Shown: positions 1-64,000 of the stretch, one piece after another
How the letters are laid out: every line of letters starts with the position of its first letter
Numbering within the stretch: position 1 is the stretch's first letter
Source of the DNA: Fidelibacterota bacterium
Lineage (GTDB): Bacteria; Pseudomonadota; Alphaproteobacteria; Rhodospirillales; Rhodospirillaceae
Reading direction: 5' to 3'
Assembly: GCA_947475295.1 (NCBI GenBank)
Contig: CANJLF010000005.1
Coordinates: 1 to 64,000, forward strand
DNA: 64,000 nucleotides
The notes under the pieces: generated by a model
What the model was told of the DNA's origin: nothing
The model's database searches: none
Seen by the model: only the letters and a program-made list of their open reading frames with translations
Program-made: the position numbers and the translations under genes

Positions 1-222
1 AAAAGCTACGATCGTGAAACAGGGTGGGGCAAGTTTCGCACACTTGATTTTAGCCAGCCTATCGCATTTCAGGTTCCCGCTTATCGACGGCGTACGGAAC
101 GAGATTCAATTTTGGAAGCGATGAAGGAGGGTGAAATCGGGATGGATGTTTACTACGTCAAAGATCGTAGCGGCGTGGTAAGACACTTAATATTCGAGGA
201 GCTACATACTTCTGAGGATTAG
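1..222 (+). CDS. 3' end of an unrecognised protein gene
   Basis: Frame 1 is open from the first base of the window to a TAG at 220-222, giving the last 73 residues of a protein whose start lies upstream. The peptide is charged and hydrophilic, with no membrane segment, cysteine motif or recognisable domain. Its G+C content is visibly lower than in the rest of the window, which fits accessory or recently acquired DNA. It ends about 160 bases before the 3' end of tRNA-Thr. I do not recognise the family, and a chance open frame of this length cannot be excluded. Confidence 0.5.
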   Translation, partial: KSYDRETGWGKFRTLDFSQPIAFQVPAYRRRTERDSILEAMKEGEIGMDVYYVKDRSGVVRHLIFEELHTSED

Positions 223-380
223 GTACATATGCACGACAGCCTTCCGAAGTCGTGGAGTGGGTGAAATATTGTGAGCCCGCCAATCTTTCGCAAATGCTTC
301 CAAATTGCTTCCGAAATTTTTGTTCGGCGCATCGGCCATTGCGCCAATACGGCATAAGTCATTGATTTAGATTCGAAAAA

Positions 381-455
<75 letters not shown>

Positions 456-590
456 GCCGTCATTGGCCACTAAAGGATGGGCCTCCAAACGAAGGTCCCG
501 GGCCGGAATGGCGGCGGAACATAGGCGGTTCGGGCTTTGCGTGCAAGATCAGGTGCAAAACCCCGGCCGGGGTGCCATATCATTGGCCTC

Positions 591-1868
591 ATGACAGATT
601 TGACCCCCGGTTCCAGCAAAAGCCCCAGTCTTCAAGACAGTGGTCTTCGCGCTGAGGTCGCAATTGTCGGGGCCGGCCTTGTCGGCGGCACCCTGGCCTG
701 CGCCCTGGCCGGGCACGGCATTAAAACCGTCCTCATCGACCGGCTCGACCCGGGCGTTGCGGTCATGCCGGCCTTCGACGGGCGGGCCTCGGCCGTGGCG
801 TTGAGCGCGCGGCGGTTCCTTGCGGCCATCGGCCTCTGGGAGCATCTGGCCGGCAACAATGAACCGATCCGCGAGATCCGCGTCTCCGACGGACACTCGC
901 CCTTTTTCCTGCATTACGATCACGCCGATGTCGGCGACGAGCCCCTGGGCTTCATGGTCGAGAACCGGCGCCTGCGCCTGGCCATCACCGCCCGCATGCG
1001 GAGCCTCGGCGAATATCTCACCATAGTCGCACCGGCCGCCGTGGCCGGCCTGTCGCAAAACGCCGACGCCGTCACGCTGCGCCTCGGCGACGGGCGTAAA
1101 GTCTCGGCATCGCTCGTCGTCAGCGCAGAGGGCCGCGAGGCGAAGCTGCGCACGCTGGCCGGGATCGGCGTCACCGGCTGGACTTACCCGCAAGTCGCCA
1201 TCGTTGCCACCATCGGTCACGCGCGGCCCCACGACGGCATCGCGCATGAACACTTCCTGCCGGCCGGGCCCTTCGCCATTTTACCGCTGCCCGATGAGAA
1301 CGGGACTCACCGCTCTTCGCTGGTCTGGACCGAGCGCGCGGAAACCGCCGCCGGCTATCTCGCTTTGCCCGAGGCTGCGTTCCTTGCGGAAATCGATGCC
1401 CGCGTCGGCGGATTCCTGGGCCCGCTCACGCTGATTGGCCCGCGCTTCAGTCATCCCTTGGGCCTGCAGTTCGCGGCTCAATACGGCGCGGGACGTTTGC
1501 TGCTGGCGGGCGATGCCGCCCACGGCATTCATCCCATCGCCGGGCAGGGTTTGAACCTGGGCTTCCGCGATGTCGCGGCGCTGACCGAGATTATTGTCGA
1601 TGCCAAGCAGCTCGGCCTCGATCTTGCCCATCCCGAAGGAACCGCGCGCTATGAACGCTGGCGGCGCGCCGACAACCTTGTCATGGCCGGCGTGACCGAC
1701 GTTTTGAACCGCCTGTTCTCCAACGACATCGTGCCGGTGCGCCTAGCGCGAGATGCGGGACTGGGCGTCGTCAATCGCATCACGCCATTGAAGAAGATGC
1801 TGATGCGCCACGCCATGGGTACGGTCGGCGACCTGCCGCGGCTGATGCGCGGCGAGAGTCTACGCTAG
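591..1868 (+). CDS. UbiH/UbiF/COQ6-family FAD-dependent hydroxylase
   Basis: This 425-residue flavoprotein monooxygenase belongs to the family that hydroxylates the ring of ubiquinone precursors. The dinucleotide-binding motif GAGLVGG is at residues 27-33. The family signature GDAAHGIHPIAGQGLNLGF, which contacts FAD, starts near residue 307. Length is normal for the family. The frame is open upstream to a TTG at 537, but homology begins only after the ATG at 591, which I take as the start. The stop overlaps the stop of the convergent DUF971 gene by 4 bases. Which ring position it hydroxylates (UbiH, UbiF, UbiI or the broad UbiL/UbiM types of alphaproteobacteria) cannot be decided from sequence alone. 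Confidence 0.9.
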   Translation: MTDLTPGSSKSPSLQDSGLRAEVAIVGAGLVGGTLACALAGHGIKTVLIDRLDPGVAVMPAFDGRASAVALSARRFLAAIGLWEHLAGNNEPIREIRVSDGHSPFFLHYDHADVGDEPLGFMVENRRLRLAITARMRSLGEYLTIVAPAAVAGLSQNADAVTLRLGDGRKVSASLVVSAEGREAKLRTLAGIGVTGWTYPQVAIVATIGHARPHDGIAHEHFLPAGPFAILPLPDENGTHRSSLVWTERAETAAGYLALPEAAFLAEIDARVGGFLGPLTLIGPRFSHPLGLQFAAQYGAGRLLLAGDAAHGIHPIAGQGLNLGFRDVAALTEIIVDAKQLGLDLAHPEGTARYERWRRADNLVMAGVTDVLNRLFSNDIVPVRLARDAGLGVVNRITPLKKMLMRHAMGTVGDLPRLMRGESLR

Positions 1869-2233
1869 GGCTCTCTTTTAAGGCCGCGCGCCGTGAGTGC
1901 CTTGATATAAGTCTCCCAGCGCGGCGCATGGTCGCGCCCCAGCTCAAACAGATAGCGCCAGGAATAGATGCCGGTGTCGTGCAAATCGTCGAAGATCAAT
2001 CGCACGGCGTAGTTACCGACCGGCTCGATATTTATGATGCCGACGTGGGCGCGGCCCGGCACAATCTGTTTTTCCGAGGGGCTGTGGCCCTGCACTTCCG
2101 CCGACGGGCTTTCCACGCGCAGATATTCCGCCGCGAGGGCAAAGCGCTCGCCGGTCTCAAAGCTCACATGAAGGATTTTGGCGGCCGGGTCATAGTCGAG
2201 GGCCGTGGGCCACGGCTCCGCAACTTGGTTCAT
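1865..2233 (-). CDS. DUF971 domain protein
   Basis: This 122-residue protein matches the DUF971 / gamma-butyrobetaine-hydroxylase N-terminal-like family: an N-terminal strand of the type [18 protein letters not shown], then the [11 protein letters not shown] segment, and a C-terminal [12 protein letters not shown] motif. Family members are small soluble proteins, often near Fe-S or Mrp genes; their exact role is unsettled. The gene is the last of a minus-strand operon. Its ATG overlaps the Trm112-like stop codon as ATGA, so translational coupling is likely. Confidence 0.85.
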
Positions 2234-2418
2234 TCGTCCAGCCGCCGGGCTTCGTCCGGCAGCATGATGGGAATGCCGTCGCGCACCGGATAGGCCAGCC
2301 CGGCCTTGCGGCTGATGAGCTCACCGGCGGTACGGTCGTATTCCAGCGGGCCCTTGGTCAAGGGACACACTAGGATCTCAAGAAGCTTGGGATCAATATC
2401 GCCTGCGGTATTGGACAT
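2230..2418 (-). CDS. Trm112 family protein
   Basis: This 62-residue protein is of the Trm112/YcaR (UPF0434) type. It has the usual [17 protein letters not shown] opening and the C-terminal [17 protein letters not shown] block. Eukaryotic and archaeal Trm112 activates methyltransferases; the role of the bacterial forms is not well defined. Only one cysteine of the zinc-binding set remains (in CPLTKGPL), as in many bacterial members. It lies 17 bases downstream of the Lon-substrate-binding-domain gene and overlaps the next gene by 4 bases, so it is within one operon. Confidence 0.9.
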
Positions 2419-2435
2419 AACACTTATCCTATGAA

Positions 2436-3131
2436 TTACTGGCGAGGCCCATCCGGCGCACCGCCGGAATCGAAAACGCCCATCTGCAGCAGTTTTACAA
2501 GCGCGGTGGCGCGCTCAGTCATGCTGTCGGCTTCCAAGAGCACCTGCTTTTCGCGCGGATCGAAGGGGCAGATCATGCACAAGGACGTCACGAGTGTTGC
2601 GTCCGTGAGGCCTTTCAACACATCCAGGCTGACCGGCATGGCTTGCGTTTCAAGATAGGGCTTTAAATAGGTGAGCAGCCGCTCGCGGTCCAACTCGAAT
2701 TTCGGCGGCGGTTCCATGTCAGCCTTGAAGTCGTCAAAGGCCGCGCGCACGCGCCGGTAGCCGTTAGCACCTTCGATCTCCTTCACCACGCGAAAGCGCG
2801 CGAGCCCTTTCACCATGACGAGCAGACGGCCGTCTTCGGTTTCCTCGAAGGAGGCGATGCGCCCCGCGCAGCCGATGCCGTAGATCGCGGGCTCGGTCTC
2901 TTCGGCCATCTTGTCGGTCACCAGCTTATCGCGCGGCGTCTTGTCGTAGTCGGGCTGGATCATGCCGAAGATGCGCCCGGCCTTGAGGGCATCGAGCGTC
3001 ATATTGAGATAGCGCGGCTCGAAGATATTCAACGGCAGCCTCCCCCACGGCAGAAGCAAGGCGCCGCTTAAGGGGAAAATTGCCAGCTCCTGCGGCAAAT
3101 CCTCAAAGCGGGTTTGGGTGGGAGTACGCAT
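2436..3131 (-). CDS. Lon protease substrate-binding (LON) domain protein
   Basis: This 231-residue protein consists of a LON N-terminal-type domain without the ATPase and protease parts of Lon. The signature is [27 protein letters not shown] near the N terminus, followed by GIGCAGRI and a helical C-terminal half. Stand-alone members (YcaR-neighbour type) are thought to bind peptides, but no activity can be read from the sequence. The frame is open further upstream to 3263, overlapping the thioredoxin gene. The ATG at 3131 fits the family start and leaves a 17-base gap after the upstream stop. Confidence 0.88.
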
Positions 3132-3148
3132 GAAGCCTTTCGGATTTT

Positions 3149-4066
3149 CTACGAGAATAATATCGCCGACAGGCGGCGACGCCCCGAAGAGGTCAGCGGG
3201 TCGGCGGGACCAAAGGCGTCGAAGAATTTCACCAGCTGTTTGCGCGCCGCTTGTTCGTTCCAAGCGCGGTCGGCTTTGATCATGGCGAGAAGATCGTCGA
3301 CCGCCTTCTCACGATCACCGGCGCCGAAACGCGCCATGGCTAGGTCGAGCCGTCCTTGCATATCCTTGGGATCGGCGGCGACCTGGGCTTCCAGCTTTTC
3401 CACTTCGGCGTTGCCGGTATTGGCGGTGGCGGCTTTGAGCTCAAGCGCAGCCACGACGCCTTGGATGTCGGGCGTGTTCTTGATCGGCGCCGGCAGCTTG
3501 GCGATGAGATCGAGTGCCAGCTGATCTTGATTTAACGCCATGTAGCAGCGCAAGGCGCCGGCCAAGGCTTTCACATGGGCGGGATCCTCGGACAAAACCG
3601 CCTGATAAATCTCCAGCGCTTGGTCGTTGTGGCCGTCCTTCATAAGCGTGTCGGCTTCGGCGAGCGCTTCGTCCACGGGCGAACCGCCCCCGCCCGTGAG
3701 GCGTTCGATGAATTGTTTGATCTGGCTTTCGGGCACCGCGCCCATGAAGCCATCGACGGGACGGCCGCCTTTGAAACCGTAAACCGCGGGAATCGACTGG
3801 ACGCGGAACTGTTCGGCGAGCTCCTGGTTCTCGTCGACGTTGATCTTCACCAGCTTGACCTTGCCGGCGTACTGCTTCACCAGCCGCTCAAGGATCGGGG
3901 TCAGTTGTTTGCAGGGTCCGCACCAGGGCGCCCAGAAGTCCACCAAGACCGGCGTGGTCTGGGAGGCCTCGAGCACGTCGGCCATGAAGCCGGGGGTGTC
4001 GGTATCCTTGATAAGGTCGGCGGCCGGTATGGCATGACCTACGTCGCCGGATTGTCCAATCAACAT
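3149..4066 (-). CDS. Thioredoxin-domain/TPR protein (CnoX/YbbN type)
   Basis: This 305-residue protein has an N-terminal thioredoxin domain and a C-terminal tetratricopeptide-like region. The WCGPC active site is at residues 48-52, so both redox cysteines are present; in E. coli CnoX the second is replaced. The C terminus GRRRLSAILFS is typical of the family. Members act as cytoplasmic holdases that pass substrates to DnaK and GroEL and protect cysteines from oxidation. It is the first gene of the operon with the LON-domain, Trm112 and DUF971 genes, an arrangement known from other alphaproteobacteria. Confidence 0.92.
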   Translation of the reverse strand: MLIGQSGDVGHAIPAADLIKDTDTPGFMADVLEASQTTPVLVDFWAPWCGPCKQLTPILERLVKQYAGKVKLVKINVDENQELAEQFRVQSIPAVYGFKGGRPVDGFMGAVPESQIKQFIERLTGGGGSPVDEALAEADTLMKDGHNDQALEIYQAVLSEDPAHVKALAGALRCYMALNQDQLALDLIAKLPAPIKNTPDIQGVVAALELKAATANTGNAEVEKLEAQVAADPKDMQGRLDLAMARFGAGDREKAVDDLLAMIKADRAWNEQAARKQLVKFFDAFGPADPLTSSGRRRLSAILFS

Positions 4067-4111
4067 ATAAACCTGTCCTGTTTTAACGAGAGGGCCTGCC
4101 CGCCCGCTTGG

Positions 4112-4135
4112 GGTCCGAGTCCGGGTCCGGGTCCG
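4112..4135. repeat. Tandem hexamer repeat, (G/A)GTCCG x4
   Basis: Four consecutive hexamers: GGTCCG, AGTCCG, GGTCCG, GGTCCG. Only one base differs between units. The run lies in the 5' untranslated or promoter side of the minus-strand thioredoxin operon. Confidence 0.75.
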
Positions 4136-4140
4136 GGAAC

Positions 4141-4164
4141 CCTCGCGTTACATGTGGCGCGAGG
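4141..4164. other. GC-rich inverted repeat
   Basis: CCTCGCG (4141-4147) and CGCGAGG (4158-4164) form a 7-bp stem with a 10-base loop. There is no T run on either side, so it is not a standard intrinsic terminator. It lies directly after the hexamer repeat, upstream of the thioredoxin operon. Confidence 0.5.
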
Positions 4165-4291
4165 CTCCTTAAAGCAAGGCAACCCCCGCGCGCGCCGGGA
4201 GTTTGCCCTAACCGCCAAATCCTTGCAAAGACAGGCTTGAAATCCTCGGGACGGGCGGTCCGTTGGGCCGACCCCTGCAAACCCCTGGGCC

Positions 4292-4319
4292 TTGCAATGG
4301 GGCGCTAAAACGCTATAGT
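4292..4319 (+). promoter_or_regulatory. Probable sigma-70 promoter of tRNA-Gly
   Basis: TTGCAA (4292-4297) and TATAGT (4314-4319) are separated by 16 bases and lie about 55 bases before the mature tRNA 5' end. Spacing and sequence fit a housekeeping promoter with a short 5' leader. Confidence 0.55.
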
Positions 4320-4372
4320 CCCGCCCTTCCTAAGCCGGGGCGGCCGTTTTAGACCTTCCGGTGACGCCGTGA

Positions 4373-4447
4373 GCGGGCGTAGCTCAGTGGTAGAGCACAA
4401 CCTTGCCAAGGTTGGGGTCGAGGGTTCGAATCCCTTCGCCCGCTCCA
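4373..4447 (+). tRNA. tRNA-Gly (anticodon GCC)
   Basis: The acceptor stem GCGGGCG pairs with CGCCCGC, followed by discriminator T and an encoded CCA (4445-4447). The D arm contains AGCTCAGTGGTAGAGCA. The anticodon stem ACCTT/AAGGT-type helix presents GCC, which reads GGC and GGT glycine codons. The T loop GGTTCGAATCC is canonical. Confidence 0.97.
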
Positions 4448-4483
4448 ATTCTCAATCTTCAGCGAACCCTCGATTTTTGGTTT

Positions 4484-4503
4484 GCGGGGCGTGAACGCCC
4501 CGC
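4484..4503. other. Perfect 8-bp hairpin after tRNA-Gly
   Basis: GCGGGGCG and CGCCCCGC are separated by TGAA, giving a very stable tetraloop hairpin 36 bases after the tRNA. No T tract follows, so it may be a processing or factor-dependent termination structure rather than a classic terminator. Confidence 0.5.
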
Positions 4504-4546
4504 GGCGGTTGCCGTTTAGGTCGCTTCATCTGTCGGAGGTACGCAC

Positions 4547-4786
4547 GTGGTTATGCGTTACATATCAATAACTCTGCTGCCGCTGGCCGCGCTTTGGCTC
4601 GGCTTACTTTTTTCCGGCCACGCGATACTCGTCTGGCAAGATGGCCCGCGGCGGATGGCCTCAGACAATGCGGACAGCTTGAGTTGCACGTATTTCTCAG
4701 GTGCCGACAAATACACGATGGCCTTTACGTACAGCTCGGATGGAATGATGGACCCACCGTCTTGTCCATATTGGGACAAAAATTAG
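4547..4786 (+). CDS. Small protein with one N-terminal membrane segment or signal
   Basis: This 79-residue frame starts with GTG at 4547, six bases after a strong ribosome-binding sequence GGAGGT (4535-4540). Residues 4-28 form one hydrophobic stretch (ITLLPLAALWLGLLFSGHAI), followed by a polar part ending in two cysteine-containing turns (SCTYFSG and SCPYWDKN). It may be an inner-membrane or exported small protein; the two cysteines could form a disulfide outside the cytoplasm. I do not recognise a family. The signal-like N terminus and ribosome-binding site favour a real gene. Confidence 0.55.
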   Translation: MVMRYISITLLPLAALWLGLLFSGHAILVWQDGPRRMASDNADSLSCTYFSGADKYTMAFTYSSDGMMDPPSCPYWDKN

Positions 4787-4937
4787 CGTCCAACGGTCTG
4801 GAGCCGTGCCCTTCAATTCTTGATCCGCGGCGCGTAAATGCGCCACGGGGCCTCAGAATCTGCAGTGCACGATCAGGCCGCCGTTGATCCGGTCCTGCGC
4901 GCCACGCCCGCCCGCCCCTACGAAGGGACGCGGGTTT

Positions 4938-5849
4938 TCACGGCGCGTAATACCGCCGCAACAGAATAAAAGATGCAACCGCGCCTATGAGCGACAAGGC
5001 GATACCGGCCGCGAGCGGTAAGCCAAGACCGACAAGAAGTGCTATGGCTAGGCAAGCCGACGCGCCGCCAGCATCCCATCCGCCTTCCGTGGCGACGTGG
5101 AACCTGAGCGGACAGGGCGAGGCCTTCGCCAGGTTGTAGACCGCCGTCATAAGTGTCGGCATATAGAGGCAAGACACCAGCGCGCCCAGGGCATTCGCGG
5201 CAATGGCTAAGCCTGCGTGACCGGTCGCCGCGGCGCGGAACATGATCGTCACCGCCAGCATGATGAACGCGATCCAGACCGCGCGGCGGCCGTGACCCGC
5301 ATCGATATGACGCCCGAGAACGAGACCACTCACAGCGCCCACAAGAGCCGCAAGCGCCAGCGCGCTACCATAGGCGGTGTAATCTTCACCCAGCGACAGA
5401 AACAGCGCGATCTGCCAGGCGATGACATAGCCCATGGTCACCCAGCCGTCGCAAAGAAATAGCAAGATGCCCGGCAAGGCCGCCTTGAAGGCGCCGGGAA
5501 CCTGCGGCGCGACGCGTACATCCGGCGTGTACCAGAGCGGGAAGACCGCGAAGAGCTGAATCGCCGCAGACGCGCCGAAGGCTGTGGCCGCGCCCAAGTT
5601 TACCAAGACCCAGGCCGTGGCGAGTGGACTGACAATGCCGACGACCGCGCCGATTGCTTCACGCACACCCAGCTGATGGCCGCGATGCTCGTGATCGCCG
5701 AGGGCCGCGAAGTAGGCGTGATAGGTTGTCCAATACAGTGTGTCGCCGATCGACGAGACAACACAAAAGACAATCAGCGCCGCGCCTACGCCCTCGACCT
5801 CCGCCAGCAGCGGAAACTGCAGCGCGGTCAATGCCAAGATCGCCGGAAG
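4938..5849 (-). pseudogene. MFS transporter lacking its 5' end
   Basis: The minus-strand frame codes for roughly the last three quarters of a major facilitator transporter: about nine hydrophobic helices, with a loop between helices of the type ALGDHEHRGHQLGVREA that is typical of drug-efflux-like MFS proteins. Normal members have 12 helices and about 400 residues; here about 300 remain. The frame closes upstream at a TAG (5850-5852), and the only start is a TTG at 5837 without a ribosome-binding site, in the middle of a helix. The 5' part is therefore missing. The break coincides with the truncated 5' end of the divergent methyltransferase, which points to one deletion. A translated partial protein is unlikely to work. 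Confidence 0.7.
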
Positions 5850-6999
5850 CTATGACCTCGTGCCTTACGAGGCCGCGCCGCTCCCCGCCATCGACCCGGA
5901 ACGGACCTTCGGCCTCGCCGCTCTCTATACCACCACACCGCGGACAGCCGACTTCGACGTGCTCGATTTGGGTTGCGGCACGGGCAGTCTCATGGAGCGC
6001 ATCGCAACACTTACGCGCGGGCGCGTGGTGGGCACGGATTTATCCCAATTCGCTTGCACGCGCGCGACCGGACGGGGCGCATCCTTCGGCTCAAGATACC
6101 GCGTGATGTGCGCTGACTTCATGGACCTCGACCCAACTGAACTGGGTCAGTTCGATCTGATTTATAATATCGGCGTCCTGTACGTGACGCCGCCGGAAGT
6201 GCAAAAGCGTATCCTCGGCTTGATCGCGGCTTGCCTGAAACCCAACGGCGTTGCCGTCATCAGCTACTATTTCGGCGCCCATGCCCTGCAAATGGCCGGC
6301 CTGCACGAGAGGCTCTGCCTTTCGGTCGATGCCGCAGCGCCACCCGCCGTCCAGGTGCAGCAGGCCAAGGCGTGTCTGCGAGATATCGCCAAATCACTTG
6401 CCCGCCGCGAAGCTGACAACAAGTCGATGCTGTCCGTCTTACAGCAGGCTTTTATGCGCGAAGACTCCGTCTTCTTTCATGAATTCCTGAGTCAGAAATC
6501 TACAGCCCCCTCCACTTCTTCACTTGAAATAGCGCTCGGCGCAGGGGGTGTTCATTTCCTCGATTGGATGACGCCTGTTCCGGTGGGGAATCTTGCGTTA
6601 CCGCATGAGCGAGCCGCAATGGCCGACGCAATCGACCTAGGTGGGGGCGGTTATCACTACAGCGTTTTTAGCAAGTCCAGTGCGTCTACTGCCGCGAGCC
6701 CGCGGGGGGCGAACGTTCGTTGGCATAGCCGGTTGGTGCGCGGCGCTGGCCCCAACGGGCAAGCCGTATTTCGGGATGAGAACCGCGGCCTGACCGTAAC
6801 GCCGAACTTGGTGACAGAAATCGCGCTGGATATTCTCGCGGAAGGTCCGCGCGACTGGAACACGCTGCATGCGGCCGTCGAAAAGAAACTGGCGGCGCAG
6901 AACAAGGTTGTCAAAAACGCCACTAGCGTCTTGGAACAGGAACTTTTGACGTTCTGGCGGTACGGAGCAGGGTCGCCGATCTGGTCGCCCCAGAAATAA
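5740..6999 (+). CDS. SAM-dependent methyltransferase with methyltransferase regulatory domain, 5' end altered
   Basis: The conserved part starts at about 5841 with SYDLVPYEAAPLP, the usual opening of class I methyltransferases that carry a regulatory domain (PF10119 type). The SAM-binding motif VLDLGCGTGSLMERI follows, then an acidic GTDLS motif. Further on, MREDSVFFHEFL matches the regulatory domain, and there is a variable C-terminal part. The substrate is unknown. The 33 codons from the GTG at 5740 to 5838 run antisense through the MFS gene and are not family sequence; no in-frame ATG exists near 5841, and the next in-frame GTG (5860) would remove conserved residues. The original start appears to have been lost in a deletion, so expression is doubtful. 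Confidence 0.7.
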   Translation: MSPIDETTQKTISAAPTPSTSASSGNCSAVNAKIAGSYDLVPYEAAPLPAIDPERTFGLAALYTTTPRTADFDVLDLGCGTGSLMERIATLTRGRVVGTDLSQFACTRATGRGASFGSRYRVMCADFMDLDPTELGQFDLIYNIGVLYVTPPEVQKRILGLIAACLKPNGVAVISYYFGAHALQMAGLHERLCLSVDAAAPPAVQVQQAKACLRDIAKSLARREADNKSMLSVLQQAFMREDSVFFHEFLSQKSTAPSTSSLEIALGAGGVHFLDWMTPVPVGNLALPHERAAMADAIDLGGGGYHYSVFSKSSASTAASPRGANVRWHSRLVRGAGPNGQAVFRDENRGLTVTPNLVTEIALDILAEGPRDWNTLHAAVEKKLAAQNKVVKNATSVLEQELLTFWRYGAGSPIWSPQK

Positions 7000-7115
7000 G
7001 CAGATTACCAACCCGCGCGTGCGGGGATTCCGCCCACACGCGAGATGCGGGAACCTAATCGGCGTGATGACGTTAAGTTTTGAACGGATTTTTATGTCAA
7101 GTTTGACGGGTTGGT

Positions 7116-7382
7116 ATGTTTGCCCTGTATTACGAGCAAGACGACGGTCGTCTTTCCTGGATCGCCTCGTGCCAGGACGTAAGGTCGGCGCGTAATCTGG
7201 CGCAGGTCTATTCGACCGACGCCAAGCGGCCGGTGGTGTGCATTTATAACGGTGCCAATGGAACGGCTCGGCGCAGCTGCCTTTACCGGGACCGCAAAAA
7301 GATTCCCCTGGATTTTCCGTTCAATGACCCGGACCGCGGCAACGGCAGGGCCCCGCCGGACTGGTCCGTCCCCAAAATTTGA
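7116..7382 (+). CDS. Hypothetical protein of 88 residues
   Basis: The frame begins with ATG at 7116 (MFALYYEQDDGRLSW) and encodes a soluble, mixed-charge protein with two cysteines and a proline- and glycine-rich tail. Residue composition looks like a real protein, but there is only a weak ribosome-binding sequence and I recognise no domain. It lies between the damaged methyltransferase and the DUF1993 gene, with 116 and 190 untranslated bases on either side. Confidence 0.45.
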   Translation: MFALYYEQDDGRLSWIASCQDVRSARNLAQVYSTDAKRPVVCIYNGANGTARRSCLYRDRKKIPLDFPFNDPDRGNGRAPPDWSVPKI

Positions 7383-7573
7383 TTTTATTGACCTGATTCT
7401 TTGCCGGGAACCCCTGGCTTTTTCTCTTGGTGAGCCCTAAATGCTCCCCTGACCATTGGGGGCTAGGGCACTAAACTCGGCGGCAGCCGCGATTTTCGGG
7501 CGGCAGCCTCAGTCTGCCGTCATCCCCCAACATTTTTAACCGCCCACTTACTTAACCTAGGGGAGACCTTTTC

Positions 7574-8080
7574 ATGTCGATTTCCATGTATCAGGCCGGG
7601 ATTCCGGTCGCGATCCGCTTTCTCAACAGCCTTTCAGCCATTCTCGATAAAGCTGCCGCCAGCTGCACAGCGCGCAATATCGACCAGACGGTGCTGGTCA
7701 ATGCCCGCCTGGCACCGGACATGCTGCCACTCTCGCGCCAGATTCAGATTGCGACCGACATCGTCAAAGGGGGTGCTGCGCGTCTGGCCGGCGCAGAGCC
7801 GCCGAGCTATGAGGACAAGGAGGCGACTTTTGACGAGCTAAAGGCCCGCCTCGCTAAGACCGTCGCCTTTTTACAAACCTTCAAGCCGGCCCAGATCGAC
7901 GGGTCGGAAGGCAAGGAAATCGTGCTGAAAATGCGCAGCGGCGAAATGAAGTTCAACGGCCAGGACTATTTGACGGGCTTTGTTCTGCCCAACCTGTTTT
8001 TCCACGTTACCACCGCCTATGCCATTTTGCGGCATAACGGCATCGACATCGGCAAAAAGGACTTCCTGGGCGGGGCATAA
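7574..8080 (+). CDS. DUF1993 domain protein
   Basis: This 168-residue protein matches the DUF1993 family, four-helix-bundle relatives of the DinB-like fold. The start MSISMYQAGIPVAIRFLNSL and the segments ARLAPDMLPLSRQI and FFHVTTAYAILRHNG are characteristic. Function is unknown for the family. The ATG is preceded by GGGGAG about 10 bases upstream (7560-7565). A strong intrinsic terminator follows at 8115-8149, so it is probably transcribed alone. Confidence 0.88.
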   Translation: MSISMYQAGIPVAIRFLNSLSAILDKAAASCTARNIDQTVLVNARLAPDMLPLSRQIQIATDIVKGGAARLAGAEPPSYEDKEATFDELKARLAKTVAFLQTFKPAQIDGSEGKEIVLKMRSGEMKFNGQDYLTGFVLPNLFFHVTTAYAILRHNGIDIGKKDFLGGA

Positions 8081-8114
8081 GGCTTGACGCGCCCGCAAGA
8101 ACCCGGGTTTGAGG

Positions 8115-8149
8115 AAAGGGGCGGCCTTTGGCCGCCTCTTTGCGTTTTT
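8115..8149 (+). terminator. Intrinsic terminator after the DUF1993 gene
   Basis: A 12-bp stem (8115-8126 with 8130-8141, one G-T pair) encloses a TTT loop and is followed by GCG and five T residues. The stem is G+C-rich with A-T pairs at its base, a textbook intrinsic terminator. Confidence 0.9.
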
Positions 8150-8341
8150 AGGGGAGATCTCGCCCTAAAATTTCATGCAGCTGACGCCGCTTGGGGTGCC
8201 GATTGGCATCCCCGGCGGCGCCGGATATGCTAAATCTGTGAAGGCCTTGGCGGGTTCTATAAACATCGCCGAGGGTCCGTTGTGGGAAACGAGAAAGGTG
8301 AGCCCAGCGCTCTGGGGCGTCCCTTCGGGGAGAAGCCGGAT

Positions 8342-11300
8342 ATGACGACCAATACAGCCGCCGCGGGCAATAACGGGCTCGCCACTCTCATCGCTGCCGT
8401 TGTGGCCACGGCCGACAAAAAAATCGCCTCTAAAAATCCCCCGCAAAACCCCGACCTGTTTGCCCGCTTTGTGCGCCAGTTCTACGCCGGCAGCCCACCC
8501 GATGAGCTGGCGGGCCGCACGCCGCAGGCGCTCTGCGAAACCGCTGCCGGCGTCTGGGCGCTGATACAGACCCGCAAAACCGGCACGCCGAAAATCAGCA
8601 TCGGCAACAGCAGCGACAACGAGCGCTCGGTCATCCAGATCGTTAACGACGACATGCCGTTCCTGGTGAGCTCGCTCACCTGCGAGCTGGAGCGCATGGA
8701 GATGGGGCCCTTGCTGGTGATTCATCCGGTTCTCACCGTGCAGCGCGACGTCGACGGAAATCTGACTGCCTTGCGCATGGGCGGCGACGAAGGCGCCGGC
8801 ATGAAGAAGGGCGATACCACGGAATCGGTGATGTACATCGAGATCGCCGGCCATAGCGAAGATGAGATGGTCGACCGCCTGCGCGACAACTTGAAGTCCG
8901 TGCTGAACGATGTGCGTTTGGCCGTACGCGATTGGGCGGCCATGCGCCGCATCACCGGCCACTTCGCCACCGACTTTGACGGCCCGGTTGCGGGCGTAAA
9001 CCCCGCGCGCGCCAAGGAGGTCACCGACTTCCTGCACTGGCTTCATGACGACCACTTCACCTTCCTGGGCTATCGCCGCCTGAACCTGACCGGCAGCGGC
9101 AAGAACCGCACCTTCACCATCGAACAGCAGCACAGCCTGGGCGTGCTCACCAAATCGCGGCTAATGATTTTCGAAGGTGTGGCCGACGGCGCGCCGGTGC
9201 CGCCGCAGTTCGCGGAATTCCTGGAAAGCCGCAACCTTCTGCTGATCCTGAAAGCCAATCAGCGCTCGACCGTGCACCGCCGCGTGCATTTCGATGTCGT
9301 CGCAGTCAAGATCATCGACGACAAAGGCACCGTCACCGGCATTCACCTGCTGGTCGGCTTGTTCACCGCCGACGTCTATACCAACAGCCCGAATTTCGTG
9401 CCTGTGCTGCGCAACAAGCTCGATCGCATCCGCGCGCGCGTCGGCTTCCGTAAGGACAGCCACGACGACAAGATTCTTCAGAACGTCATGGAGAACCTGC
9501 CGCGCGACGAGCTGTTCGAGACCTCCGACGGCCAGCTGGTGGAAACCGCGCTGGGCATCCTGCATCTGCAGCAGCGCCCGCGCACCGCCGTGTTCCTGCG
9601 CCAGGACCAATTCGAGCGCTTCGCCTCGGTGCTGGTCTATGTGCCGCGTGACCGCTTCGATACAAACTTACGCCTCGCCATCGGCGACATTCTGGTCAAG
9701 GCTTTGGACGGACGGGTGTCCTCGTTCTACACGCAAGTCACCGACAGCCCTCTCGCGCGCATTCACTACATCATCGCGACGCGGCCCGGCCACGTTCCGC
9801 CCATTGACACCAAGGCCATTGAAGCGATGGTCACCAAGGCGGCCCGCGCCTGGACCGACGATCTGCGCGCGGCGCTGCTAAAAGCGCGCGGCGAGCGCGA
9901 CGGCGGCCAGCAGGCCGATGCTTATCTTCATGCTTTCCCGGCGGCCTATAAAGAGCGCTTCGATGCCGAGACCGCCGTCGGCGATATGGTGCGCATCAAT
10001 GCGGCCATGGAAAATAAGCAGGTCGGCATTCATGTTTATCAGGCGCCGGGCGCCACCGGCGGTACGGTTTACATCAAGATTTACAACGTTGGTGCGCCTC
10101 TGCCGCTGTCGGACGTGATGCCGGTCTTGGAAAACATGGGCTTTAAGGTCATGGGCGAAGAGCCCTTCCAGATCACGCCCGTCGGCAGCAGCAGCGGCCG
10201 CGGGCCCGTGTGGCTGCAGAACTTCGGCATGACGGTCGCCACCAATGTGCCGATCGACATCGTCAAGTCGCGCGCCGAGATCGAGGAAGCCTTCCGCCGC
10301 GTGTGGTGCGGCGATATGGAAAGCGACGGCTTCAATAAGCTGGTGGCCCTGGCCGACCTGGGCTGGCGCGAGGTCACGATTTTGCGCGCCTATGCCAAGT
10401 ATCTGCGCCAGGCGACCTTCCCCTTCTCGCAAGCCTATATCGAGAATGCGCTCGCTGCCCATCCAGCCGTGGCGCGCATGTTCGTGCAGATGTTCATGAC
10501 CAACTTCGATCCGGCCTTGAATACGGGCGCCAAAGCCAAAGCGTCCGCCGCTAAGGTGGAAGCTTTGCGCGCCGAAGTGCTGACGGCACTGGATGCGGTG
10601 ACCAATGCCGATGAGGACCGCATCTTGCGGCGCTATCTGAACCTGATCGACTCCACACTGCGCACCAACTACTTCCAAAAGGGTGCGGATGGGAATCCCA
10701 AGTCTTACACCTCCTTCAAGCTCAACAGCCGCACCATCGAAGAGCTGCCGCTGCCGCGCATGAATGTGGAAGTGTTTGTCTATGCGCCGCGCGTCGAGGC
10801 CATCCATTTGCGCGGCGGCAAGGTCGCGCGTGGCGGCATCCGCTGGTCGGATCGCCGCGAGGACTTCCGCTCGGAAGTCTTGGGCCTCGTCAAAGCCCAG
10901 ATGGTGAAAAACGCCGTCATCGTGCCGACGGGCTCGAAAGGCGGCTTTGTCGTCAAGCGTCCGCCCGCCACGGGCGGCCGCGAAGCGTTCCAGGCCGAGG
11001 GCATCGAATGCTACAAGACCTTGCAGCGCGGCCTTCTGGACATCACCGACAACATCGTCAACGACAAGCTGGTGCCGCCCAAAGACGTGGTGCGCAAGGA
11101 CGAGGACGATCCGTATCTTGTCGTCGCCGCCGACAAGGGTACTGCAACCTTCTCCGATATCGCCAACGGCGTGTCCGCCGAATACAATTTCTGGCTGGGC
11201 GATGCATATGCCTCGGGCGGATCGGTCGGTTACGACCACAAGGCCATGGGCATTACCGCGCGCGGCGCGTGGGAATGCGTCAAGCGCCACTTCCGTGAAT

Positions 11301-13231
11301 TCGGCGTCGATACCCAGACCCAGGAGTTTACCTGCGTCGGCGTCGGCGATATGTCGGGCGACGTTTTTGGCAACGGCATGCTGATGTCCAAGAAGACCAA
11401 GCTGCTGGCGGCCTTCAATCATCTGCATATCTTCATCGATCCCAATCCCACCGACACCGCCAAGAGCTATGCCGAGCGCGAGCGCATGTTCAGGCTGCCG
11501 CGTTCCAACTGGACCGACTACAACGCCAAACTGATATCCAAGGGCGGCGGGATCTTCGAGCGCAGCGCCAAGGCCATCAAGCTGTCGCCGGAGATGAGGG
11601 CGCTGCTGGAGATCAACAAGGCTGAAGCCACACCGGCCGAGATCATGAACGCCATTCTCAAGGCCAAGGTCGATCTCTTGTTCTTCGGCGGCATCGGCAC
11701 CTACGTGAAGAGTTCAGCCCAAGCCAATGCCGATGCGTCCGACAAGGCCAACGACGCCATCCGCGTCAACGGCAACCAGATCCGCGCTAAAGTGGTCGGC
11801 GAAGGCGCCAACCTCGGCATGACGCAGCCGGGCCGCATCGAAGCCGCCAAGAACGGTTTGCGCCTTAACACCGACGCCATCGACAACTCCGCCGGCGTCG
11901 ACTGCTCGGACCACGAGGTCAACATCAAGATCCTGCTGAACGTGCAGATGGGCATGGGCAAGCTGACTCTCCCGGCCCGCAATAAGCTGCTGGCCGAGAT
12001 GACTGAGGAAGTCGGCCATCTGGTCTTGCGCGACAATTACCAGCAAAGCCAGACCATCAGTATGATGCAGCAGCGCGGCGTGCAGCTCTTGGATGCGCAG
12101 CAGCGCACCATGAAGCTGTTCGAGCGCGAAGGCCTGCTGAACCGCGAGATCGAATATCTGCCCAGCGACGAGGAAATCCAGGAACGCATGGGCGCAGGCC
12201 TTGGCCTGACGCGGCCCGAGCTGGCGGTGTTCCTGCCCTACGGCAAGATGTGGCTTTACGACAAAATCGTCGCCAGCGATCTGCCCGACGATCCCATCAC
12301 CGAGCAGGACTTGCAGGAGTATTTCCCGACCCCTTTGCGTAAGAAATATGCCGAAGCCATTACACGGCACAAGCTGCGCCGCGAGATCATCGGCACCGTC
12401 GTCACCAACAACTTTATCAACCGTGTCGGGCCGGCGTTCCTGATCACGTTGATGGAGCGCACCGGCTTAGGCCCCGTCGACGTGGCGCGCGCCTATACGG
12501 TGACGGAAGCAGCCTATGGTCTGCGCGATATCTGGAGCGCCATCGAGGCGCTGGACAATAAAGTGCCGGCGGCCGTGCAGATGGAAATGCTGCTGGAAGT
12601 GGCGCGCATGCTGGAGCGCAGCGTGCAGTGGCTGTTGCGTCATGTGGCTTCGCCCATGGACATGACTAAGCAGATCAAACTGCTGAAGCCGGGCGTGGAG
12701 ACTCTGCGCAAGGCCTTGCCGACGGTCTGGTCCGACGAAGTGGCGGCTTACATCAAGCGTCAGGCCGAGATCTATCAAGGCAAGGGCGCGCCGGCGAAGC
12801 TGGCCCTGGAAGTGGCATCGATCTATCGCCTGGGAGCGGCCAACGACATCACCACCATCGCCGCCACCACCAAGCAGGCGATCCCGCAAGCCGCGCGGCT
12901 TTATTATCTGGTGGGCGAGCGTTTCGGCTTGGGGGCTTTGCGCGCCCGCACCGAGACCTTCGCCACCATCAGCCATTGGGACAAGCTGGCGGTCTCGGCC
13001 GCCATCGAAGAGCTGTTCGCCCATCAACGCAGCCTGGCCCAACGGGTCTCGGCGGCGGTTAAAGGCAAGCTCACACCCGAGAAGGCCCTGGAAACCTGGG
13101 TCGCCGATAACAAGGCCCGCATCGACCGCTACGATCAGGTGCTGGCCGAGGTGAAGGGCGCTGATGCCCTTAGCCTGTCCATGCTGACCGTCGCCAACCG
13201 CCAGCTCAGCGCCATGACGGCGGGACTATAA
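8342..13231 (+). CDS. NAD-specific glutamate dehydrogenase, large 180-kDa type
   Basis: This 1,629-residue enzyme deaminates L-glutamate to 2-oxoglutarate with NAD in the cytoplasm and normally acts in amino-acid catabolism. The size and layout match the large bacterial class: a long N-terminal regulatory region with ACT-like parts, a catalytic core at about residues 750-1250 and a C-terminal helical part. The core motif GGIRWSDRREDFRSEVLGL begins near residue 832, and the substrate-lysine segment VPTGSKGGF follows. The frame is open from a GTG at 8282, but the ATG at 8342 has GGGGAG (8327-8332) upstream and is preferred. It is a single-gene unit with a convergent glycosyltransferase gene 2 bases beyond its stop. 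Confidence 0.95.
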   Translation: MTTNTAAAGNNGLATLIAAVVATADKKIASKNPPQNPDLFARFVRQFYAGSPPDELAGRTPQALCETAAGVWALIQTRKTGTPKISIGNSSDNERSVIQIVNDDMPFLVSSLTCELERMEMGPLLVIHPVLTVQRDVDGNLTALRMGGDEGAGMKKGDTTESVMYIEIAGHSEDEMVDRLRDNLKSVLNDVRLAVRDWAAMRRITGHFATDFDGPVAGVNPARAKEVTDFLHWLHDDHFTFLGYRRLNLTGSGKNRTFTIEQQHSLGVLTKSRLMIFEGVADGAPVPPQFAEFLESRNLLLILKANQRSTVHRRVHFDVVAVKIIDDKGTVTGIHLLVGLFTADVYTNSPNFVPVLRNKLDRIRARVGFRKDSHDDKILQNVMENLPRDELFETSDGQLVETALGILHLQQRPRTAVFLRQDQFERFASVLVYVPRDRFDTNLRLAIGDILVKALDGRVSSFYTQVTDSPLARIHYIIATRPGHVPPIDTKAIEAMVTKAARAWTDDLRAALLKARGERDGGQQADAYLHAFPAAYKERFDAETAVGDMVRINAAMENKQVGIHVYQAPGATGGTVYIKIYNVGAPLPLSDVMPVLENMGFKVMGEEPFQITPVGSSSGRGPVWLQNFGMTVATNVPIDIVKSRAEIEEAFRRVWCGDMESDGFNKLVALADLGWREVTILRAYAKYLRQATFPFSQAYIENALAAHPAVARMFVQMFMTNFDPALNTGAKAKASAAKVEALRAEVLTALDAVTNADEDRILRRYLNLIDSTLRTNYFQKGADGNPKSYTSFKLNSRTIEELPLPRMNVEVFVYAPRVEAIHLRGGKVARGGIRWSDRREDFRSEVLGLVKAQMVKNAVIVPTGSKGGFVVKRPPATGGREAFQAEGIECYKTLQRGLLDITDNIVNDKLVPPKDVVRKDEDDPYLVVAADKGTATFSDIANGVSAEYNFWLGDAYASGGSVGYDHKAMGITARGAWECVKRHFREFGVDTQTQEFTCVGVGDMSGDVFGNGMLMSKKTKLLAAFNHLHIFIDPNPTDTAKSYAERERMFRLPRSNWTDYNAKLISKGGGIFERSAKAIKLSPEMRALLEINKAEATPAEIMNAILKAKVDLLFFGGIGTYVKSSAQANADASDKANDAIRVNGNQIRAKVVGEGANLGMTQPGRIEAAKNGLRLNTDAIDNSAGVDCSDHEVNIKILLNVQMGMGKLTLPARNKLLAEMTEEVGHLVLRDNYQQSQTISMMQQRGVQLLDAQQRTMKLFEREGLLNREIEYLPSDEEIQERMGAGLGLTRPELAVFLPYGKMWLYDKIVASDLPDDPITEQDLQEYFPTPLRKKYAEAITRHKLRREIIGTVVTNNFINRVGPAFLITLMERTGLGPVDVARAYTVTEAAYGLRDIWSAIEALDNKVPAAVQMEMLLEVARMLERSVQWLLRHVASPMDMTKQIKLLKPGVETLRKALPTVWSDEVAAYIKRQAEIYQGKGAPAKLALEVASIYRLGAANDITTIAATTKQAIPQAARLYYLVGERFGLGALRARTETFATISHWDKLAVSAAIEELFAHQRSLAQRVSAAVKGKLTPEKALETWVADNKARIDRYDQVLAEVKGADALSLSMLTVANRQLSAMTAGL

Positions 13232-13232
13232 A

Positions 13233-15284
13233 CTAAGGCTTACGCTTCGCGCAGAGAGCAACCCACTCGGCGCGAAGCGTGCCATAGAAGGCTTTGGCGA
13301 AAGCCGGCACATTGCAGACCTTTGAGTCTAAAAACTTCGCGCGCAAATTTTTGCGCAAGGCCTGAAGGGCCACCGTATTGGACGCCAGCGCCTTGGCTTG
13401 CGCGACTAGGTCATCGACCGAGGCCGCGACTCCTTCCGCATAACCGCCGTTGATGAGATGCGCTGCCGCGTGCCGTCCGCAGAAGCGGTCGCCCGGCACC
13501 GTCAGCACCGGCACACCCATATATAAAGCCTCGCAGGTCGTAAGGCCGCCGGAATAGGGCGCGGTGTCGAGGATGACGTCGACCTCGGCGTATTGCGCGA
13601 GGAAGGCGGCATGGAGCCCGCCGCTCCTGAAGGTCAGGCGGTCGGTCGAGATGCCGTGATCCATGAACAGGCTGATGATCCGGCCCTGGCGTGCTTCGTC
13701 CTTGAGATGGTAGCCGTTCAAGAGGAAGCGCGCCGTGGGCACGGCCTTCAGCACCGCCGCCCACAGGGCGATGGACGCTGCGCCGATTTTGGTGACTTCG
13801 CTGAAGGTGCCGAAGGTGACAAAGCCCTTTGTAAGGCACGGCGGCGACGCCACGTCCGGCCCATAGCTAGGCGGCCGGTAGCAAATATAGTCGGGCGCGA
13901 AACGCACGACGCGTTCGGTGTAATAGCGGTCATCGTTGGCGGGCGTATGCACCGCATCGCCCAGCAGCATGTCGATGGTCTCAAGTCCACGGGTGTCGAC
14001 GTAATCGCCCCAGGCCACTTGCAGCGGCGCAGGTCTAGCGGCGAACATCGGCAAGCGGTTGTGGGGTGCGTGACCCGAGAGATCGATGAGGATATCGATC
14101 TGGTCGTGGACAATCAGCTGCGCGAGATCGGGTGTCGAAAGCCCGCGCACATCGCGCCAATGATCGGCGGCGGTGCGGAAGTCGGCGGTATAGGGATCGA
14201 TCTTGGCGGTGGTGGAATAGCAGAAGAGTTCCCAGGCCTTCTTGTCACGGGCCTCGAATACCGGCAGCGCGAAAAACATCATGGCGTGAAACCGGAAATC
14301 GCCCGAGACAATGCCGATCCGTAGACGCCGCTTGGGCGCAAAATCGTGGGCGGAATTGAACACGGGCGCCGCGGCGTTCCGGTGCAGAGCGCCAAACTCC
14401 TTGTGGGCGGCAAACAGTTCGGCCCGCGATACATCCGCGACGTAGTGCAGGCACATCAGAAGGCTCGAGCGGATGGCGGCAAGATCGGGTTTTAGCGCCA
14501 GCACCGCGCGGCGGTGGGTCACCGCGTCCATGCTGCCGTCGTCCACCAGATCGGCCAGGCCGACATAAGCCGGCGCAAGATTGGGATTGAGGGCGATGGC
14601 TTTGCGGAAAGCGGCTTCGGCTTTGTCCTTGCGCCCGCCTTCGGCCAGAACCACGCCCAGATTGACATAGGCATCGGCGTGGCTCGGCATCAGCTCGATG
14701 GCCTTGCGGTAGGCGGCTTCCGCCGCCGACAGCCGGCCCGCCGCGTGCAGTGCGTTGCCGAGATTAAAGCGCAGCTCGCCCGAACGCGGTGCGTGTGCTA
14801 CGGCTTCGATGAGGACGGTGGCGGCGCTTTCGGGGTCACCGACGGACTTCAATATCAGCGCCATGTTGTTATGCGCGCCGATATGACCGGGCCGCAAGAC
14901 AACGACCCGGCGGAAGCTGTCCATGGCGTCGTCGAACAAACCGGCTTGGCGCTGGGCATTGCCGAGGTTGAACAGAATATCGGCTTGATCGGGCGCGGCG
15001 GCGTGAGCTTGAGCAAGGACCGCCACGGCTTCGGCGCTGCGCCCCTGGGCGAGCAGACCGTTGCCAAGGGTATTCAAATACAAAGCATTTGCAGGCGCGG
15101 TGGCCACGGCCTTGCGAGCCAAGGTCTCGGCTTCGGCTTGCAGGCCTTCATCCTGGGCAATGACCGCCAACAGATGTAGGGCATCGCCTTGCCGGGGCGA
15201 CGTGCTGAGAAGTTTCTGGGCGGCGGTCTTGGCGGCGGCGCGGTCGCCGGCCTCGTAGCGCGCGAAAGCTTGATCGAGAAGCAT
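13233..15284 (-). CDS. TPR protein with O-GlcNAc transferase (SPINDLY-type) domain
   Basis: This 683-residue protein has about seven tetratricopeptide repeats over residues 1-250 and a C-terminal GT41 domain from about residue 310. Recognisable GT41 elements are LRIGIVSGDFRFHAM, LIDLSGHAPHNRLPMF (with the conserved histidine), FVTFGTFSEVTKI, LDTAPYSGGLTTCEALYMGVPVLT and GDRFCGRHAAAHL. GT41 enzymes transfer GlcNAc, fucose or other sugars to Ser/Thr of proteins; bacterial members often modify flagellin or surface proteins. Neither donor nor target can be read here. It starts 10 bases after the MsbA-like gene, so the two are co-transcribed. Confidence 0.88.
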   Translation of the reverse strand: MLLDQAFARYEAGDRAAAKTAAQKLLSTSPRQGDALHLLAVIAQDEGLQAEAETLARKAVATAPANALYLNTLGNGLLAQGRSAEAVAVLAQAHAAAPDQADILFNLGNAQRQAGLFDDAMDSFRRVVVLRPGHIGAHNNMALILKSVGDPESAATVLIEAVAHAPRSGELRFNLGNALHAAGRLSAAEAAYRKAIELMPSHADAYVNLGVVLAEGGRKDKAEAAFRKAIALNPNLAPAYVGLADLVDDGSMDAVTHRRAVLALKPDLAAIRSSLLMCLHYVADVSRAELFAAHKEFGALHRNAAAPVFNSAHDFAPKRRLRIGIVSGDFRFHAMMFFALPVFEARDKKAWELFCYSTTAKIDPYTADFRTAADHWRDVRGLSTPDLAQLIVHDQIDILIDLSGHAPHNRLPMFAARPAPLQVAWGDYVDTRGLETIDMLLGDAVHTPANDDRYYTERVVRFAPDYICYRPPSYGPDVASPPCLTKGFVTFGTFSEVTKIGAASIALWAAVLKAVPTARFLLNGYHLKDEARQGRIISLFMDHGISTDRLTFRSGGLHAAFLAQYAEVDVILDTAPYSGGLTTCEALYMGVPVLTVPGDRFCGRHAAAHLINGGYAEGVAASVDDLVAQAKALASNTVALQALRKNLRAKFLDSKVCNVPAFAKAFYGTLRAEWVALCAKRKP

Positions 15285-15294
15285 GCGCTGGTAC

Positions 15295-17106
15295 CTAATC
15301 TGCCGCTATGCCGGCATTACCCGGCAGGAATTGCAGCGCATGAAGGCGGGCATAGATGCCGCCCTTGGCCAGCAGCGCGCCGTGATCGCCGGTCTCCACC
15401 ACGCCACCCTGATCGACAACACAGATTTGATCGGCGGCGGCGACGGTGGACAAGCGATGGGCAATAACCAACGTCGTGCGTCCTTGTTTGAGGCGCTCGA
15501 GGGCGGCTTGAACCTGACGCTCGGATTCGGCGTCGAGCGCGCTGGTGGCTTCGTCCAACAGCAGGATCGGTGCATCCTTCAGAAGCGCGCGCGCGATGGC
15601 GACGCGTTGGCGCTGGCCGCCAGATAAAGTCTGGCCGCGCTCGCCAACCATCGTATCGTAACCTTGCGGCAGGCTCGCGACAAACTCATGAGCGCCGGCG
15701 GCGCGGGCCGCCTGCTCAACTTCGGCATCGCTGGCCGACGGGCGGCCATAGCGAATGTTGGCGCGCAGAGTGTCATCGAACAGCACAACGTCCTGGCTGA
15801 CGAGAGCGATGGAATCGCGCAGCGACGCCAGGGTCACGTTGGTGACGTTTTGGCCGTCGATGAGAATGGCGCCGGCGGTGACATCGTAAAAGCGCGGGAT
15901 GAGATTGAGGATGGTGGTTTTGCCGGCGCCCGAGGGACCCACCAGCGCGGTGGTCTTACCGGAGGGAGCGGTGAAGCTGATGCCCTTCAGGGCTTCCATC
16001 TCACCCCCATAGGAGAAGGTCACGCCATCGAAGCGCAGCTCGCCCCGTGAAACTTGTAGCGCCGTGGCGCCCAGTTTTTCCGCCATGGCCGGTTTGGTGT
16101 CGAGCACCGCGAACAGGCGTTGCGCGCCGGCCAAGCCCTCGTTGACATTGGCGTTGGCATTGGCGAGCGCCTTCATGGGTCTATAGGCGGAGAGCAACGC
16201 GGTGATGAAGGAGAAGAACGCGCCGGCGGAGGTATCGCCGTTGATGACGCGCCAGCCGCCGTAAACGATGACGATGGTCACGGCGACGCCGCCCAAAGTT
16301 TCCATGAGCGGACTGGCCAGCGCCTTCACGCGCTCGGCCCTGATCACCATGTCGCGGATGGTGGTGGTGAGAGCTTGCGCGCGCGCGGCTTCGTAGCTTT
16401 CCATACGGTAGGCTTTGACGAGGCGAATGCCCGAGAGGCTTTGCTCCACCAAGGTCATGAAGGCGCCGGTCTGGGCTTGGGTGTCGGCGGTCACGCGGCG
16501 CAAGCGCCGGCCCAGGGTCGAGATGGGAATCACCGTGGCCGGGAAAGCCACAAAGGCCACGGTCGCCAAAAGCCAGTCCTGATAGAACATGACGCCGACA
16601 AGAAAGACGATGGAGAGACTCTCGCGCCCCAGACCGGTCAGCGCCGTGGACACGGCCATGCGCATGGCGGCGATGTCGGTGGTGAGCCGCGAGATCAGCG
16701 TGCCGGTGCGATGAGCGGCAAAAAATGTCAGATCCATATGCAGGAGGTGGCGGAACAGGCGGTTCTGCAGATCGGTCAACACGGTCTGGCCGACCCGGGT
16801 CATGATCACGGTCTGGCCGTATGCGCCGACGCCCTTGACGGCGAAAGTCGCAAAAACCGCGAGGCCCACGGGCCAAAGCAGGTCCGCCCGCCGCTCGACA
16901 AAGACCTGGTTGACGACCGGGTCCATGAGCCAGGCCAGGGCGGCCGTTGAAAGCGCCACGGCCACCATGCACAGGCCGGCCAGCAAAAACCGACCGGCAT
17001 AGGGCGCCACCGCCTCCCTTAACAGACGCCGGTAAAGGGCGCCCGTGGGAAGAGGTCCCGGAAGAGGGGCGAGAAGTTGGCCGGGGGGTAAATCAGACAA
17101 AGCCAT
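15295..17106 (-). CDS. msbA: MsbA-like lipid ABC exporter (fused membrane and ATPase domains)
   Basis: This 603-residue half-transporter has six N-terminal membrane helices and a C-terminal nucleotide-binding domain. The Walker A motif GPSGAGKTT lies near residue 385, the signature LSGGQRQRVAIARAL near 494, Walker B LLLDEATSALD just after, and the H-loop AHRLSTV follows. MsbA flips core lipid A across the inner membrane. Other lipid or peptide exporters share this layout, so the substrate is inferred. The frame is open to 17223, but the ATG at 17106 gives the family N terminus. It heads a two-gene operon with the TPR-GT41 gene and diverges from a sugar aminotransferase. Confidence 0.85.
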   Translation of the reverse strand: MALSDLPPGQLLAPLPGPLPTGALYRRLLREAVAPYAGRFLLAGLCMVAVALSTAALAWLMDPVVNQVFVERRADLLWPVGLAVFATFAVKGVGAYGQTVIMTRVGQTVLTDLQNRLFRHLLHMDLTFFAAHRTGTLISRLTTDIAAMRMAVSTALTGLGRESLSIVFLVGVMFYQDWLLATVAFVAFPATVIPISTLGRRLRRVTADTQAQTGAFMTLVEQSLSGIRLVKAYRMESYEAARAQALTTTIRDMVIRAERVKALASPLMETLGGVAVTIVIVYGGWRVINGDTSAGAFFSFITALLSAYRPMKALANANANVNEGLAGAQRLFAVLDTKPAMAEKLGATALQVSRGELRFDGVTFSYGGEMEALKGISFTAPSGKTTALVGPSGAGKTTILNLIPRFYDVTAGAILIDGQNVTNVTLASLRDSIALVSQDVVLFDDTLRANIRYGRPSASDAEVEQAARAAGAHEFVASLPQGYDTMVGERGQTLSGGQRQRVAIARALLKDAPILLLDEATSALDAESERQVQAALERLKQGRTTLVIAHRLSTVAAADQICVVDQGGVVETGDHGALLAKGGIYARLHALQFLPGNAGIAAD

Positions 17107-17152
17107 ATTTCGACACTTAACGCCGCCGCTTATAAGTTGTCCAGGCGGGCTT

Positions 17153-17197
17153 ACCCGTCCCGGGCGGAGACCCGGGGGTTCTGCACCCGTCCCGGGC
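17153..17197. repeat. 13-bp direct repeat within a GC-rich hairpin region
   Basis: ACCCGTCCCGGGC occurs at 17153-17165 and 17185-17197, 32 bases apart start to start. The sequence between holds further CCCGGG palindromes that can pair into hairpins. It lies in the 213-base space between divergent msbA and the aminotransferase gene and resembles the dispersed CCCGGG-type palindromes common in alphaproteobacterial genomes. Confidence 0.55.
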
Positions 17198-17319
17198 ATG
17201 GCCCCGCCCCATTCCATTTGCAAGCGTTGTAGCCAGGGTTTACTTTCCCCTTAAGACCGGTAAACGGACCATCGGCTCCACTTTGACCCCGTTCCCCGGC
17301 AGCCAGGACCTTCCCCTTC

Positions 17320-18471
17320 ATGCGTGATTCAGCGACCGCCCCGATCGATGTCTCTGCGATCGCTTTTATCGATCTGCAGGCCCAGAGAGCACGCATCGGC
17401 GCGCGCATGGATGCGGCCATCGGCCGGGTGCTGAACCACGGCGGCTTCATCATGGGCCCGGAAGTGGCCGAAGTGGAACGCAAGCTAGCCGCCCACTGCG
17501 GCGCGAAGCACGTCATCACCTGTTCCAGCGGCACCACCGCCATTGCGATGGCGCTGATGGCCAAGGACGTGGGCCGCGGCGATGCCGTGTTCGTGCCGTC
17601 CTTTACTTTCACGGCGACGGCGGAAGCACCCGCGATTCTGGGTGCGACGCCGGTGTTCGTCGATGTCCTGCCCGATACCTTTAACCTCGACCCCGCCAGC
17701 CTTGAGCGCGCCGTCGCCGTCGCCAAGCAGACCGGCTTGCGCCCGGCCTGCGTCATCCCGGTCGATCTTTTCGGTCAGCCCGTGGACTTTGACGCCGTCC
17801 GCGCCGTCACCGATCGTCACGGCTTGTGGATTCTGGACGATGCCGCGCAAAGCTACGGCGCGCGCTATAAGGGCAAGGCGCTGGGCACCTGCGCCGATAT
17901 CACCGCGACGAGTTTTTATCCCTCCAAACCCTTGGGCTGCTACGGCGACGGCGGCGCGCTTTTCACCGGCGACGACGAGCTCGCCAAGCGCCTGCGTCAG
18001 GTGCGCGTGCACGGCCAGAACCACGACCGCAATGAAAACGCCCGCGTCGGTCTGACCGGACGATTTGATTCCATCCAAGCCGCGGTGCTCTTGGAAAAAC
18101 TCGCGATTTTCGACGCGGAATGTACCGAGCGCGACACTGTTGCGGCACGTTATGCCGCCGGCCTCAAGGACGTCGTGACCACGCCCTTCGTGCGGCCCGA
18201 CTGCACATCGGTCTGGGCGCAGTACACCATCAAGTCGCCGCGCCGCGACCGCATCGCCGCGACGCTGCAGGCGCAAGGCATCCCGAGCGCCATCCATTAT
18301 CTCAAGCCTATCCACACGCAGCCGCCCTATCGCGGCTTCCCGGTCGCCAGCGGCGGACTGCCCGTGACCGAGCGTTTGGCGCAGGAGGTCATCAGCCTGC
18401 CCATACATCCCTACCTCACGGTGGAAGCGCAAGAGCGCATCATTGCCGCCGTGCGGGCGGGCGTGGCTTGA
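17320..18471 (+). CDS. DegT/DnrJ/EryC1-type nucleotide-sugar aminotransferase (WbpE/GnnB-like)
   Basis: This 383-residue PLP enzyme transfers an amino group to a keto-sugar nucleotide. The N-terminal FIDLQAQRARI, the GPEVAEVE segment, the DDAAQSYGARYKG motif and the PLP lysine (K203 in SFYPSKPLGCYGDGG) match the WbpE/WlbC/GnnB branch, which aminates UDP-3-keto-GlcNAc derivatives at C3. It is followed one base after its stop codon by the GTG start of a Gfo/Idh oxidoreductase that would supply the 3-keto substrate. Whether the substrate is the hexose (GnnB) or the uronic acid (WbpE) is open; no WbpA-type 6-dehydrogenase is present in the window. Confidence 0.88.
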   Translation: MRDSATAPIDVSAIAFIDLQAQRARIGARMDAAIGRVLNHGGFIMGPEVAEVERKLAAHCGAKHVITCSSGTTAIAMALMAKDVGRGDAVFVPSFTFTATAEAPAILGATPVFVDVLPDTFNLDPASLERAVAVAKQTGLRPACVIPVDLFGQPVDFDAVRAVTDRHGLWILDDAAQSYGARYKGKALGTCADITATSFYPSKPLGCYGDGGALFTGDDELAKRLRQVRVHGQNHDRNENARVGLTGRFDSIQAAVLLEKLAIFDAECTERDTVAARYAAGLKDVVTTPFVRPDCTSVWAQYTIKSPRRDRIAATLQAQGIPSAIHYLKPIHTQPPYRGFPVASGGLPVTERLAQEVISLPIHPYLTVEAQERIIAAVRAGVA

Positions 18472-18472
18472 T

Positions 18473-19357
18473 GTGGCCCGGGCGTCTGCTCCTTTAAAGC
18501 TTGTCGTCATTGGCGCCGGGGTCATGGGGCGCAACTACCTGCGCGCCGCCAAGGCTGCTGGAATCCCAATTGCCGCCGTCATCGATAGCAATGCCGTGCA
18601 AGCCAAGAGCGCCGCGGCGGAATTCGGCTGCGCCGTTATGACGGATACGCAGGGCATTACAGCTGCCGTCGTTGCCGTACCCACCGCTGCCCATGCCGCT
18701 ATCGCCGGGCCGCTTCTGAAAAGCGGGGTGCATAGCCTGGTGGAGAAACCCTTCGCCGCGTCGGAGTCTGAGTGCCGCGCGCTGATGGAGGCCGCCGTCA
18801 TGGGCCGCGCCGTGCTGCAAGTGGGCCATATCGAGCGTTTCAATCCAGCGGTGGGTGCGCTTCTCGCCCGCGCCATTAGCCCTTCAACCATTGTCTCGTT
18901 CACGGCCCGGCGCATGGGACCGGCCAGCGCGCGCGTCAGCGACATCAGCGTGGTGAGCGATTTGATGGTGCACGACTTGGATATTGTGCTGGCGCTCAAA
19001 CCCGCCCCGGTCACCAAGGTCGAGGCCGTCGGCACCGCCGACCACGCCGAGGCGGCGTTGACTTTTGCAGACGGGGCCATCGCCACCCTCACCGCCAGCC
19101 GCACAGCGGCCACGCGCCTGCGCGATCTACAGGTGGCCACCAACAGCGGTGTCTTTCACCTGGATTATATCGCCAAGAGTCTTATGACCGACAGCGGAGC
19201 GCCGCTGGTTTATGCCGGCGACGCCCTGGGGACGGAGCTGGCTGAATTTGTCGCCAGTACACAGACCGGCCTACCGCCGCGTGTGACCGGCGATGCAGCC
19301 CTCGAAGTTATGAAGCTGGCCTGGCGCATCGAGGCGGCTTTGAAGGTTTCGGCATGA
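18473..19357 (+). CDS. Gfo/Idh/MocA-family sugar-nucleotide 3-dehydrogenase (GnnA/WbpB-like)
   Basis: This 294-residue NAD(P)-dependent oxidoreductase has the dinucleotide motif VIGAGVMGRNY at residues 12-22, the VEKPFA motif near residue 90, the VGHIERFNPAV segment and DLMVHDLDI. The last two are typical of enzymes that oxidise UDP-GlcNAc or its uronic acid at C3. The start is taken as GTG 18473, just after the aminotransferase stop; the ATG at 18471 is out of frame and the TTG at 18443 lies within the upstream gene. It forms an enzyme pair with the preceding aminotransferase, and its last four bases overlap the UMF1 transporter start. Confidence 0.85.
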   Translation: MARASAPLKLVVIGAGVMGRNYLRAAKAAGIPIAAVIDSNAVQAKSAAAEFGCAVMTDTQGITAAVVAVPTAAHAAIAGPLLKSGVHSLVEKPFAASESECRALMEAAVMGRAVLQVGHIERFNPAVGALLARAISPSTIVSFTARRMGPASARVSDISVVSDLMVHDLDIVLALKPAPVTKVEAVGTADHAEAALTFADGAIATLTASRTAATRLRDLQVATNSGVFHLDYIAKSLMTDSGAPLVYAGDALGTELAEFVASTQTGLPPRVTGDAALEVMKLAWRIEAALKVSA

Positions 19358-20641
19358 CGGACACGGCGGACGTCACGCGCAAAGACCGCAAACCGGTGAT
19401 CGCCTTTTGCCTGTTCGACTTCGCCAACTCCGCTTTCACCACCATCGTCGTCACGTTCGTCTTTGCCACCTATTTTGCCACCGGCATCGCCGCCGATCCC
19501 ACCACAGGCGCCGCGCAATGGAGCTTTGCCATGGCCGTGGCGGGGATCGGCATCGCGGTATTAAGCCCGATTTTCGGCGCCGTTGCGGACCAGACCGGGC
19601 GCCGCAAACCTTGGCTGATTGTATTTTCGGTGATCTGCGTCACGACAACCGCCCTGTTGTGGTTCGCGCGTCCGACGCCGGAGGATGTGCCGTGGGCGCT
19701 GGCCTTCGCGGTGATCTCCACCATCGGCTTTGAGATGGGCATGCTGTTTTACAACGCGCTGCTGCCGACGGTGTCCACACCCGCGACCCTGGGCCGTGTT
19801 TCAGGTTTAGCGTGGGGCGTGGGTTACGTCGGCGGATTGATCTCGCTTGCCATTGCCTTGTTCGGCTTCGTGCTGGTCGATCAGCCGCCCTTCGGCCTTG
19901 ATAAAAGCCAGGCCGAGAACGTGCGGGCCACCTCGCTGCTAGTGGCGATCTGGTTCACGATCTTCGCCGCCCCTCTGTTCTTTTTCATCAAGGAACCGGA
20001 AAGCTCTGGGATTCCCGCGACGATGGCCGTGCGGCAGGGTTTGAAGCAACTCGCGACTTCGTTGCGCAACGCGCGCAATCACCGCAACATCTTTCGCTAT
20101 CTGATCGCCGGCATGATTTATTCCGACGCCGTCAGCACGATCTTCGCCATGGGCGGCGTTTACGCCGGTGTGACCTTTGGCATGGAAACCGCGGACATTA
20201 TTATGCTGGGTATCAGCCTCAACGTGACGGCGGGGTTGGGCGCCATTGCCGGCGGCTGGCTCGACGATCGCCTTGGGTCAAAGCCGACCATCGTCATCAG
20301 CTTGATAGCCCTGATCGTCACGGCGGCGCTCGTGATGGCGGCGCAGGACAAAACACTATTTTGGATCGCGGCCCTGGCCATGAGCACGTTCTTCGGCCCC
20401 GTGCAGGCCGCCAGCCGCACGCTGATGGCGCGCCTGTCGCCGCCGTCCATGCGCGGCGAGATGTTCGGTCTGTTTGCCTTATCGGGAAAAGTCACGTCCT
20501 TCCTGGGACCCGCCGCCGTGGGCTGGGTAACTCTGGCCACCGGCAGCTTCCGCCTAGGCATGTCGACGACGATCCTGTTCCTGATCGCCGGTCTTTTGCT
20601 GCTGCGCGGCGTGAAGGAAGAAACCGCTCGCGAAGTCTCGC

Positions 20642-20652
<11 letters not shown>
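19354..20652 (+). CDS. UMF1-family MFS transporter
   Basis: This 432-residue membrane protein has 12 predicted helices. The opening [24 protein letters not shown] is typical of the UMF1 / Atg22-like branch of the major facilitator superfamily, as is [13 protein letters not shown] after helix 2. Substrates of bacterial members are not established; vacuolar Atg22 exports amino acids. The ATG overlaps the oxidoreductase stop as ATGA, so it is part of the sugar aminotransferase operon. The 3' end overlaps convergent purH by 11 bases. Confidence 0.88.
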
Positions 20653-22216
<1,564 letters not shown>

Positions 22217-22399
22217 GAGGGCACCTTTCATAGAGTTGGTGCCCAGGCGCGCGGCTCTTAAAGCTGCGCTTCCCGATGGTGGGTCCATCTTTGATCGCCA
22301 GTCACGCAGCGCCGTTCTTATAGCTTGCGGACGCGCGCCGGGCAAGGTGGAGCCAAGGTGCGGCGAGTGTCAACAAAGGCCTGATTTACTTGATTATTT

Positions 22400-24301
22400 T
22401 TACTTAACGACTTTGAGGTGGGGCTTGGCCTGGTGACCCGAGCTGCGGCGCAGTTCCGGCACCAAGTCGGCCACCAGCGCCAAAGCCGCGGCCTCGTCGT
22501 AACGGCGGCAGGCCTCGTCCAGCGCGGCGAGTTTGGCGGCGATCACCGCATGATCGACAATGCGCGGGCGGGCGATCAGTACGCCTGCCATATCAGTCGC
22601 CACCGGCGGTTCCTGGCCGTGGAACAACTCCTCGGACAGTTTTTCGCCGGGACGCAAGCCCGTCACATGGATGGCCACATCGGCGCCGGGCGTTTTGCCG
22701 GCAAGCTGAATCATCTCTCGGGCGAGGTCCATAATTTTCACTGGCCGGCCCATGTCGAGCACGTAGATCGCGCCTTGGTCATTGCGAGCTGGCCCCAGAG
22801 CCGCCGCTTCGAGCACCAGCTCAACCGCTTCGCTCGTTGCCATAAAATAGCGCTCAATGTCTGGATGGGTAACGGTAACCGGACCTCCAGCGGCGATTTG
22901 TTTTTGGAACAGCGGTACGACCGATCCCGCTGACATCAGCACATTACCGAACCGCACCGTAATAAAGCGCGTGCCGAGACTGCGCAAATCCATGGCCTGG
23001 CAATAAATCTCGGCCACGCGTTTGCTGGCACCCATGACGTTTGAGGGATTGACGGCTTTATCTGTCGAAATCAGCACTACCGTGCAAACGTTTGCGGCGA
23101 CGCATGCATCGGCGACATTACGTGTACCGATGGCGTTAGTGAGCAGGCCTTCCAGCGGATTCAGTTCGACCATCGGCACATGCTTTAGACCAGCCGCGTG
23201 AAAAACAATGTCCGGTTTCTCGCGGGCGATGATGTCCTTCATGCGAGTGTCATCGCGCACGTCAGCCAGTATTGTGGCGCAGGAAATGCCTCCGTGGCGC
23301 TGACGCACGTCCATATCGATGGAGTAGAGATTAAATTCACCGTTATCGAGCAAGGTGAGATGCGCGGGACCCGCCGCACAAATCTGGTGTACCAACTCAG
23401 TGCCGATGGAACCGCCGGCACCGGTCACCAGAATACGCCGCTTTCGGATCATTTCCGCCATGGCGGCACGGTCGAGGGTGCTGTGCGGACGACCGAGGAC
23501 ATCTTCGATATTTACAGCCTGGATTTTGCCTTCTGAGCGCACACGCTCTAACGGAATGCCCAGGGTGTGCGCACTTGCGAGCAGCTTCTGTATGGTCTCG
23601 CCAGGTACGTCGCGGCCAACCAAGATCATCTTCTCAGGACGTATACCTTTGGCGTCCAAACCTGCGACGACGTGCGCTAGATCCTCGTTGCGACCCAGCA
23701 CTTCGATGCCTTGAATGACTTGGCCGACGCGATCGCCGCGGGCAGTTGTCATGCCAACAATGCGATAGTTGGCGGCTGGCTTGCGAATGAGGTGTTCGGC
23801 TTCAGGACCGGCGCCGATCACCAGCACGGGTATGGCATCGGGTGCCATAGCGATGCCGCGGGCGTGGCGGTCCTTGAGCATGCGATAGAACAGCCGTGGT
23901 CCGGCGAGAAACATCACCAGCAGGACCCAGCTGATGAACGGCAGCGAGCGCGGCAGGGTTTCCAAGCGCGCGACAAAGAACCAGGCCGGCAGGAACACCA
24001 GCACGACAATGGTCGCCGTGCGCAGGATATTGACCGCGTCCTTGGCCGACACATATTCCCAGACATGGCGATAAAGCCCGGTGAAGAGATAGGTGACCGC
24101 CGCCACGGCGGCGAAGGTCGCCGCCATGGGAATGACGTCGGGGCGATCGGTCAGAAAATCGGGACCAAGGCGCAGGAAGAAAGCCGCCAGGAACGCGGCG
24201 AAAGCCAGGGCCACGTCATGGCCGTAGACCAGGAGGTTGCGCGGCTGGCGCAGACGGTGGGCGATGCCGCGGCGCGACAGGATTTCAGAGAGACGAGCCA
24301 A
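22400..24301 (-). CDS. Membrane-bound nucleotide-sugar 4,6-dehydratase (WbpM/PglF/CapD type)
   Basis: This 633-residue protein has four N-terminal membrane helices (about residues 25-135), a CoA-binding-like Rossmann domain and a C-terminal extended SDR domain. The second nucleotide motif [13 protein letters not shown] is near residue 294, and the catalytic [17 protein letters not shown] segment, with Met replacing the usual Tyr of SDRs, follows. These enzymes make UDP-4-keto-6-deoxy-GlcNAc for surface glycans and glycoprotein sugars. It diverges from gmd across 149 bases. Exact stereochemistry (retaining PglF/WbpM versus other) is not decided by the sequence. Confidence 0.9.
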
Positions 24302-24450
24302 GGAGCCTCGATATTTTAGCTGTTTCGTGCCAAAGACTTAAGAAGCTATCGTACCAACCAAATGTTAAGCGTTTTCCACCCATAATCCCACCGCCTATAA
24401 CGTCGCTAGGCCTGACTTTCCCGCCCTTCCCATCGTCCACAAGGTCTCAG

Positions 24451-25533
24451 ATGTCTAAAAAAGCCTCCCCCAAGGTCGCCCTCATCACCGGCATTACCGG
24501 CCAGGACGGCGCCTACCTGGCCGAATTCCTGCTGAAGAAGGGCTATATCGTGCACGGGGTGAAGCGGCGCTCGTCGTCCTTCAATACGGGGCGCATCGAT
24601 CACCTCTATCATGACACCCATGAGGCGGGTTTGAGGTTCTTCCTGCATTACGGCGACCTGACCGATGCCACCAACCTGATCCGGCTGGTACAGGAAGTGC
24701 AGCCCGACGAAATCTATAACCTCGCCGCCCAGAGCCATGTCCAGGTGAGTTTCGAAACCCCAGAATACACCGCCAACTCCGACGGCATGGGGACCCTGCG
24801 CTTGCTGGAAGCGATCCGCATTCTGGGTCTCGAGAAGAAGACCAAATTCTATCAAGCCTCGACCTCGGAGTTGTACGGCAAGGTTCAGGAAATTCCGCAG
24901 TCGGAAAAAACCACCTTCTATCCGCGCTCGCCTTACGCCGCCGCCAAACTATACGCCTATTGGATCACGGTGAACTACCGCGAGGCTTACGGCTATCACG
25001 CCTCTAACGGCATTCTGTTCAACCACGAGAGCCCCTTGCGCGGCGAGACTTTCGTCACGCGCAAGATCACCCGCGCCGTGGCCTCCATCGAGCTGGGCCT
25101 GCAGGATAAGGTTTATCTCGGCAATCTCGACGCCAAGCGCGACTGGGGCCATGCGAGAGATTATGTGGAAGGCATGTGGAAAATCGTGCAGCAAAAAAAC
25201 CCCGACGACTTTGTGCTGGCCACCGGTGAAACCCACGCCGTGCGTGAATTCGTCGAGCTCTCCTTCGCCGAAGTAGGCCGCAAGATTAAATGGAAAGGTA
25301 AAGGTGCCGCAGAGAAAGGCATCGACGCCAAGACCGGCGCGACCTTGGTGGAAGTCGATCCGCGCTATTTCCGCCCCACGGAGGTCGATTTGCTGCTGGG
25401 CGATCCCAGCAAGGCCCACAAACTTCTGAAGTGGAAACACAAGACCAGCTTCCGCGCCATGGTGAAGGAAATGGTCGCCGCCGACTTCAAGGCCGTGAAA
25501 GCCGAATCCCAGCGCTTCGGGCGGGACGACTAA
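24451..25533 (+). CDS. gmd: GDP-mannose 4,6-dehydratase
   Basis: This 360-residue extended SDR enzyme converts GDP-D-mannose to GDP-4-keto-6-deoxy-D-mannose. It has the TGITGQDG nucleotide-binding motif (residues 13-20), [16 protein letters not shown], the catalytic tyrosine and lysine at Y162 and K166 ([12 protein letters not shown]), and the [20 protein letters not shown] block that distinguishes GMD. Length is as expected. It lies 3 bases upstream of fcl, with which it forms a GDP-L-fucose unit. Confidence 0.97.
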
Positions 25534-25536
25534 GTC

Positions 25537-26481
25537 ATGGCGTCCTATTCATTGGAGGGAAAGCGCATCTGGGTCGCCGGTCACCGCGGCATGGTGGGCG
25601 CGGCAATCACGCGCCGGCTGGCGGGCGAGAACTGTGACATCCTCACGGTTCCGCACAGCAAGCTCGACCTTACGCGCCAGGCCGACGTCGAGGCCTGGAT
25701 GACGGAAGCCAAACCCCAGGCGATTTTTGTGGCGGCGGCGGTGGTCGGCGGCATTCTCGCCAACGACACGCGCCCCGTTGACTTCCTGACCAACAATCTG
25801 CTGATCCAAACCAACATCATCGCGACCGCCCATAAACTCGGCGTCGAGAAGTTGCTGTTCTTAGGCTCCAGCTGCATTTACCCGCGCCTTGCCGCCCAGC
25901 CCATGAAAGAAGATGCGTTGCTGACGGGCCTCCTGGAGCCCACCAATCAGTGGTACGCCATCGCCAAGATCGCCGGCATTCGTCAGTGTCAGGCCTATTG
26001 CCGCCAGTTCGGGCGCGACTTCATCAGCGCCATGCCGACCAATCTTTACGGCCCCGGCGATAACTACGACCTGCAGGCTAGCCACGTGTTGCCGGCGCTG
26101 ATGGTCAAAGCCCACCGCGCCAAGCTGGCCGGCGACAAGACCATGGCCGTCTGGGGTAGCGGCCAGCCGCGCCGCGAGTTCCTTTATGTCGATGATCTGG
26201 CCGACGCCTGCGTGTTCCTGATGAAGAATTACTCGGACGAGGAGCATGTCAACGTCGGCTACGGTAGCGATGTGACCATCGGCGAAGTGGCCAAGATCGT
26301 GGCCGATACGGTCGGCTTTCAGGGTACGCTCGCCTTCGACACCAGCAAGCCCGACGGCATGCCACGCAAATTGGTCGACAGCGCGAAGCTCAATGCCATG
26401 GGCTGGCGTCCGGCCACGGACTTAAAGCAGGGTATCGCTAAGGCTTACGCCTGGTACCGCGAGAACGCCGCGCCGAAATAA
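25537..26481 (+). CDS. fcl: GDP-L-fucose synthase
   Basis: This 314-residue bifunctional epimerase/reductase turns the GMD product into GDP-L-fucose. It has the GHRGMVGAA nucleotide motif near the N terminus, SSCIYPRLAAQPMKEDALLTG, the catalytic YAIAK motif and YGPGDNYD, all typical of Fcl/WcaG. It is the second gene of the gmd-fcl pair. The fucose donor could feed O-antigen or capsule synthesis, or the GT41 protein encoded upstream; the user of the product is not shown by the sequence. Confidence 0.96.
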   Translation: MASYSLEGKRIWVAGHRGMVGAAITRRLAGENCDILTVPHSKLDLTRQADVEAWMTEAKPQAIFVAAAVVGGILANDTRPVDFLTNNLLIQTNIIATAHKLGVEKLLFLGSSCIYPRLAAQPMKEDALLTGLLEPTNQWYAIAKIAGIRQCQAYCRQFGRDFISAMPTNLYGPGDNYDLQASHVLPALMVKAHRAKLAGDKTMAVWGSGQPRREFLYVDDLADACVFLMKNYSDEEHVNVGYGSDVTIGEVAKIVADTVGFQGTLAFDTSKPDGMPRKLVDSAKLNAMGWRPATDLKQGIAKAYAWYRENAAPK

Positions 26482-26531
26482 AAGAGCGGGGCGCTTCACC
26501 TAAACGAATGTGAGAGGCCAGCTCCGCCCTT

Positions 26532-27458
26532 ATGCAGATCTATCTTCCCATCGCTGAAATGTCGGTGAACATCTTCCTGATCCTTGGATTGGGAGGTGCG
26601 GTGGGCCTGTTGTCGGGCCTGTTCGGCGTCGGCGGCGGCTTCCTGATGACGCCTCTGCTGATCTTCATCGGCGTGCCGCCGGCCGTGGCTGTGGGCACGC
26701 AAGCCGCACAAACCGTGGCGTCGTCGGTGTCCGGCGTCACGGCGCATATGCGCCGCGGCAATGTCGACTTCATGATGGGAACGGTGCTGACCGTGGGCGG
26801 CTTCGTAGGCGCCGGCGTCGGCGTGTGGCTGTTCAATGTCTTGAAATACGCTGGCCACATCGATCTTACGATTTCCCTGGGCTACGTGATTTTCCTCGGC
26901 GTCGTCGGCGGCTTCATGCTGGCGGAAAGCCTGCCCGGTGTTTTGAAGCGTCGTCCGGCGGCGCTGGCTTTGGCATCGCGCGGGCCGGGCCGCCATATGT
27001 GGATGCACGGCCTGCCCTTCAAGATGCGCTTTCGCCGCTCGAAGCTTTACGTCTCAGCGATCGTGCCGCTGGCGATCGGTTTCCTGGTGGGACTGCTCGT
27101 GGCCATGATGGGCGTGGGCGGCGGCTTCCTGATGGTGCCGGCCATGATCTATCTCTTGGGCATGCCGACCCAGGTGGTGATCGGCACATCGCTGTTCCAG
27201 ATTACGTTCGTCACAGCCGGAACGGCTCTGCTGCAGGCGACCGTAAATAAATCCGTCGATATTGTGCTGGCGCTCTTGTTGCTAGTGATCGGTGTCGTCG
27301 GCGCCCAAATCGGCGCGCGTCTGTCAGCCAAAGTTAAGGGCGAGCATTTGCGGACCATGCTGGCGCTGATGGTGCTGGCCGTCGCCATACGCCTCGCGCT
27401 GGATCTGGTGATCACGCCTTCGGATCTGTTCTCTCTCGGCGGGGGAGACGGATCGTGA
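26532..27458 (+). CDS. TauE/SafE-family sulfite or organosulfonate exporter
   Basis: This 308-residue membrane protein has about eight helices. The two halves carry the repeated family motif: LSGLFGVGGGFLMTPLL near the N terminus and LVAMMGVGGGFLMVPAM in the second half. TauE/SafE proteins export sulfite, sulfoacetate or related anions. It overlaps the TIGR02186 gene by GTGA and is followed by a universal stress protein, a trio often conserved in alphaproteobacteria. Substrate is inferred from family only. Confidence 0.9.
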   Translation: MQIYLPIAEMSVNIFLILGLGGAVGLLSGLFGVGGGFLMTPLLIFIGVPPAVAVGTQAAQTVASSVSGVTAHMRRGNVDFMMGTVLTVGGFVGAGVGVWLFNVLKYAGHIDLTISLGYVIFLGVVGGFMLAESLPGVLKRRPAALALASRGPGRHMWMHGLPFKMRFRRSKLYVSAIVPLAIGFLVGLLVAMMGVGGGFLMVPAMIYLLGMPTQVVIGTSLFQITFVTAGTALLQATVNKSVDIVLALLLLVIGVVGAQIGARLSAKVKGEHLRTMLALMVLAVAIRLALDLVITPSDLFSLGGGDGS

Positions 27459-28201
27459 AGCGGTTAGCGATTCTAACGGCACTGCTTGGAATAATGACGA
27501 TGCCCGCGCGCGCGCAGGATGTGCCGCTGGTGGCCGATCTCTCTAATCACCTTGTCGCCATTACCACCGGTTTCACCGGCACCGACGTGCTGCTGTTTGG
27601 CGCGACGGACGGGCCCGGCGATATCGCCGTGGTGGTGCGCGGTCCCGCGAAAGATGATGTTGTGCGCGAAAAGCGCCGCTTCGGACCGATCTGGGCCAAC
27701 AGCGATTCCGTAACTTTCCGCGATGTGCCGTCTTATTACCGCGTCGCCTCCAGCCGGCCTTTGGAGGAATTTGCGCCGGAAACCTTGCTGTCGCGCTATC
27801 AGATTGGCCTCAATGCCATCCGCATCATCGATGCCAATGCGAATGCAACGCCCGGAAGCGCGGCGGAGTCCCGCAAAGCGCTGCTGCGCCTTAAAACCGA
27901 GAGCAATCTCTACGATCAAGGCTTGGGCGCGGTGACACAGATGTCCAACCGGTTGTTCCGGACCGAACTGCACTTTCCAGCCAACGTCCCGACCGGCACA
28001 TATCTCGTGGAAGTTTATCTGTTCCGCGAAGGCCAGATCGCCAGCGCCGAAATCGTGCCGCTGGTAATTTCCAAAGTCGGCGTGGGCGCTGAGATCTACG
28101 ACTTTGCACACGGCAGATTCGCCTTCTTCTACGGCTTGATTTCAGTGCTGCTGGCCTTGGCCGCCGGCTGGACCGCGGGCGCCGTGTTCCGGCGGGTCTA
28201 A
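27455..28201 (+). CDS. TIGR02186-family (Alph_Pro_TM) membrane-anchored protein
   Basis: This 248-residue protein has a signal peptide (residues 1-21, ending ARA), a periplasmic domain beginning with VPLVADLSNHLVAITTGFTG, and a C-terminal membrane helix (FFYGLISVLLALAAGWTAGAVF). It is typical of the alphaproteobacterial TIGR02186 family, usually encoded next to a TauE/SafE permease, so it is probably an accessory to that transporter. The start is GTG at 27455, overlapping the TauE stop (GTGA), which implies coupled translation. Confidence 0.88.
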   Translation: MKRLAILTALLGIMTMPARAQDVPLVADLSNHLVAITTGFTGTDVLLFGATDGPGDIAVVVRGPAKDDVVREKRRFGPIWANSDSVTFRDVPSYYRVASSRPLEEFAPETLLSRYQIGLNAIRIIDANANATPGSAAESRKALLRLKTESNLYDQGLGAVTQMSNRLFRTELHFPANVPTGTYLVEVYLFREGQIASAEIVPLVISKVGVGAEIYDFAHGRFAFFYGLISVLLALAAGWTAGAVFRRV

Positions 28202-28207
28202 AGCATC

Positions 28208-28717
28208 ATGAGCAAAAAAAACCCTTCGCCGGATACCCCGGCGCCCGAAATCAACGAGGGCGGGCGCACGTTCTTAGTGGTCGTGGACAAATCAGAGGAG
28301 CTGCGCGCGGCCTTGCGCTTTGCCTGCCGGCGCGTGGTCCACAGCGGCGGAACGGTCGCGCTGTTTCACGCCGTGCCGCAGACCGAGTTTCAGCACTTCT
28401 CGACCATCGGTGAGTTGATGGACCACGAAGCCAAAACCGAGGCCGAGCGTCTGCTGCAACAGGTGGCCGCCAACGTTCACCGCCAGATCGGCAAATTCCC
28501 CGACCTTTATCTGCGTCAGGGCGACACCCTGCCTGAGCTGCAAAAGGTCATCAAAGAACACCCGTTTTCCATGCTGGTGCTGGGCGCCGGCACCGGCCAC
28601 GAAGGACCCGGCCCCATTGTCTCGGCGGTGTCCGGCAAACTCGCGGGAAAGCTGGATATTCCGGTCACCATCGTGCCCGGCGATCTAAGCGACGAGCGTA
28701 TCGACGCCCTTACGTAA
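28208..28717 (+). CDS. Universal stress protein (UspA domain)
   Basis: This 169-residue protein has a UspA fold: a FLVVVDKSEELRAALRFACR opening strand-helix, a middle TLPELQKVIKEH segment and a C-terminal nucleotide-loop-like LGAGTGHEGPGPIVSAVSGKL followed by IPVTIVPG. ATP-binding Usp proteins use a G-x2-G-x9-G(S/T) loop, which is present in approximate form. It starts 6 bases after the TIGR02186 stop and is likely part of the TauE operon. Confidence 0.88.
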   Translation: MSKKNPSPDTPAPEINEGGRTFLVVVDKSEELRAALRFACRRVVHSGGTVALFHAVPQTEFQHFSTIGELMDHEAKTEAERLLQQVAANVHRQIGKFPDLYLRQGDTLPELQKVIKEHPFSMLVLGAGTGHEGPGPIVSAVSGKLAGKLDIPVTIVPGDLSDERIDALT

Positions 28718-28747
28718 GTTCCTGATATGTAAAGGGAATCTCAGGCC

Positions 28748-28777
28748 TTGATCTAGGACCGGTTTAGTCCTTATTAC
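28748..28777 (+). promoter_or_regulatory. Possible promoter of the Nfu gene
   Basis: TTGATC (28748-28753) and TATTAC (28772-28777) are separated by 18 bases, 23 bases before the start codon. A ribosome-binding sequence AGGAG follows at 28789-28793. Matches to consensus are moderate. Confidence 0.35.
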
Positions 28778-28800
28778 ACTCTCTATTCAGGAGCGCTCTC

Positions 28801-29364
28801 ATGTTCATCCAGACCGAAGACACCCCCAATCCCGCCGCCCTCAAGTTCCTGCCCGGCAAGGCCGTGCTGGAGTCGGGCGTGGCCGATTTCACCAGCCGCG
28901 ATGCCGCCCAGCGCTCGCCTTTGGCGCGGCTGCTGTTTGAGATCGACGGCGTGGCCGGCGTGTTTCTCGGCAGCGACTTTGTGACCGTCACCAAGACCGG
29001 CGACAAAAGCTGGCAGGTCTTGAAGCCCATGGTGCTGGGCGCGGTCATGGATCACTACACCTCCGGCGCGGCGATTATGGAAAGCGGTGAGGCCGCCGCC
29101 GAGGACGAGGAGTTCAGCGACGAGGGCGCCGACGGCGAGATCATCGCCCAGATCAAGGAACTGATTGATACGCGCGTGCGCCCGGCTGTTGCGCAGGACG
29201 GCGGCGATATCATCTACAAGGGATTCAAGAACGGCACGGTGTACTTGAACCTGCGCGGTTCCTGCGCCGGATGCCCCAGCTCCACCGCCACCTTGAAAAT
29301 GGGCATCGAGAACATGCTGAAACACTATGTTCCCGAAGTTCTTCAAGTCGAAGCCATGGCCTAA
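28801..29364 (+). CDS. Nfu/NifU-type iron-sulfur carrier protein
   Basis: This 187-residue protein has the N-terminal Nfu domain (MFIQTEDTPNPAALKFLPG) and a C-terminal NifU-like domain with the cluster-binding C155 and C158 in RGSCAGCPSS. It carries Fe-S clusters to apo-proteins in the cytoplasm. The layout is that of alphaproteobacterial and mitochondrial Nfu1. It has its own ribosome-binding site (AGGAG, 7 bases before ATG), and a nitroreductase gene follows 36 bases downstream. Confidence 0.95.
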   Translation: MFIQTEDTPNPAALKFLPGKAVLESGVADFTSRDAAQRSPLARLLFEIDGVAGVFLGSDFVTVTKTGDKSWQVLKPMVLGAVMDHYTSGAAIMESGEAAAEDEEFSDEGADGEIIAQIKELIDTRVRPAVAQDGGDIIYKGFKNGTVYLNLRGSCAGCPSSTATLKMGIENMLKHYVPEVLQVEAMA

Positions 29365-29400
29365 AAGGCCCATTTTCACACGCTTTCTCAGAGTAAGAAC

Positions 29401-29997
29401 ATGGCGGGACGCGGGACTCTGGACGGTGCCGACCTCGATTTGATTTTCCGCGCCGCGCGCACTCAGAACAGCTGGAAACCGCAAGCGGTTGCCGAAGAAC
29501 TTCTGCGCCGCGTCTATGATCTGGCGAAGCTGGGGCCCACCGCCGCCAATGGGACGCCGGCGCGATTCGTATTCGTCGTCTCGAAAGAGGCCAAAGAAAA
29601 ACTGCGCCCGGCTCTTAGCGCCGGCAATTTGGCAAAGACCATGGCTGCACCGGTCACCGTGCTGGTCGGCTATGACACGGAGTTCTACGAACACTTGCCG
29701 ACGCTGTTTCCCCATGCCGATGCGCGGTCGTGGTTTGTGGGCAAGCCGGACCTCATTCAAAGCAGCGCTTTTCGCAACAGCAGCTTGCAGGGCGCTTACC
29801 TGATGATCGCCGCCAGGTCGCTGGGCCTCGATTGCGGACCCATGAGCGGATTCGACGCGGACAAACTCGAAGCCGCCTTCTGGCCCGACGGCAAGATCAA
29901 AGCCAATTTTATCTGCAATATCGGCTACGGCGACGACACCAAGATCTTGCCGCGCGGTGCGCGGCTTTCCTTCGATCAGGCCTGCCGGATTCTCTAA
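29401..29997 (+). CDS. Nitroreductase-family protein, malonic semialdehyde reductase RutE-like
   Basis: This 198-residue flavoprotein has the RutE/HadB features: [35 protein letters not shown]-type opening, the [27 protein letters not shown] block and the C-terminal [10 protein letters not shown]. RutE reduces malonic semialdehyde to 3-hydroxypropionate in the Rut uracil pathway. No other rut gene is nearby, so the physiological substrate may differ. It follows the Nfu gene closely and converges on trpS. Confidence 0.85.
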
Positions 29998-30000
29998 ATC

Positions 30001-30081
30001 CATGTTGCAATGCAGCATGTCCATTTGCTGCACTCATGCTGCGCGAGATCGCCGGTTTATGCTGCAGCATAGTCTGCAGCA
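30001..30081. repeat. Cluster of TGCTGCA inverted repeats between convergent genes
   Basis: Six copies of TGCTGCA-like sequence occur in 81 bases. CATGTTGCA (30001-30009) faces TGCAGCATG (30011-30019). TGCTGCA follows at 30026-30032 and CATGCTGC at 30035-30042. ATGCTGCAGCAT at 30059-30070 is a perfect 12-base palindrome, and CTGCAGCA follows at 30074-30081. The cluster fills the space between the RutE-like gene and the end of trpS. Confidence 0.7.
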
Positions 30082-30104
30082 AAATGAGTTATTTCAAAGG
30101 CTTG

Positions 30105-31184
30105 CTAGGCCGAGGGGAGGAATCCGACGGTCTTATAGGCTTCCGCTAGCACCGGCCCGGCGATGGCCTTGGCCTTCTCGGCGCCGCGCTTTAAGGCTCG
30201 GTCGATCTCCTCCGGGTCGTCCATAAGCCGCTTCATCTCGGCATTGATCGGCCCCAACACCGCCACGGCGGTTTCCGTGAGCTTGGCCTTGAACTGGCTG
30301 AACTGCTGGCCGGCCTGTTCGGCGACCGCCTGTTCCAGGGTCTGGCCGGTGAGCGCCGCATAAATATTAAGTAGGTTGGCGGCCTCGGCGCGGCCCTCCA
30401 GGCCCGCCACCGACTCGGGCAGCGGATTGGGGTCGGTCGTGGCTTTCCTGATCTTCTGCGCGATCGAATCCGCATCGTCGGTCATGTAGATCACCGCGTA
30501 ATCGGAACCGCCGTCGGATTTTGACATCTTCTTGGTGCCGTCGCGCAAGGACATCACGCGCGTGCCCGCGCCCTGAATCACAGGCTCCGGCAGCACGAAC
30601 AAATTCGTGGCATAGTCGTGATTGAACTTCTGAGCGATATCGCGGGTTAACTCGACGTGCTGCTTCTGATCCTCGCCCACGGGAACATGCGTTGCCTTGT
30701 AGAGCAGGATGTCGGCGGCCATGAGATTGGGATAGACGTAAAGCCCCGCCGATGCGGCTTCGCGGTTCTTGCCGGCCTTGTCCTTGAACTGAGTCATGCG
30801 GTTGAGCCAGCCCAGGCGCGCGACGCAGTTGAATACCCAAGCCAGCTCGGCATGAGCCGGCACATGGCTTTGCACGAACAACGCCGCCTGCGCGGGATCT
30901 ATACCGGCGGCGATATAGCCCGCCGCCACTTCGCGCGTGGCGCGCGTCAACTCCGCTGGTTCGATTTTCTCCGCCGTAATGGCATGCAGATCGACAACGC
31001 AGAACAGACACTCGAAATTATTCTGCATCGCCACCCAATTGCGGATAGCGCCAAGATAATTGCCGAGGTGAAGATTGCCGGTGGGCTTGATGCCCGAGAG
31101 GATGCGACCTTGATTGCCCGCCGGCGAAGGCCGGCTATCTTTTGAAGGCGCGCCTTCGCGCGCCGGCGGTGTGGACCCGCTCAT
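30105..31184 (-). CDS. trpS: Tryptophanyl-tRNA synthetase with N-terminal in-frame insertion
   Basis: This 359-residue class I synthetase charges tRNA-Trp. The HIGH-like motif is HLGN (in [15 protein letters not shown]) and the KMSKS motif is present as KMSKSDGG. It is the last gene of a glnD-murJ-trpS series. The family normally starts a few residues before [11 protein letters not shown]; here about 18 residues ([19 protein letters not shown]) come from a 52-bp palindromic element at 31118-31169. Starting downstream of the element is not possible at an in-frame ATG near the family start, so the insertion is probably translated. Confidence 0.96.
31118..31169 (+). repeat. 52-bp palindromic element inside trpS
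   Basis: An imperfect palindrome with ends CCGCCGGCG and CGCCGGCGG. It contains two internal hairpins, one with a GAAG loop between GCCGGC arms and one with a CTTC loop between GGCGCGC and GCGCGCC. It matches the reverse complement of 37471-37522 in mutS at 47 of 52 positions by hand alignment. It codes for residues 6-23 of TrpS. Confidence 0.85.
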
Positions 31185-31282
31185 GGGATTGATCCCCGTA
31201 GGTGTTCAACGAATGTGTGGAACCATCCGTAGCCGGTCCCCGTTGGCCGACGGGAGGGTGTTACCCCGGCCTCAAAAGCCGG

Positions 31283-32887
31283 TCAAGCGGCGCGCTTGCG
31301 GCGGAAATTATCGAGATCGCTGGGCTGGGCCGCACCCAACACCCATGCACTTAAGGCAAACACCGCGCCGCCGCCCGCGATCAGCAGAAGCAACGCCAGC
31401 CCCCGCGTGAGGTTGTTGCCGGACGCCACGCCGGGTTCGCCGAACAGCGCCCAGTACTGGTCGAGGATCAAGGCCAAGCCGACCCACAATGCCGCCGTCA
31501 TGATCGCCGCCGCCAGAATCATGCGCGGTAGGCGGCGTTTGAGGCGCGCATCCGGTGCCAAATGTCCGCGGCGGTAAAGAATGACACTCAGCATGCCCGC
31601 ATTGAGCCAGGCGGAAATCGACGTGCCCAGCGCGATGCCGACATGGCCAAGATAGGGCATGAAGGCGAGGTTGAGCGCGATGTTGACGACGAGCGCCACC
31701 GCCGAGGCCTTAACCGGCGTCTTGGTATCGTGGCGTCCAAAGAATGCCGGTGTCAGCGCCTTGTTGAGCACATAGGCCGGTAGGCCAAAGGAAAACGCGA
31801 GTAGAGCCGCGGCGACGGCGGTGCGGTCGGTTGGCGTGAAGGCGCCGTGCTCGAACAAGACCGAGGTGATGGGTCCCGCCAACATGGCGATGCCGGCCGC
31901 TGCCGGTAAGGTGAGCAGCAAGCTGATCTCCACGGCGCGGTTTTGGTTGGCGAGCGCGCCCGCTTCATTGCCGGACTGGATCTGGCGTGTCAGCAGCGGC
32001 AAAAGCGCAATACCAATCGCCACACCGAAAATCCCCACGGGCAACAGATTGACGCGGTCGGCGTAGTTGATCCACGACACCGCGCCCTCGCCCACGAAGC
32101 TCGCGATAGTCTTGTTGACCAGGATATTGATCTGATAAATGCCGGCGCCAAAGGCCACCGGCAACATGCGCAACAGCAGCAATTTCACGTCGGGCGTCAG
32201 CTTGGGCAACATCAGCTTGAAACGCATGCCGACACGCCGGTACTCGGCCGCCAGCCACAGAAACTGCACAACACCGGCGGCGAACACACCCCAGGCCAGA
32301 AACGCGGCCCGGTCGCCGCCGGCGCCGACGCCGATCAAAAGGGCGGCGATCAAAGTGATATTCAAAAGAACGGGGGCAGCCGCGGCGACGGCGTAATGAT
32401 GAAAGGCATTGAGCACACCCGACTGCAGCATGGTGAGCGAGACGAAGAACAGATAAGGGAACGCGATGCGGGCCAGCTCGGTCGTACGCTCCATCTGGCC
32501 GGGGATGTCTTCGAACCCCGGCGCGATGACGTAAAGCACCACCGGCATGGCGATGATCATCAGGACCGAGAACACCAGCAGCACGGCGGCCAGCAGCGCG
32601 AAGGCCTCGTCGGCGAATTGCTTGGCCTGCTCGACACCGTCGCGCTCCAGGCGTTGGGCGAAGATCGGCACAAAGCCCGCCGAGAACGCGCCCTCGGCGA
32701 ACAAGCTCCTAAATAGATTGGGCAGCGTGAAGGCGACGAAGAAGGCGTCGGAGACCGCACCGGCGCCGAGGAAGGTCGCTGTCAGGATTTCGCGCACAAA
32801 GCCGGTGATGCGGCTGAGCAGGGTATAACTGCCGACGGTCGCGAAAGCGCGGAACAGCGACGGTGCTGGATGGTTCCCCTGAGTCAT
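31283..32887 (-). CDS. murJ: Lipid II flippase MurJ
   Basis: This 534-residue membrane protein has about 14 helices and belongs to the MOP superfamily. It has the MurJ/MviN start (SRITGFVREILTATFLGAGAVSDAF), AFTLPNLFRSLFAEGAFSAGFVPIF and ISWINYADR-type segments. It flips lipid-linked peptidoglycan precursor across the inner membrane. It sits between glnD (115 bases) and trpS (98 bases), a conserved alphaproteobacterial order. Confidence 0.96.
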   Translation of the reverse strand: MTQGNHPAPSLFRAFATVGSYTLLSRITGFVREILTATFLGAGAVSDAFFVAFTLPNLFRSLFAEGAFSAGFVPIFAQRLERDGVEQAKQFADEAFALLAAVLLVFSVLMIIAMPVVLYVIAPGFEDIPGQMERTTELARIAFPYLFFVSLTMLQSGVLNAFHHYAVAAAAPVLLNITLIAALLIGVGAGGDRAAFLAWGVFAAGVVQFLWLAAEYRRVGMRFKLMLPKLTPDVKLLLLRMLPVAFGAGIYQINILVNKTIASFVGEGAVSWINYADRVNLLPVGIFGVAIGIALLPLLTRQIQSGNEAGALANQNRAVEISLLLTLPAAAGIAMLAGPITSVLFEHGAFTPTDRTAVAAALLAFSFGLPAYVLNKALTPAFFGRHDTKTPVKASAVALVVNIALNLAFMPYLGHVGIALGTSISAWLNAGMLSVILYRRGHLAPDARLKRRLPRMILAAAIMTAALWVGLALILDQYWALFGEPGVASGNNLTRGLALLLLIAGGGAVFALSAWVLGAAQPSDLDNFRRKRAA

Positions 32888-33002
32888 GAGTGTATGTACC
32901 GTATCCGGGGCGCGCTGTGAATCCAGGATGGGAATTCGGAACGCTTGTGCCGCGTCTTTACGGCATAAAGATGTCTTAGCCCGGAGAAATCTTGGACCGG
33001 CG

Positions 33003-35798
33003 CTACTCGGCGGCGACGTTGGAGCGCGGCTTCTTGCGGCGCTCGGCGCGGGTCACCTGGACGGCGTCGGCCTTGACACCGATGGCTTTGCCGAGACCTT
33101 CGCGGATCTGGCGGATCTTGGTCTCGTTCTCGACCTTCATGCCGAAGACGTCTTTAACGTAGAACACGTCGACCACGCGTTCGCCGTAGGTCGAGATATG
33201 GGCCGAGAAAATCTGTAAGCCCAGATCGGTGATGGCCTTGGTAACATCCGAGAGGAAGCCGGGGCGGTCGTGGCCGTTGACCTCGACCACGCTGCAAACC
33301 TTCGACGCAGAATTGTCGATGATGACCCGGGGCGGCACCTCCAGCGCGCTAACGCGGGACGGCAAACGCGAGCCCGCTTTCGGCAATTCCTGGTTCAACC
33401 GCAACCGTCCTTCGAGCGCCGCGACAATGCGGGTCTTGATGCGCGCGAAACGGTTTTCGGGGATCGCCTGGCCCTCGAAGTCCTGCAGCGAGAAGGTATC
33501 GAGCGCCATGCTGTTGGACAGCGTCAGGATGTTGGCGTCCACCACCGATACGCCTGCTAAGGCCAAGGCGCCCGTGATCTTGGCGAACAGGCCGGGATGG
33601 TCGGGGGTATAGATCACCATATGTGTGACGTCGCGGTAGCTGTCGATAGTGAAGTCGACGGCGATGTGCTCGCCGACCTCTTCGGCGGCGCGCATAAAAT
33701 GCGCCAAGCGCTCATGGGTGTCGGTATCGTTGGAGAGCCAGAAGGCGGGCGACGCCAGGCCCAGAATATTCTCGCGCATTTTTTCGGGCCACTCGACCAG
33801 ACGTTCGGCCAGAGCCGCCTTGGCCGCATGAATGCGCTTGTCGATGCCGGCGGCGGCCTGGCCGCCGCGAATAAAGTCGTCGGTGCGGTGATAAAGGTCG
33901 CGCAAGAGCGTCGCTTTCCAGTTATTCCAGACGGCGGGGCCGACGGCGCGAATATCGGCGCAGGTGAGAATCAATAGAAGTTTTAGGCGTTCGGGCGACT
34001 GTACGACTTCGCAGAACTTGTCGATGGTCTGGGGATCGTCGAGATCGCGCTTGAAGGCGGTATTGCTCATCAACAAGTGGTGACGCACCAGCCAGGCGAC
34101 GGTTTCGGTTTCCTCGGCCGTAAGACCTAAGCGCGGGCAAAGCTCCATGGCGATATGGGCGCCGAGATCCGAGTGGTCGCCGCCGCGGCCCTTGGCGATG
34201 TCGTGCAGCAGCACGGAGACATACAGCGCGCGGCGCGACTGAATCTTTTGCACGACGGCCGAGGCCACCGGCAGTTCTTCCTTGAGCTTGCCCTGTTCGA
34301 TGCGATGCAGGATTCCGATGGCCCGAATGGTGTGCTCGTCGGTGGTGTAGACGTGATACATGTCGTATTGCATCTGCGCCACGACACGGCCGAAATCGGG
34401 CATAAACCGCCCAAAAACACCGCATTCGCTCATAAGTCTCAAGGTCGCCTCGGGCCCTTTGGTCGAGGTGAGAATATCCATGAACACGCGGTTGGCTTCG
34501 GGATCGCGCCTGAGCGTTGCGACGCGCCGCGCATGGCGGGCGATGGTGCGCAAGGCCGACGGCTGAAAATCAAGCCCGTGGTCCAGCGCCGTCAGGAAGA
34601 TGCTGAGCAGCTTCACCGGCTCTTTAATGAAGACGCCACCGTCTTTGACACCGATGCGCCCGCGCTCGACGATAAAGCCGTCGATATTGCGCCGACGCAA
34701 CGCCACCGGCAGGCGGAAAATGGACTTTTTCTCGGTGCCGCTTTCTTCCAACAGCGTGCAGAAGATGCGCGTGAGATCGCCGACATCGCGTGCCACCAGA
34801 AAATAATGTTTCATGAAGCGTTCGACGGCGGTAGCGCCCGCGCGGTCGACGTAACCGAGACGCGGCGCGATTTCGCGCTGCAGATCGAAGGTCAGGCGGT
34901 TGTCGGTGCGCCCGGTGAGATAGTGCATATGACAGCGCACCGTGGATAAAAAATCATGGGCCTTGATGAAGCGCGCGGCGGCTTCATCGTCGATGACGCC
35001 CTGATCAGCCAATTTTCGCACATCGCCAACGCCGTAAATATATTTGGCGATCCAGTACAGCGTGTGCAGATCGCGCAAGCCCCCCTTGTCTTCCTTGACG
35101 TTGGGTTCCAGGCGGTAACGGGAATCACCGAGCTTGGCGTGACGTTCGTCACGCTCGGCTAACTTCGCGTGAACGAAGGGCGCCGCGGTACCCTTGATGA
35201 TGTCCTTCTTGAACGCCGAGATCAATTCCGCGGCCAGCTCTTGATCGCCCCAGACCCAACGCGCATCGAGCAGAGTCGTGCGGATGGTCATGTCGGCTTT
35301 GGCTTGCATGATGTTCTCAGCCACCGAGCGCACGGCATGGCCGACCTTGATGCCTAAGTCCCAAAGCATGTAGAGCATGAACTCCACCAGCTGTTCGGAG
35401 AACGGCGTCGGCTTGTAGGGCAGCAGGAACAGGAGATCGACGTCCGACAAGGGCGCCAGTTCGCCGCGGCCGTAGCCGCCGATGGCGACAACACTCACGC
35501 GTTCACCGGTCGTCGGCACGCCGCGGCGGACAAAATGCGCCGTGGCCGCGTCGAACAGAATGCGGATGACCTGGTCCATGAGATAGCTGTGGGCGGCAAC
35601 GGTGTCGTCGCCGCTAGCGCGGCCTTTCTCGAAGCGTTCGCGGATCACGGCAAAGCCGGCGTGGTAGGCGACCTTGATGCCTTCCAAAAGGTGCGCGCGT
35701 TTGTCGGCCTCCAGCTGGCCCCCGACCGTAAGTGCGTCCAGCGCCGCGCTGATCTGGCGGCGGTCAATGATCTGGCGCGGTTGGAAAACGGCGTTCAC
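33003..35798 (-). CDS. glnD: Bifunctional PII uridylyltransferase / uridylyl-removing enzyme
   Basis: This 931-residue nitrogen-status sensor modifies PII proteins. In order it has a nucleotidyltransferase domain (GGYGRGELAPLSDVDLLFL), a helical linker, an HD phosphohydrolase domain (LLHDIAKGRGGDHSDLGAH) and two C-terminal ACT domains (HPGLFAKITGALALAGVSV and HDRPGFLSDVTKAITDLGL) that bind glutamine. All motifs are intact. It lies downstream of a small membrane-protein gene and upstream of murJ. Confidence 0.97.
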   Translation of the reverse strand: MNAVFQPRQIIDRRQISAALDALTVGGQLEADKRAHLLEGIKVAYHAGFAVIRERFEKGRASGDDTVAAHSYLMDQVIRILFDAATAHFVRRGVPTTGERVSVVAIGGYGRGELAPLSDVDLLFLLPYKPTPFSEQLVEFMLYMLWDLGIKVGHAVRSVAENIMQAKADMTIRTTLLDARWVWGDQELAAELISAFKKDIIKGTAAPFVHAKLAERDERHAKLGDSRYRLEPNVKEDKGGLRDLHTLYWIAKYIYGVGDVRKLADQGVIDDEAAARFIKAHDFLSTVRCHMHYLTGRTDNRLTFDLQREIAPRLGYVDRAGATAVERFMKHYFLVARDVGDLTRIFCTLLEESGTEKKSIFRLPVALRRRNIDGFIVERGRIGVKDGGVFIKEPVKLLSIFLTALDHGLDFQPSALRTIARHARRVATLRRDPEANRVFMDILTSTKGPEATLRLMSECGVFGRFMPDFGRVVAQMQYDMYHVYTTDEHTIRAIGILHRIEQGKLKEELPVASAVVQKIQSRRALYVSVLLHDIAKGRGGDHSDLGAHIAMELCPRLGLTAEETETVAWLVRHHLLMSNTAFKRDLDDPQTIDKFCEVVQSPERLKLLLILTCADIRAVGPAVWNNWKATLLRDLYHRTDDFIRGGQAAAGIDKRIHAAKAALAERLVEWPEKMRENILGLASPAFWLSNDTDTHERLAHFMRAAEEVGEHIAVDFTIDSYRDVTHMVIYTPDHPGLFAKITGALALAGVSVVDANILTLSNSMALDTFSLQDFEGQAIPENRFARIKTRIVAALEGRLRLNQELPKAGSRLPSRVSALEVPPRVIIDNSASKVCSVVEVNGHDRPGFLSDVTKAITDLGLQIFSAHISTYGERVVDVFYVKDVFGMKVENETKIRQIREGLGKAIGVKADAVQVTRAERRKKPRSNVAAE

Positions 35799-35816
35799 GT
35801 CAGCGGACTTCTCTTG

Positions 35817-36221
35817 TTAGCGAACCTTGAAACCCTGATCGCGGGCCTGATCGTCGGGAACGTGGATCACGCGTTCCTTGACGGGTTGCGTGATGATCCC
35901 CGGTTTTGGCGGCATCATGGACGGAGCAGATGGCACCGCGGTCGTGACGGTCTTTGCAAGTCCTTCGATGGCAAAGCGCGATTTCACCCGGGCGCTGACC
36001 ACGGCCAGCAGCTCGAGGATTTTGGCTTGGCCGGCGAAAACCAGCGCCAGCAGGAATGCGCCCACAGCGCCCGCCATGGCGTAGCCCTCGTTGATCCAGT
36101 CGTAACGGGAAAAGGCCAGCATGATGGAAATGGCGCTGCCGATCAGGCACAGAATCCCCATGCCCGACAGAATGCGCGCCAGCGCCGGGATATTGGGTTT
36201 GTCGGGATCGATCTCAAACAC
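35817..36221 (-). CDS. Small integral membrane protein of unknown family
   Basis: This 134-residue protein has two membrane helices (about residues 20-38 and 48-66) and a soluble C-terminal part of about 65 residues rich in proline and charge. The longer open frame begins at 36275, but GTG at 36221 has a near-perfect ribosome-binding sequence AGGAGG five bases upstream (36227-36232), so I choose it. It lies between mutS and glnD on the same strand. I do not recognise the family, and no function is suggested by motifs. Confidence 0.7.
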   Translation of the reverse strand: MFEIDPDKPNIPALARILSGMGILCLIGSAISIMLAFSRYDWINEGYAMAGAVGAFLLALVFAGQAKILELLAVVSARVKSRFAIEGLAKTVTTAVPSAPSMMPPKPGIITQPVKERVIHVPDDQARDQGFKVR

Positions 36222-36299
36222 GGGCGCCTCCTCTCGACCCTCGGTTATATGGGGTCCCCAGGCTGGAACCGCCATTATAGCAGATTATTCCGGGGCTTA

Positions 36300-39119
<2,820 letters not shown>

Positions 39120-39204
39120 GTTGCAAAATCGCCGGCAGACTATACCACCCCGCGACCCGGCGGGAGGGCCGGGCCCAGCCCACGGCAGAAAGGTGGAAAA
39201 GCTT

Positions 39205-39225
39205 GTGAAAGTTCAGTAATTTCAC
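39205..39225. promoter_or_regulatory. Inverted repeat in the mutS-maeB divergent region
   Basis: GTGAAA and TTTCAC are separated by nine bases. The repeat lies 86 bases from mutS and 108 bases from maeB, a position suitable for an operator, but no regulator is known from the sequence. Confidence 0.35.
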
Positions 39226-39332
39226 CGAGCTATGCTATGCAGGCGGGAGGTCTGTACGGCAAAATGGGCGTTACATTTTGCGTTGTTCTGGCGTCTCTCG
39301 CGAGACGGCCCCGGGGGGATTAAGTAGGGATC

Positions 39333-41693
39333 ATGAATAAGATTGAGAATGGTAAGCCGGAATCTAAAAAGCCCGAGTCTGAGAAGCCGGAGTCCAAGAA
39401 GACTGCCCGCCCCGCCACACGTCGCAATTTCGACCAGGAGGCCCTGCTCTTTCACTCGTCGGGCCGGCCCGGCAAAATCGAGATCACTCCCACCAAACCG
39501 CTGACCACCCAGCACGACCTTTCGCTGGCCTATTCGCCGGGCGTTGCAGCCCCCTGCCTTGAGATCGCGCGCGATCCCGCGACGGCCTACGACTACACCG
39601 CCAAGGGCAACCTGGTTGCGGTGATCTCCAACGGCACCGCCGTCTTGGGCTTGGGCGACCTGGGGGCCTTGGCCTCCAAGCCCGTCATGGAAGGCAAGGC
39701 GGTGTTGTTCAAGCGTTTCGCCGACATCGACAGTATCGATCTTGAAGTCGATACCCGCGACGTCGAAGAGTTCATCAATGCCGTGCGCTTCTTAGGCCCG
39801 AGCTTCGGCGGCATCAATCTGGAAGACATCAAGGCGCCCGAGTGTTTTGTCATCGAGACCCGTCTGCGCGAGATGATGGATATTCCGGTGTTCCATGACG
39901 ATCAGCACGGCACGGCGATCATATGCGCCGCCGGCCTGATCAACGCCTGCGACCTCACGGGCCGCAAAATGTCCGATTTGAAATTGGTGCTGAACGGCGC
40001 CGGTGCTGCGGCGATCTCCTGCGTCGAATTAGCCAAGGCTCTAGGTGTGCGTTCGGAAAACGTCATTATGGCCGATTCCAAGGGCGTGATTTACAAGGGC
40101 CGCACCGAAGGCATGAACCAGTGGAAGTCGGCCCACGCGGTTGAAACCAAGCTGCGTACGCTGACCGAAGCCCTTGACGGCGCCGACGCTTTCCTGGGTC
40201 TTTCGGTCAAAGGCGCTGTGACCGCGGACATGGTCAAGCGCATGGCCAGAAACCCGATCATCTTCGCCATGGCCAATCCGGACCCGGAAATCACGCCGGA
40301 AGAAGTCGCGGAAGTGCGCGACGACGCCATCGTCGCCACCGGGCGCTCGGACTATCCCAACCAGGTCAACAACGTGCTGGGCTTCCCGTTCATCTTCCGC
40401 GGCGCGCTCGACGTACGCGCACGCACCATCAACGAAGATATGAAACTGGCCGCCGCCCGCGCTCTGGCCGCCCTTGCGCGCGAGAACGTACCCGATGAGG
40501 TGGCCGCGGCTTACGCCGGGCGTAAGCTCAAATATGGCCGGGAATACATCATTCCAGTGCCCTTCGATCCGCGTTTGATTTCGACGGTGCCGCCGGCTGT
40601 GGCCGAAGCGGCCATGGAATCCGGCGTCGCCCGGAAGCCCATCACCGATATGAACGCTTACCGCGCGCAATTGGCGGCGCGCCGCGATCCGACGGTCGCG
40701 ACCTTGCAGTCCATCGCCGCCGAAGTCGTGCGGAACCCGCGGACCGTCGTGTTCGCCGAAGGCGAGGAAGAACGTTCGATCCGCGCCGCCGTGGCTTACC
40801 GCAACGCCGGCTACGGCAAGGCCATGCTGGTCGCACGCCGCCGCAAGGTCGAACAGACTTTGATCGAGATGTCGCTGAAGTCCGAAGATCTGGAAGGCAT
40901 CACGATTACCAACGCCCGCGAGTCCAAGACGCTGGGCATCTATGCCGACTATCTCTACAAGCGCTTGCAACGCCAGGGTGTCTTGCAGCGAGATTGCGAG
41001 CGCATGGTCAGCCAGGACCGCAATATTTTCGCATCTTGCATGGTGGCCTTGGGTCACGCCGATACCATGGTTACGGGCCTGACACGGAACTATCACTCGG
41101 CCTTGGACGATGTACGCCGGGTTATCGACCGCCGCCCGAAGGAAGTGATCTTCGGCCTGACCATGATGGTCATTCGCGGCCGCACCCTGTTCATCGCCGA
41201 CACCGCCGTCAACGAACTGCCGACGCCGCAGGAGGTCGCGCAGATCGCCACCGCCAGCGCTGCCGCCGTCCGCCGCCTGGGCTACGACCCCAAAGTCGCT
41301 TTGCTGTCGTTCTCGAACTTCGGCAATCCGCCGGGAATCGTCGCCAACACCATGGTGGAAGCCAAAGCGGTGCTCGATGCCGCCGCCGCCGGCGGCGCCA
41401 TCGACTTTGAATTTGACGGCGAGATGAGCGTTGATGTGGCGCTGGATTCCGATCGTAGCGCCTATCCCTTCTGCACGCTGACGGGTCCCGCCAACGTGCT
41501 GGTCATGCCTGGCTTGCATTCGGCCAGTATCTCGACCCGCCTCATGCAGCGCTTCGGCGCGGCCACGTCCATCGGACCCATGCTCATGGGCCTCGAACGG
41601 CCTGTGCAGATCGTCAGCATGGACGCGAGCGTCTCGGACCTGGTGCAGATGGCGCTGATGGCCGCCCACGCCAGCGCGCCGAAACTGCTTTAG
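39333..41693 (+). CDS. maeB: NADP-dependent malic enzyme with phosphotransacetylase-like C-terminal domain
   Basis: This 786-residue enzyme decarboxylates malate to pyruvate with NADP. The malic enzyme part (to about residue 450) has TQHDLSLAYSPGVAAPCLEIA, FHDDQHGTA and LVLNGAGAAAISC; the C-terminal half is phosphotransacetylase-like, as in all large MaeB proteins, and is regulatory rather than catalytic in known cases. The N terminus carries a short run of three KPESK/KPESE repeats that is not part of the enzyme fold. It is followed 9 bases later by a histidine kinase gene. Confidence 0.95.
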   Translation: MNKIENGKPESKKPESEKPESKKTARPATRRNFDQEALLFHSSGRPGKIEITPTKPLTTQHDLSLAYSPGVAAPCLEIARDPATAYDYTAKGNLVAVISNGTAVLGLGDLGALASKPVMEGKAVLFKRFADIDSIDLEVDTRDVEEFINAVRFLGPSFGGINLEDIKAPECFVIETRLREMMDIPVFHDDQHGTAIICAAGLINACDLTGRKMSDLKLVLNGAGAAAISCVELAKALGVRSENVIMADSKGVIYKGRTEGMNQWKSAHAVETKLRTLTEALDGADAFLGLSVKGAVTADMVKRMARNPIIFAMANPDPEITPEEVAEVRDDAIVATGRSDYPNQVNNVLGFPFIFRGALDVRARTINEDMKLAAARALAALARENVPDEVAAAYAGRKLKYGREYIIPVPFDPRLISTVPPAVAEAAMESGVARKPITDMNAYRAQLAARRDPTVATLQSIAAEVVRNPRTVVFAEGEEERSIRAAVAYRNAGYGKAMLVARRRKVEQTLIEMSLKSEDLEGITITNARESKTLGIYADYLYKRLQRQGVLQRDCERMVSQDRNIFASCMVALGHADTMVTGLTRNYHSALDDVRRVIDRRPKEVIFGLTMMVIRGRTLFIADTAVNELPTPQEVAQIATASAAAVRRLGYDPKVALLSFSNFGNPPGIVANTMVEAKAVLDAAAAGGAIDFEFDGEMSVDVALDSDRSAYPFCTLTGPANVLVMPGLHSASISTRLMQRFGAATSIGPMLMGLERPVQIVSMDASVSDLVQMALMAAHASAPKLL

Positions 41694-41702
41694 CTGTATT
41701 TG

Positions 41703-43124
41703 ATGGGCCAAACCTCGCCCGCCTCCCTGCGCCGCTTGGCTGCCTGGGCGGTGGGACCCTGCCTGCCGGCCTGGGCCGTGCTGCTGGGCCTTGGTCTCAT
41801 TGGCCGGCTTAGCTGGCCGACGGCGCTGATCTCATGTCTGGTCGTGTTTTTGCTGATGGCGGTTGTGGTGCTTTCACGGCTGGCGGACTTCGACCGCATT
41901 ATCCGTTACTCCGAAGATCTCCTGGCCAATCCCGACGCCCCGGCGCCTTTGCTGCAGACTTCGGCGACCGCGCAGCGGCTTCTCGCCAGCTTGACGGCTT
42001 TGCGCAAATTATGGGCCGATCGCCGCGAAGAGGCCGACGCACTGGCCACATCGCGCCAAGATATTCTAGACAGCCTGCCCGATCCGTTTTTCCTTCTGGA
42101 TCGCCGCCGCCGCGTGGTTAGCGCCAACGCCGCCGCGCGCCTGCTGTTTGATCTTGAGCGCACCACTGACCAGCGTATGGGCGGTCTCACGGGGCGCGAT
42201 CTTGCCGGCGTCATCCGCGATCCCAAGGTGCTGGAAGCGGCCGACTTGGCGTTGGCCCAGAACCGCAAGACTGAAGCCCAGTTCACCCTGCCCGCCCCGG
42301 TCGAACACACTTTCGGCGCGCTGATAGTGCCCTTAAGCGCCACGGCCCAGAACGGCACCGCGCTGATCGTGGCCCTGCACGATCAGACCGAGCGCTTGAA
42401 GATGGACCGCATGCGCGCCGACTTTGTCGCCAACGCCAGCCACGAGTTGCGCACACCTTTGGCCAGCGTGCTGGGGTTCATCGAGACCTTGCGCGGCCCC
42501 GCCCGGGACGACACCAAGGCGCGCGAAGAGTTTCTGGAGATCATGCTGAAGCAGGCCAACCGTATGACGCGGCTGATCGACGACCTCTTGTCGCTGTCGC
42601 GCATTGAACTGCGCGAACATACCCGCCCCACCGAAGCCGTGGACATGGAAGCCTTGCTGCGCGGCGCCGCCGAACTCCTGGACCGCCAGGCCAAGGAGCG
42701 GCGCGTGACCATTACGCTCAATGTCACACCGGGGCTTGCGCCGGCCTTGGGCGACGCGCAGGAGCTGAGCCAGGTGTTCCACAACCTTATCAGCAACGCC
42801 GTCAAATACGGCGGTGAGCAAGGGCGCGTCGAGTTGACCGCCGAAAAGTCCGACACCCGTCCGCCATCCATGCCAGGGCGAGGCCCGTGCCTCAAAATAT
42901 CGGTACGGGATTTCGGCGAGGGCATTCCGCGCGAGCACATTCCACGGTTGACGGAACGCTTTTACCGGGTCGATAACGCGCGCTCGCGCGAGTTGGGCGG
43001 TACGGGTTTAGGTCTCGCGATTGTAAAGCACATCACCAATCGCCACCGCGGCGCATTGACGGTCGATAGCGATGTCGGCAAGGGCGCAACCTTTACCGTG
43101 TATCTACCGATGGTGGTTGGGTGA
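41703..43124 (+). CDS. phoR: PhoR-like sensor histidine kinase
   Basis: This 473-residue protein has two N-terminal membrane helices (about residues 15-60), a PAS domain (LDSLPDPFFLLDRRRRVV onwards), the phospho-accepting H247 in NASHELRTPLASV, and an HATPase domain with N box (NLISNAVKYG), G1 (VRDFGEGIPREH) and G2 (GGTGLGLAIVKHI). It is of the PhoR type that senses phosphate through Pst/PhoU. No phoB, phoU or pst gene follows, which is unusual. Residues around 383-397 (SDTRPPSMPGRGPCL), between the N and G1 boxes, look like a non-family insertion. The stop abuts the convergent ampG stop. Confidence 0.85.
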   Translation: MGQTSPASLRRLAAWAVGPCLPAWAVLLGLGLIGRLSWPTALISCLVVFLLMAVVVLSRLADFDRIIRYSEDLLANPDAPAPLLQTSATAQRLLASLTALRKLWADRREEADALATSRQDILDSLPDPFFLLDRRRRVVSANAAARLLFDLERTTDQRMGGLTGRDLAGVIRDPKVLEAADLALAQNRKTEAQFTLPAPVEHTFGALIVPLSATAQNGTALIVALHDQTERLKMDRMRADFVANASHELRTPLASVLGFIETLRGPARDDTKAREEFLEIMLKQANRMTRLIDDLLSLSRIELREHTRPTEAVDMEALLRGAAELLDRQAKERRVTITLNVTPGLAPALGDAQELSQVFHNLISNAVKYGGEQGRVELTAEKSDTRPPSMPGRGPCLKISVRDFGEGIPREHIPRLTERFYRVDNARSRELGGTGLGLAIVKHITNRHRGALTVDSDVGKGATFTVYLPMVVG

Positions 43125-44813
43125 TTATGTCGCCGGTTGTTTTTGCCGGCCCGCGACGATCACGACCAGCGGCAAGGCCGCGAGCCCTATGACGCTCGTA
43201 TAAATAAAGAAGGCAAAATAGCCGGCACCCAGCGCCTCGGCGGCGATGCCGGTGCGGCCGGCCCCTGCCACAAGCGTTCCGTTATTGAGCGAACTAAAGA
43301 AGGCTTGCAACGGCGCCATCAGTCCGCCGCTAGCCGCAGACTGGGCGGCGGCATCGACAATGCGCCCCGACTGCGTGGCGATCAGCTTGTCGGGTAATGC
43401 GTATAGAGAAGAGAACAACGCGTACTGTGTCGCGGTAAAACCAATACTCGTCAGGCTCGACATATAGGCCAAGAGGCAAGTTCCGGCGAAGCTTTGGCAG
43501 ATGTTGTTGACGCCGAGCGTCAGGATCAAAGCCGTGACGTCGGGCCCTTGCGTCGCCAGCCAGGAAAACATGAGATTGCTGAGCGGCGCGATGATCGCGC
43601 CGATGAGCAGCGCGCGCATCACGCCCCAGCGCACGACGGCATAACCTCCGGCAAAAATGCCGATGAGCGACAGGGCGACGCCGTAGATTTTCCGCACCTC
43701 GGCGATTTGCGTGAGCGAGAACCCGATATCGAGATAAAACGGATTCATGATGTTGAGAACAAATTCAGAAAGGCGATAGAAGCAAATCACCCCCAGAATA
43801 AGCCCGGCCGTGCGTCCAAAGCGCGCAAAGAAATCGCCGATGGGCTCGCCGAATACATGCGAGAGAAAATATCCGGGCTGCGTCGGCTTGCCGGGCAGCG
43901 GCCAGGCACTGGCTATGATCAACCCAAAGCCGGCGACGACGGCGGCGAATTGATAAAAGATGCCGGCGGGCCGCGATGCCCAGGCCGCGCGGAGGGGGTC
44001 GGCCATTTCCACCGGCAACCACGACGCGATCAGCGCCACCTGGGCTGAGAGGCCCGAACCCATAACAAGCGCGCCGATGATAAGAATGATGAGGCGTAAG
44101 CCCCACTCCAGCCGCTCAAGCACGGGGTTGGCCGCGCCCGCGACGCGGGGGATGGGGCGAATGGTGTGCGCGTGCTCGCGCGGCGCCATGATGACCGCGA
44201 ACGCGCCAATGCCCATCAGGGCCGCCATGGTGAAATAGGACACCGACCAATTGAAGGCGTCGGCGAGAAACAACGGCACCGCGCCGGCAGTGATATAGGC
44301 AATGCGGTGACCCCATTGGTAAGAGGCCAGCAGCACGCCCTGCTCGCGCTGTTCAGCCACTTCGATGCGCCAGGCATCCATAACGATGTCTTGCGTCGCG
44401 CCGCTAAATCCGGTGAGGACCGCAAGCGCGGCCGTGACCGACAGATGCGCGAGCGGGTCGGTGAGGGCAATCAGCACCAGCCCCACCACGATCAAGCCTT
44501 GTGCGGCCAGCATCCACGAGCGGCGATGACCCAGCCAGCGCGTGAGGCCGGGAATGCTGCTGCGATCGACCAGCGGCGCCCAGAGAAATTTGAAGGCGTA
44601 AGCCAGCGTCGCCAGGCTGAAGAAAGCGATCACGTTGAGCGACAGCCCGACTGTGCGGAGCCAAGCTGAAAGTGTGTCGAAGATCAGCCAGAACGGCAGG
44701 CCCGAGGCGAAGCCGAGGCCGAGCATGACCACGGAGCGGCGTTCGAGATACGCGGCAAAGGATTGGCGCCATGAGCGAACAGGCGTGGGGCGTGCGGATG
44801 CGCTTTCAGCCAT
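43125..44813 (-). CDS. ampG: AmpG-family muropeptide transporter
   Basis: This 562-residue membrane protein has about 14 hydrophobic segments. The opening GLGFASGLPFWLIFDTLSAWL and the motif SGATQDIVMDAWRIE are characteristic of AmpG, the inner-membrane permease that imports GlcNAc-anhydroMurNAc-peptides for peptidoglycan recycling. A large cytoplasmic loop near the middle is normal for longer members. Its stop abuts the stop of the convergent PhoR-like gene. Some MFS proteins in this branch transport other substrates, so the role is inferred. Confidence 0.88.
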   Translation of the reverse strand: MAESASARPTPVRSWRQSFAAYLERRSVVMLGLGFASGLPFWLIFDTLSAWLRTVGLSLNVIAFFSLATLAYAFKFLWAPLVDRSSIPGLTRWLGHRRSWMLAAQGLIVVGLVLIALTDPLAHLSVTAALAVLTGFSGATQDIVMDAWRIEVAEQREQGVLLASYQWGHRIAYITAGAVPLFLADAFNWSVSYFTMAALMGIGAFAVIMAPREHAHTIRPIPRVAGAANPVLERLEWGLRLIILIIGALVMGSGLSAQVALIASWLPVEMADPLRAAWASRPAGIFYQFAAVVAGFGLIIASAWPLPGKPTQPGYFLSHVFGEPIGDFFARFGRTAGLILGVICFYRLSEFVLNIMNPFYLDIGFSLTQIAEVRKIYGVALSLIGIFAGGYAVVRWGVMRALLIGAIIAPLSNLMFSWLATQGPDVTALILTLGVNNICQSFAGTCLLAYMSSLTSIGFTATQYALFSSLYALPDKLIATQSGRIVDAAAQSAASGGLMAPLQAFFSSLNNGTLVAGAGRTGIAAEALGAGYFAFFIYTSVIGLAALPLVVIVAGRQKQPAT

Positions 44814-44854
44814 AGGGGCTGTTGTCGCATACCTTGAAGGGAAAGTGAATCGGG

Positions 44855-44874
44855 GCCGGGAAATGAATCCCGGC
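44855..44874. other. Hairpin between typA and ampG
   Basis: GCCGGGA and TCCCGGC form a 7-bp stem with a 6-base loop downstream of typA and upstream of ampG, both on the minus strand. No T run follows on the minus strand, so it is at best a weak or factor-assisted terminator. Confidence 0.4.
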
Positions 44875-44902
44875 GACGATAAGGGCTGGCGTAAAGGACG
44901 GC

Positions 44903-46726
44903 TTAGCCGGCGGCCGAGACCTTCGACATGCGCTTACGCTCGTTCTGGTCGAGGTAGCGTTTGCGCAGACGGATGGCCTTGGGTGTGACTTCCACCAGCT
45001 CGTCGTCCTGAATGTAAGCGATGGCCTGCTCCAGGGTCATGACGCGCGGCGGCGGCAGGTCCTGCTTGTCGTCTTTCATGACGGTGCGGAAGTTGGTGAG
45101 CGCCTTGGCTTTCAAAGGGTTCACTTCCAGGTCGCTGTCGCGGGTGTGCTCGCCGACGATCATGCCCATGTAAATCTTGGTGCCGGCCTGAACGAACTGG
45201 GGGCCGCGGTCGATGAGATGGAACAAGCCGTACTGGTTGGCTTCGCCGGTGTCGGTCGCGATCAGCACGCCCTGGCGTCGGGCGGCAATGGCGCCCTTGT
45301 AGGGACCGTAGCCGTGGAACAGGCGGTTCATGACGCCGGTGCCGCGGGTGTCGGTGAGAAATTCGCCGTGATAGCCGATGAGGCCGCGTGAGGGCGCCAA
45401 GAACACCATGCGCACCTTGCCGCCGCCGGCGGGCTTTAATTCCTGCATCTCGCCTTTGCGCATCGACATCTTCTCGACGACGATGCCCGAGTGGGCTTCG
45501 TCGACGTCGATAACAACCTCTTCAATCGGCTCAAGGCGCTTGCCCTGCTCATCGGTCTGGAACAAGACGCGCGGGCGCGAAATCGACAGCTCGAAGCCTT
45601 CGCGGCGCATCTGTTCGATGAGCACGCCCAGCTGCAACTCGCCGCGGCCGGCGACTTCGTAGGCGTCTTTCTGTTCGGACTCGGAAATCTTGATGGCGAC
45701 GTTGCCTTCGGCTTCGCGCATAAGGCGCGCGCCAATGACGCGCGTGGTGAGTTTATCGCCTTCCAGGCCAGCGAATGGTGAATCATTGACCGAGAAGGTC
45801 ATGGCCAGTGTCGGCGGATCGATTGGGCGGGCCTTCAGCGGCTGGGTGACCTCAGGCGCGCAGAAAGTATCGGCCACGTTGGCTTCGGTGAGGCCGGCGA
45901 TGGCGATGATGTCGCCGGCTTCGGCGGATTCTACCGGCACGCGCTCGAGGCCCTTGAAGCTCAAGAGCTTGGTGGCGCGGCCCTGCTCCAGCACCTTGCC
46001 TTCGCGATTGAGAATCTTGATCGGCATGTTCATCTTGGCGATGCCGGTTTCGATACGGCCCGTGAGAATGCGCCCCAGGAAGGAGTCGTATTCCAGTGTG
46101 GTCGCCAGCATGGAGAATGGTGCCTCGAGATCGCGCTTGGGCGCCGGCACATGACTGACGATGAGGTCGAACAGCGGCGTCAAATCCTTGCGTTCGTCCT
46201 TTTCCAGATCGCGCACCGCCCAGCCTTCGCGCCCCACCGCGAACAAGGTCGGGAAATCCAGCTGCGCGTCGGTGGCTTCGAGGGCGGCGAACAGATCGAA
46301 CACTTCGTTGTGTACGTCGTGAGGACGTGCGTCGGAGCGGTCGACCTTATTGACGATGACGATGGGACGTAAGCCCAGCTTCAAGGCCTTCGACAGCACG
46401 AATTTGGTTTGCGGCAGCGGGCCTTCGGACGAATCGACCAGCAGACACACACCATCAACCATGGACAGGATGCGCTCGACCTCGCCGCCGAAATCGGCGT
46501 GGCCGGGGGTGTCGACAATATTGATCTTCACGCCTTTCCATTCCACGGCCGTGCACTTGGCGAGAATGGTGATGCCGCGTTCACGCTCCAAGTCATTGGA
46601 ATCCATGGCGCATTCATCCATGCGCGCGTTGGCGCGGACGGCGCCCGACTGCTTCAGAAAGGCATCGACGAGCGTGGTTTTGCCGTGGTCGACGTGAGCA
46701 ATGATCGCAATATTACGCAATTCCAT
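44903..46726 (-). CDS. typA: Ribosome-associated GTPase TypA/BipA
   Basis: This 607-residue translational GTPase has the G1 motif [15 protein letters not shown]2 ERGITI, G3 [12 protein letters not shown] and G4 NKVDR, then EF-G-like domains and the BipA-specific C-terminal domain ([17 protein letters not shown]). It binds the 70S ribosome and assists ribosome assembly and stress adaptation. Length and motif set are complete. It is transcribed alone or with downstream ampG, 89 bases away. Confidence 0.97.
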
Positions 46727-46928
46727 AGACTTAACCGTTTGAACCGGGCCGCTTGAGCCCAGAGCTCAACCTTCCAATGTGCAGAATCGAGGGGTCGATA
46801 GGCAAAAGCCGGACGCACTTAGCGCCCGGCCCCTTCGACGCGCGCTCTATATACTGAAAACCGTCACTTGTTCAAGGTGCGCTGCGGTGAAACCGCCGTA
46901 ACCCGGCAAAAAGACGGGCTTTTGCGCC

Positions 46929-47924
46929 TTAAAGACCTTGTTTCGCGATCAGGTCTTTCAGCGACACTTCGGGTCTCGCGCCCATATGGCTGATGACCTC
47001 GGCCGCCGCCACAGCGCCGATTTTGGCGCAGCCGGTCAGGTCGCGGCCGTGGGTATAGCCGTAGAGGAATCCGGCGGCGAACAGGTCGCCCGCACCGGTC
47101 GTATCCACCACTTTGGTCACGGGCGCAGCGTCCACCGCCAGGGTCGCCTGACCATCGAACACAATGGCGCCCTTGGCGCTGCGGGTCATGCAGGCCAGGA
47201 CACGCGCTTCGCGCAACCGGGCGATGGCACCCTCCATGTCGGCGGCCTGGTACAGACTGAAAATCTCGTCCTCGTTGCCGAACAGAATATCGACATCGTC
47301 ACGGATCAGCGCCAAGAGATCGGCGCGGTGGCGGTCGACGACAAAGGGATCCGAGAGCGAAAGCGCGACCTGGCGCTTGGCGCCTTTGGCGGCCTGACAA
47401 GCCTTGCGGATGGCCTGTTTGGCTAGCGGCGTGTCCCACTGATAACCCTCGATGTAGGTGACGCGCGAAGCCGCAATGCGTTCGGCGTCGATATCCGCGG
47501 GCGCGAGTTCCGTGCAGGCGCCGAGGAACGTGTTCATGGTGCGCTGGCCGTCAGGGGTCACAAGAATCAGGCAGGTGGCCGAGGGAAGCTTGGTCGGCCG
47601 GTTTTCGCCGCCGTGAAAGTCGACACCGGCGGCCTTGATTTCATGGGCGAAGATTTCACCCAGCTTGTCGGCGCCGACCTTGCCGATGTAACAGGGCGAG
47701 CCGCCCAAGGAAGCGATGCCGACCGCCGTATTGGCCGCCGAGCCGCCGGAGATTTCCACGGCTGGGCCCATGCGCTCGTAAAGCTTTTTTGATTGTTCCG
47801 CCGTCATAAGCGCCATGGTGCCTTTGACCATGCCGTTGGCGGCCAGGAAATCGTCGTCGGTGCGCGCGAGGATGTCGACAATCGCCGATCCAATCCCCAG
47901 AACATCGAAGCGCGCGTCGGTCAT
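46929..47924 (-). CDS. PfkB-family adenosine kinase-like sugar kinase
   Basis: This 331-residue ribokinase-fold enzyme has the N-terminal FDVLGIGSAIVDILA segment, the GGSAANTAVGIASLGG motif and the C-terminal catalytic and anion-hole motif DTTGAGDLFAAGFLYG. Alphaproteobacterial members of this subgroup are called adenosine kinase or fructokinase-like; the sequence alone does not fix the substrate. The start is ATG 47924 with AAAGGAT about 8 bases upstream; the frame extends to 47990 without family sequence. Confidence 0.85.
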   Translation of the reverse strand: MTDARFDVLGIGSAIVDILARTDDDFLAANGMVKGTMALMTAEQSKKLYERMGPAVEISGGSAANTAVGIASLGGSPCYIGKVGADKLGEIFAHEIKAAGVDFHGGENRPTKLPSATCLILVTPDGQRTMNTFLGACTELAPADIDAERIAASRVTYIEGYQWDTPLAKQAIRKACQAAKGAKRQVALSLSDPFVVDRHRADLLALIRDDVDILFGNEDEIFSLYQAADMEGAIARLREARVLACMTRSAKGAIVFDGQATLAVDAAPVTKVVDTTGAGDLFAAGFLYGYTHGRDLTGCAKIGAVAAAEVISHMGARPEVSLKDLIAKQGL

Positions 47925-48365
47925 AGGCTTATCCTTTTGTGAATCCCCGGGTTTTAGCGCGCGAAGTATAGCTATTGGTCGCGGAGTCACAAGCCGGCCA
48001 CAACCGGTATGGGGCGGATTCCGCTATATATGGACCGGCGGGCAGTCCGGCCCTGCTATATCCGGCGGGGGACGGGGGCCCCGACATATTCCAAAAATTA
48101 ACCGGGCGATCCTAAAGTAAGGGGCTTTGAGATGACCCGCAAAAGCGGGCATAAATACAAGATCGCGAGGGGTAGGACTGCGTTGGACGCCGATAAGCCC
48201 GACATTCAAAACACACCTGCTGCCGGCGCCACGGACTCGCCGCGCATAGACTTGTCGCATGCGACACGCGGCGCTGGTGTGCGCCCGCCCTCACGACCCT
48301 TCAGCGCCAAACGCGGCGCCAAGACCAATCCATTTTTCAGGCAATCACAGAGTAAGGGAAAATCC
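47925..48365. other. 441-base region between the PfkB kinase and bactofilin genes
   Basis: It contains the promoter side of both divergent genes. From ATG 48132 an open frame runs into bactofilin without a stop, but the added 78 residues are basic, low-complexity and not bactofilin-like, so I read it as untranslated. The stretch 48000-48080 has several GC-rich palindromic pieces. No RNA gene is recognised. Confidence 0.55.
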
Positions 48366-48812
48366 ATGTCGGATAGATTCAACACGGACCGTATGGCCGC
48401 GTTCACGCCGCAGATTCCCAAACGTGTCGCCGACATTCCCAACCTCGCCCCTTCTTTTGGCGTTGTGGGGCGCGGCGTTGATGCCGACATCGACGGCAAG
48501 CGCCTGGTCATCGGCAAGCAGATCCGCATGAGCGGTGAGATCTCCGGCTGCGAGCGGCTGGTGGTCGAAGGCAAAGTCGAAGCCAACTTGAGCGACGTGA
48601 AGTCCATCGAAATTACCGCCAACGGCACCTTCAAAGGCAACGCCGAAGTCGACAGCGCCATCATCGCCGGAATCTACGAAGGTTCCTTGAAAGTGCACGG
48701 CCATCTTGAGATCGCGCCGTCAGGCATTGTGAAGGGCGGCGTCAGCTACAAGACCATCGCCGTTGCCAACGGCGGCCGCCTGCAAGGCAGCATAGAGACT
48801 TTGGACGCGTAA
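48366..48812 (+). CDS. Bactofilin-family cytoskeletal protein
   Basis: This 148-residue protein has a short disordered N terminus and one bactofilin (DUF583) beta-helix domain: KRLVIGKQIRMSGEISGCERLVVEGKVEANL and repeated strands ending in GGVSYKTIAVANGGRLQGSIETL. Bactofilins polymerise without nucleotide at the membrane and organise cell-wall enzymes, stalks or polarity factors. The ATG at 48366 has AAGGGA 8 bases upstream and is preferred over an in-frame ATG at 48132. It converges on nth. Confidence 0.9.
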   Translation: MSDRFNTDRMAAFTPQIPKRVADIPNLAPSFGVVGRGVDADIDGKRLVIGKQIRMSGEISGCERLVVEGKVEANLSDVKSIEITANGTFKGNAEVDSAIIAGIYEGSLKVHGHLEIAPSGIVKGGVSYKTIAVANGGRLQGSIETLDA

Positions 48813-48824
48813 ACTCTCGAGTCT

Positions 48825-49520
48825 TTAACCTCGCTTTTTGGCGAGCTTCTTTTTAGCTTTAGCCTTCTCGGCTTCGGCGCTTTGCGGCGCCGGCGTTTTG
48901 GGCTTGTAGGCACAGAGGTCCGCCACCACGCAGCGCCAGCACTCTGGCGTACGCGCCTTGCAGACATAGCGCCCATGCAAGATCAGCCAGTGATGGGCGT
49001 GCTGCTTGAATTCAGCCGGCGTCGCCTTTTCCAGTTTTTCTTCGACCTCGATCGGGTTTTTGCCGGGTGCCAGTCCGGTGCGGTTGCCGACGCGGAAAAT
49101 ATGCGTATCAACGGCAATGGTGTGCTGGCCGAAGGCGACATTGAGCACGACATTGGCGGTCTTGCGGCCGACACCGGGAAGCGCCTCTAGCGCCTCGCGC
49201 GTGGCCGGTACTTGTGAGCCGTGCTGTTCCACCAGAATCTTCGACAGCGCCATGACGTTCTTGGCCTTGGCGTTAAAAAGACCGATGGTCTTGATGTAGC
49301 CTTTAAGTCCAGCCTCACCGAGCTTGAGCATTTTTTCCGGTGTTTCGACTCGCGCGAATAAGGGACCGGTTGCTTTATTGACGCCGACATCGGTGGCCTG
49401 GGCCGACAGCACTACGGCCACCAGCAAGGTGTAGGCGTTGATGTATTTAAGTTCGGTCTTGGGCGAGGGCTCAAGATCGCGCAGGCGGCGATAAAGTTCC
49501 GCGACCTTGTCGGCTTTCAT
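48825..49520 (-). CDS. nth: Endonuclease III
   Basis: This 231-residue bifunctional DNA glycosylase/AP lyase removes oxidised pyrimidines. The helix-hairpin-helix LPGVGRKTANVVL has the catalytic lysine K120, followed by D138 in AVDTHIFRV, the same positions as in E. coli Nth. The four cysteines of the [4Fe-4S] cluster are present as C-x6-C-x2-C-x5-C near the C terminus. A lysine-rich tail extends beyond the cluster. The start ATG 49520 lies 5 bases after the dapB stop, so it is cotranscribed with dapB. Confidence 0.96.
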   Translation of the reverse strand: MKADKVAELYRRLRDLEPSPKTELKYINAYTLLVAVVLSAQATDVGVNKATGPLFARVETPEKMLKLGEAGLKGYIKTIGLFNAKAKNVMALSKILVEQHGSQVPATREALEALPGVGRKTANVVLNVAFGQHTIAVDTHIFRVGNRTGLAPGKNPIEVEEKLEKATPAEFKQHAHHWLILHGRYVCKARTPECWRCVVADLCAYKPKTPAPQSAEAEKAKAKKKLAKKRG

Positions 49521-49525
49521 TCCGC

Positions 49526-50323
49526 TTAGCCGAGGCCCAATACGTCGCGCATAGAATAAAGCCCAGGCACGCGGCCTTTGGTCCAAAGGGCGGCGCGCAC
49601 CGCGCCTTTGGCGAAGATCACGCGTGAGGACGCCTTGTGGGTAATCTCGATGCGCTCGCCGTCGCCAGCAAAAACCACAGTGTGATCGCCGACGACATCG
49701 CCGCCGCGGAGAGTCGCAAAACCGATTTCGCCTGAGGGGCGCGCGCCAACCTGTCCATCGCGTGTGGTGCGCGCGACATCTTTCAAACTCACCTTACGGC
49801 CTTTGGCGGCCACTTCGCCGAGCACCAGCGCCGTGCCGGACGGCGCATCGACCTTGTGGCGGTGATGCATCTCGAGAATATCAATGTCGTATTCGGGACC
49901 AAGTGTAGCCGCAAGTTTTTCGGTCAGCGCCAAAAGCACGTTGACACCAACGCTCATGTTGGCCGCCTGAATGATCACCGTTTTTTTGGCCGCTGCAGCG
50001 ATCGCAGCGCGCGCATCTTCGCCAAGCCCCGTTGTGCCGATGACCAAGGCCTTGCCGGTGGCAGCGGCCAGCTCGGCGTGAATTTTAGCGGCCGCCGGCG
50101 TTGTGAAATCGATCACCGCGTCGCTGGCGGCAAACAGCGCTTTGGTGTCGGTGGTCACGGCGACGGCGGCCGGAATCGTGCCCGCCAAAAGACCCAAGTC
50201 CTGTCCCACGGCCGCGCCGCCCGGCTCGATGCCGCCCGCGAGTGTCGCACCGGATGTCGCCAGCACTTCCTGGATGAGCATGAGCCCCATGCGGCCCGCA
50301 CATCCGACAATCCCGATTTTCAT
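49526..50323 (-). CDS. dapB: 4-Hydroxy-tetrahydrodipicolinate reductase
   Basis: This 265-residue enzyme reduces the dihydrodipicolinate precursor on the way to lysine and meso-diaminopimelate. It has the nucleotide-binding GCAGRMG near the N terminus, IGTTGL, and the signature EMHHRHKVDAPSGTA with catalytic histidine and lysine. Length is normal. It is downstream of dnaJ by 59 bases and directly upstream of nth. Together with dapC at 59.6 kb it covers two steps of the succinylase pathway. Confidence 0.97.
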   Translation of the reverse strand: MKIGIVGCAGRMGLMLIQEVLATSGATLAGGIEPGGAAVGQDLGLLAGTIPAAVAVTTDTKALFAASDAVIDFTTPAAAKIHAELAAATGKALVIGTTGLGEDARAAIAAAAKKTVIIQAANMSVGVNVLLALTEKLAATLGPEYDIDILEMHHRHKVDAPSGTALVLGEVAAKGRKVSLKDVARTTRDGQVGARPSGEIGFATLRGGDVVGDHTVVFAGDGERIEITHKASSRVIFAKGAVRAALWTKGRVPGLYSMRDVLGLG

Positions 50324-50382
50324 GAAAGGCTCCGGCGTTTAATTTCGCGCGGAGTATATGTCGTCTTTTGCCGTCTTATAAG

Positions 50383-51537
50383 CTACTTCGTGGCCTTCGC
50401 CGTGGCGCCCAGGAAGTCCGTCACCTTGTCGAGAAAGCCCGTGCATTCGGGGCTGTAGGTGGAGGTCTCGCCGCCCTTCTCGAATTCTTCCAGGAGTTTT
50501 CGCTGTTTGTCGGTGAGGTTGACCGGCACTTCCACGGCCGCTTCCAGGAACATGTCGCCGCGCGCCGTCGAGCGCAGCACGCTCATGCCTTTGCTCTTCA
50601 AGCGGAAGCGGTGGCCGTTCTGACAGCCTTTGGGAACCTGGACTTTGATTTTGGAGCCGTCGATGACCGGCATTTCCAACTCGCCGCCCAGCGCCGCCGT
50701 GGTCATGGGGATCGGCATGCGCATAAAGAGATTGGCGCCGTCGCGCTGGAACATGCGGTGGGGTGCTATGGCCAGGAAGATATAAAGGTCGCCCGCCGGG
50801 GCGCCGCTCATGCCGGCTTCGCCTTCGCCGGCGAGACGGATGCGGGTCCCTTCCTCGACGCCGGGCGGGATCGTCACATCGAGAGATTTTTCCTTGCGGG
50901 TGCGCCCGGCGCCGCTGCACTTGGGGCAAGGGTCGGTGATGACCTGGCCGCCGCCGTGACAGGTGGGGCAAACCCGCTCGACCGTGAAAAAGCCCTGCTG
51001 CCCGCGGATCTTGCCCGCACCTTTGCAGCCCGGACAAGTGGACGGCGCCGCGCCGTCTTTGCTGCCGGAGCCTTTGCACTTATCGCAGGCGATGGATGAC
51101 GGCACGGTGACCGACGCCTTCTTGCCGTGGAAGGCCTCTTCGAGCGTGATCTCCATGTTGTAGCGCAGATCTTGGCCGCGCGCGGGGCCACGGCCAGCGC
51201 GACCGCCGCGACGGCCCATCATGTCGCCAAACATCTCATCGAAAATATCGGCGAACCCTGCGCCAAAATCGAAACCGAAGCCGCCGGCCCCGCCGCCTTG
51301 GCCTTGCTCGAAGGCGGCATGGCCGTATCGGTCATAGGCCGCGCGCTTTTGCTCATCGCGCAGAATGTCGTAGGCCTCGGAGAGAACCTTGAATTTATGC
51401 TCGGCTTCTTTGTTGCCGGGATTGCGATCGGGATGGAAGTCCATGGCGAGCTTGCGATAGGACTTCTTGAGCTCGTCGCCCGAGGCGGTTTTGGCGACGC
51501 CCAAAACCTCGTAATAACACTGCTTCACCGCAGCCAT
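50383..51537 (-). CDS. dnaJ: Chaperone DnaJ
   Basis: This 384-residue type I Hsp40 has an N-terminal J domain with HPD at residues 35-37, a glycine- and phenylalanine-rich linker, four zinc-binding CxxCxGxG repeats ([32 protein letters not shown]) and C-terminal substrate-binding domains. It stimulates DnaK ATPase. It lies 125 bases downstream of dnaK on the same strand. Confidence 0.97.
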
Positions 51538-51662
51538 GGCTTAGCTGATCCCCGTGTTCGCCTCCGGCCCGGAGACTTGCATCTCCGGGCGCGGTGAACA
51601 AATTTTATAAAACCTCATAAGACGAAAAATCACGGGCCCCCCTGTGATTTCAGAGCAGATGC

Positions 51663-53570
<1,908 letters not shown>

Positions 53571-53664
53571 TAGCTTTTCCTTCTTTCAGCGGCGGACGTC
53601 ACAGGCCCCGAAGGCACCTTGGAACATCCCCATTTTCAAAATATTCCGCGCTACCACGTGGGGG

Positions 53665-53698
53665 TATACGCGACACGCATAGATACGCGAAGCGTATA
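53665..53698. promoter_or_regulatory. TATACGC/GCGTATA inverted repeat upstream of dnaK
   Basis: TATACGC (53665-53671) and GCGTATA (53692-53698) are separated by 20 bases. The adjoining CCACGTGG (53654-53661) is a second palindrome. Both lie 85-130 bases upstream of the dnaK start and could belong to its control region. Confidence 0.35.
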
Positions 53699-53797
53699 TA
53701 AGCAGGGTCCTAAAGGGCCGCAACCGCTCAACCGACTCTTTTTCCTGGGTTTTTTGGGAGAATTTTTTGGGGGGTCCGGAGGGCAAAAGGCGCTTAA

Positions 53798-54460
53798 ATG
53801 CGTTTTATGCAAACGCTCGAACTGCCCTTTGCCGACCTGGACCCGCCGCCGACCCTGCCGGAGGGGCTGTTTCACTATGCCGGCTTTGTGGATGAAGCTG
53901 GCCAAAGGCGGCTTTATGCGGCTTTGGCGGAGATTTTAAAGGCCGCACCCCCGGTCCAAAACCGCACCAGAGGCGGCGGCCTGACCTCGGCGGCCATGAC
54001 CAACTGCGGCGCTGTGGGCTGGTGGAGCGACCCCAAGGGCTATCGCTATAGCCCGACCTGCCCCGGCACCGGCTTGCCCTGGCCGCCGATTCCAGGGGAT
54101 TTTCTCCAGCTCGTACAATGGGTTACAGCGAAAAGTCCGTGGCCAGATTTTACCCCGGATGCCTGTCTGATCAACTGGTACGGCGAAGGCGCCAAGATGG
54201 GTCTGCACCAGGATCGCGACGAGCGCGACTTTTCCCAGCCCATCGTCACCGTCTGCCTGGGCGACAGCGCCGACTTCATGGTCGGCGGCCTCGCACGCAA
54301 CGACAAGGCGACCGCCCTCAAAGTCCACAGCGGCGATGTGCTGCTCATGGGCGGGGCCAGCCGCATGCGGTTTCACGGGATTCGCAAAATCTATCCGGGC
54401 ACGAGCCCGTTGCCGGAGATCACGGGGCGCTACAGCCTTACCTTCCGAAAGGCCCTTTAG
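53798..54460 (+). CDS. alkB: AlkB-type 2-oxoglutarate/Fe(II)-dependent DNA dealkylase
   Basis: This 220-residue dioxygenase removes methyl groups from alkylated bases by oxidation. The iron ligands are H137 and D139 (HQDRDE) and H193 (RFHGIRKIYP); a GRYSLTFRK segment supplies the 2-oxoglutarate-binding arginines. Length matches E. coli AlkB. The start may be ATG 53798 or the in-frame ATG 53807. The upstream DNA has homopolymer tracts of T6, T6 and G6. The following acetyltransferase gene begins at the base after the stop, so they form one operon. Confidence 0.94.
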   Translation: MRFMQTLELPFADLDPPPTLPEGLFHYAGFVDEAGQRRLYAALAEILKAAPPVQNRTRGGGLTSAAMTNCGAVGWWSDPKGYRYSPTCPGTGLPWPPIPGDFLQLVQWVTAKSPWPDFTPDACLINWYGEGAKMGLHQDRDERDFSQPIVTVCLGDSADFMVGGLARNDKATALKVHSGDVLLMGGASRMRFHGIRKIYPGTSPLPEITGRYSLTFRKAL

Positions 54461-54904
54461 ATGAAAATAGCACCGATCAGCCCGCTGCTCTTCGATGCGT
54501 GGGTGCAGATGCGCCAGGACTTGTGGCCGAATTATGCTGAACCCGAGCTGCGCGGTAACGCCGGCGCAATGCTCGCGTCCACCAGCGGCAAATATTTTGT
54601 GCTGATCGCAAGCGACAGCGGAAGGCCCATTGGTTTTGCCGAGGCTGCGTTGCGCCACGACTACGTCAACGGCTGTGAAACGTCGCCCGTGGTCTTCCTC
54701 GAAGGTCTCTATGTATCGCCGGCTCATCGGCGTCGGGGGGTTGCCCGCGAACTCGTGGACGAGGTGGCAAAGTGGGCGCGCGCTTTGGGCTGCCGCGAGT
54801 TTGCTTCGGACGCACTGCTGGATAACGCACCTAGTCACAAAATGCACGCCGCACTCGGCTTCAAAGAATCCGAACGCGTGGTGTATTTCCGCAAAACGCT
54901 CTGA
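54461..54904 (+). CDS. GNAT acetyltransferase similar to aminoglycoside 6'-N-acetyltransferases
   Basis: This 147-residue protein has the features of the AAC(6')-I group: DLWPNYAEPELR near the N terminus, IGFAEAALRHDYVNGCETSP, VVFLEGLYVSPAHRRRGVAREL (acetyl-CoA loop) and ASDALLDNAPSHKMHAALGFKESERVVYFRKTL at the C terminus. Those enzymes acetylate the 6'-amino group of aminoglycosides; environmental homologues may act on other amines. The ATG follows the alkB stop directly. It converges on grpE. Confidence 0.85.
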   Translation: MKIAPISPLLFDAWVQMRQDLWPNYAEPELRGNAGAMLASTSGKYFVLIASDSGRPIGFAEAALRHDYVNGCETSPVVFLEGLYVSPAHRRRGVARELVDEVAKWARALGCREFASDALLDNAPSHKMHAALGFKESERVVYFRKTL

Positions 54905-54916
54905 TCACTTTTTCTG

Positions 54917-55540
54917 TCAGACCGTTGCGTTCACGCCGCCCGAACCGTTCGGGTTGCTTGGGCCGCTTTCGCGCTTCGGCCCGCCCTTGGACACCACCAC
55001 CATGGCGGGGCGCAGCAAGCGGTCGTGGATCATGTACCCGTCCTGGAAGACCTGGACGACTGTGCCCGCAGGTACCGAAGTGTTTTCAACTTCTTGAATG
55101 GCATTGTGGAAGTTGGCGTCAAAAGTCTGATTCAAAACATTCATTTTGCGCACGCCCTGATTTTCCAGAACCACGCCCAGCTCCTTCTCGGTCAGTTCCA
55201 CGCCGTGGGCGAGATTCTTGAGCGTGTCGTTGGCGGCGCGCGAGTCCGGCGGGGCAGCCAGCAAGGCGCGGCCCAGATTGTCGGCCACTTGCAGAAGCGC
55301 CTTGGCGATATTCGCCACGGCATATTTGGCGTTGTCGGCAATGCGCTTGTCGGCGCGCTTGCCGGCGTTCTCGGCTTCGGCCAGGGCGAGGAGCTTATCG
55401 CTCTTCAGCGTTTCCACCAGCGCCTCCAGTTCGGAAATGCGGGCCTGGTAATTGAACGCTTCCGCGTTGGCTTGGGCGTCTTGCGGCTGTTCTTCGAAGG
55501 GCGGTTCGGAGAAGGGATTATTCGGATCGATGTTGGACAT
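54917..55540 (-). CDS. grpE: Nucleotide exchange factor GrpE
   Basis: This 207-residue protein has an acidic disordered N terminus, a long coiled coil (residues about 30-95) and the C-terminal beta domain with the signature VLNQTFDANFHNAIQEVENTSVPAGTVVQVFQDGYMIHDRLLRPA. It exchanges ADP for ATP on DnaK. It lies 43 bases downstream of hrcA, an order usual in alphaproteobacteria. Confidence 0.96.
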   Translation of the reverse strand: MSNIDPNNPFSEPPFEEQPQDAQANAEAFNYQARISELEALVETLKSDKLLALAEAENAGKRADKRIADNAKYAVANIAKALLQVADNLGRALLAAPPDSRAANDTLKNLAHGVELTEKELGVVLENQGVRKMNVLNQTFDANFHNAIQEVENTSVPAGTVVQVFQDGYMIHDRLLRPAMVVVSKGGPKRESGPSNPNGSGGVNATV

Positions 55541-55583
55541 GGGCTTAAATCTTTTTTACTGGGAGTGGAGCAAATACAGGCAG

Positions 55584-56654
55584 TTATTTTTCCAGCATGC
55601 GGCCGACGAGCTTGGCGGTGTAGTCGACCATGGGAATGATGCGGGCATAGTTGAGACGCGTGGGGCCAATGACGCCGATGGCGCCGACGATCTGTTCGCG
55701 CGCGTTCTGAAAGGGCGCCACGACCATAGAACATCCGGCCATGCTGAAAAGTTCGTTCTGGGCGCCGATGAAAATCTGCACACCGTCGGCGCGGCCCACG
55801 AGGTCGAGCACGCGCACCATCTGTTCGCGCGCTTCCAGCACGGTGAACAGGTGGCGGATGCTTTCCAGATCCTCGAGCCCGGTGACGTTGTTGAGCAGGT
55901 TGGACTGACCTTTGACGATCAGCGCGGCGTCGCGGGCGCCGGAATTGCTGGACCCGCCCCAGGTGGCTAAGCCGGCCTTGACGACCTTGGCCGTCAGTTC
56001 ATCGAGCTGCGCGCGGCGGGAATCGAGATCGGCCAGGATATCGCTGCGGGCTTCGGCGATGGTCTTGCCGGTCAAATGGGCGGCGAGGAAATTTCCGGCC
56101 TCGATCAAGGCCGACGGCGGCAGATCGGCGGGGACGTCGATGAGCCGGTTCTCCACCACGCCGCTTTCGTTGACCATGACCACCAGGGCGCGGCCCGGCT
56201 TCAAGTGCACGAATTCGATATGCTTCAGCGGCGCTTCGACCTTGGGGGCCAGGACCATGCTGGCGCACTGGGCAAGACCGGCCAGCGTGCCGGTGGCCTG
56301 GGCCAGCACATCTTCCGATGAGCGCCCGGCGGCCTGGCAGTGGGCATCGATGGTTTTGCGTTCCTCGGCGTCGAGGCCGCCGACTTGCAACAAGCCGCTG
56401 ACAAACATGCGCAAGCCCGCTTCGGTCGGCAGCCGCCCGGCGGAGGTATGGGGTGCGAATAGGAGCCCAGCATATTCCAGGTCCGCCATGACGTTGCGGA
56501 TTGTGGCGGGCGACAGGAAGCCATTGAGCTTGCGGGCTATGGTGCGCGAGCCCACGGGCTCGCCGGTTTCCACATAGGCATCGACAATGTGCCGGAAGAT
56601 TTCCCGCGACCGTTCGTTTAACGCGACGACACTGTGAGCGTCGGAGACGGTCAT
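55584..56654 (-). CDS. hrcA: Heat-inducible transcription repressor HrcA
   Basis: This 356-residue repressor has an N-terminal winged-helix domain (RSREIFRHIVDAYVETGEPVGSRTI and LSPATIRNVMADLEYAGLL) and a GAF-like C-terminal domain (GVIGPTRLNYARIIPMVDYTA). HrcA binds the CIRCE operator, usually near groESL in alphaproteobacteria; no CIRCE sequence is visible near hrcA, grpE or dnaK here. It is cotranscribed with grpE and diverges from rph. Confidence 0.96.
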   Translation of the reverse strand: MTVSDAHSVVALNERSREIFRHIVDAYVETGEPVGSRTIARKLNGFLSPATIRNVMADLEYAGLLFAPHTSAGRLPTEAGLRMFVSGLLQVGGLDAEERKTIDAHCQAAGRSSEDVLAQATGTLAGLAQCASMVLAPKVEAPLKHIEFVHLKPGRALVVMVNESGVVENRLIDVPADLPPSALIEAGNFLAAHLTGKTIAEARSDILADLDSRRAQLDELTAKVVKAGLATWGGSSNSGARDAALIVKGQSNLLNNVTGLEDLESIRHLFTVLEAREQMVRVLDLVGRADGVQIFIGAQNELFSMAGCSMVVAPFQNAREQIVGAIGVIGPTRLNYARIIPMVDYTAKLVGRMLEK

Positions 56655-56832
56655 GATGTGCTCGAACTGAAGGCAAAAGGGGTGCCCGCTATGTAAGCTG
56701 GGAGACCTGATGCGTCAATGTTGCCACAAATGGGCGGCGCAAGGCCGCTTTGACCCTGCTTCGCGGGGGTGTTAGACGAGGCGGTATAAGGCCTTTTTGG
56801 CCCTCACTCTTTAAACCCGCCGGACGCGCCCC

Positions 56833-57576
56833 ATGACATTGAACCCCGTCAAACGCTTCGCGAATCGCAGCTTCGACGCCCTTCGGGACGTGAGTTTCGA
56901 GCTGGGCGTCAGCAAGCACGCCGAAGGTTCATGTTTGGTGAAATTCGGCGATACCCATGTGCTGTGCCTGGCGTCAGTCGAGGAAACGGTCCCGCCCTGG
57001 CTGAAAAACAGCGGCAAGGGATGGGTGACGGCGGAATACGGCATGCTGCCGCGCGCGACCAACACCCGCACGCCGCGCGAGGCGGCCAAAGGCGGTCAGT
57101 CGGGCCGCACCCAGGAAATTCAGCGGCTGGTGGGGCGAGCTTTGCGCGCCGTCACCGAAATCAGGGGCTTTGGCGAGATTCAAGTGCGCGTCGACTGCGA
57201 CGTCATCCAGGCGGACGGCGGCACACGCACGGCCAGCATCACCGGCGGCTATCTGGCACTCTATCAAGCCTTCGCGACCATGAAGCGCGTCGGCGCCATC
57301 ACAAAAATTCCTTTGAGCGAACCGGTGGCCGCCATCAGCTGCGGACTGGTCCGCGGGTCCGCCGTGCTCGACCTCGACTACGAGGAAGACTCAAAGGCGC
57401 AAGCCGACGCCAATTTTGTGCTGACGGCGTCGGGCAAGATTGTCGAGATCCAGGGTACCGCAGAGGATCATCCGTTCTCGGAAGCCGAATTCCTCGCACT
57501 GATGGAACTCGCTAAGAAGGGCATCGTGCAGCTGGTGGATTTACAGCGCGCGGCTTTGGCCAAAGCGGGACTCTAA
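56833..57576 (+). CDS. rph: Ribonuclease PH
   Basis: This 247-residue phosphorolytic exoribonuclease trims tRNA 3' ends. Its motifs are [57 protein letters not shown] and the active-site region [21 protein letters not shown]. Length is slightly above the usual 238. It starts a plus-strand series rph-rdgB-hemW with spacings of 2 bases and a 4-base overlap. Confidence 0.97.
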
Positions 57577-57578
57577 AA

Positions 57579-58178
57579 TTGACGCACCGGCATTTCACCG
57601 GCGGCAAGCTGGTGGTGGCAAGCCACAACGCCGGCAAGGTGCGCGAAATCCGCGAATTGCTCTCCGCTTTCAAAGTTGACGTGATCTCCGCCGGCGATTT
57701 GAATCTGGCGGAGCCGGACGAAACTGGGACAACCTTCATCGCCAATGCCGAACTCAAAGCCGCAGCCGCCGCGATGGCTGCGAACCTTCCGGCCCTGGCT
57801 GATGACTCGGGCATGAGTGTCGATGCCCTGGACGGCGCGCCGGGAATTTATTCCGCGCGCTGGGCCGGGCCCAACAAGGATTTCAACGACGCTATGAAAC
57901 GCGTGGAGACCGCGCTGGCTGGCAATCCCAACCGCCGCGCCCAATTCAATTGCGCGCTGACGCTGGCCTGGCCCGACGGCCATTGCGAAAGCTTTGAAGG
58001 CACATTGCACGGGCATTTGGTGTTCCCGCCTCGCGGCACAAAGGGCTTTGGCTACGACCCGATCTTCATGGCCGGCGGGCAAAACATCACCTTCGGCGAA
58101 ATGGAGCCGGACGCGAAACACGCCATCAGCCACCGCGCCATGGCGTTCCGCAAGCTGGTCGCCGCCTGCTTCGCATGA
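57579..58178 (+). CDS. rdgB: Non-canonical purine NTP pyrophosphatase (RdgB/HAM1)
   Basis: This 199-residue enzyme hydrolyses ITP, dITP and XTP to keep deaminated purines out of nucleic acids. Motifs are [47 protein letters not shown] and KGFGYDPIF. The start is a TTG at 57579, two bases after the rph stop; no ATG is available in frame before the conserved SHNAGK. Its last four bases overlap hemW (ATGA). Confidence 0.96.
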
Positions 58179-59371
58179 GCCAGATCGCACTGAACAAGAT
58201 CGCTCAAGGCAATGAAGGCTTCGGGCTTTATGTTCATTGGCCCTTCTGCATTTCCAAATGCCCCTACTGTGATTTCAACAGCCATGTGGCCGAGCGCGTC
58301 GATCAAAGTGTCTGGCGCGAGGCCTTGCTGCGGGAGCTTGAGCACTACGCCGCGCGAACGCCGGATCGCATGCTGACGAGTATTTTCTTCGGCGGCGGTA
58401 CGCCGTCCCTGATGGATCCGGAAACGACCGCTGACATTATCGACGCGGCACGGCGGCATTGGCGCTCCAGCAACGATCTGGAGATCACACTGGAAGCCAA
58501 TCCGGGCACCGTCGATGCTGAACGCTTCGCGGCGATTCACAGCGCCGGTGTTGGACGTCTGTCCATGGGCGTGCAGTCCTTGAAGGAGAGCGACTTACGG
58601 TTTCTGGGACGGCGTCACAGCGTTGACGAAGCGCGCAGGGCCTGGCGCACGGCCGCAAAAATTTTCCCGCGTGTGTCCTTCGATCTTATTTATGCGCGCC
58701 CGCAGCAAACCATCGGAGATTGGGAAGGCGAACTCGCCGAAGCCTTGCGTGAAGTGTCCGATTACGGCATCACGCATCTTTCGCTGTATCAGCTGACCAT
58801 GGAGCCGGGCACAGCCATGCATGATGCGCACGCGCGCGGTGAATTCAAATTGCCTGACGAAGATTCCGGCGCGGCGCTTTTTGAAGCGACACAAAATGCT
58901 TGCGAACGCGCGGGCTATCCGGCCTACGAGATTTCCAATCATGCAAAAGACAGCGCCGTTTGCCGTCACAACCTGACCTATTGGCGTGGCGGCGATTATG
59001 TCGGCGTCGGGCCGGGCGCGCACGGACGGCTGACGGCCGATGGAATCGCGCGCGCTACGCGCCAGATCAAAGCGCCGGCGATTTGGCTCAAGCGCGTCGG
59101 GGCGGAAGGGCATGGCACCCAGGAGGAGGAGGTCCTCGCACCCAAAACCCGCGCCGAGGAGCTGGTTATGGTGGGTCTGAGATTGACTGAAGGTGTGGAT
59201 AAAACCCGTTTTGCCCGCCTGGCGGGGCGGCCCTTAGGCGAAGTTATCGACGCTGAAGCCGTCACGGCCCTGGCCGCCGATGGCTATTTAACCGACAACC
59301 CGCTGGCTTTGACCGCCACGGCCAGGGGCCGCCTGGCCTTGAATGCAGTCTTGCGGGAGCTGCTGGCCTAA
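58175..59371 (+). CDS. hemW: Radical SAM heme chaperone HemW
   Basis: This 398-residue protein has the radical SAM cluster motif C25-x3-C29-x2-C32 in [23 protein letters not shown], the GVQSL and LGRRH segments, and the C-terminal HemN-like domain. HemW was long annotated as oxygen-independent coproporphyrinogen III oxidase, but it lacks the extra N-terminal region of HemN and acts as a heme-binding chaperone. The start overlaps rdgB by ATGA, so translation is probably coupled. Confidence 0.94.
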
Positions 59372-59565
59372 GCCGCTTAAAGTGCAATAATCATATATAT
59401 TTCAATATATTAGTTGGCGCTCCCGAGGCTCCACCGAGCTCTTAGGTAAAGACTCAAGAGTCAGCCAGATCACACTGAAAAATTGGTCTTTTTTGCCTTT
59501 TGTTTACGTTTCGTATACCTTGCTGCCCCAGGATCATAACGAAGGTCTGGGCGAGCACCGGTTCG

Positions 59566-60774
59566 ATGTACAACACCCGTTTGGATGGGCTGACGGAATA
59601 TCCGTTCCAGCGCTTGAATGCGCTGCTGGCGGGCATTGAGCCGGGCGGGGCGCCCCTTGTCATGTCCATCGGCGAGCCCCAGCACAGCCCCCCTGATCTC
59701 TTCGCCAAAACCCTAGCTCAGGCGCCGACCGCCGACTGGGGCAAATACCCGCCTACCCCCGGCACCCCCGATTACCGCGCTTCCGTCGCCGCTTGGGCTG
59801 CTACTCGCTATGGCCTGCCCGCCGGTTTCCTCGACCCTGAGCGTCATATCCTGCCCGTGGCCGGCAGCCGCGAAGGCCTATTCATGGCAGCCCAGCTCTG
59901 CGTGCCGCCGCAAAAGAAAGCCCGCCAGCCTTCCGTGCTGATGCCCAATCCGTTTTATCAGGTCTATTTCGGCGCGGCGGTCATGAACGGCGCCGAGCCG
60001 ATTTTTGTACCCGCCACCAAGGCCACAGGCTTTCTGCCCGACTATGCCGCTGTTGCACCCGCCGATCTCGCGCGCGCCGCCATGGCCTATCTGTGCACGC
60101 CGGCAAATCCGCAAGGCACGGTGGCCAGCCTCGATCTTCTGAAGGACGTCATCAGCCTCGCGCGTAAACACGACTTCGTGCTGGTCTCCGACGAGTGCTA
60201 CTCGGAAATTTATGACACCACAGCGCCCGCCGGCGCTCTGCAGGCCTGCGCGGCGCTGGGCGAAGGCTTGAAAAACGTCTTGGTGTTCAACTCCTTGTCC
60301 AAGCGTTCCAGCGTGCCGGGCTTACGCGCCGGCTTCGTCGCCGGCGACGCCGAGCTGATCGCCAAGTTTCAGAAGCTGCGCGCCCACGGCGGCGCGGTGC
60401 AGCCCATCCCGGTGTTGACCGCCGCCGCGGCGCTGTGGCGCGACGAACACCATGTGCAGGAAAACCGGCGCCTCTACCGCGCCAAGATCGACGACGCCGA
60501 GCAAACTTTCGGAAGAGATTTCGGATTTTACCGGCCGGCCGGCGGCTTTTTTCTGTGGCTCGACGTCGGCGACGGCGAAGCCGCGACTAAAAAGCTCTGG
60601 CGCGAAGCCGGCGTCAAAGTTCTGCCGGGCGGTTATCTGGCCCGGGCCGCCGATAACGACTCTCGCGGCAATCCGGGCAGCGCCTACATCCGCGTTGCCC
60701 TGGTTCACGACCGCCAGCGCACGGCGGACGCGCTCATGCGCATGAAGCACACGCTCTCCAGCCTTTCGTCATAG
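59566..60774 (+). CDS. dapC: Succinyldiaminopimelate transaminase DapC
   Basis: This 402-residue class I/II PLP aminotransferase has the DapC-type N terminus ([22 protein letters not shown] and [13 protein letters not shown]), the [12 protein letters not shown] segment and the PLP lysine K246 in [16 protein letters not shown]. It transfers an amino group to N-succinyl-2-amino-6-ketopimelate in lysine and diaminopimelate synthesis. The ATG at 59566 gives the family start; the open frame from TTG 59500 adds non-family residues. The upstream 190 bases are unusually A+T-rich. Confidence 0.9.
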
Positions 60775-60785
60775 GGACCTACGCC

Positions 60786-63224
60786 ATGAACACCGCCGTC
60801 CGCGCTCAGAACGTTCCTTTCCTTCCGCCGGCCTGGGCCGCCATGCTGAAGCGCAGCGCGCTGTTTACCGCCGGCGCCGGGGTGATGTTGGCCGGTACGG
60901 CGATTGTTCTGGCGTTGCTGAGTTATGCGCCGACGGATCCTTCGCTCAATACCGCGACCAGCGCCACGCCCGATAACGCGCTGGGATTGCCCGGCGCCGT
61001 CGTCGCCGATGCCGCCCTGCAGGCGGTGGGTTTGGCAGCGGGCGCCATGGCGCTGGTGATCGTCGGCTGGGGTATGCGCTTGATGCGCGCCGAGACCGTG
61101 AGCTGGTTATGGCTGCGCACACTCGCCACCATCGCGGCGGCCTTGCTGATCGCCACGGGTCTTGAAATCGTTCCGGCACCGGACGCCTGGCCGATTGTCG
61201 CGGGGCTCGGTGGGTCCGCGGGGCAAGTACTGCTCGATCTGGCGACACGTCACGACGTTATTTTGCGGGGCCTTGATCCGCTGGCCGCCGATGCTTTGCG
61301 GGTTTTCCTGGCGACGGCCGCCGGTGGGGCCGGCGTATTCACAGTACTGTGGGCTATGACTCTGAAGGCGGCCACGGCGGGCGAGTGGGCGATGCGCGGC
61401 GGTGTCGCCCTATTGGCTTTTGCCCGTGCGGCCGGCGAAGCCGTAGCCTCGCTCGCGCGCACGATCGTTGCGCGTAATGCCGTAACGCCTGAAAAGCCGG
61501 TCAAACGCGCCCGCAAGGAAACTGTCATCGACGCGGACGACGATGCGGACGCCGATGCTCAGCCCGAAGTCGCGCCCAATGCCGAAGCTTTTGAAATCGA
61601 TATTCCCAAAGCCAAAGACGCCGTGGTGACGCCGCGCGCCAAGGCCGCCAAGCTCTCCAAACGCGAGATGGAAGCGCGCCAAGGCAGCCTCTTGCCAACC
61701 GCCAACAAGGGCTTCGATCTGCCGCATCTGGAGATCCTCACGGCCGCGCCGCCGGAGCGCGTCAGCAAGGTCGTCAGCCGCGAAGCGCTGGAGAGCAATG
61801 CGCGTATGCTGGAATCGGTGCTGGACGACTTCGGCATCAAAGGCCAGATCACCAAGGTGCGGCCGGGTCCGGTCGTGACCTTGTACGAACTGGAGCCGGC
61901 GCCCGGCACCAAAACGTCGCGTGTCGTGTCGCTCGCCGACGACATTGCCCGCTCCATGAGCGCCGTGGCGGTGCGTATCGCCGTGGTGCCGGGCCGCAGC
62001 GTCATCGGTATCGAATTACCCAATGCCAGCCGCGAAACGGTCTACTTGCGCGAGCAGTTGGCCGCTGAAGAATTCGAGAAGAGCGACGGCAAATTGATTC
62101 TTGCTCTGGGAAAGGACATCGGCGGTATGCCGGTCTACGCCGATCTCGCGCGCATGCCGCACTTACTCGTCGCCGGCACCACCGGCTCGGGCAAGTCGGT
62201 GGCCATCAACACCATGATCATGTCGCTGCTTTATCGCAATACGCCGGCCGACGTGCGTCTGATCATGATCGATCCCAAGATGCTTGAACTTTCGGTCTAT
62301 GACGGCATTCCGCATCTGTTGGCCCCGGTCGTCACCGAGCCCGGCAAAGCCGTGATGGCCTTGAAGTGGGTGGTGCGCGAGATGGAAAACCGCTACCGCG
62401 CCATGAGCCAATTATCGGTGCGCAATATCGCCGGCTACAACCAGCGCCTTCAGGAAGCCGCCAAGAAAGGCACGGTCTTGAAGCGCACGGTTCAGACCGG
62501 CTTCGAGCCCACCACCGGCAAGCCGATCTATGAAGAACAGGACCTTGATCTGACGACACTGCCTTACATCGTCGTGGTCATTGATGAGATGGCCGACCTG
62601 ATGCTGGTGGCCGGCAAGGATGTTGAAGCCGCCGTACAGCGCCTGGCGCAGATGGCCCGCGCCGCCGGCATTCACGTCATCATGGCGACCCAGCGACCCA
62701 GCGTTGACGTTATTACCGGCACCATCAAAGCCAACTTCCCGACGCGCATTAGCTTCCAGGTCACCAGCAAGATCGACAGCCGCACCATCTTGGGTGAACA
62801 GGGCGCCGAGCAGCTGCTCGGCCAAGGCGACATGCTGTACATGGCCGCCGGTGGCCGCATCACCCGCGTGCACGGGCCTTTTGTCAGTGACAAGGAAGTC
62901 GAGCAGGTCACGGCGCATCTCCGTGAGCAATCCTCGCCCGATTACGTCGACGAAGTGACCGAAGAGAACGACATGGAAGATGTGCCGGGCTTTGGCGGCC
63001 AGGTCGGGGGGAATAGCTCTACCGGCGACGGGCTGTTCGATCAGGCCGTGGCCTTAGTGGCGCGGGAACGCAAGGCGTCCACCAGCTTCATCCAACGGCA
63101 CTTGGCGATCGGCTACAACCGCGCTGCCAAGATCATCGAGGAAATGGAGCAGCAGAACATGATTACGCGGGCCAACCACGTCGGCAAACGCGAGGTTCTG
63201 CTGCCTCAGCATGGAGATATGTAA
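60786..63224 (+). CDS. ftsK: DNA translocase FtsK
   Basis: This 812-residue divisome protein has four to five N-terminal membrane helices (residues about 20-200), a charged linker with an acidic [13 protein letters not shown] stretch, and the RecA-like motor with Walker [11 protein letters not shown] near residue 464, Walker [13 protein letters not shown] and a C-terminal winged-helix gamma domain ([27 protein letters not shown]) that reads polarity sequences. It pumps chromosome ends to dif during division. It starts 11 bases after dapC. Confidence 0.97.
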
Positions 63225-63305
63225 GCCCCTCGACTTTGGCCACAAGCCCGCCATAGTGTGCGTCCAACCTATGGGACTATTATCGGTTCCGAGCGTTGAG
63301 CACCC

Positions 63306-63929
63306 ATGACAATGTTGCGCAGAGTTTTCCTTTCCCTGTCGTTTGCTGCGGCGTGCGCCTTAAGTGCGCCGGCCTTCGCGCTGACCGACGCGGAAAACGC
63401 CGCCCTTCGTAAGGCTGAGGCCACGCTTAACAGCGTCAAAACCCTGAAGGCGCGCTTCCTGCAAGTGAACCCCGACGGCAGCAGCCACGAGGGCGACATC
63501 TACGTCTCGCGCCCGGGCCGCATGCGGCTGGTCTATGACCCGCCGACGCCCATGCTGATGGTGGCCGACGGCACTTTCCTGATCTACGTCGATACGGAGA
63601 TGAAGGATGCGAGCCACATCAGCCTGGATGACACACCCGCGGGCATCTTGCTGAAGGACAATCTGTCTTTCGCCGATCCGGCCGTTAAGCTGGGCGGCGT
63701 GAAACTGGGCGCCGGCACGGTCGAGATCACCGCCGCCATGGCCAAGGACCCTTCCGCCGGCAAGCTAACGCTGGTTTTCAGCGACGCACCCTTCGAGCTC
63801 AAGCAGTGGCGGGTGGTCGATGCCCAAAACAAAGAGGTGTCGGTCACCATCTACGAGGCCAAGACCGGCGTGGCCTTGGACAGAAATCTTTTCCGCTACG
63901 AAACCAGCAAAAGCGGCGACCGAGAATAG
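63306..63929 (+). CDS. lolA: Outer-membrane lipoprotein carrier protein LolA
   Basis: This 207-residue periplasmic protein has a signal peptide (residues 1-25, ending SAPAFA) and a LolA fold with KTLKARFLQVNPDGSSHEGDIYVSRPGRMRLVYDPP, YVDTEMKD and the C-terminal strands. It carries lipoproteins from LolCDE to the outer membrane. The ftsK-lolA order is widespread in alphaproteobacteria. The 71 bases after the stop hold no recognisable feature. Confidence 0.93.
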   Translation: MTMLRRVFLSLSFAAACALSAPAFALTDAENAALRKAEATLNSVKTLKARFLQVNPDGSSHEGDIYVSRPGRMRLVYDPPTPMLMVADGTFLIYVDTEMKDASHISLDDTPAGILLKDNLSFADPAVKLGGVKLGAGTVEITAAMAKDPSAGKLTLVFSDAPFELKQWRVVDAQNKEVSVTIYEAKTGVALDRNLFRYETSKSGDRE

Positions 63930-64000
63930 CAGCCCAAATAGCAGTGCCCGGTAGTGCTGTTACAGTCACTCCCTCATAGGTCGAGTCGCTATTTTGGCCG

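Follow-up and report, generated by a model that had tools for sequence, protein, structure and literature searches.

The palindromic stretch near the start of trpS in the genome analysed here is probably one copy of a dispersed, non-autonomous and untagged family of REP-like repeats, and members of this family entered genes, among them essential ones such as trpS, mutS and dnaG, in frame in several separate events. Judged by sequence comparison, the residues that the stretch adds to TrpS are a real insertion. The family occurs with tens of copies in several genomes of one genus of freshwater alphaproteobacteria. In the following, the window is the whole stretch of DNA that was analysed, 64,000 nucleotides long; G000 denotes its own genome, other G numbers are the genomes of relatives, and L numbers are loci.

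The element in trpS and its copy in mutS

The features to which the text refers are the following.

31118 to 31169, plus strand: whole element as initially reported, including the 9-bp complementary ends; in trpS, in the orientation opposite to the gene
31120 to 31135, plus strand: hairpin 1, GCCGGC-GAAG-GCCGGC, based on the fold and on compensatory changes in relatives
31136 to 31146, plus strand: AT-rich spacer of 11 bases, based on the parsing of copies
31147 to 31164, plus strand: hairpin 2, GGCGCGC-CTTC-GCGCGCC, closing a 45-base core whose ends are uncertain by a few bases; based on the 15-codon net difference from the TrpS of G018
30105 to 31184, minus strand: trpS (tryptophan--tRNA ligase, PF00579), host gene; the insert lies between MSGSTP and GRILSG
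37471 to 37522, minus strand: second copy, in mutS, in the orientation of the gene, based on the match of the 52-mer; core at 37476 to 37520
36300 to 39119, minus strand: mutS, host gene; the insert lies within the stretch matched by Pfam MutS_IV

A preliminary description of this DNA had read the 52 bases as an imperfect palindrome with complementary 9-bp ends and two internal hairpins, which agrees with the sequence at 31118-31169; the ends read CCGCCGGCG and CGCCGGCGG. It had also matched the 52-mer by hand to mutS, and we reproduced this match at 37471-37522 on the minus strand with 47 of 52 identical positions. The next-best place in an ungapped scan of the window reaches only 34/52 and overlaps the same mutS copy read the other way. 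The suggested search of the genome and its relatives returned the mutS match with an E-value of 3.7e-14 in the 2.7-Mb genome (3.8e-14 within the window), together with many copies in sister genomes, and a chance match was rejected on these grounds. Within its own genome, the trpS and mutS copies are the only close pair, and a covariance model added 13 further diverged loci (E < 1e-3).

When folded as single-stranded DNA with its flanks, the trpS copy is more stable than most shuffled sequences on both strands: z is -3.08 for the plus strand, where 1 of 200 shuffles did as well, and -2.66 for the minus strand, where 2 of 200 did. The copy in mutS folds less well (z -1.48; 17 of 200), and the best fold of the plus strand of the trpS copy is one long hairpin rather than two.

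Anatomy of the family

The common core consists of a GC-rich hairpin, an AT-rich spacer of about 11 bases (25% G+C) and a second GC-rich hairpin. In 66 aligned copies the two stems are paired in 94% and 98% of the cells, and 7 of the 12 stem pairs show changes on both sides. For the whole structure, including the loops and a weak middle helix, the observed measures were reached by 0 or 1 of 500 shuffles, and sliding the partners against each other lowers pairing from 87% to 26-51%. The loops are GAAG/CTTC in 42 of the 66 copies. A pairing between these loops was considered as well; they are complementary in 93-97% of cells, yet no pair changed on both sides, so this contact is unproven. The middle AT-rich helix is paired in only 61% of cells.

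Of the four genic events for which empty sites are known, all but the L004 copy split into 16 + 11 + 18 = 45 bases; L004 comes to 44, owing to one changed stem base. For other genic copies the total is 44-49 bases, and among the 85 copies that parsed it is mostly 43-46; the remaining 19 of 104 copies have no clean two-hairpin parse and are absent from the flank and tag counts given below. Some copies form arrays with steps of 41-42 bp. A known RNA family was rejected for the element, as a search of five loci (20,697 bases) against Rfam 15 yielded only two tRNAs at the gathering score. A second two-hairpin subfamily, with other stems and with GGAAGG and GTTTACC-like loops, was seen in G000 (contigs C8, C1, C3, C14, C11, C18 and C19; L263-L275).

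In-frame insertions and empty sites

The 52-mer lies in frame within the trpS open reading frame (30105-31184, minus strand). The alignment of TrpS across sister species proposed in the preliminary description gave a clear pattern of presence and absence. Among 18 genus genomes in which the TrpS N-terminus was read, three carry residues of the element and 15 are without the two-hairpin element. G000 and G007 share the site and a near-identical insert, and in G008 the insert sits slightly further on, with its near relatives G004 and G013 empty. In the trpS tree the carriers do not form one clade and G000 and G007 are not sisters; their shared site and insert thus require transfer, precise loss or repeated insertion at one site. 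In mutS, read in 16 genomes (G011, G001 and G015 were left out), the insert is present in G000 alone and the other 15 are empty, including G018, which has the closest MutS (92% identical). The dnaG gene, also read in 16 genomes, carries an insert in G009 alone; in G010 it could not be read, and no match was obtained in G018 and G005.

The net gain is 15 codons in each of these comparisons: trpS of G000 with that of G018, trpS of G008 with that of G004, mutS with each of the seven aligned relatives, and dnaG of G009 with that of G017. An in-frame addition before GRILSG had been described and is present, but the estimate of about 18 residues was too high when compared with the nearest empty relative. 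With other relatives as the reference, trpS is longer by 13-14 codons, because the length of the linker itself varies. The stretch from the trpS start to GRILSG contains no ATG, GTG or TTG, so that translation of the insert is expected. One of the 15 genomes without the two-hairpin element, G012, has a trpS linker (L014) that exceeds the one in G002 by 9 residues and holds a GCGCGC-GACA-GCGCGC palindrome before GRIFSG. This palindrome may be what is left of a single hairpin, in which case the linker would have been hit repeatedly. A structure model of MutS, built with 8 sequences and of low confidence (mean pLDDT 39.7), was set aside.

Distribution across genomes

Covariance-model matches at E <= 0.01 were obtained in all 19 genomes of the genus. 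The highest counts among the matches listed were 79 in G006, 72 in G008, 70 in G017, 55 each in G009 and G012, and 43 in G002, where at most 150 candidates per genome were scored and both strands of one site were counted. Two of these metagenome-assembled genomes (MAGs), G009 and G006, contain identical element stretches (L101/L124 and L107/L128), which are probably contigs that were binned twice. At the order level, matches at E <= 1e-6 were found in 27 of 297 genomes, eight of them in the own genus, and in 10 of 111 genera; most of the displayed loci outside the genus show two hairpins, and L286 and L289 are clipped. At the class level, the only match at E <= 1e-8 among 385 genomes was the own genome.

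The named records of a contig scan were largely MAGs called Rhodospirillaceae; others were titled Candidatus Marinimicrobia or Caenispirillum bisanense, which we take to be loose labels. Hits in Mycobacterium, Roseomonas, Rhodobacteraceae, Lysobacterales, Cephaloticoccus, a Gammaproteobacterium and Rhodospirillales MAG-106 had no paired stems on visual inspection and were disregarded. A hit in Parvularcula sp. (L223, 6970-7010), another alphaproteobacterial lineage, has two hairpins on the same plan. Carriage by phages or plasmids was rejected, as a 60-mer had no match to phages and plasmids at E 0.001 and the exact pattern was not matched in viral contigs.

Placement relative to genes

Placement was scored for 104 copies in 83 sequences, comprising the window, 80 stretches picked for having matches and two trpS loci, with crude gene calls from a codon-usage caller trained on the window. 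Before collapsing, the calls were 89 intergenic copies, 12 genic and 3 partly genic. After arrays had been merged and two mirrored contigs (L124, L128) dropped, 84 loci remained, of which 70 are intergenic, 12 genic and 2 partial, in sequences of which 85% is called coding. Genic copies are thus a minority, as in REP families. The 13 further loci of the own genome divide into 8 intergenic, 3 genic and 2 partial. Intergenic copies lie between convergent (29), tandem (30) or divergent genes (6) or at contig edges (5); adjacent genes in these loci, taken together, form 61 convergent, 190 tandem and 51 divergent pairs. Where a gene 3' end adjoins an intergenic copy, it is at most 60 bp away in 44 of 59 cases (median 34). 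The L157 copy sits inside a terminator-like stem that is followed by T's.

Many copies are nested in a wider palindrome. The two flanks of one copy complement each other better than they complement the flanks of other copies (mean 4.44 versus 3.88; 59 de-duplicated copies; 0 of 500 re-pairings), and a permissive text pattern places 34 of 73 copies at an AAAAGTGG..CCGGTTTTC palindrome. The 73 copies in this count and in the tag count below are those left of the 104 without arrays, unparsed copies and L124/L128. When the flanks of L136 are joined, they match 109 plasmid records, with Rhizobium (69) and Sphingobium (14) predominating, and 31 of these matches cover at least 80% of the query. An Allorhizobium plasmid record holds the palindrome without the core, i.e. 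an empty form, which indicates that, at L136 at least, the core entered a wider repeat that was already present. The alphaproteobacterial palindrome AAAAGTGGGAACCGGTTTTC is found on rhizobial and sphingomonad plasmids. It is intergenic and occupies the same places as the core, but it is the target site of many cores and not the core itself. The window has no copy of the wider palindrome, and the latter, as typed, was not found in the literature searched (mostly without subscription papers). REPs have been described as insertion targets (PMC1525189).

Genic hosts and reading frame

According to Pfam, the hosts within the genus are TrpS, MutS, DnaG, a SpoU methylase, ribosomal L29 (at the C-terminus), PPDK (between a YdaS-like part and PPDK), a penicillin-binding transpeptidase and a response regulator; the open reading frames are uncertain for SRAP (119 aa; matched in Pfam, with none in NCBIfam) and gamma-glutamyltranspeptidase. 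Empty relatives were compared for TrpS, MutS and DnaG. Hosts outside the genus are PheS (L288), two IS66 transposases (L291, L300) and a TIGR04283 glycosyltransferase (L285). The pheS palindrome at L288, from another family of the order (G215), is in frame and encodes an AREGAQS..PTG peptide like that of trpS. The IS66 genes of L291 and L300 (G297, G271) carry an in-frame two-hairpin palindrome at the same place, and a mobile gene of this kind could spread it. At L119 (1821-4004), a YdaS-like helix-turn-helix and pyruvate phosphate dikinase share one open frame; the element lies close to the point where the two meet, and the repeat may have mediated a fusion.

In 10 of the 11 scorable genic copies, in both orientations, a GAA codon starts at GAAG (L094 differs; L168 was unscorable), and this is not the sole open phase in intergenic copies. 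When the trpS insert of G000 and G007 is counted once, 7 of 11 separate genic sites in the genus are in trpS (two sites), mutS, dnaG, the SRAP-domain gene, the SpoU rRNA methylase and ribosomal L29. It is therefore conceivable, albeit doubtful, that the element enters, or is kept in, genes for replication, repair and translation by preference, and in one reading frame. In another family pheS is hit, and the same bias is reported for tagged REPs and RPEs (passages of PMC3733652); against such a preference stand the few sites, the uncertainty of some open reading frames, and the fact that inserts are easiest to recognise in conserved housekeeping genes. If true, such genes may be a target of hairpin DNA at large, e.g. 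via exposed single strands, and the common GAA phase would reflect selection on the peptide.

Transposase genes

Y1_Tnp genes are present in 18 of the 19 genus genomes. None of 10 Y1-transposase loci examined carries the element within about 1.5 kb, and the transposase's own palindromes (CGTACCWGGTACG) differ, such that mobilisation by the resident Y1 transposase is not supported; action in trans is possible. The own RAYT-like Y1 gene (L254, 1410-2186; G000 contig C11) scores 72.5 bits against the NCBIfam REP-associated model, below its 80-bit cut-off, and is flanked by CGTACCTGGTACG palindromes that recur on C11. The CGTACCTGGTACG pattern occurs in 8 of 19 genus genomes, often on the contig of the Y1 gene, and could represent a separate repeat family with its own enzyme.

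Relation to known palindromic repeats

In the broad sense, the family conforms to REPs: many hairpin copies, mostly extragenic, near gene 3' ends. REPs are described as mostly intergenic, between convergent or same-direction genes, near 3' ends, and in arrays and dimers, and intragenic REPs are known from DNA-repair and tRNA-synthetase genes (passages of PMC3733652). With GTAG and CGTC REPs the element hence shares hairpin repeats, placement, arrays and a minority of in-frame copies, including those in repair and tRNA-synthetase genes (PMC3733652, in part). It differs in lacking foot tags, in its fixed pair of unlike hairpins and in that no transposase gene was found with it. Within 6 bases of any of the four hairpin feet, GTAG or CTAC occurs in 0 of 73 copies, and all four feet of the 73 copies together yield 2 CGTC and 2 GACG; by these tags, the family falls in neither the GTAG nor the CGTC superfamily.

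REPINs are likewise proposed to replicate as a pair of inverted hairpin-forming repeats, and they form tandem arrays, but they pair like REPs over 71-110 bp beside RAYT genes (passages of PMC3116915), whereas the element joins two unlike hairpins in a core of about 45 bp, and no RAYT link was found for it; no Y1 gene among the 10 loci is flanked by the repeat, as it would be in a REPIN/RAYT system. RPEs of Rickettsia are also palindromic DNA found in frame in unrelated genes, to which they add a peptide, but they are about 150 bp long with nearly half in open reading frames (11 of 12 in a further set; passages of PMC10969869), a share not seen here (12 genic and 2 partial of 84 loci, about 45 bp); this distinction is by description, not by sequence. 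The comparison with RPEs made at the outset therefore stands as far as a dispersed, in-frame element outside Rickettsia is concerned, but it does not fit the mostly intergenic placement, and intragenic REPs are a precedent besides RPEs. PMC12306157 and PMC5082802 were also consulted. The hairpin sequences, as typed, were not found in the literature searched (mostly without subscription papers). The suggestion of an undescribed family in another alphaproteobacterial lineage is consistent with this, with the qualification that the family is kin to known REPs: it adds to them a new two-hairpin family without tags, from a lineage of freshwater alphaproteobacteria that has been little studied, and as a kind of element it is not new.

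Alternative explanations and possible mechanism

GC-rich, self-complementary sequence inflates short matches, many of which (9-14 bases) exist in the window, and the 52-mer match could in principle be such a resemblance of coding sequence, or the residues could be kept in every relative. The genome-wide E-value, the many copies in sister genomes and the empty sites in 15 of 18 TrpS and 15 of 16 MutS make this extremely improbable. A coding-specialised, RPE-like element, which spreads by in-frame insertion with selection on the frame or the peptide, would account for the genic position of both close own-genome copies and for the GAA phase, shared although other phases are open in intergenic copies. 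It is nonetheless unlikely, because 70 of 84 loci, and 8 of the 13 further loci in the own genome, are intergenic, and many intergenic spacers hold stop codons in some frames. A miniature inverted-repeat element (MITE), derived from a DDE insertion sequence but non-autonomous, and having terminal repeats and a target duplication, would likewise be short, dispersed and variably present, with complementary ends such as the 9-bp ends seen here. We consider this quite unlikely: no target duplication shared by the three insertion sites (trpS, mutS and dnaG) could be defined, the ends being ambiguous by a few bases, and no autonomous partner was seen, Y1 transposases being the only class searched.

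The preferred reading, an untagged REP-like family, has its own difficulties. No mobilising enzyme is linked to the element (10 of 10 Y1 loci are without it), the REP tags are missing, and neutral tolerance alone does not predict the GAA phase. Under this REP-like reading, the element would move as single-stranded hairpin DNA through an enzyme supplied in trans, as suggested by the behaviour of REPs and by the lack of a consistent target duplication. It would insert without such a duplication and favour GC-rich palindromic targets. Selection would purge most coding insertions, and the survivors would keep the frame, occupy tolerant linkers and add a hydrophilic peptide without a needed function. 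By analogy with REPs, intergenic copies may form hairpins at RNA 3' ends and play the role proposed there.

Concluding remarks

Tools that look at proteins only would take the inserted residues for ordinary linkers. The 15-codon insertions with their empty sites and the nested copies open to comparison how palindromes without a transposase of their own move and choose their targets.
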